From assembly GCA_014055495.1 (NCBI GenBank), contig WIAG01000014.1, positions 1 to 64,000 on the forward strand: 64,000 nucleotides of DNA. The letters run 5' to 3'. The position numbers and the translations under genes were made by a program. The notes beneath the pieces were generated by a model that was not told the origin of the DNA, did not search any database, and worked only from the letters and a program-made list of their open reading frames with translations. Numbering within the stretch: position 1 is the first letter of the stretch; each line of letters begins with the position of its first letter. Source of the DNA: Nitrospira sp. CR1.2. Its GTDB lineage: Bacteria > Nitrospirota > Nitrospiria > Nitrospirales > Nitrospiraceae. Positions 1 through 64,000 of this stretch are shown one piece after another.

Positions 1-1638
1 GGCCTGACGCTGGGGAATGTGCTGGTAGGTATGGTCGGACGGACCATTCACGATCTGTATACGCCGCTCGCCGAGACGACCAGGGCGATCGGATTTGGAC
101 CGGGGTCGAGCCGGCTGCTGGTGGAGGCTGTCGTCATCGGAAGCGTCGTGTCTGTCTTGGGTGCGTTGGGTCCCAGCCTGGACGCTGGACGGACGGTGAT
201 CGTCGCGGCGCTGGCGCCAGGGGAATATGATGTCGCACGACGTGTTCGCGCCGGGTCGCTTGGAGTAACGGGACTGGTGCTGTTGCTGATGGCCTTGGGC
301 TGTGTGTTTGTCGGACCGGTCGCCGGGATACCCATCTTTGGGTATGTGGCGACATTTTGTCTTCTCGCGGGGCTCTCGTGCCTCGTGCCGGCGCTGATGC
401 ACGTGGTCTGTCGCACGCGAGAATTTGGTCTGTTGTCCCCGGCGCCTTCCCTCGGCGGGGCTGTTCGTCACATCGCCCGTGAGCAGACCACCAGGAGCAT
501 GGGGCGAAACGCGGTGACCGTGTCGGCCTTTCTGGTCGGGGTCGCCATCATGGTCGGAGTGATGGTGATGATCAGAAGCTTTCGCGAAACGGTGGAAATT
601 TGGATAGACCAGACCGTGATGGCGGATTTTATCGTCGCGCCTGCCGGGTGGCCGAATAGTACGCGGCAGGGTGCGTCGCCGGCCGTGCTTCCGGGTGCAT
701 GGCGTGAGGAGTTAGCCGGTTCCGGGGTAGTGTCGGCGGTCGATGCCTACCGGGATCTGCGTATCGATGTGCAGGGGCGACCTGTCGCGTTGGTGTCGAG
801 GGATCTGGTGCTGCACGCCGCCCGGAGCCGGTATCTGTTTCTTGCAGGCGATTCAGCGCGCATTCTGACCCGTGCCGCGGCCGGGGAGGGAGCGATCCTT
901 TCGGAGGTGTTGGCCAACCGTCTGCAACTCACTGAGGGGAGCCGGGTGTCCATTGCCACACCGTCAGGGGAGCGGTCGTTGCTGGTCCTCGGAGTCTTTT
1001 ACGACTACGCGACCGACGGAGGGAAACTCGTCATCGACCGAACCCTCTATCGGCAATGGTGGACAGACGATGGCGTAACCGTGTTTCCCGTCTATGTTCA
1101 CGCGGGGACGGATCAAGAGCAGGCTCGTTCGGCCATTTCGGAGGTCCTCGCGCGGGAGAGCGGTGGAAGCCTGATGCCGACGGTTCTCAGCAATGCCGAA
1201 TTGCGCCGGGAGATTCTTCGCATTTTCGACCGGACATTCACCTTGACCTATGTCCTTGAGGCGATCGCCGTGATTATTGCGATGCTAGGCATCATCAATA
1301 CGCTCGTGACGTCTGTGGTCGAACGACGTCGGGAATTGGCGACGCTGCAAGCCTTGGGGAGCAGCCGGGGGCAGGTGACGGCATTGATTCTGTGGGAAGC
1401 CGGCTACCTGGGGTTGCTGGGAACGGGCATGGGACTCATCGGAGGGCTTGCCCTTGCGCAGATTTTGATCAGGGTCATCAACCGACAGTCTTTCGGTTGG
1501 ACGATCCAGATCGCTTGGCCTTTGGGTCTGCTGGTGGAAGTTGCCGCCCTTGCCCTGATCGCCTCACTCGTCGCCGGGTTGTGGCCGGCCCGATGGGCCG
1601 CCAAGCAACCGCTGGTCGAGGGGCTGCGTTACGAGTGA
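1..1638 (+). CDS. ABC transporter permease, FtsX/MacB type (5' end outside window)
   Basis: The reading frame is open to the first base, so the start lies upstream and at least 545 codons are visible. This is the permease of an ABC exporter of the FtsX/MacB/LolC kind, usually paired with a small ATPase, in the inner membrane. Near the visible N-terminus there is a membrane segment followed by a PSLDAGR-like loop typical of the first FtsX domain. Further helices follow, then a second extracytoplasmic domain of about 200 residues. The C-terminal FtsX domain has the VVERRRELATLQALGSS loop and ends in VEGLRYE. Two FtsX domains make it a long lipoprotein- or lipid-type permease. The substrate cannot be read from the sequence. 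Its stop overlaps the end of convergent bioB by 10 bp. Confidence 0.88.
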   Translation, partial: GLTLGNVLVGMVGRTIHDLYTPLAETTRAIGFGPGSSRLLVEAVVIGSVVSVLGALGPSLDAGRTVIVAALAPGEYDVARRVRAGSLGVTGLVLLLMALGCVFVGPVAGIPIFGYVATFCLLAGLSCLVPALMHVVCRTREFGLLSPAPSLGGAVRHIAREQTTRSMGRNAVTVSAFLVGVAIMVGVMVMIRSFRETVEIWIDQTVMADFIVAPAGWPNSTRQGASPAVLPGAWREELAGSGVVSAVDAYRDLRIDVQGRPVALVSRDLVLHAARSRYLFLAGDSARILTRAAAGEGAILSEVLANRLQLTEGSRVSIATPSGERSLLVLGVFYDYATDGGKLVIDRTLYRQWWTDDGVTVFPVYVHAGTDQEQARSAISEVLARESGGSLMPTVLSNAELRREILRIFDRTFTLTYVLEAIAVIIAMLGIINTLVTSVVERRRELATLQALGSSRGQVTALILWEAGYLGLLGTGMGLIGGLALAQILIRVINRQSFGWTIQIAWPLGLLVEVAALALIASLVAGLWPARWAAKQPLVEGLRYE

Positions 1639-2663
1639 GGAGCGACGGCCGGTTCACCGGCAGGAGCCGCACCCTGCGTCAGAGGCAACGCATCCACCTG
1701 GATCTCGAAACCCAGATCTTCGATCATGCGCCAGACTTCTGCGGCCGGTTGGCCGGGCGTCGTCAGATAGCCGTTCACGAAGACCGAATCCGCCGGGTAG
1801 AGGGCCAGCGGCTGCAAGCTGCGCAGGTTGTGTTCTCGACCACCCGCGATACGAAGCTCGGTCCGAGGGTGGAGAAAGCGGAAGAGGCAGAGGGCCTTCA
1901 GGCAGCGTTGCGGGGTGAGCGGCGCAGCATGTTCCATCGGCGTGCCGCTTGCGGGATGGAGGGTGTTGATCGGAATCGAGTCTGGTTTGACGTCTCGAAG
2001 GGCCAGGGCCAGATCAATCAGATCCTCGTCGCTCTCGCCCATGCCGACAATGCCGCCGGAACAGATTTCGAGGCCGGCAGTCCGGGCGTGCCGAATCGTG
2101 GCCAAGCGGTCCTGAAAGGTATGTGTGGTGCAGATTTCGGGATGGTAGGCTTCGCTCGTGTTGAGGTTGTGATTAATGCGGTCGACGCCTGCGGCTTTCA
2201 GGTCTTTGGCCTGGTGTTCGTTGAGCAACCCCAGGGAGCAACAGATCTGAATCGGAACTTCCTGCTTGATGGACCGAACCGCTGACGCAATTTCGGCAAT
2301 GTCGCGATCAAGGGGGCTCCGTCCGCTGATGACGATGCAATAGCGTTGAGCTTTGGCGGCCGCCGCGCGGCGTGCGCCGGTGATCATCTGCTCTTGCGGG
2401 AGGAGCCCGTACCGCTCGATCGGCGCCTTGGACACGGAGGACTGCGAACAGTATCCGCAGTCCTCCTGGCAGGCGCCGCTCTTGGCGTTGAGCAGCATTT
2501 GCAGGCGAACGGTCTTACCGAAGTAACGTTCACGCACCGTGAAGGCTGCTTGTAGCAGCTCCAGTAGTCGGGAGTCGGGGGTCTGCAAGACAGCCAGCGA
2601 TTCTTCGTGGGTGAGCGGTTCGTCTCGTAAGGCCTTCTCGGCCAGCCTGGTCAGCTCAGTCAT
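1629..2663 (-). CDS. bioB: Biotin synthase
   Basis: Radical SAM enzyme that inserts sulfur into dethiobiotin, the last step of biotin synthesis, in the cytoplasm. The CxxxCxxC cluster motif is CQEDCGYC (C65, C69, C72), and the family blocks YCSQSS, CCSLG, NLNTS and INTLHP are present. At 344 residues it has the usual length. The start is set by AGGAG eight bases before the ATG. It is separated from the lapB-like gene upstream by 102 bp and no other bio gene is in the window, so it may be transcribed alone or by read-through from the rplU operon. Confidence 0.97.
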   Translation of the reverse strand: MTELTRLAEKALRDEPLTHEESLAVLQTPDSRLLELLQAAFTVRERYFGKTVRLQMLLNAKSGACQEDCGYCSQSSVSKAPIERYGLLPQEQMITGARRAAAAKAQRYCIVISGRSPLDRDIAEIASAVRSIKQEVPIQICCSLGLLNEHQAKDLKAAGVDRINHNLNTSEAYHPEICTTHTFQDRLATIRHARTAGLEICSGGIVGMGESDEDLIDLALALRDVKPDSIPINTLHPASGTPMEHAAPLTPQRCLKALCLFRFLHPRTELRIAGGREHNLRSLQPLALYPADSVFVNGYLTTPGQPAAEVWRMIEDLGFEIQVDALPLTQGAAPAGEPAVAPHS

Positions 2664-2765
2664 GCACGCTACTCCTGGGAAAAAACAGATCGAACCTCGG
2701 TACCCAAACGGTGCGTTCGTGGGCGAAGGCCGTCTCTGTGAAGTGAAAAAAGTGCGGACAAAACC

Positions 2766-4166
2766 CTACACGGTTTCAAAGGGAGATGCAATGCCTTGGT
2801 AGGGGACGGAGGGAAGGCGTGAGTGGTCACTGCCTGGGTCCGTGTCGGCCTTTGTGGTGTCGCGCCAGGGGAGCGCCACGTAGGTATTCCAGCGTCCACA
2901 GCGTCGGCAACGGCCGGACCATTCCGTCAGTTCATGGTGGCATTGCGAGCATTGATAGGGGACGACGACTCGCTTTTTAAAGCCTAGCGCTTTCTTGAGC
3001 TCTCCTACGGCCTCGTCCATGTGTTGCTTGCGGAGATACAGGTTCGCCATGATCTTGTGGTAATCGACCAGCTGTTCCTGCGTGCCGTCCAGCGTCGAGA
3101 GCACGTCGTAGGCTTCGTCCACCATTTCCAGCCGGTAGTAGAGCTTCCCCAGGTAGAACTGGACAACGGCGTTGTGGGGGTCTTGCTGAAGGGCTTCCTG
3201 ATACACGCGGATGATCTCGTCCGGCTCCCCGAGCTCCAGGAAAAGTTCCTCCAGGCGGTGGAGAATGATCACGCTCCGTGTCTTGGCGTAAATCTTTTTG
3301 AGAATTTCGACCGCGTTCTTGGTTTTGCCCTCGCGGACCAGGATTTCACCGATGCCGATATAGGCAGGGAGAAAGGTGCGGTCCTTCTTGATCGCGCCCC
3401 GGAAATACCGTCGAGCCTTGTCGGGGTGCCCTCGCTCCAAAAGCTGCCGGCCAACTTCGTACATGCAACCAAGCAGAAGATTGGCCTCGGCCCGGCGTTC
3501 ACTCTCCGGCAGATGGGCTTTCACCAGCCGGTGCTGGATCTCCAGCGCATCGCTCCATTTTTCGAGGCGGATGTACAGGTCCCGCCTGCGGATCAAGGCC
3601 ATCAAGTTATCGGGTTCGAGTCGGAGGATGGTCTGGAGGGTTTGGAGCGCGTCTTCGTACCGGCGGGCGCCCTCCAGGTCCTTGGCCAGTTCCAGGAGCA
3701 CTTCCACATTGCGTTCTTCGATCCGGTGGGCTTGCTGGTGGAGCCGGATCGCTTCGGCGAAGTTGCTCTCCGACCGGTAAATATTTCCGAGCCACAGCAG
3801 TGAGTCGGTCCGGTTCGGATCGATGACGAGTGCGCGTTCGAACAAACTGACGGCGTCGGCCGTTCGTTTGGACATGAAGGCGTGCGTCCCGTCCCGATGG
3901 AGGGCATCAACCTTTTCCTTCCGGCGCACGAGACGGTTGGTGCGCCAATTCATGAAGACGTGCGAGGTTTCTTTGATCGTGACGATCAGGGCCACCAGCG
4001 TGGCACCAAGGGCCATCGAGAACAGGACCAACGAGACGGGGCTGAGTTCAAACAGGGCGTCGGGGCTGGTTCTGACCGTGATCGTGCCGGGATTCAGTTC
4101 GCGAAAGTAGCTGTAGAGAAAGATGCCGACACTGGCGAGGAAAATCGTGGACAGGAGCCGAAACAT
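2766..4166 (-). CDS. LapA-LapB-like membrane TPR protein with C-terminal zinc ribbon
   Basis: A 466-residue TPR protein resembling LapB (YciM), which controls lipopolysaccharide synthesis in E. coli through LpxC turnover. Two membrane segments (about 2-20 and 45-66) with a short loop between them look like LapA (DUF1049). The TPR array covers about 85-390. A rubredoxin-like zinc knuckle with C406, C409, C420 and C423 closes the folded part, and a polar tail of about 35 residues follows. E. coli has LapA and LapB as separate neighbouring genes, so this looks like a fusion of both; that reading is inference. The ATG lies just after the rsfS stop, which makes it the last gene of the rplU operon. 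No lapB symbol is given because the regulatory role is unproven here. Confidence 0.75.
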   Translation of the reverse strand: MFRLLSTIFLASVGIFLYSYFRELNPGTITVRTSPDALFELSPVSLVLFSMALGATLVALIVTIKETSHVFMNWRTNRLVRRKEKVDALHRDGTHAFMSKRTADAVSLFERALVIDPNRTDSLLWLGNIYRSESNFAEAIRLHQQAHRIEERNVEVLLELAKDLEGARRYEDALQTLQTILRLEPDNLMALIRRRDLYIRLEKWSDALEIQHRLVKAHLPESERRAEANLLLGCMYEVGRQLLERGHPDKARRYFRGAIKKDRTFLPAYIGIGEILVREGKTKNAVEILKKIYAKTRSVIILHRLEELFLELGEPDEIIRVYQEALQQDPHNAVVQFYLGKLYYRLEMVDEAYDVLSTLDGTQEQLVDYHKIMANLYLRKQHMDEAVGELKKALGFKKRVVVPYQCSQCHHELTEWSGRCRRCGRWNTYVALPWRDTTKADTDPGSDHSRLPSVPYQGIASPFETV

Positions 4167-4167
4167 G

Positions 4168-4590
4168 CTAGACCCGTTTCCGGGTGCGCGTGGGGCGTGT
4201 CGTCGTTCGTGCCGGTGTTGCTGCCTTCACGGCTCGCTCTTCCGGTACCTGGACTTGCCCTGCGTCGCCCCACAGTCGTTCGAGTGCGTAGTGTTCGCGA
4301 ATATCCTTCTGGAAAATGTGGACCATGACGTCACCAAAATCGATGACGACCCACTTGGCCGACGACGCCCCTTCAATGCCGAGCGGCGCATGACCCTGGG
4401 CTTTGAGCACGTCGCGTACATGGTCTGCGATCGCTCGTGCCTGCCGCTCCGACTCTCCGGAGCCGATAACCAAGTAATCGGCGAGGGAGGTCAGTTTGGC
4501 GATATGCAGGATGAGAACGTCGGTGGCCTTTTTGTCCAGGATGGCACTCGCCACCGCCAGCGCTTTGGCTTTTGATTCAGAAACGCTCAC
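4168..4590 (-). CDS. rsfS: Ribosomal silencing factor RsfS
   Basis: RsfS binds ribosomal protein L14 on the 50S subunit and blocks subunit joining when nutrients are short. The family blocks are clear: DVLILHI, a SLADYLVIGSGES-like stretch, and WVVIDFGDVMVHIF followed by REHYALERLW. I chose the GTG at 4590 (140 residues) because AGGGAGG sits three bases upstream and the family motif begins soon after. A longer reading from 4632 would run deep into nadD. With this start it overlaps the nadD end by 14 bp, a common nadD-rsfS arrangement that suggests coupled translation. The Arg/Thr-rich C-terminal tail is an extension beyond the family core. Confidence 0.95.
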   Translation of the reverse strand: MSVSESKAKALAVASAILDKKATDVLILHIAKLTSLADYLVIGSGESERQARAIADHVRDVLKAQGHAPLGIEGASSAKWVVIDFGDVMVHIFQKDIREHYALERLWGDAGQVQVPEERAVKAATPARTTTRPTRTRKRV

Positions 4591-5257
4591 CGTCCTCCCT
4601 GTATAACCCCTCGCGAAGTATATAGGATTCAACGAGGGGGGGCAACAGATTTGCCAGTGGACGGCCGTCCCGCAAGCGGGCTCGAATCTCCGATGCGGAG
4701 CTGTCGCAAGGCGGCAATCTGAGGAAGGTCAGCGTGCGGCCGTCGGCGAGGGGCACGTCTGCCCGGCTTTGTGTCGCAGCGTCCAGGGCCTCCAGCTTGT
4801 CTCGTGGAACTTCGTGGAAGAACGGAACGGAGGCCAGGGTCAGAAACCTGGTGGACGGTCTTGAAATCACAACAAAATCGCAGGTCTTCAGGAGGAGGTC
4901 GGCTTCCTTCCAGGACGGGAGATCCAGAAACGCATCCAGACCGATGATAAAAAACAGTGAGGTAGCCGGGCCGTATTCTTGTTGAATCGCCCGGACCGTA
5001 TCGATCGAGTAGGATTTGCCGGTGCGGCGGATTTCGAGATCCGTGAGGGCGAATTCAGGAATGTCGTGAATCGCCAGCTCGACCATGCGGTACCGATGCC
5101 GGGCCTCCGCGAGGGTTCTGGACTCCTTGTGCGGAGGGTCACCGGTCGGAATGAACAGTATGCGGTCCAGCGCCAGAAGCTGCCGGGCCGATTGTGCGAT
5201 CGAAAGATGGCAGCGGTGGATGGGATTAAAGCTTCCGCCCAAGAGTCCCAGACGCAC
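4577..5257 (-). CDS. nadD: Nicotinate-nucleotide adenylyltransferase
   Basis: Transfers AMP from ATP to nicotinate mononucleotide, the penultimate step of NAD synthesis. The N-terminus holds the nucleotidyltransferase motif GGSFNPIHRCHL, and a later SASEIRARL corresponds to the family's ISSTxIR signature. The 226-residue length fits NadD with a small C-terminal extension. The start is a GTG preceded by GAGAGGAAAG. It lies 94 bp downstream of proB in the same operon and overlaps rsfS. Confidence 0.95.
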   Translation of the reverse strand: MRLGLLGGSFNPIHRCHLSIAQSARQLLALDRILFIPTGDPPHKESRTLAEARHRYRMVELAIHDIPEFALTDLEIRRTGKSYSIDTVRAIQQEYGPATSLFFIIGLDAFLDLPSWKEADLLLKTCDFVVISRPSTRFLTLASVPFFHEVPRDKLEALDAATQSRADVPLADGRTLTFLRLPPCDSSASEIRARLRDGRPLANLLPPLVESYILREGLYREDGERF

Positions 5258-5351
5258 GCGTCTTTCCTCTCACTCGAACTCAGATCTGTGTGAAGCCGGT
5301 ACTCGCTGGACACCAAGGGATCCCGGCGTCGCGGGGAGTATCCACCGGCCG

Positions 5352-6473
5352 CTACAGAATCACCAAATTGTCGCGGTTGATGACCTCTTCGTACTCCTGG
5401 AGACCGGGGATCTTCTGGATATCGGCGGTCTTGAGGCCTTTGATCCGGGCGAGGATCGCGGAGGAGAAGTTCACCAGGCCTTTGGCGTATTCCTTGCCAT
5501 CCGGGCCTGTGCAGGTGACTGGGTCGCCCGCGTCGAACTGGCCGGTGATGTCGAGGATTCCCGAGGCCAGAAGACTCTTGCCCTTGCGTACCAGCGCCTC
5601 GACCGCTCCCTGATCCAACTGGACTTGGCCCCTGGGGCGTAGGGTAAATGCGATCCAATGTTTCCGGCTGTTCATGCGGCGTTCCCGGCCAAGAAACAAA
5701 CTGCCACCCGGGTGTCCGGACAGCACATCCGGGAGCAATCGTTCGTGAGTGCCATTCAGGATTAAGGTCGGCACCCCGTATTCGCCCACCTTTTTAGCCG
5801 CGCGCACCTTGGTCGCCATGCCTCCGGTCCCCTCAAACGTGGAGGACAGGCCTGCGCGCTGTTCGATGTCGTCGGTGATGTCGTGAATCAGCGGGATCAA
5901 GGTCGCGCTGGGATCTTTCCGCGGATCGGCGGTGAACAGACCATCCACATCCGACAAAATGACGAGGAGATCTGCATCGATGAGATGCGCCACCTGGGCT
6001 GCCAGTGTATCGTTGTCTCCGACCCGGATTTCTTCAACGGCAACGGTATCGTTTTCGTTGATGATGGGAACGACCCCGAATTCAATCAAGGTGGTCAGGG
6101 TGTGCCTGGCATTCAAAAACCGTCGGCGATCTGCCAGATCCGCATGCGTCAGGAGCACTTGCGCCACGCGGAGATTGAGGCGCTCGAAGGCCTTCTCGTA
6201 GGCCCACATCAACTGGCTCTGGCCGACTGCTGCGGCGGCCTGCTTGACCGGCAGGCTTTTGGGATATTCTCGCAACCCCAGCTTTTTAATGCCGGAGACG
6301 ACCGCGCCGGAGGAGACCACGAGCACCTCACGTCCCTGGGCGCGTATCTCGGCAATTTCTGCCGCAAGCCGTTCCAAGCGCTCGGCACTTAGCCCCGTCT
6401 CGCGCGAGGCGATGAGGCTGCTGCCGATCTTCACGACGACGCGCTTGGCGTGCTTTACGACTTCGTCTCGCAC
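5352..6473 (-). CDS. proB: Glutamate 5-kinase
   Basis: Phosphorylates glutamate in the first step of proline synthesis. The amino acid kinase domain begins with RVVVKIGSS and contains INENDTV and SDVDGLFTADPR. A PUA domain fills the last roughly 80 residues, as in E. coli ProB. I place the start at the GTG at 6473 (373 residues), which puts the kinase motif at the usual distance; it overlaps obgE by 19 bp. A second GTG at 6521 would add 16 residues and has AAGGA about nine bases upstream, so the exact start is uncertain. proA is not in the window. Confidence 0.95.
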   Translation of the reverse strand: MRDEVVKHAKRVVVKIGSSLIASRETGLSAERLERLAAEIAEIRAQGREVLVVSSGAVVSGIKKLGLREYPKSLPVKQAAAAVGQSQLMWAYEKAFERLNLRVAQVLLTHADLADRRRFLNARHTLTTLIEFGVVPIINENDTVAVEEIRVGDNDTLAAQVAHLIDADLLVILSDVDGLFTADPRKDPSATLIPLIHDITDDIEQRAGLSSTFEGTGGMATKVRAAKKVGEYGVPTLILNGTHERLLPDVLSGHPGGSLFLGRERRMNSRKHWIAFTLRPRGQVQLDQGAVEALVRKGKSLLASGILDITGQFDAGDPVTCTGPDGKEYAKGLVNFSSAILARIKGLKTADIQKIPGLQEYEEVINRDNLVIL

Positions 6474-7486
6474 GGGGTTGTTCGCAACGCCTCCACCTGC
6501 TGCCCCATGTAGCGGAGGCACTCGTCTAATCCTTCACGCGTGGCGGCCGAAATGGCAAAGAAGCGTATCTTGCGCCGTTGGCAGTACTTCTTGAGCTGTT
6601 CGAGCCGTTCGCCTTCGCCTTTGATGTCGAGCTTGGTGCCTACCACCGCGTAGGGGCGATCGGCAAGCGCAGGATCATACGCAGCCAACTCGTGCCGCAT
6701 GACTTTCAAGGCGGCGACCGGGTCTTCTGTGGCCCATTCGGAAATGTCGATCATGTGAATCAGCAGGCTGGTGCGTTCGATGTGCCGGAGGAACTGAAAG
6801 CCGAGGCCTTTTCCCTCATGCGCACCCTCGATCAAGCCGGGAATGTCCGCAATCACGAAAGTATGCTCGTTGCTTGATCGGACGACCCCAAGATTTGGTG
6901 TCAGGGTGGTAAAAGGATAGTCGGCAATCTTGGGCCGTGCAGCGGAGACGGCGGCAATGAATGTGGATTTTCCGGCATTGGGGTACCCGACCAGGCCGAC
7001 ATCGGCCAGGAGTTTCAGGTCGAGCCGAAGGAGGCGCTCCTCGCCGGGAGTGCCTGGTTCAAACTGAGTCGGGACGCGGTTGGTGGAGGTGGCGAACCGG
7101 GTGTTGCCGCGTCCCCCATGGCCCCCCTTGGCGACGATGTAACTGTCGCCATCTTCGGTAAGGTCGGCAAGAAGCTCTTGGCTGTTCGCGTCAAACACCA
7201 TTGTGCCGACCGGAACAGGGATGGAGACGTCGGTTCCGCGACGACCGTGGCAGTTGCTGCCGCCTCCGACCTCGCCTTTCTCCGCTTCATAGTGTTTCTG
7301 GTAACGAAGGTCCAGTAGGGTGGCGAGGCGAGTCGTGGCCTGAACGATGACGCTGCCCCCGTCTCCTCCGTCCCCCCCGTCTGGGCCGCCACGGGGCACG
7401 AATTTTTCGCGGCGAAAGCTGCAGGCGCCGTGACCGCCGTCCCCCGCCTTCACGAGAATCTGGGCTTGATCGACAAATGTGGACAT
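6455..7486 (-). CDS. obgE: GTPase ObgE/CgtA
   Basis: Essential ribosome-associated GTPase with a role in 50S assembly and stress signalling. The N-terminal glycine-rich OBG fold (about 1-158) is followed by a G domain with GYPNAGKST (P-loop), DIPGLIEGAHEG and TKLD. At 343 residues it lacks the variable C-terminal domain found in some relatives. The start is ATG with GAGGGG eight bases upstream, but that ribosome binding site lies inside a long predicted helix (see 7487-7562). It lies between rpmA and proB in the ribosomal-protein operon. Confidence 0.97.
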   Translation of the reverse strand: MSTFVDQAQILVKAGDGGHGACSFRREKFVPRGGPDGGDGGDGGSVIVQATTRLATLLDLRYQKHYEAEKGEVGGGSNCHGRRGTDVSIPVPVGTMVFDANSQELLADLTEDGDSYIVAKGGHGGRGNTRFATSTNRVPTQFEPGTPGEERLLRLDLKLLADVGLVGYPNAGKSTFIAAVSAARPKIADYPFTTLTPNLGVVRSSNEHTFVIADIPGLIEGAHEGKGLGFQFLRHIERTSLLIHMIDISEWATEDPVAALKVMRHELAAYDPALADRPYAVVGTKLDIKGEGERLEQLKKYCQRRKIRFFAISAATREGLDECLRYMGQQVEALRTTPCETKS

Positions 7487-7562
7487 CGCAACGTCCCCTC
7501 AGCCGGCGTAGTTATTCAGAAGCAGGAGTATACCGTATCCGCCGGCTCATGGGGGCGTTGCG
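7487..7562 (-). promoter_or_regulatory. Long inverted repeat enclosing the obgE ribosome binding site
   Basis: Bases 7487-7508 and 7540-7562 are an imperfect inverted repeat directly before the obgE ATG (7486). Seven outer pairs (CGCAACG against CGTTGCG) are followed by one A/C mismatch in the transcript, four G/C pairs, a 2-by-3 internal loop and eight inner pairs (AGCCGGCG against CGCCGGCT). The loop is about 31 nt. In the transcript the 3' arm contains the obgE GAGGGG site, so the folded RNA would hide it. No U-run follows, so this is not an ordinary terminator. Translational control is an inference. Confidence 0.6.
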
Positions 7563-7613
7563 TGAATGAAGGGTACCAGCACCGCGGGAGTCGTGGTCGG
7601 GACTGAGGAGAAA

Positions 7614-7877
7614 TTACGCCTTCGTGGACACCGGATACACGCTGACCTTTTGCCGGCCGCGTCCACCTTCAAACTTCACGACACCGGAGATATAGGCATA
7701 GAGGGTATGATCACGGCCCAACCCCACATTCAGGCCGGGGAAAAACTTAGTGCCGCGCTGGCGCACGATGATGGATCCTGCCTTGATGGTCTCTCCCCCG
7801 TAGGCTTTCACGCCGAGGTATTGCGGATTGCTGTCACGGCCGTTCCGTGTGGAACCGCCGCCTTTATTTGTTGCCAT
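7614..7877 (-). CDS. rpmA: 50S ribosomal protein L27
   Basis: L27 reaches the peptidyl-transferase centre of the ribosome. The N-terminal [19 protein letters not shown] and the block [10 protein letters not shown] are diagnostic, and 87 residues is the normal length. No N-terminal cleavage extension of the Firmicutes type is present. It follows rplU by 22 bp with AGGAG before the ATG. It precedes obgE by 127 bp, most of which is the inverted repeat. Confidence 0.98.
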
Positions 7878-7899
7878 GGCAAACTCTCCTTACGAGCCG

Positions 7900-8214
7900 T
7901 TACTTCGTTTCGATCCCGGTGACCCGCAGCTGCGTGAAGCCTTGCCGGTGGCCCCTGGTTCGCCGATAGTTCTTGCGACGTTGCTTCTTGAAGATCGTAA
8001 TGGAGCGGGTGCGTCCTTGGCGAAGAATTTCCGCCGTCACTGTTGCTCCGGCGACCACCGGTTGACCGACCACTAGGCCGCCAGCTCCGTGCAGCAGTCG
8101 AACCTTTTCGATCTGCACAGAATGCCCGACCTCGCCGGGAAGTGACTCCACTTGGAGCACGGTCCCTGCTTCCACTCGATACTGTTTCCCGCCTGTTTCG
8201 ATAATAGCGTACAT
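7900..8214 (-). CDS. rplU: 50S ribosomal protein L21
   Basis: L21 binds 23S rRNA in the large subunit. The sequence begins MYAIIETGGKQYRVEAG and contains the IFKKQRRKNYRRTRGHRQ basic block; 104 residues is standard. ATG preceded by GAGGAG. It is the first gene of the operon that runs to the lapB-like gene and lies divergent from ilvE. Confidence 0.98.
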   Translation of the reverse strand: MYAIIETGGKQYRVEAGTVLQVESLPGEVGHSVQIEKVRLLHGAGGLVVGQPVVAGATVTAEILRQGRTRSITIFKKQRRKNYRRTRGHRQGFTQLRVTGIETK

Positions 8215-8248
8215 GTTCGTTTCTTCTCCTCGTCAGCAGAACGTGCGT

Positions 8249-8277
8249 GTTTATCATAGGCGTCGCGAGAGTGTCAA
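8249..8277 (-). promoter_or_regulatory. Predicted sigma-70-like promoter of the rplU operon
   Basis: On the minus strand a perfect TTGACA (8277-8272) is followed after 16 nt by GATAAA (8255-8250, 4 of 6 matches). A short leader leads to the rplU ATG at 8214. The -35 is strong and the -10 only fair. This would drive rplU-rpmA-obgE-proB-nadD-rsfS and the lapB-like gene. Confidence 0.5.
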
Positions 8278-8358
8278 GAATAACTGCGTGTGCGGAACGA
8301 CGATCGCCACAGCGGGAGCGTCGCTGCATCCGGTTCTGATGATGGGAGGGGTGTTGCC

Positions 8359-8388
8359 TTGACGCTCATCGAGAGGCGCTGGTATTAT
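8359..8388 (+). promoter_or_regulatory. Predicted ilvE promoter (extended -10, leaderless)
   Basis: TTGACG (8359-8364), an 18-nt spacer, then TGG-TATTAT (TATTAT at 8383-8388), an extended -10 element. Only seven bases separate the -10 from the ilvE ATG at 8396, so transcription would begin at or one base before the start codon. Confidence 0.6.
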
Positions 8389-8395
8389 CCGGCGC

Positions 8396-9310
8396 ATGCT
8401 ACAAACCAGCGAAAAAATATGGATGGACGGCAAATTTGTCGCGTGGGCCGATGCACACGTTCATGTGCTCACCCATTCACTGCACTATGGCCTGGCAGCC
8501 TTTGAAGGGATCCGGTGCTACAAGGGGCAGAATGGCTCAGCTATTTTCAGATTGCGCGAGCATGTCGATCGGTTATTCGAATCGGCGCATATCGGCCTCA
8601 TGGAAATGCCCTACGACAGGAAGCAACTTACCGAAGCCATCGTCGAGACCGTCCGAGTCAACAAGCTGGAGGCCTGTTACATTCGTCCGTTGGTGTATAT
8701 CGGCTACGGCGCGATGGGTCTCTACCCTGGTGAGAATCCCATTCAGGTGAGTATTGCCGCGTGGAAGTGGGGGACCTATCTCGGAGATGAGGCGCTCGCG
8801 AAGGGAATTCGAGCCCGCGTGTCTTCGTTTACGCGCCATCATGTCAACGTCTCGATGACTCGCGGGAAGATCTCCGGCTACTATGTCAATTCGATTCTCG
8901 CCAAGCGGGAAGTCAAAGCCGATGGGTACGATGAAGCCATCATGCTGGACCCCGAAGGATATGTCGCAGAAGGTACGGGGGAAAATGTGTTCATTGTGCG
9001 ACGTGGGGTTGTAAAGACTACACCCCTCACCTCGATTCTGGAGGGGATCACGCGGAACTCAATCCTTCAACTGGCCAAAGAGCGTCAGATTCCGGTCGTT
9101 GAGGAGCGATTCACTCGTGACGAGATGTACGTGGCTGAAGAAGTGTTTGTCACCGGAACTGCGGCAGAAATTACGCCGGTGACCGAGATCGATCAGCGGC
9201 GCATCGGTACTGGTACCCCCGGTCCCATCACCAAGACCCTACAAAAGGCATTTTTTGACGTGGTAGGTGGAACAGATCCCGCTCATCGTCACTGGCTGAC
9301 TCCGGTGTAA
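8396..9310 (+). CDS. ilvE: Branched-chain amino acid aminotransferase
   Basis: PLP enzyme (fold type IV) interconverting Leu, Ile and Val with their 2-oxo acids. It starts MLQTSEKIWMDGKFVAW and contains HYGLAAFEGIRCY, IRPLVYIGYGAMGL and an AEGTGENVFIV block. K170 (in ILAKREV) fits the PLP lysine. 304 residues is the usual length. No Shine-Dalgarno sequence precedes the ATG and a promoter ends seven bases upstream, so the mRNA is probably leaderless. The gene stands alone, divergent from rplU. Confidence 0.95.
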   Translation: MLQTSEKIWMDGKFVAWADAHVHVLTHSLHYGLAAFEGIRCYKGQNGSAIFRLREHVDRLFESAHIGLMEMPYDRKQLTEAIVETVRVNKLEACYIRPLVYIGYGAMGLYPGENPIQVSIAAWKWGTYLGDEALAKGIRARVSSFTRHHVNVSMTRGKISGYYVNSILAKREVKADGYDEAIMLDPEGYVAEGTGENVFIVRRGVVKTTPLTSILEGITRNSILQLAKERQIPVVEERFTRDEMYVAEEVFVTGTAAEITPVTEIDQRRIGTGTPGPITKTLQKAFFDVVGGTDPAHRHWLTPV

Positions 9311-9676
9311 CTCTCTCTCGGAAGGTCTCTTCCCTTAACGCCAAGAGTGCCTGCATCTTGGCTGCACCGTCATCCCACGCCTTCGATTCACGCATCTTCG
9401 GTACAGACGGGGGCTGGTCACGCGCTCCCGTCCCTTCATAAGAAAGAGACGTCATGACTGTGAGGGTACTCCTCACGGAGGTATGCCAGAATTTCCCCCC
9501 CTCGGTCGCCTGTTTCGGAGCACCCCTGCCGATTATTCTGCGACATGCAGTGTGTCCATTCCAGCGAACCGACGTGTGATCGCTGGTCTGCAGCCACTGC
9601 TGACGATGGCGCATGGGATCACGAAATGGCTCGTGAGTCGAGCGAGGGAGAGATTGCAAGAGAGGAACTGAGAAGG
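9311..9676. other. Gene-poor stretch between ilvE and secG
   Basis: 366 bp between two convergent genes with no feature I can name. A minus-strand frame is open through 9228-9659; an ATG at 9455 would give a 75-residue charged product, but it runs into the ilvE 3' end and shows no known motif. A perfect hairpin, GTGAGG (9460-9465) and CCTCAC (9471-9476), lies just upstream of that ATG. I found no tRNA, SRP RNA or clear terminator. Confidence 0.4.
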
Positions 9677-10030
9677 TTAGTGGGAGCCTTCGCCGGAAGA
9701 ATGCGATTCCTTCGCTGGAGCGGGGGTGCTGTCGGTGGATGTCGAGCTGGGAGCCGTTGCAGCCGGTTTCTTGTTCAAGTCAATGACGGTGGAGGAGAAG
9801 CTTCGATCTTTGGCCAGGATGGCCAGTGACAACGAGGTGAACATGAACACGAAGGCGGTGATCACCGTAAACTTGCTCAAGAAATTCGCCGGGCCTCGGC
9901 TGCCGAACACAGTTTGGCTGGAACCCCCAAAGGCTGCACCAATTTCGGCGCCCTTCCCCGATTGCAGCAGAATCGCGCCAATCATGAGCAGGCAAACGAT
10001 GACATGAACAATGATAAGCAGGGTGTACAT
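9677..10030 (-). CDS. secG: Preprotein translocase subunit SecG
   Basis: Small inner-membrane subunit of SecYEG. From MYTLLIIVHVIVC the protein has two membrane helices flanking LLQSGKGAEIGAAFGGSSQTVFGSRG, the family signature. A Ser/Thr/Pro/Ala-rich tail of about 35 residues ends in SHSSGEGSH. I chose the ATG at 10030 (117 residues), which begins exactly at the first helix; the frame extends upstream only into tpiA. It starts five bases after the tpiA stop and has no clear Shine-Dalgarno site, so translation is probably coupled to tpiA. Confidence 0.93.
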   Translation of the reverse strand: MYTLLIIVHVIVCLLMIGAILLQSGKGAEIGAAFGGSSQTVFGSRGPANFLSKFTVITAFVFMFTSLSLAILAKDRSFSSTVIDLNKKPAATAPSSTSTDSTPAPAKESHSSGEGSH

Positions 10031-10035
10031 ATTGT

Positions 10036-10818
10036 TTACGAGGTCGTGGTGGGCTTGGACCCGATAGCGACCTTGGCGAGTGTAGCAAAAGAGAGGGGAT
10101 CTAAACAAGCCCCGCCGACTAAGGCCCCGTCGATTTCTTCGAACGAGAGAAAGTCAGCGATGTTCTGCGGTGTGACGCTGCCGCCGTACAATATTCGCAA
10201 GCCCTGGGCTGTGGCTGGTCCGCCCAATTCGCCTATGATGCGACGAATCTCGCGATGGACCGGCACGGTTTGCTGGGGGGTCGCAGCCCGTCCGGTTCCA
10301 ATCGCCCATACCGGCTCATAGGCGATCGTGACGGCAGCCAGTCCCGGGCCATCGACTCCCGCGAGTCCGGCACGCAGCTGTCGTTCAATGACGGGCCCGG
10401 TGTGACCGGTATCACGCTCCTGCAGCGTTTCGCCCACGCAGAGAATCGGCTTGAGTCCATGTCGAAGGGCCGCCAGCACTTTTCTGTTCGTCCAGGTATC
10501 CTGGTCCCCAAAGTACTGGCGGCGTTCAGAATGACCGACCAGGACGAACTCACAGCCGAGGTCCTTGAGCATAGGGCCCGAGACTTCGCCGGTGAAGGCT
10601 CCCTTGTCTTCCCAATGCAGGTTTTGGGCTCCAAGGAGAAACGCCGGGCCGGAAACGAGGGCGCCACGTGTGGCCTGCAAGGCTGTGAACGGCGGCGTGA
10701 TCCCGACCTGAATTCCCTCAATGTCGGACAGTTCCTGCTGGAGGCGATGGACAAAAGCCACAGCTTCCGTGGCCGTCTTGTTCATTTTCCAATTGCCGAC
10801 GATGAAGCGTGTTCTCAC
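10036..10818 (-). CDS. tpiA: Triosephosphate isomerase
   Basis: Interconverts dihydroxyacetone phosphate and glyceraldehyde 3-phosphate. GNWKMNKT, VGHSERR (catalytic His) and AYEPVWAIGTG (catalytic Glu) are intact, and the phosphate loop LYGGSV is near the end. 260 residues is normal. It lies 36 bp after pgk and ahead of secG in the gap operon. Confidence 0.98.
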   Translation of the reverse strand: MRTRFIVGNWKMNKTATEAVAFVHRLQQELSDIEGIQVGITPPFTALQATRGALVSGPAFLLGAQNLHWEDKGAFTGEVSGPMLKDLGCEFVLVGHSERRQYFGDQDTWTNRKVLAALRHGLKPILCVGETLQERDTGHTGPVIERQLRAGLAGVDGPGLAAVTIAYEPVWAIGTGRAATPQQTVPVHREIRRIIGELGGPATAQGLRILYGGSVTPQNIADFLSFEEIDGALVGGACLDPLSFATLAKVAIGSKPTTTS

Positions 10819-10854
10819 GAAGCCTCTATCGGGAAGGGCGGACGAAGGATATCG

Positions 10855-12054
10855 TTACGCCTGCCGGTTGGGAAGGGCTGCGAGCCCAGGGAGGGTTTTC
10901 CCTTCGAGCAGCTCCAGCGCGGCCCCACCACCGGTCGAGATGAACGAGATGCTTTCAGATTCCCCGGCACGATGGATGGCAAGAGCCGTTTCACCGCCGC
11001 CGACGATGGTCAATGCATAGGCATTTGCGACCGAATGGGCCATGGCCAGCGTCCCTCGCGCAAAGGCGTCCACCTCAAACATGCCCATGGGACCGTTCCA
11101 CAGAATGGTCTTGGCATCCTGGACGGCTTCCGAAAACAGTTTGACCGAGGCCGGACCGATATCCAGTCCGTACCAGCCTTTGGGGATTTCTTGAACCGGA
11201 ACGATCTTGGTTTCGGCCCCCGGTTCGCGGCTCGCGGCGACCACGCAGTCCACCGGCAGGTAGAATTTGACGCCGCTGGAAAAGGCGTGGTCCTGTACCC
11301 CTTTGGCGAAATCGAGCATGTCGTTTTCAACGAGGGACTGGCCGATCTCCAGTCCCATCGCCTTCAAAAAGGTAAAGGCCATGCCTCCGCCGATAATGAC
11401 CTTGTCGACTTTCTTGCCGAGGTTCTCGATCACGCCGATTTTGCCTGATACCTTGGCCCCGCCGAGAATGGCCACAAAGGGCCGCACCGGATTTTCCACG
11501 GCTCCTTCGAGATACTCGATTTCCTTCTTGAGCAGATAGCCGGCCGCTGCCTCGGGAATGTATTGTGTGATGCCGACCGTGGAGGCATGAGCCCGGTGCG
11601 CCGCGCCGAAGGCGTCGTTGATGTAGACATCCGCGAGTGAGGCGAGTGCCTTGGAAAATACTTCGTCGTTCTTCTCCTCTTCGGGGTGGAACCGGAGATT
11701 TTCCAACAACATGACATCGCCTGGTTGCATTTTGGCAACGAGGCCTTCGACGGCGGCGCCGATGCAGTCAGGAGCAAACGTCACTTCTTTGCCCAGCAAG
11801 CGCTGGAGGCGTTTGGCAACCGGAGCCAGGCTGAATTTCGGATCGAATTTCCCTTTCGGCCTGCCGAGGTGCGAGCACAGGATGACCTTCGCTCCCTCGT
11901 CAACGGCGCGGTTGATGGTGGGAAGCGTTGATCGGATCCTCGTGTCGTCGGTAATCTGCAACGAATCATCGAGCGGGACATTGTAGTCGGCGCGAATAAT
12001 CACGCGCTTGCCGCGAAGTTGAAGGTCTTCGATAATCCGTTTGCGAATATTCAT
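10855..12054 (-). CDS. pgk: Phosphoglycerate kinase
   Basis: Transfers phosphate between 1,3-bisphosphoglycerate and ADP. RADYNVPLDD and SHLGRPKG at the N-terminus, LLENLRF in the middle, and the C-terminal nucleotide site WNGPMGMFE and ISTGGGA are all present. 399 residues is standard. It follows gap by 96 bp on the same strand. In an autotroph using the reductive TCA cycle it would serve mainly gluconeogenesis; that is inference. Confidence 0.98.
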   Translation of the reverse strand: MNIRKRIIEDLQLRGKRVIIRADYNVPLDDSLQITDDTRIRSTLPTINRAVDEGAKVILCSHLGRPKGKFDPKFSLAPVAKRLQRLLGKEVTFAPDCIGAAVEGLVAKMQPGDVMLLENLRFHPEEEKNDEVFSKALASLADVYINDAFGAAHRAHASTVGITQYIPEAAAGYLLKKEIEYLEGAVENPVRPFVAILGGAKVSGKIGVIENLGKKVDKVIIGGGMAFTFLKAMGLEIGQSLVENDMLDFAKGVQDHAFSSGVKFYLPVDCVVAASREPGAETKIVPVQEIPKGWYGLDIGPASVKLFSEAVQDAKTILWNGPMGMFEVDAFARGTLAMAHSVANAYALTIVGGGETALAIHRAGESESISFISTGGGAALELLEGKTLPGLAALPNRQA

Positions 12055-12150
12055 GGCAGAGCCTCACTCCTTTTCCGGGTGTTCCGCGCCGGTTGCTGGC
12101 AGCTCCGGCCCGTGCTGCACGTCAGAAAAGCGCGCTGTGGGGGAGTCGGT

Positions 12151-13170
<1,020 letters not shown>

Positions 13171-13209
13171 TCAAGAAGTAGACGGGTTGAACTGAGTGAG
13201 TCTGGGGGG

Positions 13210-13238
13210 ATAGTACTGACCGACTTTCTGTGTGTCAA
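13210..13238 (-). promoter_or_regulatory. Predicted sigma-70 promoter of gap-pgk-tpiA-secG
   Basis: Minus strand: perfect TTGACA (13238-13233), a 17-nt spacer and TACTAT (13215-13210). The leader to the gap ATG would be about 45 nt. The -35 lies inside the short inverted repeat GTGTG-tcaag-CACAC, a possible operator. Confidence 0.7.
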
Positions 13239-13271
13239 GCACACAAAAAGAGGGAAGGCCGGTGGATATTG

Positions 13272-13287
13272 GCGAAGCGGGCTTCGC
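13272..13287. repeat. Perfect 7-bp inverted repeat in the gap/mutS2 intergenic region
   Basis: GCGAAGC-gg-GCTTCGC, between the divergent genes gap and mutS2, upstream of the gap promoter. It may be a regulator binding site or a cruciform; nothing in the sequence decides this. Confidence 0.5.
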
Positions 13288-13377
13288 GGAATCAGTGGAA
13301 GGTCGGCCTGTCTTGTTGTCGGTGCACGTGGTCCGGTAGAGTCTGGTCCCTGAACATCCATCGAGAGTTGGAACCAG

Positions 13378-15810
13378 ATGCCATCTGAATCCTTGCAGAT
13401 CGAGGCGGGAAATGTGCTTGAGTGGGGGACGTTATTGGACCATCTGGCGTCCTACGCTCAGTCGACGGTCGGCGCAGAGGGTTGCCGCGCGATGGTATTG
13501 GAGCAGGACGTTGCGCAGGCCCGTATCCGGCAGGCGGAAACCACAGACATGATACGCTTGCGTGACGGTACCGATCCCTTCCCGGTGCTTCGATTCCCGG
13601 ATGTGTCGGAGTGGTTGGGGCGGGTCGCAAAAGGCGCCGCCTTGGAGGCGCATGAGTTGCGAGACATCGCGCTCGTTCTGGAAGTCATCGAGGACGTGCA
13701 GCGCTATCTCCTCCGCCATCAGGTTGATGCGCCCATGGTGAGCGCCCTCGTGTCGGAATTAGGGCCGGTGAGCGAATATCGCCGGCTTTCGGTTGCGCTG
13801 AAGGGCGCGATCGAGCCGGACGGGTCGATACGGGAATCGGCCAGCCCTGAGTTGCACCGTTTGATGCAACGTGCCACCGACCTCAAGCAGCAAATGCGGC
13901 ATCGCCTCGATCAAATCCTGCGGTCGCGCCGCTATGAGGAGGTTTTGCAGGAACAGTACTTCGCCCAGCGCGAAGGGCGGTATGTGGTTCCGATCAAGGC
14001 CGAGATGCAGGGGCGGGTCCCCGGCATCGTGCACGACGTGTCCTCGAGCGGCGCCACGCTTTTCCTGGAGCCGCGCGAACTGGTAGACCTGAATAACGCG
14101 ATTAAGGTGGTGGATTTGGACGTCGAGCGCGAGGTACGTCGTATCTTGCGCGAGCTCTCGGCCCTAGTGGCGCCTCACCAACCGGCACTTGCCGGGACGG
14201 TGGAGGTGCTCGGTCGCCTGGATGCCATCTCTGCGAAGGCTGCGCTGAGTCGGCGTTTGCACGCCTGCCCCCCGCGTCTCAATGATCAAGGGCGCATTGT
14301 GCTCAAGCAGGCCCGTCACCCGTTTCTCGTGCTGACGAAGGAGCAGGTGGTGCCCAATGACCTGGCATTTGATGAAACCGTGCGGGTGCTGATCATCTCC
14401 GGCCCCAACACGGGAGGAAAAACCGTCACGCTGAAGTGGCTTGGCCTCTTCGCCTTGATGGTGCGCTGCGGGCTGCATCTTCCCTGTGCGCCGGAGTCGG
14501 AGATGGCGGTCTTTCCATCGGTGTATGCCGACATCGGCGATGCGCAAGACCTGGCGCGAGATCTGTCCAGCTTTTCGGCCCATATTACCCAGATGGTGCA
14601 GTTGCTCAGTGAGGTGTCCGACGGAGCCGGCACTGCCGATCGGCCTCCGACAGCGCCTCCTTCACGTGCCCTGGTCCTGCTGGATGAGCCGGTAACCTCC
14701 ACCGATCCCACCGAAGGGGCGGCGCTGGCAAGCGCCTTACTCTGTCGGCTGGCCGAGGCGGGGGTGAAAGTCGTGGCCACGACCCACTACAGCGTCCTGA
14801 AAGGGTTAGCGCAAGAGCGACCGGGGTTTGCCAATGCGAGCGTCGAATTCAATATTGAGACCCTGTCTCCTACCTATCGATTGATCACGGGCCAGCCGGG
14901 CGGCTCTGCCGCGATTGAAATTGCCGGGCGGCTCGGGATGGATCAGGCGTTGCTGGATGATGCCCGAGCGCGGCTTCAAGGGGATACCCGGGTGCTGGAG
15001 ACCCTGTTGAATGATCTGCAGGACAAACAACGACGGTTGAGCGAGGACCGTGCGGCGGCGGCGGCGGCCAGACAGGGCGCTGAACTGGCTTCCCAGGAAG
15101 CCCACGAGTTGCTGACCCTGCTGCGTGAGTCTGAACGAGACGAACGGCAGGGCCTGAAGAAAAAGTTGTCGCAGGAATTTCAACGCGCCCGCGCCGCGGT
15201 GCAGGCGACGATCGATGATCTCAAGCGCGATCAAAAACTGCTCAAAGCCAAGGAGACTAAAGTCCGGCTGGTTGAATTGGAACAGGAGGTTCGGCGTGAG
15301 GTGGAAGAGCCCGAGGGGCCGATTCCGGTCGATCAGCTTGCCGCCGGGGATCCGGTGGAAGTCGTCGGCTTGGGGATGACGGGCACGTTGCTGGAAGCGC
15401 CTCAAGGGAAAAAGCGGGTGCGGTTGAAAGTCGGTGAGGGTGAGATTCTCGCGAATGTGGCCAGCCTGGTGGGTGTTGCCAAGCCTCAGCAGGCGGCGCG
15501 CCGTGAGCCGGTCAAGGCGAGTTCGGCTCCACCCAGGCGTACCAGTCACACACTTGCGACCGAAGATATTCAGGAAACCTTGGACGTGCGCGGCCAAGCG
15601 GCCGCTGATGCGCTGGATGTTGTGGTGGCCGGCCTTGATCGTGCTGTTCTCGGTGGAAGCCCGTTTGTTCGTATTATCCACGGGCACGGAACGGGTCGGC
15701 TGAGGACCGCCCTGCGGGCATACCTGAAGGCCTCTCCCTACGTCGTCGCGTTTAGGCCGGGTGATCGTGCCGAGGGTGGCGACGGGGTGACGATCGTGGA
15801 GTTGCGATAA
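13378..15810 (+). CDS. mutS2: Endonuclease MutS2
   Basis: MutS-family ATPase with a C-terminal Smr nuclease domain. Known members suppress homologous recombination or act on stalled ribosomes. The N-terminal helical/clamp region leads to the ATPase with Walker A GPNTGGKTVTLK and Walker B LVLLDEP. A charged coiled coil (about 530-640) follows, and the Smr domain carries LDVRG and IIHGHGTGRLR. The mismatch-recognition domain of MutS is absent, as expected for MutS2. 810 residues is slightly long. Start at the ATG at 13378. A GC-rich stem (CCCCC...GGGGG) right after the stop has no T-run. Confidence 0.96.
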   Translation: MPSESLQIEAGNVLEWGTLLDHLASYAQSTVGAEGCRAMVLEQDVAQARIRQAETTDMIRLRDGTDPFPVLRFPDVSEWLGRVAKGAALEAHELRDIALVLEVIEDVQRYLLRHQVDAPMVSALVSELGPVSEYRRLSVALKGAIEPDGSIRESASPELHRLMQRATDLKQQMRHRLDQILRSRRYEEVLQEQYFAQREGRYVVPIKAEMQGRVPGIVHDVSSSGATLFLEPRELVDLNNAIKVVDLDVEREVRRILRELSALVAPHQPALAGTVEVLGRLDAISAKAALSRRLHACPPRLNDQGRIVLKQARHPFLVLTKEQVVPNDLAFDETVRVLIISGPNTGGKTVTLKWLGLFALMVRCGLHLPCAPESEMAVFPSVYADIGDAQDLARDLSSFSAHITQMVQLLSEVSDGAGTADRPPTAPPSRALVLLDEPVTSTDPTEGAALASALLCRLAEAGVKVVATTHYSVLKGLAQERPGFANASVEFNIETLSPTYRLITGQPGGSAAIEIAGRLGMDQALLDDARARLQGDTRVLETLLNDLQDKQRRLSEDRAAAAAARQGAELASQEAHELLTLLRESERDERQGLKKKLSQEFQRARAAVQATIDDLKRDQKLLKAKETKVRLVELEQEVRREVEEPEGPIPVDQLAAGDPVEVVGLGMTGTLLEAPQGKKRVRLKVGEGEILANVASLVGVAKPQQAARREPVKASSAPPRRTSHTLATEDIQETLDVRGQAAADALDVVVAGLDRAVLGGSPFVRIIHGHGTGRLRTALRAYLKASPYVVAFRPGDRAEGGDGVTIVELR

Positions 15811-16020
15811 CCCCCGCGGACCGTGGCAGGGGGGCTATGTTCGATGCCTGAAGTTTTGTATGCTGAAGGGGTACTGTGTGTCGATGTCTGCATGCCGCAG
15901 GGCATGTGGAGCATGAGTTGACGTAACCCACATTGCGTCGGGATCGGGGCTTCGCCGGGCCGCACACAACGCTTGGCTGAGACTGCCGGTCAAGCCGCAA
16001 CCTACCCATGGCCTGCCGTC

Positions 16021-18327
16021 ATGCGCCAGCGGGTCGGTCTTCAAAGTTTGGTCACCCTCTCAGTCCTCGCCGTGGGGCTGGTCTCCGGCACGGTGGGGCT
16101 CGCCTATGCCTACTGGCATGCCCGACAATCTCTCCAGACCACCGTCGGGATCACGTTTCAAGAAATCGCCCGTCAGAGTGCCGACAAAGCCGCCTTATTG
16201 CTCACCGGAGAAATTGAATGGGTGCAGCGACTTGCTGCGCTTCCCGATCTTCGTGCCTCGGTGGAAGGGGCCGTGTCGCCGGATCAGGCGGCTCTGCAGG
16301 TTGAGCGGTGGCGCGAAGCGCAGCATGGCTATTTTCATGCCCTGGCCATCGTGCGGACGGATGGGCGACTGGTCGGAGGCCGGTCGAGTGATGCCGTCCG
16401 AGGATTTTATGTGAGGCAGCCGTGGTGGCTGATGGTCGTGGAGGAGGGACATTCGTGGGCGGGACCCCTCACGGTCGACGACGAGGGACATGGGTATTGG
16501 GAAGTTGCGGTTCCAATCGGCGAGCGGGGTGGGCCGGTCCGTGGAGTCCTCAAGGTCGTCATCGGGACGGATCGCATCCTGTCTTCGATCCTCGGGAGCC
16601 GGATCGGTCGAACAGGCCACATGATGCTGTTGGACGATCACGGCGCGATCCTGGCCTGCTCCGCGCTGGCGCCAAACCTCCATATGCCGCTTCCGGCGAG
16701 TGTGACGCAGTGGAATGCCGAGGGCTCAGCTGCTCGATGGGCACGGGTCGATCAGGATAGTCACGGCCGCCAGGGAAGTATCGTTGGAATGGCCCCTGTC
16801 GTGCTGTCGGCTCAGGCGGTGCGTGCACCGGCCTGGTCTATTCTCGTGCAGCAAGATCCCATTGAGACATTCGAGCCATTGGCGGTCCTGCTCGGCAAGC
16901 TTGGCGCATTCTGGATCGGAACGAGCGTGTTTATGGTGTGGCTGCGTTGGAGACTGGGGCGGCGAATTGTGCGCCCTCTTGGAATCCTGATCCAGCGCGT
17001 CAATCGGATGGCCGAAGGCGGAACCCCTGTCACGTTGCCGGTTTCGTCCCCCCGCCAGGTGTGCGATATTGAGGAGATCGATCGGCTTGCAGCAAGTTTC
17101 GATGATCTGACTCAACGATTGGAATCGGCATCGCTGGCCAAGGAACAATATGTTCGAAGGCTCGAACAGGCCAATGTCGATCTGGCCACGTCTGAGGAGC
17201 ACTATCGTCTGCTCTGGGATCACTCGGTCGATACCAAAATCCTGGTCGATCCCTTTGGGGTGGTGCAGGCCGTGAATCGACGTGGCGAGGTAACGCTTGG
17301 CCGATCGGCATCGAGTCTCGTTCATTGTCCGGTCATCGACGTTGTGGCGGAGGCCGAGCGGGCCCGTCTGCTGGCACAACTGCATCTGGTGATCGAGAGC
17401 GGTGGGGAGGTGTCGGTCGGGCTGATGCGTGTGCCGATAGCTGGGGGTGAATTGACGATGGAGATCGACTGCGTGCCGGTCACAAAGTCAGGCCGCATCG
17501 AGTCCATCATGGTGCAGCTTCGTGATTTGACGGAGCAGAAAACGCTCGAGCAGCAATTGCTCCGATCCGAACGGCTCGCGTCGTTGAGCCAATTTGCCTC
17601 CATGTTTGCGCATGACATTCGAAATCCTCTGGCCGGTATCAAGAAAACGCTCGAATGGCTCAGCGGGCGTCCGGAGATGACGCAGGACCTGTCTCGACGC
17701 TGCCTGGAAGATTTGCGCTTCACGACGGATCTCCTCCTCGGCATGATCAACGACATGTTGGATGTGTATCAGGAGCACTATTCAGGAATCCCGCTGAGTA
17801 CCTCACCGGTGGCCGTCGGCCTGCTGCTGCACGAGACGATGCGGCTCTTTCGTTCCGAGGCGGAAGCGCAGGGGGTGCGGTTCGCGGTGCACCAGCCATC
17901 GGCTGAGGTGTGGATATGGGGGGATGGGCGACGGTTGCAACGGGTGCTGATCAACCTGCTGCATAACGCCCTCAAGTACTCGCCGCCGGAGGGTACGATT
18001 CGCATGACCCTGCAGGTGGAGAATGCGCTACTGTCGAAGGCCGTGCTGCCCGGTGAGTCCCCTTCCGAATCAATGGTGACGATCCGTATCGAGGATGATG
18101 GGCCGGGAATCGCTCCGGAAGATGTGCCCCATGTGTTCGAGATGTTTTTCCGGAAGAAGGACGGACAGGATTACCGGATCGGCCGCGGCCTGGGGCTGCA
18201 TTTCTGTCGTCTCGTGGTCGAGGCCCATGGCGGGCGCATCACGGCCGGCAATCGCCCCGCAGGTGGAGCCGTCTTGACGGTCGCGTTGCCGGTCAGACAG
18301 GAACGGTCATGCCTCTCACCATCCTGA
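16021..18327 (+). CDS. Membrane sensor histidine kinase (dCACHE-HAMP-PAS-HisKA-HATPase)
   Basis: Two-component sensor. TM1 is at about 6-27, followed by a periplasmic sensor domain of about 240 residues that looks like a double CACHE. TM2 is at about 283-303, then HAMP, a PAS domain (about 395-500) and HisKA with FAHDIRNPL (His531). The HATPase has the N box NLLHNALKYS and the glycine boxes DDGPGIAPED and GRGLGLHF. I chose the ATG at 16021 (768 residues) because the first helix begins soon after; a TTG at 15973 would add 16 residues, and neither has a good ribosome site. The last 19 bp overlap the next gene, a NarL-type regulator, its likely partner. The ligand is unknown. Confidence 0.9.
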   Translation: MRQRVGLQSLVTLSVLAVGLVSGTVGLAYAYWHARQSLQTTVGITFQEIARQSADKAALLLTGEIEWVQRLAALPDLRASVEGAVSPDQAALQVERWREAQHGYFHALAIVRTDGRLVGGRSSDAVRGFYVRQPWWLMVVEEGHSWAGPLTVDDEGHGYWEVAVPIGERGGPVRGVLKVVIGTDRILSSILGSRIGRTGHMMLLDDHGAILACSALAPNLHMPLPASVTQWNAEGSAARWARVDQDSHGRQGSIVGMAPVVLSAQAVRAPAWSILVQQDPIETFEPLAVLLGKLGAFWIGTSVFMVWLRWRLGRRIVRPLGILIQRVNRMAEGGTPVTLPVSSPRQVCDIEEIDRLAASFDDLTQRLESASLAKEQYVRRLEQANVDLATSEEHYRLLWDHSVDTKILVDPFGVVQAVNRRGEVTLGRSASSLVHCPVIDVVAEAERARLLAQLHLVIESGGEVSVGLMRVPIAGGELTMEIDCVPVTKSGRIESIMVQLRDLTEQKTLEQQLLRSERLASLSQFASMFAHDIRNPLAGIKKTLEWLSGRPEMTQDLSRRCLEDLRFTTDLLLGMINDMLDVYQEHYSGIPLSTSPVAVGLLLHETMRLFRSEAEAQGVRFAVHQPSAEVWIWGDGRRLQRVLINLLHNALKYSPPEGTIRMTLQVENALLSKAVLPGESPSESMVTIRIEDDGPGIAPEDVPHVFEMFFRKKDGQDYRIGRGLGLHFCRLVVEAHGGRITAGNRPAGGAVLTVALPVRQERSCLSPS

Positions 18328-18953
18328 TCGCCGAAGATCAACGGCTCTTCCGGCAGAGTCTCCGGTTGTTGCTCGAGCATGAGTCCGACATGGTGGTGGT
18401 CGGGGACGCAATGGACGGTCGGCAAGCGTTTGATCTCGCCGTCGAGCACAAGCCGGATATCGTCTTGATGGATGTCGACATGCCGCGGCTGGATGGCATC
18501 ACCGCCACCCGTTTGATCCGCAGCTGTGTGCCGGAGTGCCGGGTGTTGATGTTGTCGGTGCATGACGACGATGCGCGTATCGTCGCTGCCGTGCGGGCCG
18601 GCGCCTGCGGGTATATCTTGAAGGACGCCGACCATCAGGAGTTTCTGCGGATCATCCGTGCGACGTTTCAGGATCTCCCCGTGCGCTCGGCTTACATGCC
18701 GGACGGTTTTGCCAGGAAAGCTCTCTCCATGGCGAGCCGACAGGGCGGGGCGAATCCGGGAGGGCTCTCGCTGTTGACCGATCGTGAGCGGGAAATTCTC
18801 GCCTGCGCCGCCGCCGGGCGCAGCAATAAAGAAATCGCCGACCAACTCTGCGTGTCTCTCGATACCGTCAAAACCCATCTCCATCATACTTACCAAAAGT
18901 TGCAGGTCAGCGGGCGTGTCGAGGCCGTGCTCGTGTATCTCGGCAACGGCTGA
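18309..18953 (+). CDS. Response regulator, NarL/FixJ family
   Basis: DNA-binding partner of the kinase just upstream. The receiver domain has the acidic pair in IAEDQ and D55 (in LMDVDMP) as phosphoacceptor, with K in YILKDA. A LuxR-type helix-turn-helix lies at about 150-210 (LTDREREILACAAAGRSNKEIA, SLDTVKTHLHHTYQKL). 214 residues, ATG start inside the kinase gene. The targets are unknown; the small secreted-protein genes that follow on the same strand are possible candidates by position only. Confidence 0.94.
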   Translation: MPLTILIAEDQRLFRQSLRLLLEHESDMVVVGDAMDGRQAFDLAVEHKPDIVLMDVDMPRLDGITATRLIRSCVPECRVLMLSVHDDDARIVAAVRAGACGYILKDADHQEFLRIIRATFQDLPVRSAYMPDGFARKALSMASRQGGANPGGLSLLTDREREILACAAAGRSNKEIADQLCVSLDTVKTHLHHTYQKLQVSGRVEAVLVYLGNG

Positions 18954-19094
18954 CAGTCGGCCTTTGATCCTGTCTCCTCACCCGAAGGGTGGAGAGAAAA
19001 TCCATCCCCCAGGCAATAGTCCTCGCCTCGACCATCCCGTAGAGTGGGATCGGTTTCACTCGCCGTGTACTTGCCTGAGAGAGGAGGACGCACC

Positions 19095-19424
19095 ATGGAT
19101 ACCAACGCGCGTCTTGCGACTGCATTTCAGATCGTGGTCGGGTTGGCTGTCGCACTATTTCTGGCACCTTCCGGTACGGCTCAGGTTATCCACCCGGATC
19201 AGATGCTCGGGACGTTCTCGCCGCAATTGGAGAGTCGGCCCGGAGACGGTCCCGCTTTCAGTGAATCGGCGGGGCCTGAGTCGGACAAGCCGGTTGAGAG
19301 CCAGATGCGGGTCCCGGAGAACGATGTGTCCGGTGGAATTGACATGAAGATGCTGAAGACTCCGGACAGCCACGATGCAGAGGAGGCACGAGAATCGGAC
19401 CGTCAATCGTCGGTTTCCTATTGA
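19095..19424 (+). CDS. Hypothetical secreted protein
   Basis: 109 residues, not recognised. It begins MDTNARLATAFQ with a hydrophobic stretch at about 10-29 ending in a TAQ-type signal peptidase site. The rest is polar, low in aromatic residues and probably disordered. GAGGAGG before the ATG at 19095 fixes the start; an upstream in-frame ATG at 19044 lacks such a site. First of three small exported proteins in a row. Confidence 0.7.
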   Translation: MDTNARLATAFQIVVGLAVALFLAPSGTAQVIHPDQMLGTFSPQLESRPGDGPAFSESAGPESDKPVESQMRVPENDVSGGIDMKMLKTPDSHDAEEARESDRQSSVSY

Positions 19425-19465
19425 TCCCGTCTCCGCCGATTGGATCATGACCAAGGAGGCGCATT

Positions 19466-19861
19466 ATGAACAGTCACAGACCAGGATACGGGCTGTGGGC
19501 TTTGTTGTTCGGATTCTGTCTGGGGACGAGCCTGCTGCTCGGAACCGTCGGTGCTCAACAGTCGTGGGTCGATGAACTCAACGGGTCACTGAACTTCTAC
19601 AAGACCAGCTATCCGGGAGCAAACTGGGAGCCCTACAGCCAACGACTGGCGATCGTGAAAGACGCCATCGGACGGGGAGATAACAAGACCGTCAAAACCG
19701 AGATGGGGAAGTGGTTCAAGATGTTGCGGACTCGCGATCAGGGTATTCACGATGTGGCGGCGGATGAGTTGTTCAACTTTGCCGTCATGATCACGCCGAT
19801 CCAGGAATATGGGATTGCGGTTCCGCCGGTGCCGGGCATGGGCAGTGAGTCCGGTTCCTGA
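19466..19861 (+). CDS. Hypothetical secreted protein
   Basis: 131 residues with a signal peptide (helix at about 11-30, cleavage near GAQQ) and a compact mature region. The mature part has alternating aromatic and charged residues (SWVDELNGSLNFYKTSYPGANWEPYSQRL in outline) and reads as a small helical domain. It has no cysteine after the signal. AAGGAGG precedes the ATG. No family or function is recognised. It lies 41 bp after its neighbour and is probably cotranscribed. Confidence 0.75.
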   Translation: MNSHRPGYGLWALLFGFCLGTSLLLGTVGAQQSWVDELNGSLNFYKTSYPGANWEPYSQRLAIVKDAIGRGDNKTVKTEMGKWFKMLRTRDQGIHDVAADELFNFAVMITPIQEYGIAVPPVPGMGSESGS

Positions 19862-19901
19862 ACGGAAGGACGGAGCGCGAACGACGCGAAAGGAGGGTGC
19901 C

Positions 19902-20411
19902 ATGAAGTGGACGGCGTGCCTTCTCGTCGGGATGTTCGGAGTCGTGTGGCCATTGGTGCCGGCCTGGGCGGAATCATCAGAGGGATCATTGCCTGGTGTG
20001 CATCTGGCCGTGAGCGGGCAAATTACTAAGATCGAGAGCGGACTCCTGTTTGTGAAGATGCCGTATGGGCTGCAACCGCGGACGATCAGCCCCAATAAGG
20101 CGGATCGAGTCGGGCTACATGACGCGCGGGTCGGTGATGAGGTGTGGTTGTTGCTCGATTCGGGCAATGTTTTGTTGGACGCCACCAGGCCAGGCGGGGA
20201 GGGTTTTGCCAATCACAAGGTGTTGGCCGGTCGCATACAGTACGCCGATCCCTATTGGGGTGAAATTCAGATCTCGACTCCCGAAGGGTTCGAACGATTT
20301 GAGGTGGATACGCTGGCAGGGAGCAAGCTCTCGGTGTTCCAGGAAGGGATGCCCGTGACGATCGAACTGGATGCGGACAATGTCATGATCGACATCCAGT
20401 CGAGCCGCTGA
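19902..20411 (+). CDS. Hypothetical periplasmic beta-rich protein
   Basis: 169 residues; signal peptide with AWA-E cleavage at about 23. The mature part has many short beta-type stretches (GQITKIESGLLFVKMPYG, GDEVWLLLDSGNVLLDA, GEIQISTPEGFERFEVD in outline), like a repeated small beta-barrel or OB-type fold. AAAGGAGG before the ATG at 19902 sets the start. No family recognised. It is the third gene of the secreted-protein set, and a new promoter begins just after it. Confidence 0.75.
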   Translation: MKWTACLLVGMFGVVWPLVPAWAESSEGSLPGVHLAVSGQITKIESGLLFVKMPYGLQPRTISPNKADRVGLHDARVGDEVWLLLDSGNVLLDATRPGGEGFANHKVLAGRIQYADPYWGEIQISTPEGFERFEVDTLAGSKLSVFQEGMPVTIELDADNVMIDIQSSR

Positions 20412-20440
20412 GAGGGTAGGGCTCGGCATGCGCGCGCTCC

Positions 20441-20469
20441 TTGACTTGCTCGCAAGCGACTCGTAGCAT
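20441..20469 (+). promoter_or_regulatory. Predicted sigma-70 promoter with palindromic spacer
   Basis: TTGACT (20441-20446), 17-nt spacer, TAGCAT (20464-20469). The perfect palindrome CTTGC-tc-GCAAG (20445-20456) overlaps the -35 and the spacer and could be an operator. It would drive the haem protein and the protease/FGE gene with a leader of about 80 nt. Confidence 0.5.
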
Positions 20470-20557
20470 TCCTACAGGCGTGCGCTGTTGTCCGGCTCAG
20501 TCGGGCGGCAGCGCACGGCTTCCCACAGCCCGCAATGCGAACGCATCAGGGTTGCCC

Positions 20558-21334
20558 ATGCGACGTCGTCTGCCGCGGATGTTGGCCTGTTTGCTGATCG
20601 GAGGGGGGCTCACCGCCATCCCGCCGACCGTAGGGTTTGAACAATCCGGCCGGTCCTCTCTTCCATTTCACACGGTGCTTGAACTCGAACAGACCGCTCG
20701 CCTGCTCGCCGTGCTCCTTGACTCCGGTCGCGCGGTCATCAACGATAATCAGATGGTGTTGGAGGGGTCGCAGGGCAAAGGCCTCACGACGGAGGCCTTC
20801 GAACGACAACTCGTGGACATGTTCCGGGGCCGGGCCGGTATCGACCTGCACGAGCTGGATGACACGGTTCTGGCCCCACGTACCAAGCGTCTGCTTCGGG
20901 CATTGGTAGAGACCAGCAGGCAGGTCATCGCCGATCTTCGCCGGGATCTCCAACCCCAGGATGCAGGATTCACCGGGTTTATTCCCGCGGTGTTCGGGGC
21001 TCGGGTGTCGGCCCGGTTTACCGATCACACTGGGGTGCGCTTGAAACAAACCTCGTTGACGCCGCGGAACCCTGCCAATCGTCCGGACGCCTACGAACGG
21101 GGTGCGTTGGAAGCCTTTGCCGATTCAGCCTATCCCCGGGAAACCGTCATCAGTGAAATGACGGCCGACAGCGCGTCGTTCCGACTGATGTTTCCGTTGT
21201 ATGCGACGAGGCATTGTCTGGATTGTCATGGTGAACCCAAAGGGGTAGTGGACCGCATGGGCTATCCGCGGGAGGGCCTCGTTCTCGGACAGAATGCCGG
21301 GGCGATCAGCGTGCTGCTGCCGGTCAAACCATGA
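20558..21334 (+). CDS. Periplasmic c-type haem protein, DUF3365-like
   Basis: 258 residues. A signal sequence (about 8-27) is followed by a DUF3365-like sensor domain, a family found alone or as the input part of sensor proteins. One haem-attachment motif, CLDCH (C220, C223, H224), lies near the C-terminus, in the usual place for this family. The ATG at 20558 precedes the signal peptide directly; there is no strong ribosome site. Its stop overlaps the next start as ATGA, so the haem protein and the trypsin/FGE protein are made together. A role as redox or gas sensor for that protein is inference. Confidence 0.82.
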   Translation: MRRRLPRMLACLLIGGGLTAIPPTVGFEQSGRSSLPFHTVLELEQTARLLAVLLDSGRAVINDNQMVLEGSQGKGLTTEAFERQLVDMFRGRAGIDLHELDDTVLAPRTKRLLRALVETSRQVIADLRRDLQPQDAGFTGFIPAVFGARVSARFTDHTGVRLKQTSLTPRNPANRPDAYERGALEAFADSAYPRETVISEMTADSASFRLMFPLYATRHCLDCHGEPKGVVDRMGYPREGLVLGQNAGAISVLLPVKP

Positions 21335-22917
21335 AGATCCTTCTGCTGGTACTCGGCCTGCTTCTCGGCACTGTTGACGGCGGGAAGACCACTGAGCGCC
21401 CGCCGTTGCCGCTTGAGAAACCGGCGGGCAGCGGGGTCATCGTGCATCACGATGGGTATGTGCTGACTGCCCATCATGTGGTCGCCAACGCGAAACGCAT
21501 CACGATTGTGACGCCGGGGGAGTTTCGCGCGCCTGCAGTGCTCGTCAGTGTGGATGTGGAGCATGATCTGGCGCTCTTGAAGGTCGAAACCGTCGGACTC
21601 TCCGAAGCGCCGCTCGGGTATGCCGGTGAGGTGAAATTGGATCAGGAGGTGATTGCCGTCGGGTTTCAGTTCGGGTTGCGCGAAACCACCATCACCAGAG
21701 GCCATGTGGTCGCCGTGCGAACGAGGGGCGTGCAACGGGTGTTTCAAGTCGACGCGGCGGTGAATCCGGGCAACAGTGGCGGGGCGATATTCAATCGACA
21801 GGGTGAAGTCGTCGGAATTCTCACCACGAAATTTACGCACCCCTCCGGCATTGTGCCCGAAGGCATGGCCTTCGCTGTGCCGATCAGTTATGCCACGCCT
21901 CTCCTGGCCAACATTCCGGACTTTGATTTTTCCGCGATCGGCAAAACCAGAAAGGAGTCCAAGAAAGGGAGGGGGCACGGCGACCCCGTGTTGGAAATGG
22001 CGCGGACCTCGGTGCGAATTGAAACGATCCGCATGTCTGAACCGCCGGCGGTTCAGAGCCAGTCGGCGGCATTGCGAAGCGGGCAGCCTTCGGTACCCCG
22101 TGCTCCGGCGTCGGTGGCCCGTCCGAATGAGGGGGCCGGTGAGGAGGCGATCGATCGGGTCAATGCTCAGTTGCAGGCAGACCAGCAGGAGGCGATGAAA
22201 CGGCTGCTGGATCAAGGTCTGACGCCGCTGCCGGGGATGGTGCTGATCCCGGAGGGAGAATTTCTCATGGGAATGGAGGATGGCCTGCCCGATGCGCGCC
22301 CCCCGCATCGCCTCTATTTGAGCGCCTACTGGATTGATGAACTGGGCGTTACGAACGGGCAGTATCGGACCTGTGTGGACGGCGGGAGTTGTCTTCCGCC
22401 GAAAGTACGCGCGGCCTTCGATGATCCCCAGCTGGAACAACGTCCGGTGACCGATGTCACGTGGATGCAGGCGAGAACCTACTGCCAGTGGGGCGGGAAG
22501 CGGTTGCCCACGGAAGCCGAATGGGAGAAGGCCGCGCGCGGAACAGATGGCCGGCGGTATCCCTGGGGCAATAGTGACGAGGTGATCCAGAAAAGCCGTG
22601 CGGCCCTCACTGATGGAAAGACCTCCGCGAACGGCGCTGAGACGGCAGGCATGCCGTCGGCGGCTCGTTCACCTTATGGCGTGTCCGGCATGATCGGCCT
22701 GGTCTCGGAATGGGTGAAGGATTGGTATGCCGAAGATTTTTATCGCACTTCGCCTACTCGTGACCCGCAAGGTCCCCTGCGTGGCACCTTCAGAGTCTTG
22801 CGCGGCGGCAGTTGGATGGAACGGCCCCTTGAATTGCGCGCCGGCTATCGAGGCTGGGATGAGATGACCTACTGGGGCCCGACGTTGGGGTTTCGTTGCG
22901 CGACTGATGCGCCGTAG
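21331..22917 (+). CDS. Trypsin-like (HtrA-type) serine protease fused to a formylglycine-generating-enzyme-like domain
   Basis: 528 residues. After a short signal-like N-terminus, a chymotrypsin-fold domain (about 30-210) carries the triad H49 (TAHHV), D79 (HDLALLK) and S149 (GNSGGA). No PDZ domain follows. A linker of about 80 residues leads to an FGE-sulfatase/SUMF1-like domain (about 295-525), with GMVLIPEGEFLMG, RLPTEAEWEKAARG, EWVKDWY, VLRGGSW and GFRCA. Such domains often act as binding modules rather than true formylglycine enzymes, and I cannot show the catalytic cysteines of FGE. It is coupled by ATGA to the haem protein. Confidence 0.88.
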   Translation: MKILLLVLGLLLGTVDGGKTTERPPLPLEKPAGSGVIVHHDGYVLTAHHVVANAKRITIVTPGEFRAPAVLVSVDVEHDLALLKVETVGLSEAPLGYAGEVKLDQEVIAVGFQFGLRETTITRGHVVAVRTRGVQRVFQVDAAVNPGNSGGAIFNRQGEVVGILTTKFTHPSGIVPEGMAFAVPISYATPLLANIPDFDFSAIGKTRKESKKGRGHGDPVLEMARTSVRIETIRMSEPPAVQSQSAALRSGQPSVPRAPASVARPNEGAGEEAIDRVNAQLQADQQEAMKRLLDQGLTPLPGMVLIPEGEFLMGMEDGLPDARPPHRLYLSAYWIDELGVTNGQYRTCVDGGSCLPPKVRAAFDDPQLEQRPVTDVTWMQARTYCQWGGKRLPTEAEWEKAARGTDGRRYPWGNSDEVIQKSRAALTDGKTSANGAETAGMPSAARSPYGVSGMIGLVSEWVKDWYAEDFYRTSPTRDPQGPLRGTFRVLRGGSWMERPLELRAGYRGWDEMTYWGPTLGFRCATDAP

Positions 22918-23051
22918 CGGTCAGGATGCAGCGCAGGCTGCCGGTCTTCTTTGGTGAGAGAGCCCACCGTTGCTCGCCCCTTTCCCTCGCAGCCGTTCTC
23001 CAGTACGATAGCCCATCCCGTACAGACCGTTGCGCCGGCTGAATCGTTTCG

Positions 23052-25190
23052 ATGACCTCTTCGACCCAGACAACCAAAATTCTCTCCGCGCTCGCGGTCG
23101 GCCTCGCGGTGTTCGGCCTCGTGGCGGGGCTGCGGATGACCGGATGGTTCGAGGTGGTGGAGCTCAAGGCGCTGGATCATCTTGTCCGTCGCTACGCCGA
23201 TCCGGCCAAGGCGGATTCCAATCTGGTGCTGTTGGCTATCGATGAGTCGAGCCTAGAGGCCTTCGGGCGCTGGCCCTGGCCGCGCGATCGTTATGGGTAT
23301 GTCGTGCGGTATCTCAAGCAGGCGGGTGCGCGGGCCGTGGTGTTCGATGTGATGTTTTTCGAGCCGGATGAGAATGCCGAGGAATTCGATCAGTCGTTTG
23401 CCGACGACATGCGGGCGGCAGACAACGTGTTCCTGCCGATGTTGTTCCAGGCCGAGCCCCACCCGATTTCATCGGACCTGCAGGCCCGCGCGACGCTGAA
23501 CGTCGAGCTGCCGGAATCGGATCGGGCTGCCGAGCGCCAGGCTGGGGTGAAACCACCGATTCCGTTATTGGCGCAGCGAGCTCGTGGTCTTGGCGTCATC
23601 AATCTGTCTGCCGACGCCGACGGCCCTACGAGACGCATTCCGTTGTTGGGGCAGATGAGCGGGCAGTTCGTGCCGCACCTCTCCCTGGCGGTTGCCCGCT
23701 ATGTGCTCGGGGCGGACGGGATTTCCCTCAAGGATGGCCGTGTACAGATCGGCAGCATCAGTGTGCCGCTCGATGCTGATGGCCAGCTCCTGATCCGGTG
23801 GCACGGGTCGTTGGAGGAGACCTACCATGTCCGGAAGTATTCGATCGGCAGAGTTCTACAGGCGTTCGCCCAGCAGCAGAAGGGGGAACGCCCGGGTTTA
23901 GATGCCACGCTCTTCAAAGACAAGGTCGTGTTTATCGCCGGGACAGCTGCCGGGTTGTACGATCTTCGGGTGACGCCCTTTTCTTCCGCCACGCCGGGTG
24001 TGCTTATCCATATGGCGGCCTTGGACAATCTGTTGCACGGGCAGGGGCTGCAGGCTGCGCCTTCCTGGTTTGCATTGACCGTCCTCGTGGTGCTCTGCCT
24101 CGCGTCTGCCGGGACGTTCATGTTGTTCCGATCCTATCCGGTGAAATTCGGCGTGACGCTGGGGCTGGCGGTGGCTTACTACGGTCTGGTGGCGCACGCG
24201 TTTGAGGGGCACGCGCGCTGGCTGGAACTGGTGTTTCCCGAGGTGGCCCTGGCCCTGACATTTGGCACCGCGGCCACGGTCGAATACGTCACCGAGGGAA
24301 AGCAGCGTCGGCTCATGCGCGCCGCCTTCGACAAGTACATGTCGTCGGAGGTGGTCGAGGAAATCATGCGCAACCCCGAGGCGATCAAGCTGGGCGGAGA
24401 GAAGAAGGAAATCTCTATTCTGTTTTCCGATATCGCCGGCTTCACCACGATTTCGGAGAAGATGACGCCCGAGGATCTCGTGGCCTTGCTCAACCGTTAT
24501 CTGTCGGCCATGACCACCATCATCAAGACGACCCACCGCGGCAATGTGAACAAGTATTTGGGAGACGGGATCATGGCGCTCTTCGGGGCGCCGCTCGACG
24601 ATCCGAAACATGCGTCGCTGGCCTGTTATGCCGCATTGGACTGCCAGGCTGAATTGGCTAGACTGCGCCGGATCTGGATGGAGGAGGGGCTCCCGGAGAT
24701 CGGGGCCAGAATCGGCATCAACTCCGGTCCCTGCATCGTGGGGAACATGGGTTCCGAGGAGCGCATGGAGTATACGGTGACAGGCGACAGCGTCAACCTG
24801 GCGTCGCGGCTGGAAGGCGCGAGCAAATATTACGACACGTTGATCCTGATCGGACAACGGACCGCCGAACTGGCCCAGAACGACGTTGAAGTGCGCGAGA
24901 TCGATCTGTTACGAGTGAAAGGTAAAAAAGAGCCGGTTGTCGTGTTCGAACTCCTGGGACGGAACGGGCAGGTAGCCGAGGAAAAACGTCGCGTCGTCGA
25001 TCGGTACCTGCAGGGAATGGCGGCCTACAAACAGCGAGATTTTGAGACCGCTTGTACTCGATTCACTGAGGCGCTTGCCTTGGATCCATCGGATGGACCG
25101 TCACGGGTGTACGTGGAACGGTCCACCACCTATCGGCAGGCACCTCCGCCGGCAGATTGGGACGGAGTGTACGAGATGACATCGAAGTAG
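23052..25190 (+). CDS. CHASE2-domain adenylate/guanylate cyclase
   Basis: 712 residues. An N-terminal helix is followed by an extracytoplasmic CHASE2 sensor domain (about 35-335; LLAIDESSLEAFGRWPWPRD is typical) and three closely spaced helices (about 338-415). The class III cyclase domain (about 455-630) has metal-binding D460 (FSDIAGFT) and D505 (KYLGDGIMAL) and the NxAxR-type block SVNLASRLEG. The C-terminal 70 residues are a TPR-like helical hairpin. It makes a cyclic nucleotide second messenger; cAMP is more likely, but the base-selecting residues were not checked. The SH3 gene follows after 25 bp. Confidence 0.93.
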   Translation: MTSSTQTTKILSALAVGLAVFGLVAGLRMTGWFEVVELKALDHLVRRYADPAKADSNLVLLAIDESSLEAFGRWPWPRDRYGYVVRYLKQAGARAVVFDVMFFEPDENAEEFDQSFADDMRAADNVFLPMLFQAEPHPISSDLQARATLNVELPESDRAAERQAGVKPPIPLLAQRARGLGVINLSADADGPTRRIPLLGQMSGQFVPHLSLAVARYVLGADGISLKDGRVQIGSISVPLDADGQLLIRWHGSLEETYHVRKYSIGRVLQAFAQQQKGERPGLDATLFKDKVVFIAGTAAGLYDLRVTPFSSATPGVLIHMAALDNLLHGQGLQAAPSWFALTVLVVLCLASAGTFMLFRSYPVKFGVTLGLAVAYYGLVAHAFEGHARWLELVFPEVALALTFGTAATVEYVTEGKQRRLMRAAFDKYMSSEVVEEIMRNPEAIKLGGEKKEISILFSDIAGFTTISEKMTPEDLVALLNRYLSAMTTIIKTTHRGNVNKYLGDGIMALFGAPLDDPKHASLACYAALDCQAELARLRRIWMEEGLPEIGARIGINSGPCIVGNMGSEERMEYTVTGDSVNLASRLEGASKYYDTLILIGQRTAELAQNDVEVREIDLLRVKGKKEPVVVFELLGRNGQVAEEKRRVVDRYLQGMAAYKQRDFETACTRFTEALALDPSDGPSRVYVERSTTYRQAPPPADWDGVYEMTSK

Positions 25191-25215
25191 GCTGCGGTGT
25201 TGAGGGGAGGACGCT

Positions 25216-25728
25216 GTGACACAGTTACGACGAAATTGGGGACCGCTGGTTCTGTTCTGCGTCGGTCTGGCGGTTTGCGGGACAGAGGCCTGGGCTGAAA
25301 CGGTCTATGTGCAGGCCAAGACGGCGCAACTCCGTTCCGGGAAAACTTCTTTGGATGCAGTGGTCGGCAACGTCAAGTATGGTGACGCGCTGGAAGTCGT
25401 CGCCCGCGACGGCAGCTGGGTCGAGGTCAAGACGGCCGCCGGTGCCAAAGGATGGATTTTCGCCAACAAAACGTCGAGCGCCAGACCATCGGGTACCAAC
25501 GACACGCTGGCGAGGCTCGGACACAGTATGCGCGGCGGTGACGCGTCGGCCACCACGGCATCCGCTGGAGCCAGGGGCCTGGACAAGGCGTCGGAAGGGT
25601 ATGCGGATCGTGCCGGTGTGTCGGCGCGGGATCGCGAGGCGGTAGATCGCATGACGGCTTATCAGATTGCCGATCAGGAGGTCGAAGAGTTTCTGCGGGA
25701 AGGGGGGCTTGGTGAATATGCGAAATAA
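25216..25728 (+). CDS. Secreted SH3-domain protein
   Basis: 170 residues. The signal peptide ends near AWA-E (about 28). A bacterial SH3 domain (about 30-88; VYVQAKTAQLRSGK, WVEVKTAAGAKGWIF in outline) is followed by a Gly/Ala/Ser-rich linker and a helical tail. Such domains bind peptidoglycan or protein partners in the envelope. The gene starts 25 bp after the cyclase gene, and its end overlaps the M48 protease gene by 11 bp, so the two are probably translated together and may work together. Confidence 0.85.
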   Translation: MTQLRRNWGPLVLFCVGLAVCGTEAWAETVYVQAKTAQLRSGKTSLDAVVGNVKYGDALEVVARDGSWVEVKTAAGAKGWIFANKTSSARPSGTNDTLARLGHSMRGGDASATTASAGARGLDKASEGYADRAGVSARDREAVDRMTAYQIADQEVEEFLREGGLGEYAK

Positions 25729-26584
25729 TCACGTCATGGCGACCGGTCTGTTCGCACTGTCCCTGTCCCTGGCCGGCTGTGCGGAGGTGCAACGTGCCGG
25801 AGAAGATCTCGCGCGGCAATCGGGAAACCCGCGGCTGGCCGGCGCCATTCACGGAGTCGGCAATGTCGTCGGCAGTCTCTTTCCCATCGGGTATGAGGAA
25901 GAATCGTCGATCGGGCAGGCGATGGCCTTGCAGGTGGTGGCTCGTTACGGTGGGGTCGTCGACCAACCGGAGTTGGTCCGGTACGTGAATCTTGTGGCGA
26001 GGGCTGTGGCCAACACCTCCGACCGGCCGGATATTCCTTATCGGGTGGCGATTCTGGAACATGACTCGATCAATGCCTTTGCCGCACCGGCGGGGTACAT
26101 TTTCGTGACCCGTGGGTTGCTCAGACAGGTCAGGAACGAGGCGGAGTTGGCCGCCGTGTTGGGGCACGAGATCGCCCACGTCAGCCAAAAGCATATTCTC
26201 GACATCATTCAGCGGAGCAAACGCCTGGCCGGGGTGACAGAGGCCGGCCTCTCCTATGCGACGAGCAATCCGGCTGCGTTTAAAAACGTGATCGACGGGG
26301 CCGTCAAGAAACTCCTCGACGAAGGGCTGGACCAGGGGAAGGAAATGGAGGCCGATACCATCGGCGAAGTCTTCGCCGCCCGAGTCGGGTATGATCCAGG
26401 CGCCTACGTCGGGTTGTTGACGCGCCTGCGGGAGTTGAAGGGTGATGATCGCGCGCTGTTCAAAACGCATCCGAATTTTTCCGCGCGCATCGAAGCGGTG
26501 CAAAAGACGATACAAGGCAAACAGCTCACCCCCACGGGGGTCATCTTGCAGGAGCGGTTCTCCCGAATGACCAAGCGCGTCTAG
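25718..26584 (+). CDS. M48-family metalloprotease, lipoprotein
   Basis: 288 residues. A lipobox (SLAGC, Cys at about 20) predicts a membrane-anchored periplasmic enzyme. HEIAH (150-154) binds zinc, with the downstream glutamate in EMEADTIG. The domain from about 60 to 250 resembles BepA/LoiP-type proteases involved in outer-membrane quality control. I chose the ATG at 25718; a GTG at 25712 is equally close to the AAGGGGG site. Last gene of the cyclase-SH3-M48 group; a palindromic repeat begins directly at its stop codon. Confidence 0.92.
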   Translation: MRNNHVMATGLFALSLSLAGCAEVQRAGEDLARQSGNPRLAGAIHGVGNVVGSLFPIGYEEESSIGQAMALQVVARYGGVVDQPELVRYVNLVARAVANTSDRPDIPYRVAILEHDSINAFAAPAGYIFVTRGLLRQVRNEAELAAVLGHEIAHVSQKHILDIIQRSKRLAGVTEAGLSYATSNPAAFKNVIDGAVKKLLDEGLDQGKEMEADTIGEVFAARVGYDPGAYVGLLTRLRELKGDDRALFKTHPNFSARIEAVQKTIQGKQLTPTGVILQERFSRMTKRV

Positions 26585-26774
26585 CGCAAGATGTTGACAG
26601 AGGCCGCCGGCGGCGTTCTCGCGGCGCTGAGCGGCTTGCCGCATTGACGCATGAAGATCGTTAAGACACTGCCCGCTCACCGGCTCGCGGGCGCGCACAA
26701 ACGTGGCGCTCGTTATTCCTCGCGCCGTGCGCCTCGCTGCGGCCTTGCTGGACAGCCTATTTGAACATCTTGCG
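26585..26774. repeat. Large palindromic intergenic repeat, copy A
   Basis: A 190-bp element bounded by perfect 11-bp inverted arms, CGCAAGATGTT (26585-26595) and AACATCTTGCG (26764-26774). Imperfect pairing continues inward. The arms and the adjoining stretches (GGCCGCC, CGTTCTCG, TGCGGCC, TGGAC, ATTTGA) match copy B at 34867-34992 in the same order; the centres differ. It fills the space after the M48 gene. No open frame of note. Confidence 0.7.
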
Positions 26775-26900
26775 TGGCTGCTTCATCAGGTCGCCAGCGG
26801 CGTTCCCAATATCCGTGAAGCGTGATGCGTGAAGCGTATCTCGTCAGGATCCTCGACCGGGCTGTCACGAGAGACGAACGACGCTTCACGAACGCCGGTC
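26775..26900. repeat. Second repeat module next to copy A
   Basis: From about 26790 this matches 32861-32960: a GCCAGCGGCGTT block, an ATC-GTGAA-CGTGAAGC stretch and 19 identical bases at 26865-26883. The module is itself a hairpin, with arms CGTGAAGCGT (26828-26837) and ACGCTTCACG (26881-26890). Together with copy A it fills the whole 322-bp convergent gap between the M48 protease and the histidine kinase. Confidence 0.65.
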
Positions 26901-26906
26901 TCTTGC

Positions 26907-28823
26907 TCAGCCCGCCACCGGGCGAAATCGTAGCGTGAAGGTGGTTCCCTCTCCCTGCTGGCTGATCACGGCCAGGGTGCCCCCGTTATCCTCGACCAAC
27001 CGTTTGACGTTCGTGAGGCCGAGGCCGGTGCCATAGTTTTTGGTCGTGAAAAACGGTTCGAAGATTCGCGACAGATGTTCCGGCGCGATGCCGCTTCCCG
27101 TATCTGCCACTTCAATTTCCACATCGCCTTCCGGACCCACCCTGGTGGTGAGGGTGAGCCTGCCGCCGTCGGGCATGGCTTCCCGTGCATTGATCAGCAC
27201 ATTCATCAGCGCTTCTTTGATCTGTTCTGGGTCAACGCGGATCGGAGGAATCGGGTGTCCGTACTGCTGCTCAACCCTGATCCGCTCATGTCCTCCCTGC
27301 GCCTCCCATTGTTTGAGGGCCGCGCGCACCACGTCTTCTGCGGAGTGGTTGGTGAGGTCCGGCGGCTTCTGCCTGGCGTAACGGAGAAAATCGTGGAGGC
27401 GCTGCGAGAGTTTGTCGACTTCGTCGATGATATACCGGGCCATCTCCTGCCGTATCGGTTCTTCCTGCGGTCCCTCGAGCACGATCTGTGCGGAGCTTCG
27501 GATGACGCCGAGCGGATTGCGCAGGTCGTGAGCGAGGGCGGCCAGCAATTGTCCCACCGAGGCCAGCTTTTCCTGTCGGATCAACTCATGCTGCTGAGAG
27601 CGGATCGTGCGGAGGTTTTCTTCCAACACCGCCCGCATGGCGGCGAAGGTCGTGGCGAGGTCCTCAATCTCATCGCCTGTTCGGTACTCCTGCGGTAATG
27701 CCGGAATTGCAGGTGGGGGAGCGTTGGGCGTTTCTGGCGTAGCCAGGTCGAGGCGTAATCCTTCGGCTTCGCGTTGGAGTGCCGTAATGGGTTTGACGAT
27801 GCGTGAACCGACCACGAAGCCAAGGCCCGACAGGACGATCACCAGTCCAAAGCCGATCATGCCTACCGTCAGCAACAAGGAGTAGACCGGTGCGTAGGTC
27901 TCCTCAGGCGCCTGGCGTATGAACGTAAACCACCGGTCTCCGTCGAGACTGAAGGGCGTGAGGCGGTGGCTGAAGCGCACCGGCGCGGCCCCCACGATCG
28001 CATCGCGCCCGCCGTGTGCATCGTCGTCCGCCACCAGCCAGAGAGGGTGGTCCATCGTCAATCGGTTCATCAGGCCCGAGGGGATGAGGTGTGCGGTGGG
28101 CAGCAGCACCGGACAGATCAGGGGGGTGCCTTGGGTGTCGAGCAGCATGGCGTGGCCGGTGTTCCCGATGTGGATCGGGAGGATCATCTGGGTGAGCAGG
28201 CTGCGACGGAGGACGATGTCGACGACCCCGATCGCGGCATTGTCTGGATTGTCGACGACGGGTACGGCAATGTGAAATACGGCATCGCCGTTCCCCGAAT
28301 CCGCAGCCACGTTGCTTACGTAGGCGGTGCCGGCTGGGGCCTGCATGGCTTCGCGCCACCAGGCCTGGTGTTCCTGTCGCCGTGGGACTGCGGGGTCCGT
28401 GGATGCGATGACGAGTCCCTGGTGGTCGGCCACGGTGACGCGCGCATAGTGCCGCGACTCTTGCGCCCAGGTGTTCAGAGCCTGTGGCGTAATCGAGCGG
28501 GGAGCCAGCCGCCGCATCTGCTTGGGAGGTGCAGGTGATTGAGTGTTGTGGGGAGCAGCAGCAGATTGGTCCTGCGTGTGTTGAGATGCCAGCGTTGCGG
28601 CCAACTGGGCGGCGCGATCGATTTCATCATCCACGGCAGTCGCCAGGCGAATCGATGTGGAGCGCGCGATTTCCTGAAACCCTTCGCCGATCGCTTGCTT
28701 GAGGGTGGTGGTGCTGAAGTGATAGGTGGCCCAGAGCGCGACCATGCCGGGCACGATGCCGACAATCAACAGCGCGAGGAGAAACGTTCTCTGAAGCCGA
28801 CCGGTTCGTGCTGCAGGGTGCAT
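26907..28823 (-). CDS. Membrane sensor histidine kinase (CACHE-HAMP-HisKA-HATPase)
   Basis: 638 residues. TM1 (about 11-32), a periplasmic dCACHE-like domain interrupted by a Gln/Pro/Ser-rich loop, TM2 (about 315-337), HAMP, a short coiled coil and HisKA with LAHDLRNPLG (His432). The HATPase has NVLINAREAMPDG, DTGSGIAPEH and GTGLGLTNVKRL. This subclass usually pairs with NtrC-type regulators. The start is the ATG that overlaps the regulator stop as ATGA; the frame runs on upstream but only inside the regulator gene. Confidence 0.92.
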   Translation of the reverse strand: MHPAARTGRLQRTFLLALLIVGIVPGMVALWATYHFSTTTLKQAIGEGFQEIARSTSIRLATAVDDEIDRAAQLAATLASQHTQDQSAAAPHNTQSPAPPKQMRRLAPRSITPQALNTWAQESRHYARVTVADHQGLVIASTDPAVPRRQEHQAWWREAMQAPAGTAYVSNVAADSGNGDAVFHIAVPVVDNPDNAAIGVVDIVLRRSLLTQMILPIHIGNTGHAMLLDTQGTPLICPVLLPTAHLIPSGLMNRLTMDHPLWLVADDDAHGGRDAIVGAAPVRFSHRLTPFSLDGDRWFTFIRQAPEETYAPVYSLLLTVGMIGFGLVIVLSGLGFVVGSRIVKPITALQREAEGLRLDLATPETPNAPPPAIPALPQEYRTGDEIEDLATTFAAMRAVLEENLRTIRSQQHELIRQEKLASVGQLLAALAHDLRNPLGVIRSSAQIVLEGPQEEPIRQEMARYIIDEVDKLSQRLHDFLRYARQKPPDLTNHSAEDVVRAALKQWEAQGGHERIRVEQQYGHPIPPIRVDPEQIKEALMNVLINAREAMPDGGRLTLTTRVGPEGDVEIEVADTGSGIAPEHLSRIFEPFFTTKNYGTGLGLTNVKRLVEDNGGTLAVISQQGEGTTFTLRFRPVAG

Positions 28824-30208
28824 CAGCCTTGAGGCTGCGAGAGGTTGTGTTTCGCCAGTCGATACCGCAATGTGTTTCGAGTCATCTTCAGCAGGCGGCT
28901 TGCCTCGGACACATTCCCCCCGCTTTTCTGCATGGCCTCCTGGAGCATCGCCTTTTCCACTTCTTCGACCGAAAGCCCCAGCGACAGCAACGATGGTGTG
29001 TCGGCCGGTGCGCCAGAAGGCTGAGGCGACGAGGCGTGCAAGGAGGCCGGAAGGTGCTCGGGCAGAATCGTCTCCTGCTTGCAGGTGATGGTCAGCCATT
29101 CCACGACATTGTGCAGTTCACGGACGTTTCCGGGCCAGGCATAGGATTTCAGCATGGAGAGGGCGTCAGGGGCGATTCCTTTGATGCGGCTGCCACGCTC
29201 GCGACGGGCTTGATGGAGAAACTGGGTGAGAATCGGCTCAATGTCTTCCGGTCGTTCCCGTAAGGGCGGCATGCGGAGCTGATAGACGTTCAAACGGTAA
29301 TACAGATCCAGACGGAACCGCCCGGCCTTGATGAGATCGGGCAACTCCTGGTTGGTGGCGGCGATCACTCGGATATCGACGGGAATACTGCGTATGCCGC
29401 CCAGCGGTTCCACGACATGCTGCTCGAGTACCCGCAGCAGTTTTGCCTGGGCCGTGAGGCTCAACTCGCCGATTTCATCCAAAAACAACGTGCCCCGATC
29501 GGCGATCTGAAAGCGGCCCGGCTTGGATTTCTTGGCATCAGTAAAGGCCCCCTTTTCATAGCCGAACAGCTCGGATTCAAGGAGGTGTTCGGGAATGCCG
29601 GCACAGTTCAGTGCCACCATCGGCCCGTGAGCACGAGGGCTGACAAGGTGAATAGCGCGTGCCAGCAGATCCTTGCCTGTGCCGCTTTCCCCCGTGATCA
29701 GCACGGTGGCATCGGTGGCCGCGACTTCCTTGGCGAGTCGCTTCACCAGCTCCATTTCCTTAGAGACGCTGACGATCCGGTCGAACCCGAACTGCTCCTG
29801 CAGCCCCGCCCGCAGGGCGCGGTTGTCCCGGGCGAGCTGGCGGATTTGCAGTGCCCGGGCGATCACGATCTTCAGCTCCTCATTGTCGACCGGCTTGGAG
29901 ATGTAGTCATAGGCGCCCTTCTGCATCGCCTCGACGGCCGACTTCACGGTTCCATATCCCGTGACGATGAGGACTGGTACGTCGGGTACTTGTTGGCGGG
30001 CGGCTTCCAGCACTTGCATGCCTGAGACTGTGCCCAGCTGCAGATCCGTAATGATCATGTCGAGGGTATCATGGTCTTGGATCAGGTGAAGGGCTTCGTC
30101 TCCGGAGCGCGCCAGAAGCAACTGGTACCCGGCAGGTTTCAGCACGAGCTCAAAGAGCCGCCGCATGCGCTCTTCATCTTCGACGATCAGGAGGGTGGGT
30201 GCTTGCAT
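28823..30208 (-). CDS. Sigma-54-dependent response regulator, NtrC family
   Basis: 461 residues. The receiver domain has D55 (ITDLQLG) and K in YISKPVD. The AAA+ domain has Walker A GESGTGKDLLAR, the sigma-54 contact loop GAFTDA, and Walker B TLFLDEIGEL. A Fis-type helix-turn-helix ends the protein (NVSEASRLLKMTRNTLRYRLAKH). It activates sigma-54 promoters after phosphorylation, most likely by the kinase coupled downstream. The start is the ATG at 30208, just before the first receiver strand; a GAGG lies close upstream. A sigma-54-type promoter is 1.7 kb away at 31876. Confidence 0.95.
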   Translation of the reverse strand: MQAPTLLIVEDEERMRRLFELVLKPAGYQLLLARSGDEALHLIQDHDTLDMIITDLQLGTVSGMQVLEAARQQVPDVPVLIVTGYGTVKSAVEAMQKGAYDYISKPVDNEELKIVIARALQIRQLARDNRALRAGLQEQFGFDRIVSVSKEMELVKRLAKEVAATDATVLITGESGTGKDLLARAIHLVSPRAHGPMVALNCAGIPEHLLESELFGYEKGAFTDAKKSKPGRFQIADRGTLFLDEIGELSLTAQAKLLRVLEQHVVEPLGGIRSIPVDIRVIAATNQELPDLIKAGRFRLDLYYRLNVYQLRMPPLRERPEDIEPILTQFLHQARRERGSRIKGIAPDALSMLKSYAWPGNVRELHNVVEWLTITCKQETILPEHLPASLHASSPQPSGAPADTPSLLSLGLSVEEVEKAMLQEAMQKSGGNVSEASRLLKMTRNTLRYRLAKHNLSQPQG

Positions 30209-30301
30209 GGCCTCGTAGCCGGCTGCGGTGGATCCTCGAACGAGCGAGGACGTGATGCCGTAGCCTACCACTATCGGTCGGGGAGGAACAGTGGGGCGTG
30301 G

Positions 30302-31306
30302 TCAGCCGGCGGCGGTCGGCGGTGGTGTGGAGGTATTGGATAAGGCCCAGGACAGGTTGCGCCGGAACCCGGAGTACTTCGCGCGCGTGATCGGACTCTG
30401 TGCAAACGTCGTCTTGAAGGTCGGCTCGTCCATGTCGGCGAGATCTCTGAGGTCGGGGGCCGTCGTGATCGGGCTGGGCTGGAAGCCTGGTTCGCTGGTG
30501 GGGGTGGCCTGATGGTTGTAGGGGCAGATATCGAGACAATCGTCACAGCCGAAGATTCGATTGCCGATGCCGCGGCGGAGTTCCTCGGGGAGGGCAGGCT
30601 CGTTGCCGCGACGTTCGATGGTCAGGTAGGAGATACAGCGCCCGGCGTCGACGACATAGGGCTCGGTAATGGCGCCTGTCGGGCAGGCTTGAATACAGAG
30701 CGTGCAACTGCCGCAGAGATCCGTTCCCGCCTCGTCCGGCTCCAACTCCACGGTCGTTAGAATTTCCCCCAACACGAGCCAGGAGCCGAATTGCGCCGAT
30801 ACGAGATTGGAATGTTTGCCGATCCAACCGAGGCCGGCCTGTTGAGCCCAGGCTTTTTCCATCACCGGGCCCGTATCGACATAGGGACGATGTTGATGGC
30901 CAGGAGCCAGGGCACCCAGCTGCGTAGCCAGCTGTCGGAGGCGGTCACCGACGATATCGTGGTAGTCCAGCCCCCAGGCATAACGGGCGATGCGTCCGTT
31001 GCCCTGCCGTTCATCGGCGCGCTCGTCGGTGTAGTAGTTCATGCCGAGGGAGATAATGGAGCGGCAGCCGGGCAGCACCATGGCCGGGTCCGCTCGTCGC
31101 TGCGGATCGCGGGCCATCCAGGCCATGGTGGCGTGGAAACCACGTTGGAGCCAATCGTGTAACCGCGTCAGAAGGCTGTCCGGTGAGATGTGCTGGTCCC
31201 GGGAAGATGCGCCATGTTCACGCGTCGATAGCCTGCTGATGCCGACGACGTCGAAGCCCAGGTCTTGCGCGGCCTGTTTGATCTGCGCTGTGAGCGCGGC
31301 AGACAT
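30302..31306 (-). CDS. queG: Epoxyqueuosine reductase
   Basis: Cobalamin and Fe-S enzyme reducing epoxyqueuosine to queuosine in tRNA. Two 4Fe-4S sites are visible: CGSCTLCIQACPTGA and CDDCLDICPYN, with a further cysteine in GRCISYLTIE. The N-terminal half has the family MAWMARDPQRRADP and GRIARYAWGLDYHD blocks. 334 residues is within range. The ATG overlaps the stop of the upstream secreted-protein gene as ATGA. No other queuosine gene is in the window. Confidence 0.95.
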   Translation of the reverse strand: MSAALTAQIKQAAQDLGFDVVGISRLSTREHGASSRDQHISPDSLLTRLHDWLQRGFHATMAWMARDPQRRADPAMVLPGCRSIISLGMNYYTDERADERQGNGRIARYAWGLDYHDIVGDRLRQLATQLGALAPGHQHRPYVDTGPVMEKAWAQQAGLGWIGKHSNLVSAQFGSWLVLGEILTTVELEPDEAGTDLCGSCTLCIQACPTGAITEPYVVDAGRCISYLTIERRGNEPALPEELRRGIGNRIFGCDDCLDICPYNHQATPTSEPGFQPSPITTAPDLRDLADMDEPTFKTTFAQSPITRAKYSGFRRNLSWALSNTSTPPPTAAG

Positions 31307-31680
31307 CAGGGTCTGGTGCACTCGAACCGTACCATGAACTGTCCGGTGCAATGGCTGGAGTCGCATCGTGTGCAGTGGCCGGTGATGCGGGTTTTCCAGT
31401 CCGTGCCCTTTTTGTCGAAGGTGCAGAAGGTGCGCCCGGCTTTCGACACGGTGGTCCAGGGCTTGTCTGTGCCGGGAAATTTGGCGATGACACAGCCGCT
31501 CGGGATCGGCACGTGGCACTGATGGGCCGGGTCGCCCTTGGCCATCCCGAAGCTGCAAGACTGTTCGGTCGTTGCGGCGGAATCGGTTGGGGCCTGTGCC
31601 TGGCCGGCAGCGAGCGAGGGGAAGGACATGAAGATGATACATATACCGACAAGCAGCGGTGACTGATTCGATCGATCCAT
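31306..31680 (-). CDS. Cysteine-rich secreted protein of unknown function
   Basis: 124 residues. Signal peptide (about 8-25, cleavage near SLAAG). The mature protein has eight cysteines, including HCTRCDSSHC, suggesting four disulfides or a metal site. I chose the ATG at 31680, with GGAG 11 bases upstream; an ATG at 31722 would place charged residues before the signal. The stop overlaps the queG start as ATGA, so the two are coupled though nothing suggests a shared function. No family recognised. Confidence 0.75.
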   Translation of the reverse strand: MDRSNQSPLLVGICIIFMSFPSLAAGQAQAPTDSAATTEQSCSFGMAKGDPAHQCHVPIPSGCVIAKFPGTDKPWTTVSKAGRTFCTFDKKGTDWKTRITGHCTRCDSSHCTGQFMVRFECTRP

Positions 31681-31875
31681 ACCAGATGAACTCCAAGAAA
31701 GACGGCATCGTACCATAGTCATGGTTTCTGCGGCGAACCGCTCGCCACCTGATCGTCAGGCGTGAAAGGCCGGGAAGTGCCGATTCTGTCCATGTCTTGT
31801 TCAAAAAACACCATTTTTTCGGGGGCGCCCGGACAAGGCAACGCCTAACTCAGCGCGGGGACATAGAAGCCTGAA

Positions 31876-31890
31876 TGGCATGCGAGTTGC
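31876..31890 (+). promoter_or_regulatory. Sigma-54-type (-24/-12) promoter
   Basis: TGGCAT-GCGAG-TTGC has the GG-N10-GC spacing of a sigma-54 promoter and differs from the TGGCAC-N5-TTGC consensus at one base. Start of transcription would be near 31902, about 80 bases before the ATG of the REC-PAS regulator at 31981. Upstream, 31806-31822 holds an A6/T6 hairpin-like tract (AAAAAAcaccaTTTTTT with a short spacer), a possible bending or activator site. The remaining 31681-31980 gap shows nothing else. Confidence 0.65.
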
Positions 31891-31980
31891 GTCCTTCCCA
31901 AGGCATCGTCGGCGTATGGATACGTGTGCGAGCAACGCGGCCTACCCGGCGGTCGCATGATAAGGGCATGTGGTGACTGG

Positions 31981-32745
31981 ATGGCACAGGAAAAAATTCT
32001 GATCGTGGATGACGAAGTGGTGGTGGCTGAGGACATCAGGCGCCAGCTTGATTCGCTCGGGTATACCGTGATCGGCGTCGTCTCGTCGGGGAGTGAGGCC
32101 GTGCACATGGCCGGAGCACACCGGCCTGACCTCATCCTCATGGACGTCAAGCTGAAGGGCCCGATGGACGGGATCGACGCGGCGCGCACAATTCACGCAC
32201 AGTACGGTATTCCGGTCATGTATCTGACGGCATTCTCCGACGAGGACACGTTGGCTCGGGCGAGACAGACGCTTCCTCTCGCCTATTTGATCAAGCCGTT
32301 TGTCAGTAGCGATTTGCGGGCGGCCTTGGAACTTGCGCTGTTTCGCCATCGTGTCGCGCGTATCGCCGAGCAACGGGGACGCTGGCTCGATGCGGTGGTG
32401 CAGTCCATGGGAGAGGCCGTCGTGACCGTCGATCCGTTGGGCCGCGTGACGTTACTCAATCCGGCGGCGGAACGATTGACCGGCTGGTCGCAATCGCATG
32501 CATTGGGAAAAGCCATCCAAGACGTGATGATCATGCTGGATCCGGAGCAGCGAACACCGGTCCGGCATCCGGCGTTGCATGCATTGAGACCCCAACCCTT
32601 CCCGCAGTCGAGTGTGCGTCCGCTTCTGCTCGTCGATCGCCGCGGAGAGGAGCGCCTGATTTGTGAGAGTACGGCCGTGATTCGGGATGAGCGGGGAACG
32701 GCGTCGGGCGTGGTGCTGGTATTTCGTCTTGCGGCGAATGTGTGA
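31981..32745 (+). CDS. Response regulator with receiver and PAS domains
   Basis: 254 residues. The receiver domain has DDE at the start, D55 (LMDVKLKG) and K in YLIKPF. A PAS domain (about 130-245; AVVQSMGEAVVTVDPLGRVTLLNPAAERLTGW in outline) follows. There is no kinase, DNA-binding or cyclase output domain, so it probably acts by protein contact. No kinase gene is adjacent. ATG at 31981 starts at the first receiver strand; an in-frame ATG at 31924 lies nearer the promoter and cannot be excluded. A sigma-54-type promoter lies upstream. Confidence 0.88.
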   Translation: MAQEKILIVDDEVVVAEDIRRQLDSLGYTVIGVVSSGSEAVHMAGAHRPDLILMDVKLKGPMDGIDAARTIHAQYGIPVMYLTAFSDEDTLARARQTLPLAYLIKPFVSSDLRAALELALFRHRVARIAEQRGRWLDAVVQSMGEAVVTVDPLGRVTLLNPAAERLTGWSQSHALGKAIQDVMIMLDPEQRTPVRHPALHALRPQPFPQSSVRPLLLVDRRGEERLICESTAVIRDERGTASGVVLVFRLAANV

Positions 32746-33093
32746 TTCAGGGCCCCCTCTCTCTTACAGACGCCAGCGGACAAGGCGTTCCGTACGTTCC
32801 TCCCCAGACTCTCGCACTCCCCGCCGCTGATGAGTATACTGCTTAAAAGAGGCGGAAAAAGTCCGCCAGCGGCGTTTCCCACATCTGTGAATCGTGAAGC
32901 CTGTCTCGTCATGAGCCGGAACCGGGCTCTCACGAGAGACGAACGACGTTCACGGAAGACGGGGGAGGACGATCGTTATGGTGCGTATCCTGCAGGCTGT
33001 GTCGACGTGGGACGGCACGCGGAGCGCGGAGCGCGCTTTGATGCCGGAAGTAAGTGGTTCCGTAACCTGCCAAGAGAACCTGGGATTGTACTG
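32746..33093. repeat. Intergenic region carrying the second repeat module (32861-32960)
   Basis: 348 bp without a supported gene. 32861-32960 matches the module at 26790-26896 in the same orientation, including 19 identical bases at 32930-32948. The inner part GAGCC-ggaacc-GGGCTC forms a hairpin. The large palindromic element seen beside the other copy is missing here. A plus-strand frame is open through this region into the SRPBCC gene, but its product is repeat-derived. Confidence 0.6.
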
Positions 33094-33696
33094 ATGCGTG
33101 TGATCATACGGTGCCTCTGTCCTGTCGGTATGGTGGTCGCCGGCCTGACAGTGTCTACGCTCGCCCCTGTGGCTCATGTCTGGGCGGGAGAGGTGGGGGC
33201 TATTCACCTGCTTCGCGAGCTTGTCGTGCAAGCGGAGCCGACCGGGGGGGTCCGGGCGACGGCCACACTCCTGTTTCCCGGGGATCCGTCCGTCCTCCAT
33301 TCAATCCTGACTGAGTATAGGAAGTGGCCGGAACTGTTCGAGACCAAGATGCGGATGGCAGAGGTCGAGGAGCACGAAGGGCATGTGCTCACCGACGTGT
33401 ATATCTCTCATCCGCTGTTGCCGGGCGAACAGCGACTCATCTGTGAATCACAGGTGTTGCCGGGAGGTGGACTCGTGACTGAACTCAAGGGGGGCGATTT
33501 CAAGCAATACCATCGGGCCTGGAAGCTTGAAGCGGCCGGTGATGGGAGTCAGACCAGAGCGGAATTTGAATTATTGGTCGAGCCGAAGACGCTGATTCCG
33601 GATTGGGTCATTGCGGTTGCCATGGAGCGGGAACTCAATATGCATTTTCGCCTGGTGCGGCAACGAGCGCTGGATCGGGTTACGAGGGAAAGGTGA
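33094..33696 (+). CDS. Exported SRPBCC (START/COQ10-like) protein
   Basis: 200 residues with a signal peptide (about 5-33, cleavage near VWAGE). The mature protein reads as a START-like helix-grip fold: a FPGDPSVLHSILTEYRKWPELF helix-strand start, ISHPLLPGEQRLICE in the sheet, and a long C-terminal helix. Such domains bind hydrophobic ligands; the ligand is unknown. I chose the ATG at 33094 because the signal peptide begins there; the longer frame is made of repeat sequence. The 3' end overlaps convergent thiI by 17 bp. Confidence 0.75.
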   Translation: MRVIIRCLCPVGMVVAGLTVSTLAPVAHVWAGEVGAIHLLRELVVQAEPTGGVRATATLLFPGDPSVLHSILTEYRKWPELFETKMRMAEVEEHEGHVLTDVYISHPLLPGEQRLICESQVLPGGGLVTELKGGDFKQYHRAWKLEAAGDGSQTRAEFELLVEPKTLIPDWVIAVAMERELNMHFRLVRQRALDRVTRER

Positions 33697-34858
33697 ATGT
33701 GGAGAGTTCGGCCTTGTCCACGCCCTGTTTCACGAAGGTGTTGACGTCCAGGCTGCGTTCGATCCGGAGGATGTCGTCCAGTCTGGTGCGGGTACTGGGG
33801 TGAAGGGGGACAAAGAGCTTGCAACAGTCCTGATCCGGCTCGATTGAGGTGACGAAGCTCCCGATGTGTTGCGCCTGTTCGGTGATTTCGATTTTATCCA
33901 TCCCGATCAATGGACGGAGCAACGGAAGTTCCGCCGCCTCCTCGATCACGGACAGGTTCTCCGGTGTCTGTGAGGCCACTTGTCCGAGACTATCTCCGGT
34001 GACCAGCGCCCAGCAACGTTCCCGCCTGGCGAGTTCCTGCGCGATCCGGACCATGATGCGTCGGTACAACACCACACGGAAGGGCGCCGGCGCATTGGCC
34101 ACGATCTCCCGTTGAATCTCACCGAAGGGTACGATGTGGAGCTGCGATTCGTACTGGTAGGCCGTCAGCAACTGGACCAACTCCTGGACCTTTTCCTCCG
34201 AGGCCCGGCTGACCAGCGGGCGACCGGAGAAATGCACGAAGACCGCCTTGCAGCCGCGTTTCATCATGCGATAGGCGGCGACGGGTGAGTCGATGCCTCC
34301 TGATATCAAGCAGGCGACCTTGCCGCTCGTGCCCACCGGCATGCCGCCGGGCCCTTGAATTTTTCTTGCCGCAACGTGGGCCTCATTCGTCAACAGCTCG
34401 ATGTAGAGCGTCAGGTCGGGCTGTTTGAGTTTGACGGATTTTCCCGTGACATCGAAGAGATACCCCCCGACTTCGCGTTCGACGTCCATGGAGGTCACGG
34501 GAAGGCGTTTATCTGCACGCTTAGCGGTGACCCGGAACGAATGGAAGGTTTGTTCGGCCAGTTGCCGTTCCGCGACCTGCTTGAGCGGCGTGAGGTCCGG
34601 TGCCTGAAGATCCAGCGGGACCGATTCGGTGAGAAGGAAATTCGACACTCCGCATGTTCGTCTGAGACGCTCCACCACCTGCTCGGGCGAGACCTGATCG
34701 GGGATGGCGACCCGAATGCGCCCCTGCAGGGATTCGATACGCCGGATCTTCAGATCACGCAGCGCCAAACGGAGGTTACGAACAAGTCGTTGCTCGAAGA
34801 AATCGCGGTTGCGGCCCTTCAGGGCGAGTTCGTGGTAGTGGACGATGGCGCAGTGCAT
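33680..34858 (-). CDS. thiI: tRNA sulfurtransferase ThiI (no rhodanese domain)
   Basis: Forms 4-thiouridine in tRNA and may supply sulfur for thiamine. NFLD/THUMP domains (about 1-165) are followed by the PP-loop ATPase with SGGIDSPVAAY and a TGDSLGQVASQT block. The E. coli protein continues into a rhodanese domain with a catalytic Cys; this one stops at 392 residues, as in Bacillus and archaeal forms. There is no Shine-Dalgarno site before the ATG, and repeat copy B starts nine bases upstream. Confidence 0.95.
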   Translation of the reverse strand: MHCAIVHYHELALKGRNRDFFEQRLVRNLRLALRDLKIRRIESLQGRIRVAIPDQVSPEQVVERLRRTCGVSNFLLTESVPLDLQAPDLTPLKQVAERQLAEQTFHSFRVTAKRADKRLPVTSMDVEREVGGYLFDVTGKSVKLKQPDLTLYIELLTNEAHVAARKIQGPGGMPVGTSGKVACLISGGIDSPVAAYRMMKRGCKAVFVHFSGRPLVSRASEEKVQELVQLLTAYQYESQLHIVPFGEIQREIVANAPAPFRVVLYRRIMVRIAQELARRERCWALVTGDSLGQVASQTPENLSVIEEAAELPLLRPLIGMDKIEITEQAQHIGSFVTSIEPDQDCCKLFVPLHPSTRTRLDDILRIERSLDVNTFVKQGVDKAELSTFTFPS

Positions 34859-34866
34859 GGTATTAA

Positions 34867-34992
34867 CAGGATGCTGAAAATGGCCGCCAACTTCGTTCTC
34901 GGCTCGACGATATCCTCAACGTACCCCTGAGAGTACGCCTCCGGTATCTGTCTCGCCTGCGGCCTCGTTGGACGACCATTTTGAGCATCCTG
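34867..34992. repeat. Large palindromic intergenic repeat, copy B
   Basis: 126 bp filling nearly all of the space between trxB and thiI. The outer arms pair over 19 bases with two mismatches: CAGGATGCT plus AAAATGG (34867-34885) against CCATTTT plus AGCATCCTG (34974-34992). An inner GTAC...GTAC pair with a short loop lies near 34921-34936. It matches copy A at 26585-26774 in order of blocks, with paired changes in the outer arm. Confidence 0.7.
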
Positions 34993-35000
34993 CGCGGGAT

Positions 35001-35927
35001 TTAGAGGTGATGCAGAGTCGACTCAAGAAATCGTTCCGCGTCGATGGCGGCCATGCACCCGGAGCCGGCCGCGGTGATGGCCTGACGATATTTGGTATCC
35101 TGCACGTCGCCCGCGGCAAACACGCCGGCGACGCTGGTGGCCGTGCCTTGCGAGGTGAGGATGTACCCCTTTTCATCCATCGCGAGTTGGCCCTTGAAGA
35201 GATCGGTGTTCGGGCGGTGCCCGATGGCGACGAAGATGCCGTCGCAAGCCAGTTCAGAGGAAGTTCCTGTCACGAGATTCTTGAGCCGGGCCCCGATGAC
35301 CAGGTCCGTTCCGAGGATGTCCTCGACGACGGAATTCCACGCGAACGAAATTTTTTCATTCTTCATGGCGCGGTCCTGCATGATCTTCGATGCCCGCAGT
35401 TTGTCACGCCGGTGGACCACGGTGACGGTTCTGGCAAATTTTGTGAGGAAGGTGGCCTCTTCCAGCGCGCTGTCGCCGCCGCCCACGACCACTAACTCTT
35501 TTCCGCGAAAAAAGTAGCCGTCGCAGGTTGCGCAGGTCGAGACGCCGTGGCCGGTCAGGCGTCGTTCATTGGGCAGTCCGAGCGGAATGGCCGAGGCGCC
35601 GGTGGCGAGAATCAACGCCGCTGTCTCGACGGTGTGTTCTCCGTCGATCGTCAGACGAAAGGGCCGCCGGGCAAGATCTACCGCGGACACATCGCCGGTC
35701 AGGAACTCCGTCCCAAACCGTGCGGCCTGCCCCCGCATCTCCTTCATGAGCTCGGGGCCCATGATGCCCTTGGAAAATCCGGGATAGTTTTCGACCTCGG
35801 TGGTGGTGGTCAATTGTCCGCCGGATTGCCAGCCCTCGATCAGCAGCGGGGAGAGATTGGCGCGTGCCGCATAGATGGCGGCGGTGAGCCCGGCTGGTCC
35901 GGACCCGATAATGACAAGGTTGTGCAT
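35001..35927 (-). CDS. trxB: Thioredoxin reductase
   Basis: FAD/NADPH enzyme that keeps thioredoxin reduced. GSGPAGLTAAIYAARA binds FAD, STCATCDGYF holds the redox cysteine pair, VVGGGDSALEEA binds NADPH, and AAGDVQDTKYRQAITAAGSGC closes the FAD site. 308 residues. An extended -10 (TG-t-TAGCAT, 35942-35934) ends six bases before the ATG and there is no ribosome site, so the mRNA may be leaderless. Confidence 0.97.
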   Translation of the reverse strand: MHNLVIIGSGPAGLTAAIYAARANLSPLLIEGWQSGGQLTTTTEVENYPGFSKGIMGPELMKEMRGQAARFGTEFLTGDVSAVDLARRPFRLTIDGEHTVETAALILATGASAIPLGLPNERRLTGHGVSTCATCDGYFFRGKELVVVGGGDSALEEATFLTKFARTVTVVHRRDKLRASKIMQDRAMKNEKISFAWNSVVEDILGTDLVIGARLKNLVTGTSSELACDGIFVAIGHRPNTDLFKGQLAMDEKGYILTSQGTATSVAGVFAAGDVQDTKYRQAITAAGSGCMAAIDAERFLESTLHHL

Positions 35928-35959
35928 GCGCGGATGCTAACACACCGAAGCCGTGAGGG

Positions 35960-36562
35960 CTAGGCCAGTGCGAGGAGTTCGCGGTAGAGCCGCTTCACGG
36001 CGGTGAAGAGGTGCGGACGGGGGGTGGTGCCGTCAAGGAGATAGTCGGCAGCCGCGGCTTTGCGCTTCAACGGCAGTTGGCTGCGAATGCGTCTGATGGC
36101 CTCGGCGCGGGTGAATCCGTTACGCTTCTTCAGGCGGGCGATTTGAGTTTCGCGATCTGCGGTGACCACGATGACCTGGTCCACGCGCTTGTCGATGCCG
36201 GCTTCGAAGAGAAGCGGAACGTCGTACATGACGACGGCCTTGGGGTTGTTGCGTGCGGCTTGTCTGGTCCGTCTGGCCTGTTCCCGCGCGACGCGAGGGT
36301 GGATGATCTGCTCCAGCCGTCGCAGCTTGGACCGGTTCCGGAAGACCATGGCGCCCAGGGCCTGACGATTCAGCGTGCGATCAGGGTTGAGCACGGTCTT
36401 GCCGAACGTCTTGATGATCGCGCGCCAGGCGGGTTTTCCTGGTTCGACGACCTGATGGGCCAGTGCATCGGCATCGATGACCACTGCTCCGCACCGGGCA
36501 AACATGTGTGCCACCGTGCTTTTGCCGGTCGCCACTCCGCCGGTGAGCCCTACGAGAATCAT
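35960..36562 (-). CDS. coaE: Dephospho-CoA kinase
   Basis: Last step of coenzyme A synthesis. It begins MILVGLTGGVATGKST (P-loop) and continues with DADALAHQVV, HPRV and YDVPLLFEAG; 200 residues is standard. I chose the ATG at 36562 because the first strand starts there. An ATG at 36580 would add six residues; neither has a good ribosome site. It lies 32 bp upstream of trxB on the same strand and is divergent from the beta-helix gene. Confidence 0.95.
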   Translation of the reverse strand: MILVGLTGGVATGKSTVAHMFARCGAVVIDADALAHQVVEPGKPAWRAIIKTFGKTVLNPDRTLNRQALGAMVFRNRSKLRRLEQIIHPRVAREQARRTRQAARNNPKAVVMYDVPLLFEAGIDKRVDQVIVVTADRETQIARLKKRNGFTRAEAIRRIRSQLPLKRKAAAADYLLDGTTPRPHLFTAVKRLYRELLALA

Positions 36563-36609
36563 GGGGCGTGAAGATAACATGGGGTAGCAGCCCCCGCAAC
36601 GATGCTCGA

Positions 36610-36639
36610 TTGACTTCTCGTTGGTCCCGGCGGTATAGC
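36610..36639 (+). promoter_or_regulatory. Predicted promoter of the beta-helix gene (leaderless)
   Basis: TTGACT (36610-36615), 18-nt spacer, TATAGC (36634-36639). Seven bases then lead to the ATG at 36647, so the transcript would begin at the start codon. Confidence 0.5.
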
Positions 36640-36646
36640 CATCCAT

Positions 36647-37672
36647 ATGGTCCATTCGATGTTTCAACGCGTGTTCATGTGTCTTGTGATCGTGGTCATG
36701 GCCGTGACGGGCGCGCCGGCGGAAGAGCCGGCGGGTGCGGAGCGCGAGCCCCTGGTGGTGGCCTTGGACGGGTCGGGACAGTACCGCTCCATTCAAGAGG
36801 CGGTCGACGCCGCGAAGAAGGGGGATACCATTCTGATCAGGCCCGGCGCCTATGCCGAAGATGTCACGATTCACAGCAAGGAGAACGTACGTCTGATCGG
36901 GGCCGGCATGGATCAGGTGACGATTCTGGGCCGTGAACGGGTGGGCGTGTTTCATATCGGCAAGTGGCCCTACGGCGCCACGAACATTGAGATTTCCGGC
37001 ATTACGGTGAATGAACACGGCGGGCACGCGATGGGCATGTTCAACGGCCGCGGCATTCACTTCCATCATTCGCGCGTGAAGGGCATGTTGTTCACGCAGC
37101 AGGTAGAGGATGTGCGGATCGAAGATTGCCTCATCGGTGGCAGTGAAACCACCGGTATTCAGTTTGCCAACTCGCAGGCCGTCATGCGCAGGAATTTCAT
37201 CCATGACAATGACCATGGGGTCAGTGTGGCGGGCAAGTCCACCGTACGCCTGGAACGAAACGTCATCACGAGGAGCCTCTTCGAGGCGGTGATCGTGAAT
37301 GATCAATCCCGTGCCATTCTGGTCGGCAATACGTTTGTGAAAAACGGCGGAGGGGCGGCGTTCCTCGGCACCTCCCAGAACGAAGCGTCCGGCAACATCG
37401 TCAGCTTGAATACCTATGGATTTGTCGTCAGCGCTTCAAGCCGGGTGCTCTTGTCCTACAATGCCATGCAAAATTCCGGGTCCAACTATCTCCGTTCGGG
37501 CACTCCCAACCAACCGGCTCCCGAATTGAAGCCTGATTCCGATTTGACGGTCGATCCACGCTTCGTTGACACTTTGCGAGACGATTTCAGGTTGCGAGCG
37601 GATACGTCCCTTGTTCGGATCGGCGAGTTCCCCTACCTGGGCGCCCTCCCTCCCCTGACCGAATCCCACTAA
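36647..37672 (+). CDS. Exported right-handed parallel beta-helix protein
   Basis: 341 residues. Signal peptide (about 8-25, APAEE). The mature part starts with GQYRSIQEAVDAAKKGDTILIRPGAY, the usual cap of pectin-lyase-like helices, then at least eight rungs of the NosD/DUF1565 kind with repeated N-x-I/V and G-V patterns. Members bind or cleave polysaccharides, or, as NosD, help metal insertion. No catalytic set is obvious, so the substrate is open. No ribosome site; probably leaderless. Confidence 0.85.
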   Translation: MVHSMFQRVFMCLVIVVMAVTGAPAEEPAGAEREPLVVALDGSGQYRSIQEAVDAAKKGDTILIRPGAYAEDVTIHSKENVRLIGAGMDQVTILGRERVGVFHIGKWPYGATNIEISGITVNEHGGHAMGMFNGRGIHFHHSRVKGMLFTQQVEDVRIEDCLIGGSETTGIQFANSQAVMRRNFIHDNDHGVSVAGKSTVRLERNVITRSLFEAVIVNDQSRAILVGNTFVKNGGGAAFLGTSQNEASGNIVSLNTYGFVVSASSRVLLSYNAMQNSGSNYLRSGTPNQPAPELKPDSDLTVDPRFVDTLRDDFRLRADTSLVRIGEFPYLGALPPLTESH

Positions 37673-37826
37673 CCGTCGGCCAAAGCAGTCACAAATTCAG
37701 TGGTTAGCCCGTTGACCAGGACGGACCGCTGCATGTGCTATGCTTCATCGTGAGCGGAGACATGATGTGGCTCCGGTTGGCTCAAGAATTGCTGTACTAC
37801 GACCGACAAGGGATTGGAGGTGAGAC

Positions 37827-38012
37827 GTGGCCAGCTTTCGATTCGAACTAGAAAAGCGCAGCACCGACGGGATTCCCAACTTGGCGGAAGTGGAATCCGG
37901 CAAGCTCCTCGGGGCGGTGTTGCCCATGTCCGAGCAGGCGCAACTCCAGTTGCGGGATAGTATCGAGGTCATCGACTATCTCATGAACCAGGAAGGTGTG
38001 ATCTGGAGTTAG
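37827..38012 (+). CDS. Small conserved-looking protein of unknown function
   Basis: 61 residues, cytoplasmic, starting at GTG with GGAGGTGAG four to six bases upstream, a very strong ribosome site. The sequence (MASFRFELEKRSTDG, then an acidic helix ending in YLMNQEGVIWS) has no cysteine and no known motif. An extended -10 (TG-c-TATGCT at 37739) about 80 bases upstream could be its promoter. 258 bp without a gene follow before the glycoside hydrolase. Confidence 0.65.
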   Translation: MASFRFELEKRSTDGIPNLAEVESGKLLGAVLPMSEQAQLQLRDSIEVIDYLMNQEGVIWS

Positions 38013-38270
38013 TGCCTCTGCCTCCCGGTTGACCCGCCCGCACCCTGTCTCCCACATGTTCCTGGCATCGTTCCGGTCAATCTCGGTCCTCATCGGAGCC
38101 GATCTCCTTTTCCCCTCAGTCCTTCTCCTCGACGTCAGATTCCCGCGCGGTGCGAGTCTAGCAGCCGGGATTCGTCGATCCGAGCCCCCAGTTGAATCTT
38201 TTTGACGCCGGGTGCATGCTGGCAGCGGTTGTGTGGCCGACTGCGGCCGCTGGACGGGAGTCTGTGTCAT

Positions 38271-40946
38271 ATGTCGACATCGGCAGAGGGGGAGGCCGCA
38301 CGCCAGCTCTCAGCGGAGCAACAGCGCCTTGAGGAAGATGATCTGCGTCGGAAGCATTGGAAGCGGTGGGGGCCTTATTTGAGCGAACGCGCCTGGGGGA
38401 CGGTGCGGGAGGATTATAGCCCCTACGGAACGGCTTGGGAGTCAGTCCCTCACGACCAGGCGCGTTCGAAAGCCTATCGGTGGAATGAGGACGGGCTGGC
38501 CGGAATCTGCGATCGTCACCAGTTCGTCTGTCTTGCGCTGGCGCTCTGGAACGGGCGCGATCCGATTCTCAAAGAACGGATGTTCGGCCTCACCGGCCAT
38601 GAAGGGAATCACGGGGAGGATCTCAAAGAATACTACTTCTACCTCGACTCCACCCCCACGCATTCCTACATGAAGTTTCTCTACAAGTATCCGCAGGCCC
38701 CGTTTCCCTATACCCAACTCGTTGAAGAAAATCGCCGCCGGACCCGGAACGATCCGGAGTTCGAACTGCTCGATACGGGCGTATTCGACGACGACCGGTA
38801 CTTCGATGTGTTCGTGGAGTATGCGAAGGCCTCGCCCGAAGACCTGTTGGTGCGGATCGAGGTCATCAACCGGGGCTCGGTGCCGGCGGATTTGGCGGTG
38901 TTACCGACGATCTGGTTTCGCAATACGTGGTCCTGGGGCCTCGATGTGCGCCGCCCTCGGATGCGCAAGGGCCGGTCCATGCCCGGCGTCAGCGTCGTGG
39001 AGTTCGATCACGACTACTATGGCCGCCGACAACTGCTCTGTGAAGGGGCGCCTGATCTGCTCTTCACCGAAAACGAGACCAACACCCGGCGGCTGTATGG
39101 CGATGCAGACGGCGAACGGTACGTGAAGGACAGCTTTCACGCGTACGTCGTGGAAGGGGAGCGGGCGGCCGTCAATCCTGAACAGGTCGGCTCGAAAGCC
39201 GCGGCGCACTATGTTCTTTCCGCCCAGCCCGGCCGGCCGGTGAGTATCCGGTTGCGTTTCACGAACGGTGCATCCGAAGGCGCGTTCGACCCTGAGTCGT
39301 TTGATGCCGCCTTCGCGACGCGGCTTCGGGAGGCAGATGAGTTTTATGCGCATCTCGCCCATCCGGACTTGTCCGACGACGCGCGCTTGGTTCAGCGGCA
39401 GGCCTTTGCCGGCCTTCTGTGGAGCAAGCAGTTTTATCACTACGCAGTCGATCGCTGGCTGAAGGGGGATCCCGCCGGTCCCGAGCCGCCACCGGAGCGG
39501 TTGCGCGGAAGGAACGCCGACTGGACGCACCTGTACAACGCCGACGTCATCTCCATGCCGGACAAATGGGAATATCCCTGGTATGCCGCCTGGGATCTGG
39601 CGTTTCATTGCCTGCCGATTGCGCTGGTGGATTCCCGCTTCGCGAAGGACCAGCTCGTGCTCATGCTGCGTGAGTGGTATATGCATCCCAACGGGCAGAT
39701 TCCCGCCTACGAATGGGCCTTGGGAGATGTGAATCCTCCGGTGCATGCCTGGGCGGCCTGGCGGGTGTACAAGATCGAAAAGAAGCGAAAAGGGGTGGGG
39801 GATCGCATCTTTCTGGAGCGGGTCTTCCACAAACTGCTGCTGAATTTTACCTGGTGGGTGAATCGCAAAGATGCCGAAGGGAAAAACATCTTTCAGGGCG
39901 GATTCCTGGGATTGGACAACATCGGGGTCTTCGACCGGAGCAAACCGCTCCCTACCGGCGGGCACATCGAGCAGTCGGACGCCACGAGTTGGATGGGCAT
40001 GTATTGTCTCAACATGTTGTCCATCGCGCTCGAACTGGCCCGCGACGACCGGGCCTATGAAGACGTCGCCAGTAAGTTTTTTGAACATTTCGTGTATATC
40101 TGCCGGGCCATGAACAACATCGGCAATGCGAAGATCGAACTCTGGAACCGCGAAGACGGGTTTTACTACGATGTGCTGCATCTGCCGGACGGGAAGACCT
40201 TTCCGATGAAGGTCCGTTCGATGGTGGGGCTGATTCCCCTGTTTGCCGTCGAAACCCTGGACTCTGAGCTCATCGACCGACTGCCGCGTTTCAAGCACCG
40301 CATGCAGTGGTTTATTGAGAATCGTCCGGATTTCAGTCTGCACATCGAAACACAGTCGCAGGACGGGGAGGTGCGCCGCTTCCTGTCGCTGGTGAATCGC
40401 CATCGCTTGCCCAAGGTGTTGCGGTACATGCTGGATGAACGCGAGTTTTTATCGCCGTATGGTGTGCGGGCGTTGTCCCGCTATCATCAGGAGCATCCGT
40501 ACATCCTGTCGATGATGGGTACGACCCATTGCGTGGAGTATCAGCCGGCGGAATCCTCGAACGGCCTCTTCGGCGGGAACTCCAATTGGCGTGGGCCGGT
40601 CTGGTTTCCGGTGAACTATCTGCTCATCGAATCGCTGCAGAAGTTCCATTACTTCTTGGGCGATTCGTTTACCGTCGAGTATCCGACCGGATCCGGTGAG
40701 CGGCGTCACCTTGCCGACGTCGCCGCGGAGCTCTCTCGCCGCCTCACGCATACCTTTTTGCGCGGAGCGGATGGCCGGCGTCCTGTGTACGGCGGCACGG
40801 AAAAGTTTCAGCAGGACCCTCATTGGCGTGACCTCGTATTGTTCTACGAATATTTCCATGGCGACAACGGTGCCGGGATCGGCGCCAGTCACCAGACCGG
40901 CTGGACCGGTCTGGTCGCCAAGTTGATTCAGCAATCAGGAACGTAA
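38271..40946 (+). CDS. MGH1-like (GH63-related) glycoside hydrolase
   Basis: 891 residues, cytoplasmic (no signal). The N-terminal beta-sandwich starts near [22 protein letters not shown]. The (alpha/alpha)6 barrel (about 400-880) has [47 protein letters not shown] and a C-terminal [19 protein letters not shown] block. This family resembles glucosidase I and mannosylglycerate hydrolases and acts on alpha-glucosides or mannosides. GGGAG lies about 12 bases before the ATG at 38271. The debranching enzyme gene follows after 13 bp, which suggests one pathway of storage or compatible-solute turnover. Confidence 0.88.
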
Positions 40947-40959
40947 CCCGGAGTGGTGC

Positions 40960-42945
40960 ATGACGATCGATGCGAGGGAGTGTCGGGATCTTGATCGAGC
41001 GTTGAGTCTGGAATGGCTCGAGCCGAACGGTCGCGGCGGCTTTGCGTCGGGGACGGTCGCCGGCGCCAACACCCGCCGGTATCATGCCTTACTGCTGGTC
41101 GCCAGGCATCCACCGGTCGATCGTGTGGTGCTGGTTAATCATGTGGAAGAATCGGTCGAGATCGGAGGAGACTCCATTCCCCTCTCGACGAACGTCTACG
41201 GCGGCGCGGTGCATCCGGAGGGGTACCAGTATTGCGAGCAGTTTTCCAATGTCCCCTGGCCGACCTGGCAGTTTGCCTGCCACGGTATCCGGTTGGAGCG
41301 GGAGCTGGTCTGTCCCCATGGCCGTGACCTGGTCATCCTTCGCTGGCGACTGCTGGATGACGCCTCGCCGACCGTGGTGTTGCGTGTGCGACCGATGCTC
41401 ACCGGGCGGGATTTTCATGCGACCCATCATGAAAATCCCGGCCTGCGAGGCGAGGCGACGATCACGGAAGGGCAGGTGGTCTGGCATCCCTATGAGGGTT
41501 TGCCGCCGGTGCGGGCGCTCCACAACGGGCAGTACCATCACCGGCCAGATTGGTACCGCCAGATTCACTATCGCGTCGAGCGGGAGCGCGGGCTTGAGCA
41601 TGTCGAGGATTGGTGGTCGCCGGGCGAGTGCCTGTTCACCCTCACTCCGGGGACAGCCGCTGAACTCCTGTTTACCACCGAGACCATTCCGACTCTCAAC
41701 GTGACGCAGCTCATGGACGCGGAACGTCGTCGTCGTGAGATGGTGGTGACCGCTGCGCCGGGAGAAGATGAAGTGATCCGCCGACTGTGGGGCGCTTCGA
41801 ATGCCTACCTCGTGAAGCGGGGAGCCAGGCAGACGGTGATCGCCGGGTATCCCTGGTTTGCCGATTGGGGACGGGATACCTTCATTGCCCTGCCGGGGCT
41901 CTGCCTGGTGACCGGCCGGTACGACGTGGCCCGACACGTGATCGAAGCGTTCGCGTCGTATGTGTCGCAGGGGATGGTCCCCAATCGATTCCCCGACATC
42001 GGGGAGCAGCCGGAATACAACACGATCGATGCCTCCTTGTGGTTCATTCATACCGTCGATCGCTACCTGCACTACAGCGGCGATCTTGCGGGTGTGCAGC
42101 GGATGGCCTGGCCGGCGATCAAGCAGATTCTCGACGGGTATCGCCGGGGCACGCGTTTCGGAATTCGCCTGGACGAAGACGGGTTGATTACCGGCGGCGT
42201 CGAGGGGGTGCAGCTGACTTGGATGGACGTGAAGATCGGAGACTGGGTCGTGACGCCGCGGCACGGAAAGCCGGTCGAGATTCAAGCGCTCTGGGTGCGG
42301 GCCCTGGCGGTTGCCGCTGCGCTGGCGGAGCAGTTCGGCGAGTCGGCCTATGCGGTCCACTGTCGACAGGATCGTGCCCGTGCGACCGCATCGTTTCGGG
42401 AACGGTTCTGGTACCGGACCGGAGGGTACTTATTCGATGTGGTCGACGGGCCGATCGGGGATGATGCGTCGCTGCGGCCCAACCAAATTTTTGCCCTCGC
42501 GTTGGATGATCAGTTGGTGACCGATACGCAGGCGAAACAGGTGCTTCAATTGCTCAAGGAGCGCCTTCTTACGCCGGTCGGGCTGCGGACGCTGGCGCCG
42601 GAAGATATTCGGTTCTGTGCGTCGTACGAAGGGGGCGTGGCCGAGCGGGATGCCGCGTATCATCAAGGGACCGTGTGGCCGTTCCTGCTCGGCCCCTTCG
42701 TGACGGCGTGGGTGAACACTTACGGAGACAGCCCGGCTGTGCGTCGGGAAGCACGGCTGTTTCTCCAGGGGGTGGTCGAGCATCTCGACGACGCTTGCCT
42801 GGGGCAGGTGTCGGAAATTTTTGACGGAGCACTCCCTCATCGGGCGCGCGGCTGTGTCGCGCAGGCCTGGTCCGTGGCGGAGGCCTTACGGGCCCTCATC
42901 GAAGATATCGGTGTGACTCGCGAGGGCGCGCCGGTGGTGCGTTGA
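40960..42945 (+). CDS. Glycogen debranching enzyme-type amylo-alpha-1,6-glucosidase
   Basis: 661 residues. The N-terminal domain (about 20-240) has EWLEPNGRGGFASGTVAGANTRRYHALL. The C-terminal GH133-type (alpha/alpha)6 barrel has AGYPWFADWGRDTFIALPGL, NTIDASLWFIHTVDRY, LTWMDVKIGDWVVTPR and HQGTVWPFLLGPF, with the acidic residues expected of the family. It removes alpha-1,6 branches from glycogen. GGAG is seven bases before the ATG. Cotranscribed with the upstream hydrolase. No glycogen synthase or branching enzyme gene is in this window. Confidence 0.93.
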   Translation: MTIDARECRDLDRALSLEWLEPNGRGGFASGTVAGANTRRYHALLLVARHPPVDRVVLVNHVEESVEIGGDSIPLSTNVYGGAVHPEGYQYCEQFSNVPWPTWQFACHGIRLERELVCPHGRDLVILRWRLLDDASPTVVLRVRPMLTGRDFHATHHENPGLRGEATITEGQVVWHPYEGLPPVRALHNGQYHHRPDWYRQIHYRVERERGLEHVEDWWSPGECLFTLTPGTAAELLFTTETIPTLNVTQLMDAERRRREMVVTAAPGEDEVIRRLWGASNAYLVKRGARQTVIAGYPWFADWGRDTFIALPGLCLVTGRYDVARHVIEAFASYVSQGMVPNRFPDIGEQPEYNTIDASLWFIHTVDRYLHYSGDLAGVQRMAWPAIKQILDGYRRGTRFGIRLDEDGLITGGVEGVQLTWMDVKIGDWVVTPRHGKPVEIQALWVRALAVAAALAEQFGESAYAVHCRQDRARATASFRERFWYRTGGYLFDVVDGPIGDDASLRPNQIFALALDDQLVTDTQAKQVLQLLKERLLTPVGLRTLAPEDIRFCASYEGGVAERDAAYHQGTVWPFLLGPFVTAWVNTYGDSPAVRREARLFLQGVVEHLDDACLGQVSEIFDGALPHRARGCVAQAWSVAEALRALIEDIGVTREGAPVVR

Positions 42946-43046
42946 ACTGCTGTGCCGGGCCGATGCCTGCGACGACGCTCCCGATGGTTGTCTCCCCATG
43001 CGTCGCCGATGCGTCGATCTTTTCTCCGGATTCCTGCCCAAAATTC

Positions 43047-43076
43047 TTGACAGTGCCGGAAGCATTCCGGTAAGCA
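43047..43076 (+). promoter_or_regulatory. Predicted promoter with a perfect palindrome in the spacer
   Basis: TTGACA (43047-43052), 18-nt spacer, TAAGCA (43071-43076). The spacer holds the perfect inverted repeat CCGGAA-gca-TTCCGG (43056-43070), a good operator candidate between -35 and -10. The ATG at 43085 follows eight bases after the -10, so the mRNA would be nearly leaderless. Confidence 0.45.
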
Positions 43077-43084
43077 TACGATCA

Positions 43085-43591
43085 ATGGCACTCTCCAAGG
43101 CGATACCTCTGTCTGCGTGGCTTTCGGTCGGCATGTTGCTTGCCGGTTGCCAGATGTTCGATGCCTCCACGCAATCGACGACCGTGCGATCGACATCGGT
43201 GATGTCGATGTGGGAATTGTACCGACACTGCCAGACGAGCGGTGATGTCGAGACGGTTTTGTCGGCCGCAAAGCAATTGCAACAATCCGCCGATACCCAT
43301 GTCGTCCCCGCTCCCGATGTTCCGAAGAGTCTGGATCGCTTCGTTACGAAACAGCCGGTACGCACGACCGTGGATCCCAAAGCCCTGGCTGCGTCCTGCA
43401 CCCTGCAGGCGGCTCGGACAAGCCTCGGCGCGGGGCGTGAGCAGGAAGCAGAACAGCTTCTGTATGCCGTGGTGTTGAGTTATCCCGAAAGCGACTACAC
43501 CTTCTATGTCGCACAGGCGAAGGTGTGGATAGAAGAACTGCACCGCCCCGGAGCAGGGGATCCCGTCATCCATCCCATTTCCATCAACTAA
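43085..43591 (+). CDS. Hypothetical lipoprotein
   Basis: 168 residues. The lipobox LLAGC (Cys at about 22) follows a signal helix. The mature part has a short Ser/Thr-rich linker, then a helical region (SMWELYRHCQTSGDVETVLSAAKQLQ and GREQEAEQLLYAVVLSYPESDYTFYVAQA in outline) that looks like one or two degenerate TPR helices. Two further cysteines are in the mature region. The start at 43085 fits the signal; the longer frame from 42998 does not. No family recognised. Confidence 0.7.
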   Translation: MALSKAIPLSAWLSVGMLLAGCQMFDASTQSTTVRSTSVMSMWELYRHCQTSGDVETVLSAAKQLQQSADTHVVPAPDVPKSLDRFVTKQPVRTTVDPKALAASCTLQAARTSLGAGREQEAEQLLYAVVLSYPESDYTFYVAQAKVWIEELHRPGAGDPVIHPISIN

Positions 43592-43766
43592 CCGCGGTCG
43601 GTCTCGTCTCCTCCTCGATACGATATCTGTACCCCCTCTGAGCTATGCTTGGGTGGTGCCGTGCTATTCCCACTCGCTCCAGACCGTTCGTTTCCGTCGG
43701 GAAGCTTCCTCATATGGCTTGCCTGTTGTTCTCGTCCTGCCGGTGCCGGGATGGATGGTTGGAGTA

Positions 43767-43795
43767 TTGACAGAGCGGGTAGATGGCCGTAGTCT
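43767..43795 (+). promoter_or_regulatory. Possible promoter of the HbpS/GlcG-like gene
   Basis: Perfect TTGACA (43767-43772), 17-nt spacer, TAGTCT (43790-43795, 3 of 6 matches). The weak -10 keeps this tentative. The leader would be about 35 nt, with GGAGG before the ATG at 43837. Confidence 0.35.
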
Positions 43796-43836
43796 CGCGA
43801 TGCGATGATCATTGAGACAACGATGGATGGAGGCCA

Positions 43837-44391
43837 ATGATGGTGAGGGCGATACACGTGTCCAGGAGACAGTCGGGCCTTGCGGTGCTGGGGGTCATGA
43901 TGTTGATGGCAGCCGCCGGAGGGGCGTCGGTGGCACAGGCAGCGGATGAGTTGCCGAAAGAATCAGTGTTGCCGGCGTCGCTGGCCGGCAAAGCCGCGCA
44001 GGCGGCAGTGGATTTCTGCAAGAAGGACGGCTATCGAGTCAGCGCGTCTGTCGTGGATCGCGCCGGCGTCTTGCGCGCCATGTTGCGGGCCGACGGCGCT
44101 GGCCCGCACACGGTCGACAGCAGCAGGAAGAAGGCCTACACCGCAGCCAGCTTGCGCCGTGCGACCACGGAGTTGGCGGAGATGATCGCTAAGCAACCGG
44201 CGTTGCAGGCCTTGCGGGAGATGAACGAGAGTATTTTGATGGTGGGTGGCGGGTTGCCCATCGAAATCGCCGGTGAAGTGGTGGGGGCGATCGGAGTCGG
44301 TGGGGCCCCGGGCACTCATTTGGATGATGCCTGTGCCGAAGCCGGTCTCGATGCCATCGGAGCCGCTTCGAAGATGCCTGCGGGAAAATGA
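43837..44391 (+). CDS. Exported HbpS/GlcG-type (DUF336) protein
   Basis: 184 residues. Signal peptide (about 15-35, AQAAD). The mature domain has AAVDFCKKDGYRVSASVVDRAGVLRAMLRADGA, KKAYTAASLRR, and GGGLPIEIAGEVVGAIGVGGAPGTHLDDACAEAGL in outline: the GlcG/HbpS fold. Exported members such as HbpS bind haem and sense redox stress; haem binding here is inferred from the family. GGAGG precedes the ATG. The stop overlaps the next gene as ATGA. Confidence 0.9.
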   Translation: MMVRAIHVSRRQSGLAVLGVMMLMAAAGGASVAQAADELPKESVLPASLAGKAAQAAVDFCKKDGYRVSASVVDRAGVLRAMLRADGAGPHTVDSSRKKAYTAASLRRATTELAEMIAKQPALQALREMNESILMVGGGLPIEIAGEVVGAIGVGGAPGTHLDDACAEAGLDAIGAASKMPAGK

Positions 44392-44852
44392 AACGAATGC
44401 GAGGGAGGGGGCCGAGCCTGATGGTGATCGGCTTGCTCCTCGTCCTGGTCGGCTGCAATAGTGATCGTCCGGAGCCGGCGGAGGTCGATCTCCCCTCCGT
44501 CGGCCTACGGGTGCAATTGATTCGTGTGGCCACCCATCCGTTTTTGTCCCGCTATCGGCTGACCCTCTCTGTCGCCGGCCGGGAGGGTTGTGAAGCGACG
44601 GCGGAACTGTTTCCCGATACGGGGTATGTCGGGCGCCGCAATCTGTACGCGCAGGCGTCGGGTGCGATCACCGTCTTGGGGCAGTACGACGCGAGGGTCG
44701 TGGATCCGTCGAGTTGCGCCATTCGCCTGGTGGAGTTTCAATCGTTGACCGGACAGGCCACCTACCTTGGCATGTTTGACGTCAATGCGCAGAAGCGATG
44801 GCAATTTTTCCCGCCATCGGTCAGACCCGAACGGCCGTTTGAAAAGCTGTGA
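44388..44852 (+). CDS. Hypothetical lipoprotein
   Basis: 154 residues. A signal helix is followed by lipobox LVGC (Cys at about 22). The mature part is a small beta-rich domain with two cysteines (GREGCEATAELF and PSSCAIRLVEF), probably disulfide bonded. Translation is coupled to the HbpS/GlcG-like gene by ATGA, so the two probably act in the same envelope process. No family recognised. Confidence 0.75.
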   Translation: MKRMRGRGPSLMVIGLLLVLVGCNSDRPEPAEVDLPSVGLRVQLIRVATHPFLSRYRLTLSVAGREGCEATAELFPDTGYVGRRNLYAQASGAITVLGQYDARVVDPSSCAIRLVEFQSLTGQATYLGMFDVNAQKRWQFFPPSVRPERPFEKL

Positions 44853-44881
44853 GCGCGCGGCTGGGGTGGTTTCCCGGTGCG

Positions 44882-45781
44882 TTATCCCTGTGCGCGCTCC
44901 TTGAACGTCAGTTCCGCCACGGCCGATTTGTCCATCTCTCCCTTGCCGATCGCGATCAATCGCCGATATTGCTCATAGGTGGCCTTGGCCAGCGGGAGGT
45001 CCAATCCGACCTGTTCGGCCAAGGCACAGGCGATGCCTGAGTCTTTCGCAGCGTGGGCCGCAGAAAAATAACAGTCGTGTGCACGATGCTGCATGTCTTC
45101 ACCGTCGGTTTCCAACACGCGGGAGTTGGCGCCGGTTTGAGAAAATACTTCGCGGAGCATGGTGAGGTCGAGGCCTAGAGCAGATCCCAGTCCGAGTCCT
45201 TCGGCCAGGGCGGCAGTATTGGCGTTCATCACCATATTCACGAGGGCCTTCACGTTGGCGGCTTCTCCGGCCGGACCGATATAGCGCAGATGTGCGCTCA
45301 AGGCGTTGAGTAATGGCCTTGCCCGCTCGAAGACGTCGGGGCGTCCGCCGCACATGAGGTAGAGTGTCCCTTGGCGAGCCTGTGTGATGCTGCTGGCCAT
45401 GCAGGCCTCAAGACACTGTCCGCCCTGTTGTTCCACCACCCTGTGGACTTCTCGTTGGAGCGCCGGGGACAGTGTGGCGCAATTGATGAAGAGCCGTCCG
45501 GTTGCCTGTCGTAAGAGGCTGTCAGGCGATTCGGTGGAGAAAATCCGGCGCATCGCCTCATCGTCCGAGACGACCGTCAGTACCGTGTTGGCGGGTTCTG
45601 CCAGACCTGCCAGGGTTGGGGCGGCTGCGCATCCCAGCTCTCGCGCCAGCGCCTGCGCGCGTGGTGCGTCGGTGTCATAGACCGACACAACGGGGTAGTG
45701 GAGTTCCTTGAGCCGTCGGGCCATGTTGGCCCCCATACGTCCTACTCCGACGATGCCGAGACGAAAGTCTGACTCTGCCAT
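44882..45781 (-). CDS. NAD(P)-dependent beta-hydroxyacid dehydrogenase (3-hydroxyisobutyrate dehydrogenase family)
   Basis: 299 residues. The Rossmann motif LGIVGVGRMGANMARRL, the substrate-binding block at CLEACMASSITQARQGTLYLMCGG, and the catalytic lysine in EAANVKALVNMVMNAN define the family (3-hydroxyisobutyrate, tartronate semialdehyde, glyoxylate or succinic semialdehyde reductases). The exact substrate cannot be told. I chose the ATG at 45781 because GGAGG lies six bases before it. Convergent with the lipoprotein gene. Confidence 0.92.
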   Translation of the reverse strand: MAESDFRLGIVGVGRMGANMARRLKELHYPVVSVYDTDAPRAQALARELGCAAAPTLAGLAEPANTVLTVVSDDEAMRRIFSTESPDSLLRQATGRLFINCATLSPALQREVHRVVEQQGGQCLEACMASSITQARQGTLYLMCGGRPDVFERARPLLNALSAHLRYIGPAGEAANVKALVNMVMNANTAALAEGLGLGSALGLDLTMLREVFSQTGANSRVLETDGEDMQHRAHDCYFSAAHAAKDSGIACALAEQVGLDLPLAKATYEQYRRLIAIGKGEMDKSAVAELTFKERAQG

Positions 45782-45919
45782 GCATGACCTCCTGGAAAAC
45801 CTGCTGCTCTTGTCGGCGCGGAAGTGTACCATAGTCGCTTCTGATGCAGATATCCTGATGCGTGACGGTGTCGGGCCATCAGCATCGTGCGTGCACGGTG
45901 GAGGCGAGGGGAGTCCGGG

Positions 45920-46153
45920 ATGCAACAGGCGATCATCGGGTATCATCAAGACGAAGAGGGCCACTGGGTCGCAGACCTCCGCTGCGGGCATGGCCAGCAT
46001 GTGCGCCATCAGCCGCCGCTGACGAGTCGCCCGTGGGTGTTGACGGCGGAGGGGCGGCGAGGGTTTCTCGGCACTGAGCTCAATTGTAAGAAGTGCGAAG
46101 AGGGAGGGGATGGGTACAGCCCCACCGAGTCCCTGTCCAAAGGGACCCGGTAG
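45920..46153 (+). CDS. DUF3565-family small protein
   Basis: 77 residues. GYHQDEEGHWVADLRCGHGQHVRHQPP, then RPWVLTAEGR and LNCKKCEEG, match my memory of the DUF3565 family: a cytoplasmic protein with a C/H-rich patch (CGHGQHVRH, CKKC) that probably binds a metal. Function unknown. GGGAG lies six bases before the ATG at 45920, which sets the start over an ATG at 45887. It is divergent from the dehydrogenase gene. Confidence 0.82.
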   Translation: MQQAIIGYHQDEEGHWVADLRCGHGQHVRHQPPLTSRPWVLTAEGRRGFLGTELNCKKCEEGGDGYSPTESLSKGTR

Positions 46154-46216
46154 AGCCGACGCCGATTTGCGGGATGTCGTGGGCGGGATGCCGGACCCTG
46201 CAACGCTGCGGGGATT

Positions 46217-47044
46217 CTAGGCCCAAATCCAATTCAACAACGACGAGAACCAGCCGGTCACACTGGAGAACCAGGAGTCTTCCTGCGGGGCTGTGGCTGT
46301 CGCGGGACGAGGGGCCGCCGGAGCCACTGGTGCCTGAGCCACCTGTGCCGGTGCCGGCGAAGGCGCAGGTGGCGCAACGGTCGGCGCCGGCTGCGGTACG
46401 GTCGTGGCCGGGGCGAGGTTCGCAGCCGTTGGGGCAGACGTCTGGGTTGGAGTTGCCGCAGGGGCCGGCGAGGCCGTCGAGGATTCAGCCGGGCTTGGTT
46501 GCGGTGTCAGCACTGCGACTATCGGCGGCGCCGGCTGCACATGATCAATCATCGTCGCATGCGCGTCCGTCGGAGCTTCGACAGGAGCCATGGTCTGCTC
46601 ACGCTCGGCAGTCAGCGCCTCCAACCGTTTCTCGAGTCGCTTTGTCTCGCCGATTTCCTTCACCATCGCCTGATGCCGGGCGCGTAGTGCGGCGATGTTG
46701 TGTTCCAGGAGCGCCAGTTTGGCCTGGTTGGCCTTGTGGATCTGATCATAGGACGCCTGAATCTGCTTCAGCTCGCTCTTGAGCGCGGCAAGGGCGCGTT
46801 CATCATGCTGGTTCGCGAGATGGGCCTCCTCCCGTTGTTGCTCCAGCTCCTTGATGTCCGACTGGATCTGGGCCAGTTCATTGGCCCTCGTGTTCACTTC
46901 CTGCTTGGCGGCGTCGTAGGTCCGTGGTGAGACACAGCCTCCCAACATCAACGCAACGCTTCCCACGATACAGCAGAGGGTGATGGCTCGGGGAGTCAGG
47001 GCTGAGGGGTTCGCTGCTCGTGAAGATGGGGTCATTGGTTGCAT
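46217..47044 (-). CDS. Lipoprotein with periplasmic coiled coil and Pro/Ala-rich tail
   Basis: 275 residues. Signal and lipobox LGGC (Cys at about 37). A long coiled coil (about 40-150) with many Glu, Lys and Gln is followed by a Pro/Ala/Thr low-complexity region (about 155-250) and an aromatic C-terminus (WFSSVTGWFSSLLNWIWA). The layout suggests an envelope spacer or a wall-bound protein. GAGAGGA precedes the ATG. The 175 bp upstream are AT-richer than the surroundings and may hold its promoter, but no clear hexamer pair is seen. Confidence 0.78.
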   Translation of the reverse strand: MQPMTPSSRAANPSALTPRAITLCCIVGSVALMLGGCVSPRTYDAAKQEVNTRANELAQIQSDIKELEQQREEAHLANQHDERALAALKSELKQIQASYDQIHKANQAKLALLEHNIAALRARHQAMVKEIGETKRLEKRLEALTAEREQTMAPVEAPTDAHATMIDHVQPAPPIVAVLTPQPSPAESSTASPAPAATPTQTSAPTAANLAPATTVPQPAPTVAPPAPSPAPAQVAQAPVAPAAPRPATATAPQEDSWFSSVTGWFSSLLNWIWA

Positions 47045-47219
47045 GGGACGTTCCTCTCAGGTGCGTAGAGTGGCAGTCTCTGCGTCGGGTGGCTCGCTCT
47101 GTGCGAAGCCACTGTGCCTAAGGTAATTTTTCAGAAAAGGGGAAAAACGGCAAAATATTTCGGGAAACGTGCAGCCGGTTGTCTGGGGCGGGAGAGGGAG
47201 CGTGCGTCCGGTCGGACGC

Positions 47220-48320
47220 CTATTCAATGATGATGGTGCCTGCCGGGGACGGCGTCTCCATCGCCAGACCTGATTCCTGCCAGGGCTGCAGGTGAGGGCC
47301 ACTGTACCGATAGCCACCGGCGACGGGATCGGTGGAGAGGAGGAGCGGGGTATCGAGATCGAGCACCTCAAAGCCGCCCATTCCCAGCACGAGGCTGAAC
47401 GAGCAGCCCATGGCAATACGAGTTTCCAACATTCCTCCGACCATGAGACGGAGGCCGATCGAGCGAGTGAAGGCGGCGATGCGCCGCGCTTCGATCACGC
47501 CGGTTTTCATGATCTTGATGTTGATGTAGTCGGCGGCCTGCATTTCGACGACCCGGCGCGCATCGTCCAACGATCGTACGGACTCGTCTGCCGCCACGGG
47601 AATGCCGGTCAAATGCCGGATTGCCTGGAGTCCTTCGAGATCAGCCCGTGCGACCGGTTGTTCAAGCAGGACCAGTCGACCTCCGAATGCCTTCACTCCG
47701 CCGGCGAACCGAAGGCAGTCTTCACGGGAAAATCCTTGATTCCCGTCACCCATGAAACTGACGCCTGGGAGCGCCTCGTGCACAGCGCGGAGTCGGCGGA
47801 TGTCTTCTTCCACGTCGGTTCCCACCTTCATTTTGAACAGGCGGAATCCTCGTCCATGCCAGGCGCGTGACAGGGCTACCGTCTTCTCCAGACTGCAGAT
47901 AGGAATGGTGATGTCGGTTTCATGGGCACGAATCTCCGCCGCACCCCACAGCCGCCAGAGTGGGACGCCCTGTGACCGGCAATAGGCATCCAGTACGGCG
48001 GTTTCCAGTCCGCAGCGGGCGGCTGGTTGGAGGGGGGCCTGTTCTGTGAGTCGATCGGCAAGCGATTCGTAGTCGGCAGCCGATCGGCCGATCATGGCGC
48101 GGGCGAGTTGTGTCGCGGCGGCAATGCAGGTGGGGCGATCTTCCCCGCCGACTTCCGGAAACGGCGCCGCTTCCCCGAGGCCTTGAGCCCCGTCACGCAG
48201 CGTGACTCGGATGAACAGGTTTTCTGCCGTCACTCGTGCGCCGGTGGCGACGACAAACGGATCCGTGACCGGAATATCGACCGGCCACATCTCGATGCGT
48301 TGTATGGTGTGGGCGTTCAC
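47220..48320 (-). CDS. Enolase-superfamily dipeptide epimerase
   Basis: 366 residues. The muconate-lactonising-enzyme fold shows the second-sphere lysines in LFKMKVGTD (KxK), metal ligands in FMGDGNQGF (D), LEQPV (E) and ADESV (D/E), and the opposite lysine in NIKIMKTG. This pattern fits L-Ala-D/L-Glu epimerases and relatives, which recycle murein peptides; the exact dipeptide is not determined. It lies 28 bp after the sulfite-oxidase-fold gene on the same strand. Confidence 0.9.
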   Translation of the reverse strand: MNAHTIQRIEMWPVDIPVTDPFVVATGARVTAENLFIRVTLRDGAQGLGEAAPFPEVGGEDRPTCIAAATQLARAMIGRSAADYESLADRLTEQAPLQPAARCGLETAVLDAYCRSQGVPLWRLWGAAEIRAHETDITIPICSLEKTVALSRAWHGRGFRLFKMKVGTDVEEDIRRLRAVHEALPGVSFMGDGNQGFSREDCLRFAGGVKAFGGRLVLLEQPVARADLEGLQAIRHLTGIPVAADESVRSLDDARRVVEMQAADYINIKIMKTGVIEARRIAAFTRSIGLRLMVGGMLETRIAMGCSFSLVLGMGGFEVLDLDTPLLLSTDPVAGGYRYSGPHLQPWQESGLAMETPSPAGTIIIE

Positions 48321-48348
48321 GGCCTCTGCTGCATTCGTGACGAATTCT

Positions 48349-48993
48349 TCATCCGTACCGGTCGTTTTTCCAGGGGAAGGCGGTATTGGAGTAGCCCCGG
48401 ACTTCCCAGAATCCCTTCTCGTCCTGTTCTGAAAACGTGATCTCCTTGATCCACTTCGCGCCCTTCCAGGCGTAGCGCTTCGGGACGATCATCCGGACAG
48501 GGCCGCCATGTTCCTTCGTGAGTGGCCGTCCGTTCCATTTGTAGGTGAGCAACACGTCATCATCCTGACAGGCACTCAGAGGCAAATTGGTGGTGTAGTC
48601 GTCGTACGACTTGAACAACACGAATCGAGCGGCAGCCAGCGGTTGAACAACGGTCATCAGCTGTTTGAAACTCACCCCTTCCCATGCATTGTCGTAGCGA
48701 CTCCAGGAGGTCACGCAGTGGAAGTCGGAGATGTCCTTGAACTGCGGTTGGGCGAGAAAATCCGCCCATGTCCAGGTGACCGTCGTGGTGACGGCGCCCC
48801 CGATGGTCAGTCTCCAATCCTCCAGGGCAATCTCCGGCTTGTGCCCGAGGTCCAGTACCGGCCAGGTTTCTACCAGATGCTGACCGGGTGGAAGCCGATC
48901 GTCCCCCTCATAAAACACCTCACGCTCTTCCCCACCGCGGCGAGCCCTGGCCCACTGCTCCTTGCTCTTGGTCAAACGGTCATTCTGATCCAT
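48349..48993 (-). CDS. Sulfite-oxidase-fold molybdopterin oxidoreductase, cytoplasmic
   Basis: 214 residues. Contains DFHCVTSWSRYDNAWEGVSF, with the molybdenum-ligand cysteine, and GGPVRMIVPKRYAWKGAKWIKEI, both typical of the YedY/MsrP-like catalytic domain. No Tat signal or dimerisation domain is present, so it is the short cytoplasmic subtype. AGGAGG precedes the ATG at 48993, which rules out the longer frame. The electron acceptor is unknown. Confidence 0.9.
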   Translation of the reverse strand: MDQNDRLTKSKEQWARARRGGEEREVFYEGDDRLPPGQHLVETWPVLDLGHKPEIALEDWRLTIGGAVTTTVTWTWADFLAQPQFKDISDFHCVTSWSRYDNAWEGVSFKQLMTVVQPLAAARFVLFKSYDDYTTNLPLSACQDDDVLLTYKWNGRPLTKEHGGPVRMIVPKRYAWKGAKWIKEITFSEQDEKGFWEVRGYSNTAFPWKNDRYG

Positions 48994-49239
48994 ACCCAGC
49001 CTCCTCGGTTCACAGAGTAGGGCAAGTGGGCCTGGTCTGACAAGGGCAGAGGGGTTGAGAGCCAGACACCACGATACCCGGCCAATGACGAAGGCTGCTG
49101 GGTGACCGTCGCGGAACGTTTCAGTGCAAATCGTTGGAAGTCTTGATCTGTACGTGTGAGAGATGCGGATGGTATAGGCGGAAGGGCACCCCTGGCTGCG
49201 GAAGGCCATGGGGCAACCGGGTGGCAGGAGGAAGGAGCG

Positions 49240-49389
49240 TCAGGCGTGGAGCCTGGTCTCTCGTTCGCACCAGCGTTGTGGGCGCATCAACGTCCCCAGC
49301 GCGGCGATGGCACAAATCGTCGCCAGGAGGACGAAGCTTGCTATGAGGAAAAATCCACCTTTCATATCGTGTACCGAGAGCGGTCCCAT
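49240..49389 (-). CDS. Very small predicted membrane protein
   Basis: 49 residues: MGPLSVHDMKGG, a single hydrophobic helix (about 11-34) and a basic tail ending RETRLHA. GGGGGT lies six bases before the ATG at 49389. It is 36 bp downstream of another small gene on the same strand and may be cotranscribed. The flanking 48994-49239 shows nothing else. Confidence 0.45.
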   Translation of the reverse strand: MGPLSVHDMKGGFFLIASFVLLATICAIAALGTLMRPQRWCERETRLHA

Positions 49390-49425
49390 GACGTCACCCC
49401 CTGCTATGATGCAAGTGTACCACCA

Positions 49426-49626
49426 TCACTCCGTGCGCCAACCGCAGCTGCAACGCCATGATTCTTCGGGTGAATTTTTTCTCAGGCGTGAACTGCAGTG
49501 CGGGCAAGGGCGCATCCACACATGTGAGGTGGTCTCGTAGCCGGGGTGGGAGCTGCAGGTCTGCTGCGAAACCGAATGTGTCGTCGGCATAGCAGGGTCC
49601 AGAAGATCGATTAGTGTGACAACCAT
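49426..49626 (-). CDS. Small protein with C-terminal zinc-ribbon-like motif
   Basis: 66 residues. The last 30 hold CPHC and CSCG separated by 14 residues, resembling one half or a short form of a zinc ribbon. The N-terminus (MVVTLIDLLDP) is non-polar but too short to span a membrane. GGAGG seven bases before the ATG at 49626 strongly supports translation. Function unknown. The 249 bp upstream to the TVP38/DedA-type gene contain no other feature I can support. Confidence 0.55.
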   Translation of the reverse strand: MVVTLIDLLDPAMPTTHSVSQQTCSSHPGYETTSHVWMRPCPHCSSRLRKNSPEESWRCSCGWRTE

Positions 49627-49875
49627 GACATTACCTCCTCTCACCCTCTGGCTTCAAGAGATCTTTCGGAAGTAGAAGATGGGTACTTGAGGGGCATCAG
49701 CGGTCGATGGGAACGATGAGGCGTCGGCAATCTATTTTCCCAGGCCATCCGTAAACCGATCTGTGTCGTGACGAGTCGCAAGTCTCTTTGTAAGGTCGCT
49801 CACATTCTTTCAACCGAACGGGGTGTATGGTCGATTCAGGTGAGCGAACGATTGACACATGAATGAGGGGACACC

Positions 49876-50622
49876 ATGATAGCGATCCAGAACGCAATGA
49901 CCACTTCTGCAGAATCGTCCGCAGCGTCGAAGAATGCCGGCCTCAGCAAATGGCTGGTGGGGCTTTCCGTCGGTCTCGGCATCGCGGCCTTCTTCTATCT
50001 CGATCTCGGCCGGTATTTGTCTCTGGATGGACTCAAATCCAACCGGGATCATTTGCTCGCGTTCACGGACGCAAACTATACCCTGGCTGTGGCCCTGTTC
50101 ATCGTTGCCTATTGCGTTGTCGTCGGGCTGTCGTTGCCCGGCGGGGCGATCATGACCCTGGCCGGAGGATTTCTGTTCGGCAGTGTGTGGGGCACCCTCT
50201 ATGTCAATGTCGGAGCGACCGTGGGGGCGACTCTGGCCTTTCTGGTGGCGCGGTATCTGTTGCGAGATTGGGTGGAGCGGAAATTCGGGAGCCGCTTGGG
50301 GGCGATCCAAGACGGGTTTGCCAGGAACGCGTTCAGCTATTTGGTGACTCTGCGTCTGATTCCTTTGTTTCCATTCTTCCTGGTGAATATGGTGTCCGGC
50401 CTCACACGAGTCTCTGTCGGGACGTATGTGGCCGCCACGTCCTTGGGGATCATTCCGGGCAGTTTTGTGTTCGCCTATGCCGGGCGCCAGCTGGGGACGA
50501 TCAATTCACTGAAGGAAATCGTCTCTCCGAATGTGTTGTTGGCCTTTACGCTCCTGGGCATTCTGGCGCTGGTTCCCATCTTGTACAAAAAAATTACCGG
50601 CAAGACGACGTCGGTCGTATGA
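49876..50622 (+). CDS. TVP38/TMEM64 (DedA-superfamily) membrane protein
   Basis: 248 residues with about six membrane helices. The family block runs from PGGAIMTLAGGFLFG through ATVGATLAFLVARYL, and FSYLVTLRLIPLFPFFLVN precedes a re-entrant segment. Members act as lipid scramblases or flippases or in membrane homeostasis. GAGGGGA lies before the ATG. It stands alone between minus-strand genes. Confidence 0.92.
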   Translation: MIAIQNAMTTSAESSAASKNAGLSKWLVGLSVGLGIAAFFYLDLGRYLSLDGLKSNRDHLLAFTDANYTLAVALFIVAYCVVVGLSLPGGAIMTLAGGFLFGSVWGTLYVNVGATVGATLAFLVARYLLRDWVERKFGSRLGAIQDGFARNAFSYLVTLRLIPLFPFFLVNMVSGLTRVSVGTYVAATSLGIIPGSFVFAYAGRQLGTINSLKEIVSPNVLLAFTLLGILALVPILYKKITGKTTSVV

Positions 50623-50689
50623 GCGCCCGGGAGGGGCCGTCATAGAGACCGCGCGAATGCTCTCATTAGGAGTTCGCTGTAGCTGCGAG

Positions 50690-51091
50690 TTATTGGATGG
50701 AGTTTGCGAAGCCGCCATGAGTGATTTCCGCTCGAATGCGGTCGCCGACTTTCTTGTCGCCGCGAAGATGTTTGGTTCCCGGCCCGAAATGCACCGTCAT
50801 TTGTCGGCCGTCATAGTCTTCGACCGTGTAAGTCTCGCCGTGAATCTCCTTGACGGTACCGCCGACGGTCTTCCAGGCGACTCCGGGCTTGGAGTCAGGC
50901 TGTCCGGGTCTGGGCAACGGGGAGTGCTCGGGGGCCGATGCCGGATGTGAGGCTGCCGCGGTGGTAGTTCGATGATTCGAATCTTTTCCGGCTTTCTGCT
51001 TGTCCTTCGCTGATGCCGGCGCTGCGACCAGAGCGACGACCAGGATGGCCGCGATGATGGTGAATGTTGAAGGCCGGAGTCTGGGGTTCAT
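50690..51091 (-). CDS. Hypothetical exported protein with OB-like domain
   Basis: 133 residues. Signal peptide (about 9-28, ASAKD), a polar Ser/Pro/Lys linker, and a small beta domain: GTVKEIHGETYTVEDYDGRQMTVHF and VGDRIRAEI in outline. It is similar in layout to the protein at 19902-20411 and probably an OB-like fold. AAGGAGG lies before the ATG. Divergent from the radical SAM gene. No function recognised. Confidence 0.75.
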   Translation of the reverse strand: MNPRLRPSTFTIIAAILVVALVAAPASAKDKQKAGKDSNHRTTTAAASHPASAPEHSPLPRPGQPDSKPGVAWKTVGGTVKEIHGETYTVEDYDGRQMTVHFGPGTKHLRGDKKVGDRIRAEITHGGFANSIQ

Positions 51092-51289
51092 AAGAATCCT
51101 CCTTGGGGTGGATCATCTGTCCTGTCGAGATGTGCTCAGCAAACTGTGTGCCCGGGAAAGCGCGGCCTGCAGTGTAGAAACGCTCGGATTGCTCTCGATT
51201 GTGGCTCATTGACTGAGTAGGAAATGGCGGAGGAGGGAAGAGGTGACACCACGTGTTCAAATATGCTCAGGCCGACTAGTGGCATTGCG

Positions 51290-52288
51290 ATGACGATGAA
51301 GCACCTGTTGCCTATGATGGTCGACCGTGCGCGGCCCTTGACCAATCTGATGCGGGGGCGGCCGGTCCTGGCCACGTTTCAGGTCACCCTGCGTTGCAAC
51401 TCCGCTTGCGGATATTGCGATCTCCCCTTGAACCAGGGGCGGTACGAGCTGACGCGGGAAGAGGTCCGGGGCATTTTTGGGCAGCTCTATCAGGAGGGAA
51501 TCCGATTTGTGCTCGTTCAGGGTGGAGAACCGCTGCTGCGCACGGACCTTGTCGACATCCTGTCGGACCTGTGTTCGCTGGGATTGCGGCCCACTGTCAT
51601 CACAAATGGGACCAAGCTTACTGCCGACCTCGTCGCACGGTTTGCCTCGCTGCGCCTTCCCCTGTCGATCAGCTTGGACACGCTCGATCGTACGCGTTAC
51701 CGGCTGATTCGCGGGGCTGATCAGTTACCCCAGGTCTTGGCCGGACTTGGTCTCCTGGCAGAGTATCCCCACTCAAAGTTTCTGACCTGCATCGCCAGCA
51801 ATGTGAATTGCGAGGACGTGCCCGACGTCGTGCGGTTCGCCAACGCACGGGGTTTCATCCCTGTCATGGGAGCCTACCATTGGAATGTCGGACTCTACGG
51901 CAAGGCGGATCCCATGTTGATGTATGATCACTCCTCGGTCGCTGGGTTGTTCGAGCGGATGCTGCAGGAGGATCTGATCCCGCCCGGGTATTTCCGGAAA
52001 TTCGTCGGCGACAGTGCCGTATGGTTGCGAGGTGGGCGGTTGGAGCCATGCGACGCCGGACGGTATAGTATCGCCGTCGATGCTTCCGGCGAGGTCTCGC
52101 CCTGTTTGGCAATGCCGTCCGTGGGGAACCTGCGGACGGTGCCGTATAGAGAGATCCTCAGTCGATTCAACCGGAGTCAGATTGACGCCTGTTCCGAGTG
52201 TTCGTCCTGCAACCGCCTGGACGGGCGTGTGGTCGGGACGATTCTCAGACATCCGATCACGGCCTGGCAAACTCCGGTGCGGTTTTAA
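51290..52288 (+). CDS. Radical SAM protein with SPASM-like C-terminus
   Basis: 332 residues from this start. CNSACGYC (C36, C40, C43) binds the radical SAM cluster, and QGGEPLLR and ITNGTKL are the usual SAM-binding strands. The C-terminal part has cysteines in EPCDAG, SPCLAM and ACSECSSC, as in SPASM/twitch domains that hold an extra cluster and modify peptides or proteins. The start is unsure: ATGs at 51224, 51263 and 51290 all lack a good ribosome site, and 51290 leaves the shortest tail before conserved sequence. First of four tightly packed genes ending at 54420. Confidence 0.88.
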   Translation: MTMKHLLPMMVDRARPLTNLMRGRPVLATFQVTLRCNSACGYCDLPLNQGRYELTREEVRGIFGQLYQEGIRFVLVQGGEPLLRTDLVDILSDLCSLGLRPTVITNGTKLTADLVARFASLRLPLSISLDTLDRTRYRLIRGADQLPQVLAGLGLLAEYPHSKFLTCIASNVNCEDVPDVVRFANARGFIPVMGAYHWNVGLYGKADPMLMYDHSSVAGLFERMLQEDLIPPGYFRKFVGDSAVWLRGGRLEPCDAGRYSIAVDASGEVSPCLAMPSVGNLRTVPYREILSRFNRSQIDACSECSSCNRLDGRVVGTILRHPITAWQTPVRF

Positions 52289-52304
52289 TCAACGAGGAAT
52301 GGTC

Positions 52305-53078
52305 ATGCGAAATATCTTGGTCGGGGTCCTCGTGATGGTGCTAGGCGGTTGCTCGTCCGTACCGACCGCGTTCACCCCTTCCGACCCGCTCCCGGCGAAG
52401 GTCCTGTCTCATCGGCTATGGCACGAGCTTCTGATCGCAGATGTGCACGACGGCGTGGTGAACTATCCCGCCATTCGCAACCGGGATCGACTTCCGTCGT
52501 ATCTGGCGCAGTTGAATCGGGTCGATCCGAACGGTTTGTCGCCTGAGGACCGCCTGGCGTTCTGGATCAATGCGTACAATGCTTTCGCCGTCTCGGGCAT
52601 CCTCGACGGGTATTCTCCGAAGACGCTGTTCGGCCGATACCGGTATTTCATTGCGCGGGAGTATATGGTTGGGGGGCAATCGCTGAATCTCTACGATTTG
52701 GAGCGGGACATTCTGATTGCGCAGTTCCACGAACCGCGCGTGCACTTCGCCATTGTGTGCGCCTCGGTGTCCTGCCCGAAACTCCAGTCGTGGGCGTTCG
52801 ACGGGCGACAGCTCGATGAGCAATTGAATCGAGCGACGATTCAGTTTGTGAACGATCCCTCGCGTAATCGGTTCGACCGATCGCGCAAAGTCGCCTCGTT
52901 GTCCATGATTTTCAAATGGTTCGCCCGCGATTTCGAAGCCCGTTCCGGAACTCTCCTTGGTTTCGTCGGGACATATCTGCAGGACGAGTCGCTGAAGCAG
53001 GAGCTTTTGGCTGGAGGCTATACCGTGGAGTTTCTCGACTACGATTGGAATCTCAACGGCCCGCCTCCGCACGACTGA
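52305..53078 (+). CDS. DUF547-family lipoprotein
   Basis: 257 residues. Lipobox LGGC (Cys at about 15). The DUF547 core has LAFWINAYNAFAVSGIL, SLNLYDLERDIL, HFAIVCASVSCPKL and SMIFKWFARDF; it contains two nearby cysteines and is of unknown biochemical function. GAGGA lies before the ATG at 52305, 16 bp after the radical SAM stop. The DUF547 domain is complete. Confidence 0.9.
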   Translation: MRNILVGVLVMVLGGCSSVPTAFTPSDPLPAKVLSHRLWHELLIADVHDGVVNYPAIRNRDRLPSYLAQLNRVDPNGLSPEDRLAFWINAYNAFAVSGILDGYSPKTLFGRYRYFIAREYMVGGQSLNLYDLERDILIAQFHEPRVHFAIVCASVSCPKLQSWAFDGRQLDEQLNRATIQFVNDPSRNRFDRSRKVASLSMIFKWFARDFEARSGTLLGFVGTYLQDESLKQELLAGGYTVEFLDYDWNLNGPPPHD

Positions 53079-53089
53079 GGGAGATGTCT

Positions 53090-53725
53090 ATGGTGGTGCT
53101 GCCCGGTGAACGTGTTCCGATTGCCCGATTGCTCGCGTTCCTCGAATACGGCGAGCGGATGGCACATGGTTGTGCGCAGAGCCAAGCGGTGTTGGCACCC
53201 GACGCGAAGGAGCGGCGATTCTTGACGACCCAGGCCAGGCAGGAGGCGATGCACGCGATGGTGTTTCGCGGCGCAATTGCGTGGCTTGCACCGCGTCATC
53301 TCGGGGACGTGCCGTTCTTGCCGGCCTTGGAAGCCTATCGACGCCTCCTCACGGAGGCGCTAGAGCGGGGGGATTGGCTGGAAAGTCTGTTGGCCGAACA
53401 AGTGATTCTTGAGGGGCTGGGAGAAGCCATCCTGACGAGGATCGAGTGTGGCCTGGAAAAGCGGCAGGCCCCGTTTAGCCGGTTGCGCCGCGTGCTGTTG
53501 CATCAGGAAGAGGCCCATCATGAGTTCGGTCGCCGCGTATTGGAGCGGGCGATGGCGGAGGGTAGTCGGGAGCGGGAGGCTCTCCGGTTGCGATCGCAAG
53601 ACTATCTGGCCTTGACCGAATCAATGGTGCTGACGCTCTGCGATCTCTTCCACACGATTGAGGAGGACGCATCCGCCTGGGCCGCAGATGTACGTACATT
53701 CCTGCCGCCCTGGTTGACGACATGA
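53090..53725 (+). CDS. Ferritin-like di-iron protein
   Basis: 211 residues, soluble. Four long helices carry a di-iron carboxylate set: Glu in LEYGERMAH (E19 or E22), E52-x-x-H55 (QEAMHAM), E103 or E108 (LAEQVILEG) and a second ExxH at 140-144 (QEEAHHEF). The spacing fits the ferritin-like superfamily, but no named family is recognised. GGGAG six bases before the ATG at 53090 favours it over an ATG at 53084. Translation of the glycosyltransferase downstream is coupled (ATGA). Confidence 0.78.
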   Translation: MVVLPGERVPIARLLAFLEYGERMAHGCAQSQAVLAPDAKERRFLTTQARQEAMHAMVFRGAIAWLAPRHLGDVPFLPALEAYRRLLTEALERGDWLESLLAEQVILEGLGEAILTRIECGLEKRQAPFSRLRRVLLHQEEAHHEFGRRVLERAMAEGSREREALRLRSQDYLALTESMVLTLCDLFHTIEEDASAWAADVRTFLPPWLTT

Positions 53726-54420
53726 TTTCCATCGTGATTCCCGCCTACAATGAGGAGCGAGCACTGCCCGCCACGCTTCGCCGCTTGCTGGCACACGCCG
53801 GCACGTACGAAGTGATCGTCGTCGACGGGGGGAGCCAGGATCAAACCTGTGAGATCGTGCGGCGCTGGTCCCTTCACGATGGAGCGCGCGCCCCGCTGAC
53901 CCTCCTCGTGGCGCCCAAAGGCCGTGCTTCTCAAATGAATGCGGGTGCGAAGTCTGCCTCCGGCGAGTGGCTGCTGTTTCTGCATGCCGATACGCTGTTG
54001 CCGGCCGATGCGCTGAGTCAGCTGTATGCGTTGGATTCGAATCTTGCCGTCCAAGCGGGTGGATTCCGACACCGATTCTCGTCGACGGACTGGCGGCTCC
54101 GGATGATTTCCTGGCTCGACAACTTTCGCTGTGTCCGGAGCCGAATTATTTACGGCGACCAGGCCCTGTTCGTACGGAGAGTGTTATTCGAGCGGCTCGG
54201 CGGATTTCCGGATCAGCCGTATCTGGAAGACGTGGCATTTGGTGAGAAGCTGCTGACGGTCACGACGCCCGTCCTCCTATCCCCGCCCGTTGTGACCGAT
54301 GCCCGCAAGTTTCTCAAAATGGGGGTCTGGCGGAGTTTTCTCCGTGTGCTGTTGATCATCCTGCACGTCGAGTACAAGTTGCCCTACCTTCCTCGGGTCT
54401 TTTTCCAGGATATCCGCTGA
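53722..54420 (+). CDS. Family 2 glycosyltransferase (TIGR04283-like)
   Basis: 232 residues. ISIVIPAYNEERALPATLRRLLAH starts a GT-A fold, VVDGGSQDQT follows, and LLFLHADTLLP holds the metal-binding acidic motif. It matches the subfamily described as radical-SAM/selenodomain-associated transferase 2 (TIGR04283). A hydrophobic stretch near the C-terminus (FLRVLLIILHVEY) may touch the membrane. The acceptor is unknown. The ATG overlaps the di-iron gene stop. Confidence 0.87.
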   Translation: MISIVIPAYNEERALPATLRRLLAHAGTYEVIVVDGGSQDQTCEIVRRWSLHDGARAPLTLLVAPKGRASQMNAGAKSASGEWLLFLHADTLLPADALSQLYALDSNLAVQAGGFRHRFSSTDWRLRMISWLDNFRCVRSRIIYGDQALFVRRVLFERLGGFPDQPYLEDVAFGEKLLTVTTPVLLSPPVVTDARKFLKMGVWRSFLRVLLIILHVEYKLPYLPRVFFQDIR

Positions 54421-54559
54421 CTTCGCTGTCGCCCTGCGCGCCGCTCCGTGACGGTCCCTCGTCCGGTTCCTTGAAAATCGCCATTTTGATTGTCAACCCG
54501 GCAGCCCCCTTGTACGTTGGAACGGCTGACAGGCAGGAGCGCTAACCGAGGGAGGATGT

Positions 54560-54877
54560 ATGAAACAAGCGATTTGGAGTGCGGCGATGTTGTCGATAGT
54601 CTCCGCGTCAGTGGTGTTCGCGCAGGCAGAGACGCCTAGGATTGATCAGCGGCAGGCCAATCAAGAGCGGCGTATCGATCAAGGGATCGCGAGCGGCCAG
54701 TTGAATGAGCGTGAGGCCGCTCGCTTGAGCAACCAGCAGGAACACATCAACAATTTAGAGGACAAGGCCAAAAGCGACGGTGTTGTCACGAAGAAGGAAC
54801 GCGCGCGCATCAGACATGCTCAGGATCGCACGTCGCGCCATATTGCTCGCCAGAAGCACGACCGCCAGCAGCGATAA
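54560..54877 (+). CDS. Small exported Gln/Arg-rich protein
   Basis: 105 residues. Signal peptide (about 5-22, VFAQAE). The mature part is charged and helical: RIDQRQANQERRIDQGIASGQLNEREAARLSNQQEHINNLEDKAKSDG in outline. Similar small proteins occur widely in Proteobacteria and Nitrospirota but I know no function. Strong GAGGGAGG site five bases before the ATG. A long hairpin follows about 95 bp after the stop. Confidence 0.75.
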   Translation: MKQAIWSAAMLSIVSASVVFAQAETPRIDQRQANQERRIDQGIASGQLNEREAARLSNQQEHINNLEDKAKSDGVVTKKERARIRHAQDRTSRHIARQKHDRQQR

Positions 54878-54969
54878 CGTTCGTGTGTAGGCCGCTCTGG
54901 GTCTGTGTGTCCATGGGGAGAGCCGGCCGACCTCTCGAATACCGCGCGGGTGCTTCATGCCGAGTGGTT

Positions 54970-55005
54970 CCGTGCCGTCCGCAACGCCCGTTGTGGACGG
55001 CACGG
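54970..55005 (+). terminator. Strong hairpin, possible terminator
   Basis: CCGTGCCGTCC (54970-54980) pairs perfectly with GGACGGCACGG (54995-55005), and inner CAACG/CGTTG pairing shortens the loop. GCTGTTTT follows, a weak U-run. It sits between the small exported protein and the fusion gene at 55120. Termination is plausible; a DNA-level palindrome with another role is not excluded. Confidence 0.45.
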
Positions 55006-55107
55006 CTGTTTTGACGGCTCCCCGCCGTGAGCCCGGTACGTGATCCACCCTTCTGTCGGTCCTCGCAGCGCTCGCTGACATTTCTGAATCGATTCGACCG
55101 ATCCTGC

Positions 55108-55113
55108 TAGAAT
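55108..55113 (+). promoter_or_regulatory. Extended -10 of the DHH/CBS/polymerase gene (leaderless)
   Basis: TG-c-TAGAAT (TAGAAT at 55108-55113) lies six bases before the ATG at 55120. The -35 region (near 55084) matches poorly, as allowed for extended -10 promoters. The gene has no ribosome site. Confidence 0.5.
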
Positions 55114-55119
55114 GCCGGC

Positions 55120-57801
55120 ATGGATCTGATCACGACGCATGTCAATGCTGACTTTGATGGCGTTGCCTCCATGGTGGCCGCCAGGAAGCTCTATCCTGGG
55201 GCGGTGCTGGTACTTCCGGGTGGCGCACAGGAGTCGGTCCGGAACTTTCTGGCTTCGCACAATCTGGAGATCGTTCGCCTCAAGGACATCGCGTTGGAAC
55301 ATGTCCGGCGCCTGGTGCTGGTGGATGTGCAGGAACCGGATCGCCTGGGCCCATTAAGCGTGCTCAGTTCCCGCGGCGACGTCGAGGTCCATCTCTTCGA
55401 CCACCACGGAGTCGAACAGATTGCCGAGCCGCCTCTGTGGCCGTTGATCAGCCGGCGGCATGTCGAATCCGTCGGAGCCACCACCACCTTGCTGATTGAG
55501 GAGTTGCAGCGCAGACGGATTCCCCTCACCAGCGAGGAGGCGACAGTGCTGGCGCTGGGGTTGTACGAAGAAACCGGTTCGTTCGTCTATCCTTCAACTA
55601 CTCCGCGGGATATGGCGGCAGGGGCCTGTGTCTTAGGGGCTGGGGCTGATTTGCGGGTAGTGGCGGAGACGTTGCAACATCGCCTGGATCCGGACCTGAT
55701 CGCGCTGCTGAATGATCTCTTGCAGTCGGGCGACATTTACTATTTGGAAGGTCGGAAAATTCTGGTCGCATCGAGTGCCTACGATCGGTATACGGGCGAT
55801 CTGGCTGAAGCTGTCCATCGGCTTGCGGAATTGCAAGGTCTCGACGCCGTCATCGTTGCGATCGCGTTACAGGAGAAGGTGGAGATCATCGGGAGAAGCC
55901 GGAGACCGGACATCGACGTGGCGTGGATTGCGCGTGAATTCGGCGGTGGCGGCCATGCGGTCGCGGCCGCCGCGAGCGTCAAAGGCCGGACCTTGGTGGA
56001 AGTGCAGCAGCAATTGACACAGCTGCTGACGCAGCGTTATCGCCCCACGTTGTTGGCTCGAGATGTCATGACGACGCCGGTGAAATCGATTGCTGAAGAG
56101 GCCACCGTCGCGGAGGCCGAACGGGCTATGACGACCTATGGAGTCAACGTGCTTCCTGTGGTCGATCGGAAAGGCCAGTACCTCGGCACGATTTCGCGGG
56201 AAACCATCCAGAAAGCGCTGTTCCATCACCTTGAGGCCCACTGCGTGGGAGATGTGGCCAGCAGCGGGCAATATAGTGCGCAACCCGAGACGCCGTTCCA
56301 CGACATTGAAACCAGGATGATCGAGCTGAACCAGCGATTTGTGCCGGTGCTGTCCAACGGCAAAACGGTCGGGGTCATCACCAGGACCGATCTCCTGCGC
56401 AGCCTTCATGACGATGTCCTGGCGGCTGGTCGTGGGAAACCGAAATCGTTGATGGGGTTGGAGTCGACGGGCGGCGTTCGGCGGCGGGACGTTAAGGGAC
56501 TGCTGCGTGATCGGTTGCCTCATGGCGTGCACGATCTCCTACGAACGGCGGGCGAATTGGGGGACAGGCTGGGTGCGGCGGTGTATGTCGTCGGTGGATT
56601 CGTCCGTGATCTGCTGCTCAACATCGACAATTTGGATGTGGACCTCGTGGTGGAGGGGGACGGGATTGCGTTCGCTCGTGCGCTCGCGAAGGAACATGGA
56701 GGAAAGCTTACAGTGCATGAGCGGTTCGGCACAGCGGTGGTGCATTTGCCGGACGGCTTCAAACTGGACGTGGCGACGGCTCGCACCGAATATTACGAAT
56801 ACCCGACTGCATTGCCGACGGTTGAGCAGAGTTCGATCAAGAAGGATCTCTATCGGCGGGATTTCACGATCAACACCTTGGCCGTGGCACTCAGACCGCG
56901 ACAGTTCGGTCAACTCATCGATTTTTATGGTGGGCAGCGTGACCTGAAGGAACGCCTGGTCCGAGTGCTCCATAGTTTGAGTTTCGTGGAGGATCCGACG
57001 CGAGTGTTTCGCGCGATACGATTCGAACTGCGGTTCGATTTTCACTTGAGCAAAGAAACGTTGGCGTTGATCAAAGGCGCCGTGAAGATGGAATTGTTTC
57101 ACCGGCTGTCCGGGCGGCGCCTGTTGGATGAGTTGCGCCTGCTGTTTTCCGAACGGACGCCTCGGCATGCCGTTCGACGGTTGTCCGAACTCGGTCTGTT
57201 GCGATTCATTCATCCGAAACTCACCTGGTCGAATCGGCTGGATCGCCGACTCATCGAAGTGGAGGCCGCGCTGGATTGGTACAGACTGTCTTCCCTTGAC
57301 CGGCCCATCAACGGATGGCTGGTCTACGCCATGGCACTGGCTGAAGCCATGCCGGACCAAGCGGTTCGCGACATGCTGAAGCGATTCCCGTTTGTCGATG
57401 CCGAGCGGGACGCACTCAACGAAGCCCGGTTTCTCACGCAGCCGGCCTGTCGGACGCTGAGCCGACGCGTGCCACCGAAACCATCGGAAACGGTTCGGGT
57501 GTTGACGGGATTGTCGGAGGAGTGCCTGGTGTTCCTGCTGGCCCAGAGTTTGACGGAGTCGGCGAAGCGGCAGCTATCCTTGTTTCTCACGACTTATCGC
57601 AACGTGAAGCCCTCGCTTACGGGGAAGGAACTGAGTGCCTTGGGCCTGAAGCCGGGTCCCCTGTACCGCACGATTCTGGGGCGATTAACCGAGGCGCGGC
57701 TGGATGGGGAGGTCAAGAGCGAGGAGGAGGAACGGGCGTTGGTGAAGGAATGCGTTGATCAAGGACGGAGACGATCGAAGACGACGCGTGAGATCGGATA
57801 A
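55120..57801 (+). CDS. DHH-CBS-CBS-tRNA nucleotidyltransferase/poly(A) polymerase fusion
   Basis: 893 residues. A DHH/DHHA1 phosphoesterase-like domain (about 1-305) has HVNADFDGVAS, FDHHG and the DHHA1 FGGGGHAVAAAAS block. Two CBS domains follow (about 315-430). The class II nucleotidyltransferase (about 475-870) has GGFVRDLLL, the DxD metal site in NLDVDLVVEGDG, and RRDFTINTLAV. Known relatives (for example in Aquifex) add A or CCA to tRNA 3' ends, sometimes sharing the work with a second enzyme. The DHH part suggests oligonucleotide or cyclic dinucleotide turnover, and the CBS pair an adenine-nucleotide switch; both are inference. Probably leaderless. Confidence 0.93.
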   Translation: MDLITTHVNADFDGVASMVAARKLYPGAVLVLPGGAQESVRNFLASHNLEIVRLKDIALEHVRRLVLVDVQEPDRLGPLSVLSSRGDVEVHLFDHHGVEQIAEPPLWPLISRRHVESVGATTTLLIEELQRRRIPLTSEEATVLALGLYEETGSFVYPSTTPRDMAAGACVLGAGADLRVVAETLQHRLDPDLIALLNDLLQSGDIYYLEGRKILVASSAYDRYTGDLAEAVHRLAELQGLDAVIVAIALQEKVEIIGRSRRPDIDVAWIAREFGGGGHAVAAAASVKGRTLVEVQQQLTQLLTQRYRPTLLARDVMTTPVKSIAEEATVAEAERAMTTYGVNVLPVVDRKGQYLGTISRETIQKALFHHLEAHCVGDVASSGQYSAQPETPFHDIETRMIELNQRFVPVLSNGKTVGVITRTDLLRSLHDDVLAAGRGKPKSLMGLESTGGVRRRDVKGLLRDRLPHGVHDLLRTAGELGDRLGAAVYVVGGFVRDLLLNIDNLDVDLVVEGDGIAFARALAKEHGGKLTVHERFGTAVVHLPDGFKLDVATARTEYYEYPTALPTVEQSSIKKDLYRRDFTINTLAVALRPRQFGQLIDFYGGQRDLKERLVRVLHSLSFVEDPTRVFRAIRFELRFDFHLSKETLALIKGAVKMELFHRLSGRRLLDELRLLFSERTPRHAVRRLSELGLLRFIHPKLTWSNRLDRRLIEVEAALDWYRLSSLDRPINGWLVYAMALAEAMPDQAVRDMLKRFPFVDAERDALNEARFLTQPACRTLSRRVPPKPSETVRVLTGLSEECLVFLLAQSLTESAKRQLSLFLTTYRNVKPSLTGKELSALGLKPGPLYRTILGRLTEARLDGEVKSEEEERALVKECVDQGRRRSKTTREIG

Positions 57802-57890
57802 GGAGGCATCATCCAGTTCGCGCCGTACGACTGCGCGTGCGACGCCGGCCCGCATGGAGATCACGCGGCCGAGGAGAGAGTCGGAGGAGG

Positions 57891-58091
57891 TTAAGCTACC
57901 GGCTCAACCGGCTCGAATTCGTCGTCGGTGTCGACGGCTCGAGCGTCTTTCCCCATCGCGGCGACCAAGCCGTCGTAAACGATGCGAGCCGCGTCCGACC
58001 ATTTCGGATTGAATGGGCGACCAGCGAAAGCGGCCTCAGCCGCCTTTTTCTCATCGTGGGTAATTTCTCGAGGAGTCAGTGTGGTGTCCAT
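57891..58091 (-). CDS. Small acidic protein of unknown function
   Basis: 66 residues from the ATG at 58091: MDTTLTPREITHDEKKAAEAAFAGRPFNPKWSDAARIVYDGL in outline, ending with an acidic tail. It is probably two helices, cytoplasmic. The longer frame reaching 58226 is unlikely because a promoter lies inside it. TTGACT (58126-58121), a 16-nt spacer and TATTAT (58104-58099) end seven bases before the ATG, and there is no ribosome site, so it is likely leaderless. It is convergent with the fusion gene and downstream of pxpC. Confidence 0.68.
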   Translation of the reverse strand: MDTTLTPREITHDEKKAAEAAFAGRPFNPKWSDAARIVYDGLVAAMGKDARAVDTDDEFEPVEPVA

Positions 58092-58098
58092 ACGGATA

Positions 58099-58126
58099 AT
58101 AATAGATCGCTTCAGGGCAAAGTCAA
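58099..58126 (-). promoter_or_regulatory. Predicted sigma-70 promoter, leaderless
   Basis: Minus strand: TTGACT, 16-nt spacer, TATTAT, then seven bases to the ATG at 58091. One of the clearest of the leaderless-type promoters in the window. Confidence 0.6.
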
Positions 58127-58222
58127 GAAGCGGTCGGCGTTTCCATCCCCTCTCGTTTGGCGGGGAGCGCATGCCCTGAAGGTGCTCCGCCGTGCAGAAA
58201 GCTCGGGCTTGGAGCGGACGAA

Positions 58223-59182
58223 TCAAGGACCCTGTGGCGGCAGCAGCCGTTCAAGTTCTGCATGCAACGACCGAAATAGCGCAGATGCCTCCTTCGCGCT
58301 GATGACCACAAACGAGAGGCTGTCCCCGGGCCCCAGTTGGGCGGCGAGAGAACGATCGGCACGGATCATCGTCGCCAACTTCGTATACCCACCGGTCGGT
58401 TGACAGTCGGCCATCAAGAGAATCGGCTGGCGATTCGGCGGCACTTGGATGCTTCCGGCACTGACGGCCTCGGAGATGATGTCGGCCGGGCCGCGATGCG
58501 GCAATTCCGCTCCTTCCAAACGGTACCCCATGCGATCGGATTCGGAGGTCACGCGATAGGGGCTCATCGCCAGCAGGTGCAACGCTGCTTCAGTAAAGCG
58601 GCCGACCTGTGGCCCCGGGATCACGCGCAGGGTCGGAGAGGTGAGGTACTGAGGGCGAGAGGACTGCGCGAGTGTGCGACCCTCGCAGCACCTTCCAGAG
58701 AGACCTCCTCCCGCAAGTGTGTCATTCTTCTTCAGTGGGCGTCCTGCCAGTCCGCCGAGTCCACTCTGCACATGTGTCGAACGGCTCTCGAGCAAAAGTG
58801 GCGCTTCGATTCCGCCCGCGATGGTGAGATAGGCGCGGGTCCCTTGTCGGCGCGTTCCGAATTGCAATCGGCTTCCAGCCGGCATGGTCACCACCGTCCA
58901 CATGGGCAGGGCTACGCCGTCGCGTGTCGGTGAGAGGTCCGCCCCGGTGACGGCGATGGAAAGCCGATGTTCAAACAGCAACTCAGGACCTTGCAGTGTG
59001 AGTTCCAGGCCGGCGGCATGGTCGGGATTGCCGAGCAGGCGATTGCCGACTGTCAGCGCCCAGGGATCCATGGCGCCGCTCACCGAGACGCCGAACCGCT
59101 GATAGCCCAAGCGCCCGAGATCTTGAACCGTCGTGAAGAGCCCGGGGCGCAGCACATGGATAATCGATGGCTTAGGCGACAT
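58223..59182 (-). CDS. pxpC: 5-oxoprolinase subunit PxpC
   Basis: 319 residues; biotin-dependent-carboxyltransferase-like (allophanate hydrolase subunit 2) family. It begins IIHVLRPGLFTTVQDLGRLGYQRFGVSVSGAMD and contains GNPDHAAGLELTLQGP, RVIPGPQ and ILLMADCQPTGGY. With PxpA and PxpB it forms the ATP-dependent 5-oxoprolinase that converts pyroglutamate to glutamate. The ATG at 59182 overlaps the pxpA end by 11 bp. Last gene of the MFS-pxpB-pxpA-pxpC operon. Confidence 0.93.
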   Translation of the reverse strand: MSPKPSIIHVLRPGLFTTVQDLGRLGYQRFGVSVSGAMDPWALTVGNRLLGNPDHAAGLELTLQGPELLFEHRLSIAVTGADLSPTRDGVALPMWTVVTMPAGSRLQFGTRRQGTRAYLTIAGGIEAPLLLESRSTHVQSGLGGLAGRPLKKNDTLAGGGLSGRCCEGRTLAQSSRPQYLTSPTLRVIPGPQVGRFTEAALHLLAMSPYRVTSESDRMGYRLEGAELPHRGPADIISEAVSAGSIQVPPNRQPILLMADCQPTGGYTKLATMIRADRSLAAQLGPGDSLSFVVISAKEASALFRSLHAELERLLPPQGP

Positions 59183-59948
59183 GGTCCACGCGTATGACGG
59201 AGATACCGGCTTCGTCGAACATGACTCGCAACGCCTGGGCCAGCGAGACGGCATCAGGCGTATCTCCGTGTAGGCAGAGGGTGTGAATGCGAGGGTGCAG
59301 GACGCTGCCATCGATGGCGGCGATACGTTCGACGGTGACGAGTGACCTTGCGCGGGCCACCACAGCTGCTTCGTCATGAAGGATGGCGCCCGGTCGGCCG
59401 CGTGGTACCAAGCTGCCGTCGGCTCGATACCCCCGATCGGCAAACCCCTCGGCAGCGACTCTGAGCCCGTAAGCCGATCCCGCGGCAATCAACTCCGAAT
59501 CGGCCAGTCCGACGAGGATCAATCCATGGTCGAGCTGTAACAGTGCTGTGGCGATGGCATCCGCAATCACGCGGTCCCGTGCTGCTATGTTGTATAGGGC
59601 TCCGTGCGGTTTCACGTGAGACAAGCGGACTCCCTCCGACTGGCTGATGCTCATGAGGTCGCCGACCTGGGAGCGAATGAGTTCCTGCACGAATGCAGGA
59701 GACAACGATTGCTCACGACGTCCTTTGGACTTTCGATCGGGGAGCCCGGGGTGGGCGCCGACGGCCAAGTTGTGCCGGTGGGCCATGCGAACCGTGTGGC
59801 GCATGAGTGTCGCATCGCCGGCATGCACGCCGCAGGCCACATTGACCGACGTCACCAACATCATCAGGCGCGCCTCCACCTCGAGTTGGCTTGGTGTTGC
59901 AGCTTCGCCGAGATCACAATTTACATCGATGCGGCGTCTCTGCGTCAT
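59172..59948 (-). CDS. pxpA: 5-oxoprolinase subunit PxpA (LamB/YcsF family)
   Basis: 258 residues. IDVNCDLGEA at the start, SVNVACGVHAGDATLMRHTV, GAHPGLPDR, SHVKPHGALYN, FADRGYRADGSLVPRG and LCLHGDTPDAV are the family blocks. Its ATG overlaps the pxpB stop as ATGA, and its end overlaps pxpC, so the three subunits are translationally linked. Confidence 0.96.
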   Translation of the reverse strand: MTQRRRIDVNCDLGEAATPSQLEVEARLMMLVTSVNVACGVHAGDATLMRHTVRMAHRHNLAVGAHPGLPDRKSKGRREQSLSPAFVQELIRSQVGDLMSISQSEGVRLSHVKPHGALYNIAARDRVIADAIATALLQLDHGLILVGLADSELIAAGSAYGLRVAAEGFADRGYRADGSLVPRGRPGAILHDEAAVVARARSLVTVERIAAIDGSVLHPRIHTLCLHGDTPDAVSLAQALRVMFDEAGISVIRVDHVA

Positions 59949-60649
59949 GCCGGCTCCATCGAGAGCCTGCCGAACTCGTCCTCGTCGATCGGGACAAACC
60001 GAACGAAATCACCGGGGGCGAGGAGGAATGGCTGGGGTCTGTGCAGGCTAAACAGACGAATCGGGGTCCGTCCGATGATGCGCCAGCCACCGGGACTGGT
60101 CTGCGGGTAGATGCCGGTTTGAGTCCCGGCGATGCCGACGGAACCGGCGGCTACCTGCTTGCGGGGAGTCGGAAGGCGGGGCGTGGCGATGCGCTCCGGT
60201 ACGGTGCCCAGATAGGGAAACCCCGGACTAAATCCCAACATGTAGACGCGGTAGGTGACAGAGGCGTGGAGCCCGGCCGCGTCGGCCGGAGTCAGGCCGG
60301 CCAGTTCCGCCACCTCGAGCAAATCCGGGCCGGCGGCGCCACCGTACCACACGGGGATGGTGTGCGTCGTGGCGGGGCGTAGGAGCGTATGGATGTTCTG
60401 TGTGACCAAGGCCTGAATCTGTCCCGTAAGTGTGGTCGTATCGGTTCGCAACGGATCAAAGTAGACGGTCGTGGATCGGTAGGTAGGGACGACGTCCACT
60501 ACGCCGGGAAGGGCTGCTTGGTCGATTGAGGCGGAACATGCGAGCACCAGTTCGTTCGTTCGAAGGGTGATCTCGTCGCCGAACTCGACGGTGAGGGCGC
60601 ATTCACTCAAGAGAACGAATCGCGGAGGCGCATACACGGGAGACCTCAT
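59945..60649 (-). CDS. pxpB: 5-oxoprolinase subunit PxpB (KipI family)
   Basis: 234 residues; allophanate hydrolase subunit 1 family. The C-terminal cyclophilin-like domain has YRVYMLGFSPGFPYLG, PRKQVAAGSVGIAGTQTGIYP and GGWRIIGRTPIRLF. The start is the ATG at 60649 because the family N-terminus (PRFVLLSECALTVEFGDEI) begins soon after; the longer frame runs into the transporter gene. It lies 26 bp after the MFS gene. Confidence 0.93.
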   Translation of the reverse strand: MRSPVYAPPRFVLLSECALTVEFGDEITLRTNELVLACSASIDQAALPGVVDVVPTYRSTTVYFDPLRTDTTTLTGQIQALVTQNIHTLLRPATTHTIPVWYGGAAGPDLLEVAELAGLTPADAAGLHASVTYRVYMLGFSPGFPYLGTVPERIATPRLPTPRKQVAAGSVGIAGTQTGIYPQTSPGGWRIIGRTPIRLFSLHRPQPFLLAPGDFVRFVPIDEDEFGRLSMEPA

Positions 60650-60675
60650 GGTGCGGGGAAGGTGATTGGCAACCG

Positions 60676-61956
60676 TTACTCCGGGAGCGGACGCCCGTTG
60701 GTTTCTGTCGCCAGCGGGAGTATGGCTAAGCCCAACAGGTAGATCAATGCAATGGCACTGGCGGCGCTGTTGAACGAACCGAGCACGGTGACGAGCCAAC
60801 CCGTGAGAAAGGGCGCCGCGGAGGCGAGTACACGGCCTGCGTTAAAGCAGAATCCGGACCCTGTGGCTCGAAGGCGTGTGGGATAGAGCTCAGGGAGGTA
60901 GATCGGGAATCCACTGAAGAGGCCGTTGTTGAAGAATCCGAGTGCCGGCAGCAAGACCAACACCTCCGCGTAACTGTGGGGCACAAGATAGGTGGCCGGC
61001 AGCAGGATGAGACTGCCGAGACACATCACACCGAAGACAGGAAGACGCCCGAATCGATCCGCCAACGGCCCGAACCCCACATATCCGAACAGGGCGCCCA
61101 CGTTCAGCAGCATGATGGCGTAACTCACCTTCTCGCTGAGGAGCGCGGGATCCTGGCCCTGCAGATCGGGCATGGCACGGATGAGGGTGGGGGCCCAATT
61201 AGTCGCCCCCCACAGGCCGAAGACGGCGACGAACGCCAGGGTGGACCCTACCAGGGTGTCGCGGCGCCGGGAGGGCTCGAACAGTTCACGGAGGTGCCGG
61301 AGAGTCGCGCGAGCTGAGCGTCCCTCCAGTTCATGCGCCTGCACCCAGCGTTCCGGCTCTTTGACCCATCGACGGACGAGCAGCGCCACACACGCGGGGA
61401 GAATGCCGACCAGGAACAGCATCCGCCACCCGGAATCTTTCAGCAGGAGATTACACCCGGCGGCAAGGAAAAAGCCGAAGGCCCAGGCCGACTGTAAGAT
61501 GCCGGCGGCTCTGGCCCGTTTCTCCTCAGGCCAGGTCTCAGCCACGATCGCCGCGCCTGCCGCCCATTCTCCACCGACGCCGAGTGCGGTGAGAAAGCGG
61601 GCGATCGCCAAATGCCACCACTCTTGGGCGAAGGCGGCCAGACCGGTGAAGACCGCATACATCAGGATGGTCGCAATCAGTGTCTTGGTGCGGCCGAAAT
61701 AGTCGGCCGCGATACCGAAGCCGATGCCGCCGATGGCCCAGCCGATCAGAAAAATGGAGAAAACCAGGCCCCCGTACCATCCGATGAGTTCAGCGGGGAC
61801 GTCGCCGTTGGCGGCTCCGGTTCGGAGCAGTTCCCGGAGGGCAGGATGGAGCACGATCGCGTAGATCGTGGCGTCCATGGCGTCGAACACCCATCCCAAC
61901 CAGGCGACGAACAGGACCAACCATTGATATCGTGTGACACCGTTCGTCCATGCCAC
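60676..61956 (-). CDS. MFS transporter
   Basis: 426 residues with about 12 membrane helices. The loop 2-3 motif is present in altered form (ADYFGRTKT), as is [10 protein letters not shown] between helices 8 and 9. [11 protein letters not shown] in helix 1 and [19 protein letters not shown] near the end place it with the organic-acid/sugar-acid:proton symporters. I chose the GTG at 61956 because AGGAGG is seven bases upstream. It heads the 5-oxoprolinase operon, so import of 5-oxoproline or a related acid is the natural guess, unproven. Confidence 0.9.
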
Positions 61957-62046
61957 GCAGAGTCCTCCTGGGTTCCACAACGGAATGGCCGCCACGCTAC
62001 GGGCAGGATCTCGCGCTGTCAAGGTGAAGCTGCCCGAGTACCGTGG

Positions 62047-62052
62047 TATAGT
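62047..62052 (+). promoter_or_regulatory. Extended -10 of the DnaJ-domain gene (near-leaderless)
   Basis: TG-g-TATAGT (TATAGT at 62047-62052) is followed by ten bases and the ATG at 62063. A leader of only three or four bases is expected. The -35 match is poor. Confidence 0.45.
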
Positions 62053-62062
62053 CGCCGATACT

Positions 62063-62701
62063 ATGCCAAGAATCGACTATTATCGTGTCCTCGGTGTCTC
62101 GCGCGACATTTCCGATGAGGACATCAAGAAAGCCTATCGCAAGCTCGTCTTCGAGCACCATCCCGATCGAAATCCTCACAACAGCAAGGCCGACGAGAAG
62201 ATTCGGGAGATCAATTCCGCCTACGAAGTTCTCGGCGATCCGGAGCGTCGGCGCACCTACGATCGTTTGCACTGGGGCGAGGAACCCAGGGCCGAGGCCG
62301 CCGATCCCTCTCAGATTCTTGAGGAGATGGAGAAGAAGCTGTTCGACGAGGGGCGCAAGGAAGTCTTCGCCGTCCTGATGAACATGGTGCTCCGGATCAA
62401 ATCGGAGCTCGCCATCGTTCGTGAGCGCACCGTGGCCCACCAAGGGTATGACACCTTCAAGCCGCCGATCGTTGCGGCACGTGGAGCGGAAGTCATCGAG
62501 GAATTTGTGACGCCGGAAATGGATCAGCGTAAACAGCATTTGCTCGAAGTGGCGGTGCAAATGATGGTGTCGCAATCGGTCGTCGCGCGGGGCGATGAGG
62601 GGGGGATTCGGGTGCTCCGGGGGCGCCTGGACGACGCGTTTCGGAAAGGCCGCATCAACGGCTTCGTCACCGCCCTGGAGCTACTGTACGAACGCAGGTA
62701 G
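62063..62701 (+). CDS. J-domain protein
   Basis: 212 residues. The J domain (about 4-70) has [32 protein letters not shown] with the HPD motif that stimulates DnaK. The Gly/Phe, zinc-finger and substrate-binding domains of DnaJ are missing. The C-terminal 130 residues are helical ([32 protein letters not shown] in outline) and probably bind a specific client. No ribosome site; near-leaderless. Divergent from the MFS gene. No chaperone gene is nearby. Confidence 0.9.
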
Positions 62702-62771
62702 CCTCAGGGCTGATCCGCGGCAGCTGAAGCCGTTCGGGGCTCCAGCGGGATAGCCGCGGATGTGTTGTGAA

Positions 62772-63980
62772 TCACAGTCGTGAGAGTGGCCCTGCCACGA
62801 AGCGCCCGCCTTGCATCACGCCGGCGATCCGTTCCGGTTTCTGCAGCAGGTCGATCTTTCTCAGCGGGTTTCCTTCCACGAACAGGAGATCCGCCTGCTT
62901 TCCCGCTTCGATGGTGCCGATTTCCTCGGACAGGCGCAGCAATCGTGCGGCGGCGGAGGTGCTGGTCATGATCGCATCCATCGGGGCCATACCCAGGCTT
63001 ACCATCCGCGCCAGTTCCTGGGCATTGTCTCCGTGATAGTTGAACGGCGTACCGGCATCGGTGCCGAGTGCGATGGGCACCCCGCGTCGCACGGCTGCGC
63101 GGAAACTCTTCTCGTGTTGTTTGACCATATTCTTCGCTTTGGCGCGAGCGCTGTCTGGAATGCCACAGCCGCTCGGGCAGGCAGCCGTAGTGGCGAGGGC
63201 GGACAGGGTCGGCACCATGTAGACGCCTTGCCGGCGCATCATCCCGGCGGCTTCGTCGTCCATCAATGTGGCATGTTCGATCGAGTGCACGCCGGCGCGC
63301 AAGGCGTTCTTCATTCCGGTCGCTCCATGGGCATGGGCGGCGACATGTCGCCCGCTTGCGGCGGCGACCTCTACGGCGGCTTGTAATTCTTCCACAGTCA
63401 TCTGGGCCTCATCGGGGGACGTGCCGGGTGTCAGCACCCCGCCGGAGGCAATGACCTTGATGACCTCCGCCCCGGCATCGAGTTGATCCTGTACGGCCGC
63501 TCGGACCGCGGCAACCCCGTCCGCTTCGCGCCCGATGAAGCGGGCATGTCCGCCCGGCATACAGATGGCCAGCCCGGCAGCCACGATGCGTGGCCCCGGG
63601 GTCAGGCCTGTTGTGATGGCGTGCTTTAGTGCAAAGACGGCGTGATCGCGGAATCCCACGTCACGCACGGTCGTAAATCCGGCCTGCAGCGTGCGGCGGG
63701 CCAGCTCGGCGGCCTTGAGCAGCGTGACGGATGAAGATTCACCTTCAACCGCCGCCACGACATCGGCTTCCGCGCCCAGGGAGAAGTGGACGTGACAATC
63801 GATGAGTCCCGGGAGGACGGTGAGACCGCGACCGTCGATGCGCTGCGCCCCCTTGGGGATCCGGATGGTGCGGTCTGAGCCGGCTGCCACGATGCGGGTC
63901 CCATCGATGAGGAGTGCGCCCTGTTCAAGTCGCCCTCCGAGGCCGTCAAGAATTCGAATGTGCCGGATCGCAATAGTCAT
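62772..63980 (-). CDS. Metal-dependent amidohydrolase (imidazolonepropionase/prolidase-like)
   Basis: 402 residues. The metal site DCHVHF after LPGLID, the lysine in EVIKVIASGG, histidines in AAHAHG and HSIEHA, and the catalytic D in LGTDAGTPF are all present, so it should be active. The closest group is the secreted/cytoplasmic Xaa-Pro dipeptidase-like amidohydrolases that also include organophosphate-active enzymes. No signal peptide. The substrate is not predictable. The gene is complete and ends 20 bases before the window edge. Confidence 0.92.
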   Translation of the reverse strand: MTIAIRHIRILDGLGGRLEQGALLIDGTRIVAAGSDRTIRIPKGAQRIDGRGLTVLPGLIDCHVHFSLGAEADVVAAVEGESSSVTLLKAAELARRTLQAGFTTVRDVGFRDHAVFALKHAITTGLTPGPRIVAAGLAICMPGGHARFIGREADGVAAVRAAVQDQLDAGAEVIKVIASGGVLTPGTSPDEAQMTVEELQAAVEVAAASGRHVAAHAHGATGMKNALRAGVHSIEHATLMDDEAAGMMRRQGVYMVPTLSALATTAACPSGCGIPDSARAKAKNMVKQHEKSFRAAVRRGVPIALGTDAGTPFNYHGDNAQELARMVSLGMAPMDAIMTSTSAAARLLRLSEEIGTIEAGKQADLLFVEGNPLRKIDLLQKPERIAGVMQGGRFVAGPLSRL

Positions 63981-64000
63981 GGAGCCTCGCTGATCGGAAT

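Follow-up and report, generated by a model that had tools for sequence, protein, structure and literature searches.

The genes for the ribosomal proteins L21 (rplU) and L27 (rpmA) and for the Obg family GTPase ObgE follow one another on the minus strand of the window, the whole stretch of 64,000 nucleotides of Nitrospira sp. CR1.2 that was analysed (Table 1). Obg genes often stand together with rplU and rpmA. Here, the spacer between rpmA and obgE measures 127 nt, the last 76 nt of which are filled by a helix and its loop. A conserved hairpin over the obgE start, with a promoter-like sequence in its loop, is described here for a group of Nitrospira-like bacteria, and no published report of this element was found within the open-access literature searched. 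A preliminary description, made from the sequence, had placed two arms of 22 and 23 bases, about 31 nt apart, before the obgE ATG; these coordinates and lengths are right for the minus strand, as is the statement that the 3' arm holds the Shine-Dalgarno (SD) sequence of obgE.

Table 1. Genes and sequence features at the rplU-rpmA-obgE locus (positions in the window)
Feature	Position	Strand	Basis or remark
Candidate rplU promoter region, TTGACA-N13-TATGAT	8277-8253	minus	read off the upstream sequences of 27 genomes
rplU, ribosomal protein L21	8214-7900	minus	NCBIfam model TIGR00061
rpmA, ribosomal protein L27	7877-7614	minus	NCBIfam model TIGR00062
Stretch rich in C and poor in G behind the rpmA stop; may be a loading region for Rho	7613-7554	minus	
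5' arm of the helix, 23 nt; only in transcripts from upstream	7562-7540	minus	arm pairing and pair changes
Loop, 31 nt	7539-7509	minus	between the arms
Candidate extended -10 element TACGGTATACT; hexamer TATACT at 7532-7527	7537-7527	minus	conservation; in the loop
Predicted 5' UTR, 34 nt, for a putative start about 7 nt after the hexamer	7520-7487	minus	most genomes lack the usual purine start
3' arm of the helix, 22 nt; reaches the base before the obgE ATG	7508-7487	minus	arm pairing and pair changes
SD-like TGAGGGGA within the 3' arm, 7 nt before the obgE ATG	7501-7494	minus	
obgE, Obg family GTPase; ATG at 7486-7484	7486-6455	minus	NCBIfam models TIGR02729, NF008955

The helix in CR1.2 and its relatives

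On the mRNA strand, the duplex of the two arms has an energy of -40.7 kcal/mol and consists of 16 G-C and 4 A-U pairs without any G-U pair, interrupted by one bulge and two 1x1 mismatches. This energy was not matched when the arms were shuffled 300 times (z -5.7). In a scoring of 402 gene starts, taken from the window and from 400 kb of a relative, the helix ranks first, with the relative's own obgE start at rank 8. A general fold of 174 nt of the obgE mRNA contains the helix in its minimum free energy structure and shows no unusual stability (z -0.65); the evidence therefore rests on the arms and on the relatives, and not on overall stability. As the element occurs at one place only in its own genome (E <= 0.001), it does not resemble REP or MITE repeats, and in the region 6400-8400 it matched no Rfam family at E values up to 1, and thus no known riboswitch or ribosomal protein leader.

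From a genus sample of 29 genomes, obgE was recovered in 27 (G017 and G028 gave none), and in all of these it is preceded by rpmA, with spacers of 123-131 nt. In 23 of the 27 genomes the arm duplex is reached by at most 9 of 300 shuffles; the arms are not clearly better than shuffles in L018, L025, L026 and L027. Since in the obgE gene tree the helix-less L027 branches off first, followed by L025 and L026, the helix belongs to a crown clade of 24 genomes, one member of which (L018) has largely lost it. Many helices of the crown clade are broken by bulges. Between rpmA and the 5' arm, many members of the genus, for instance L016, also have a small TGTTCC-TAC-GGAACA-type hairpin; it is absent from the CR1.2 genome.

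Outside the genus, the helix was found in none of 16 outgroup spacers from other genera (z -1.0 to 1.6). For this order-level sample 20 genomes were taken in and eight more with an obgE match were left out; the automatic rule gave no spacer in L028, L039, L042, L043, L046, L047 and L051, of which L028 was read by eye, and the spacer of L030 was retained in the set with its obgE reading frame interrupted (164 aa). A wider contig search yielded 80 loci from distant relatives, with a best ObgE identity of 68% and no close member of the genus; 62 of these could be scored and 18 were skipped. Three of the scored loci, L069, L053 and L116, have a helix z of -3 or lower. The sequence of L069 looks like an array of short repeats, and that of L116 resembles an ordinary terminator. 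In L053, a Nitrospirae metagenome-assembled genome outside the genus, short TGCGTCT-like repeats pair with each other within about 100 nt before obgE (z -3.9), and this pairing may have a function or may reflect a repeat array. Two loci from a search of viral sequences did not enter the comparisons.

Because sequences of kin resemble each other anyway, the arms were evolved in simulations along the obgE tree, each column receiving as many changes as were observed, with indels fixed and without any rule for pairing. For the 24 rows of the crown clade (z -3.0) as for all 27 rows (z -3.8), none of 600 such runs attained the mean pairing energy of the real arms. Compared with shuffles, the fraction of paired cells is raised (82.5% vs. 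80.6 +- 0.5, and 22-52% in slid controls), as is the covariation score (0.143 vs. 0.104 +- 0.008, reached by 0 of 500 shuffles), and of the five shuffle measures two lack significance: both sides changed in 7 of 19 pairs, a number that 78 of 500 shuffles reach, and further pair types do not exceed the shuffles (369 of 500 reach the observed value). When arms were re-dealt among genomes, a comparison that is not corrected for kinship, the mean energy was -32.0 vs. -34.6 for the native combinations, with 0 of 20,000 permutations reaching the latter. Single pairs illustrate the changes. Pair 57-134 is G-C in 21 genomes, A-U in six and broken in none, and its A-U state occurs in L002-L006 and in L027, which are distant on the tree; the inner pair 77-120 changed from C-G to U-A twice, in L004 and in L021, and the sister of L021, L020, has the half-way state C.A. 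RNAalifold, run on an automatic alignment, found only the inner five pairs of the helix, gave the G-run another partner and placed other weak pairs elsewhere. A comparison of relatives for compensatory changes was the test that the preliminary description had set for itself, and the relatives do show covarying arms. In one clade the helix is real and under selection, and it is very probably its pairing for which it is maintained.

A G-U pair in the RNA of one strand corresponds to an A.C mismatch in the other, which offers a way to tell the strands apart. Over the 27 genomes, 25 G-U pairs occur on the mRNA strand vs. 42 on the opposite strand, so that the mRNA strand is not favoured; it has the better arm energy in just nine of the 27 genomes, and for the helix of the window the fold of the opposite strand is at least equally good. 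The simulation z for the crown clade was -3.0 on the mRNA strand vs. -2.4 on the opposite one. Pairing within the obgE message is the natural reading, given that the 3' arm forms the ribosome binding site; these strand data do not prove it.

A conserved hexamer in the loop

Conservation in the spacer is highest in the hexamer TATACT of the loop and not in the helix. The hexamer is present in 26 of the 27 genus genomes, the remaining one having TATATT, and lies 38-42 nt before the ATG in all 27. Its columns hold 2.0, 2.0, 2.0, 2.0, 1.77 and 2.0 bits, vs. 0.34 for the base just before it. It mostly follows TACGN, the full TACGNTATACT being present in 22 of the 27 genomes, and the loop contains further conserved bases, GAATAA. 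The four genomes with a weak or absent helix, L018 and L025-L027, have retained the hexamer.

The hexamer was also looked for in eight further genera of the family (L028, L029 and L031-L036). An exact TATACT stands 44 nt before obgE in two of these, L028 (read by eye) and L032; TATCCT or TATTCT is found at 46 and 48 nt in L034 and L035, and the other four have no similar hexamer at that distance. In L052 (Nitrospira sp. UBA2082, outside the genus set), TATACT was seen by eye 31 nt before obgE. In 228 sense upstream regions, taken from the window and the 400 kb of the relative, TATACT occurs eight times where 2.4 are expected, and three times in antisense. The longer TACGNTATACT is not enriched in its own genome, with three sites vs. 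two for the reversed control. One of the three sites, TACGTTATACT at positions 1501-1511 of L154, lies 21 nt before a 480-aa open reading frame with a strong SD-like AGGAGAGGAG, and may be another promoter of this type.

By its sequence, TATACT looks like the -10 element of an internal promoter of the extended -10 type. No TTGACA-like -35 element was found 16-18 nt upstream of it, and a simple promoter scan did not report this site. A purine 6-9 nt after the hexamer, where transcription usually starts, is present in only four of the 27 genomes; at 10 nt there is a purine in all 27. The persistence outside the helix-bearing clade is read here as a sign that the candidate promoter predates the helix.

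Upstream of rplU, TTGACA is conserved across the 27 genus genomes and TATGAT is replaced by TGTGAT in a few. The 13-nt spacer between them does not fit sigma-70, which may point to a displaced -10 element, another sigma factor or an activator. The conserved TTGACA makes transcriptional read-through from rplU and rpmA towards obgE plausible. Part of this read-through may be ended by Rho, the gene for which is present, at the C-rich stretch behind rpmA: the first 60 nt after rpmA contain on average 25 C vs. 10 G, and C exceeds G in 27 of 27 genomes. The genus also shares a conserved pyrimidine tract right after the rpmA stop (7613-7600, minus strand). Its sequence is mostly CCCTCCTCAGTCC, and it might serve Rho or form pairs with the G-run in the SD of obgE.

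Transcription start and translation of obgE

The cost of opening the start region of obgE (-18 to +13) was predicted for a long form of the transcript and for a short form without the 5' arm. Over the 24 rows of the crown clade the predicted means are 24.8 kcal/mol (long) vs. 13.2 (short), at which value the short form is still fairly structured, and over the three basal genomes 12.7 vs. 15.4. The difference between the two forms is at least 7 kcal/mol in 21 of the 27 genomes; judged by opening energy, a gate is weak or missing in L018, L022, L024 and L025-L027.

I consider it fairly probable that the rpmA-obgE spacer acts as a translational gate that is set by the start of transcription. A read-through transcript from rplU and rpmA, carrying both arms, would fold the long helix, and this would bury the SD and start codon of obgE, resulting in poor translation of obgE from the read-through message. 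A transcript from a promoter in the loop would start about 7-10 nt past the hexamer and carry the 3' arm alone, and as it could not form the helix, it would be translated. The synthesis of ObgE would then follow its own promoter and not that of the ribosomal proteins. That TATACT is used as a promoter, where its transcript starts, that read-through takes place and that ribosomes are blocked in the cell, I infer from these comparisons and predictions. More tentatively, the ribosomal protein read-through message could be silent for obgE, with the loop promoter giving the only well-decoded message, and the helix could have been built, within one genus, around an older promoter.

This reading departs in part from the preliminary description, in which a switchable or thermosensitive helix set the level of ObgE against L21 and L27. 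A link between these levels is possible, but it reads as an uncoupling from the ribosomal protein message and not as tuning by temperature, since in five sequences the predicted accessibility of the SD is nearly flat between 10 and 75 C. The earlier interpretation of the helix is thus partly supported. The promoter-like element in the loop was missed in it, and on account of this element the start of transcription offers a simpler switch than melting of the helix.

The helix could also be opened in the polycistronic message by a ligand, a ribosomal protein, ObgE or temperature. The conserved, SD-covering helix and the conserved GAATAA of the loop would suit such a regulated switch, but I regard it as improbable, given the flat response to temperature, the lack of a matching Rfam family, and the fact that the most conserved element of the loop is a -10-like hexamer that is kept where the helix is not. 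An RNA thermometer in particular was rejected, as about 20 mostly G-C pairs show no predicted melting in the physiological range in the five sequences. Hardly more probable, and if anything slightly less so, is cleavage of the read-through helix by RNase III or another nuclease, by which the arms would be separated, a monocistronic obgE message would become translatable and rplU-rpmA would gain a stable 3' end, with TATACT being incidental or a weak extra promoter. A processing site might look like the CR1.2 helix, which has 20 pairs, few mismatches and a place between genes of one operon, and the pairing of which is maintained by selection; the bulges that interrupt many of the crown-clade helices are less easily reconciled with it, and it leaves the near-invariant hexamer, which survives without the helix, unexplained.

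The lack of a strand preference in the pairing, together with the enclosure of a candidate -10 element by the arms, would be expected if the arms were an inverted repeat in the DNA that flanks the promoter and binds a regulator or affects the promoter DNA, the RNA pairing being a by-product. However, the pairing persists through unequal bulges and through a shifted register between clades, which is unlikely for copies of an operator, and I consider this explanation quite improbable. It is very improbable indeed that the hairpin is an intrinsic terminator or a plain insulation hairpin after rpmA. It is stable, G-C-rich and placed behind a gene, and the C-rich stretch upstream of it could serve Rho, but it extends to the next start codon, with the SD inside it, and no U-run follows it: the longest T-run in the CR1.2 spacer is 3 nt, in agreement with the preliminary description, and across the 27 genomes it does not exceed 5 nt.

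The proposed gate, set by the start of transcription, has relatives among known systems. In the fold-back inhibition of IS10/Tn10, read-through mRNA hides the ribosome binding site of the transposase and the proper transcript does not; there, a transposon is guarded against outside promoters, whereas the outside promoter of obgE belongs to the same operon. In enterobacteria, pyrC is a cellular gene whose SD is covered by a hairpin or left free depending on where transcription begins; the pyrC starts lie a few bases apart and are CTP-responsive, whereas those of obgE would differ by hundreds of bases and belong to different promoters. RNA thermometers, in which the SD lies within a helix, share this placement with obgE and differ from it by their melting. 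In nitrifiers, few cases of post-transcriptional control are known.

The closest likeness is to gene e of phage T4. Its long early transcripts form a structure that covers the ribosome binding site and reduces lysozyme synthesis 100-fold, and the transcripts from late promoters a short way upstream of that site are without the 5' strand and translated well; the leaders of soc, 49 and I-TevI are of the same kind (PMC3014915). At obgE, too, the ribosome binding site lies in a helix of the longer transcript, as predicted and as supported by covariation, and the working would be the same if the loop promoter is real, with no membership in the T4 group or descent from it being claimed. The T4 promoters are known and their timing is programmed by the phage, whereas obgE is a cellular housekeeping gene with a candidate promoter in the loop, and for it the poor translation of the long form and good translation of the short form are predicted from opening energies.

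If the proposed gate is real, a mechanism best known from phage T4 is used by a cell, and the principle of a long transcript that is not decoded has a bacterial counterpart at an essential gene for a ribosome-assembly GTPase. The shared order of the operon could then be kept with the amount of this GTPase still being set separately, and nitrifiers would offer a clear case that can be tested. It would also be a warning that co-transcription seen in RNA-seq need not equal co-expression.

On the plus strand, the sequence TTGACG-N18-TATTAT (8359-8388) stands before an open reading frame at 8396 and is kept in the relative G008 (L146); judged by its motifs, it is an ordinary sigma-70-like promoter.
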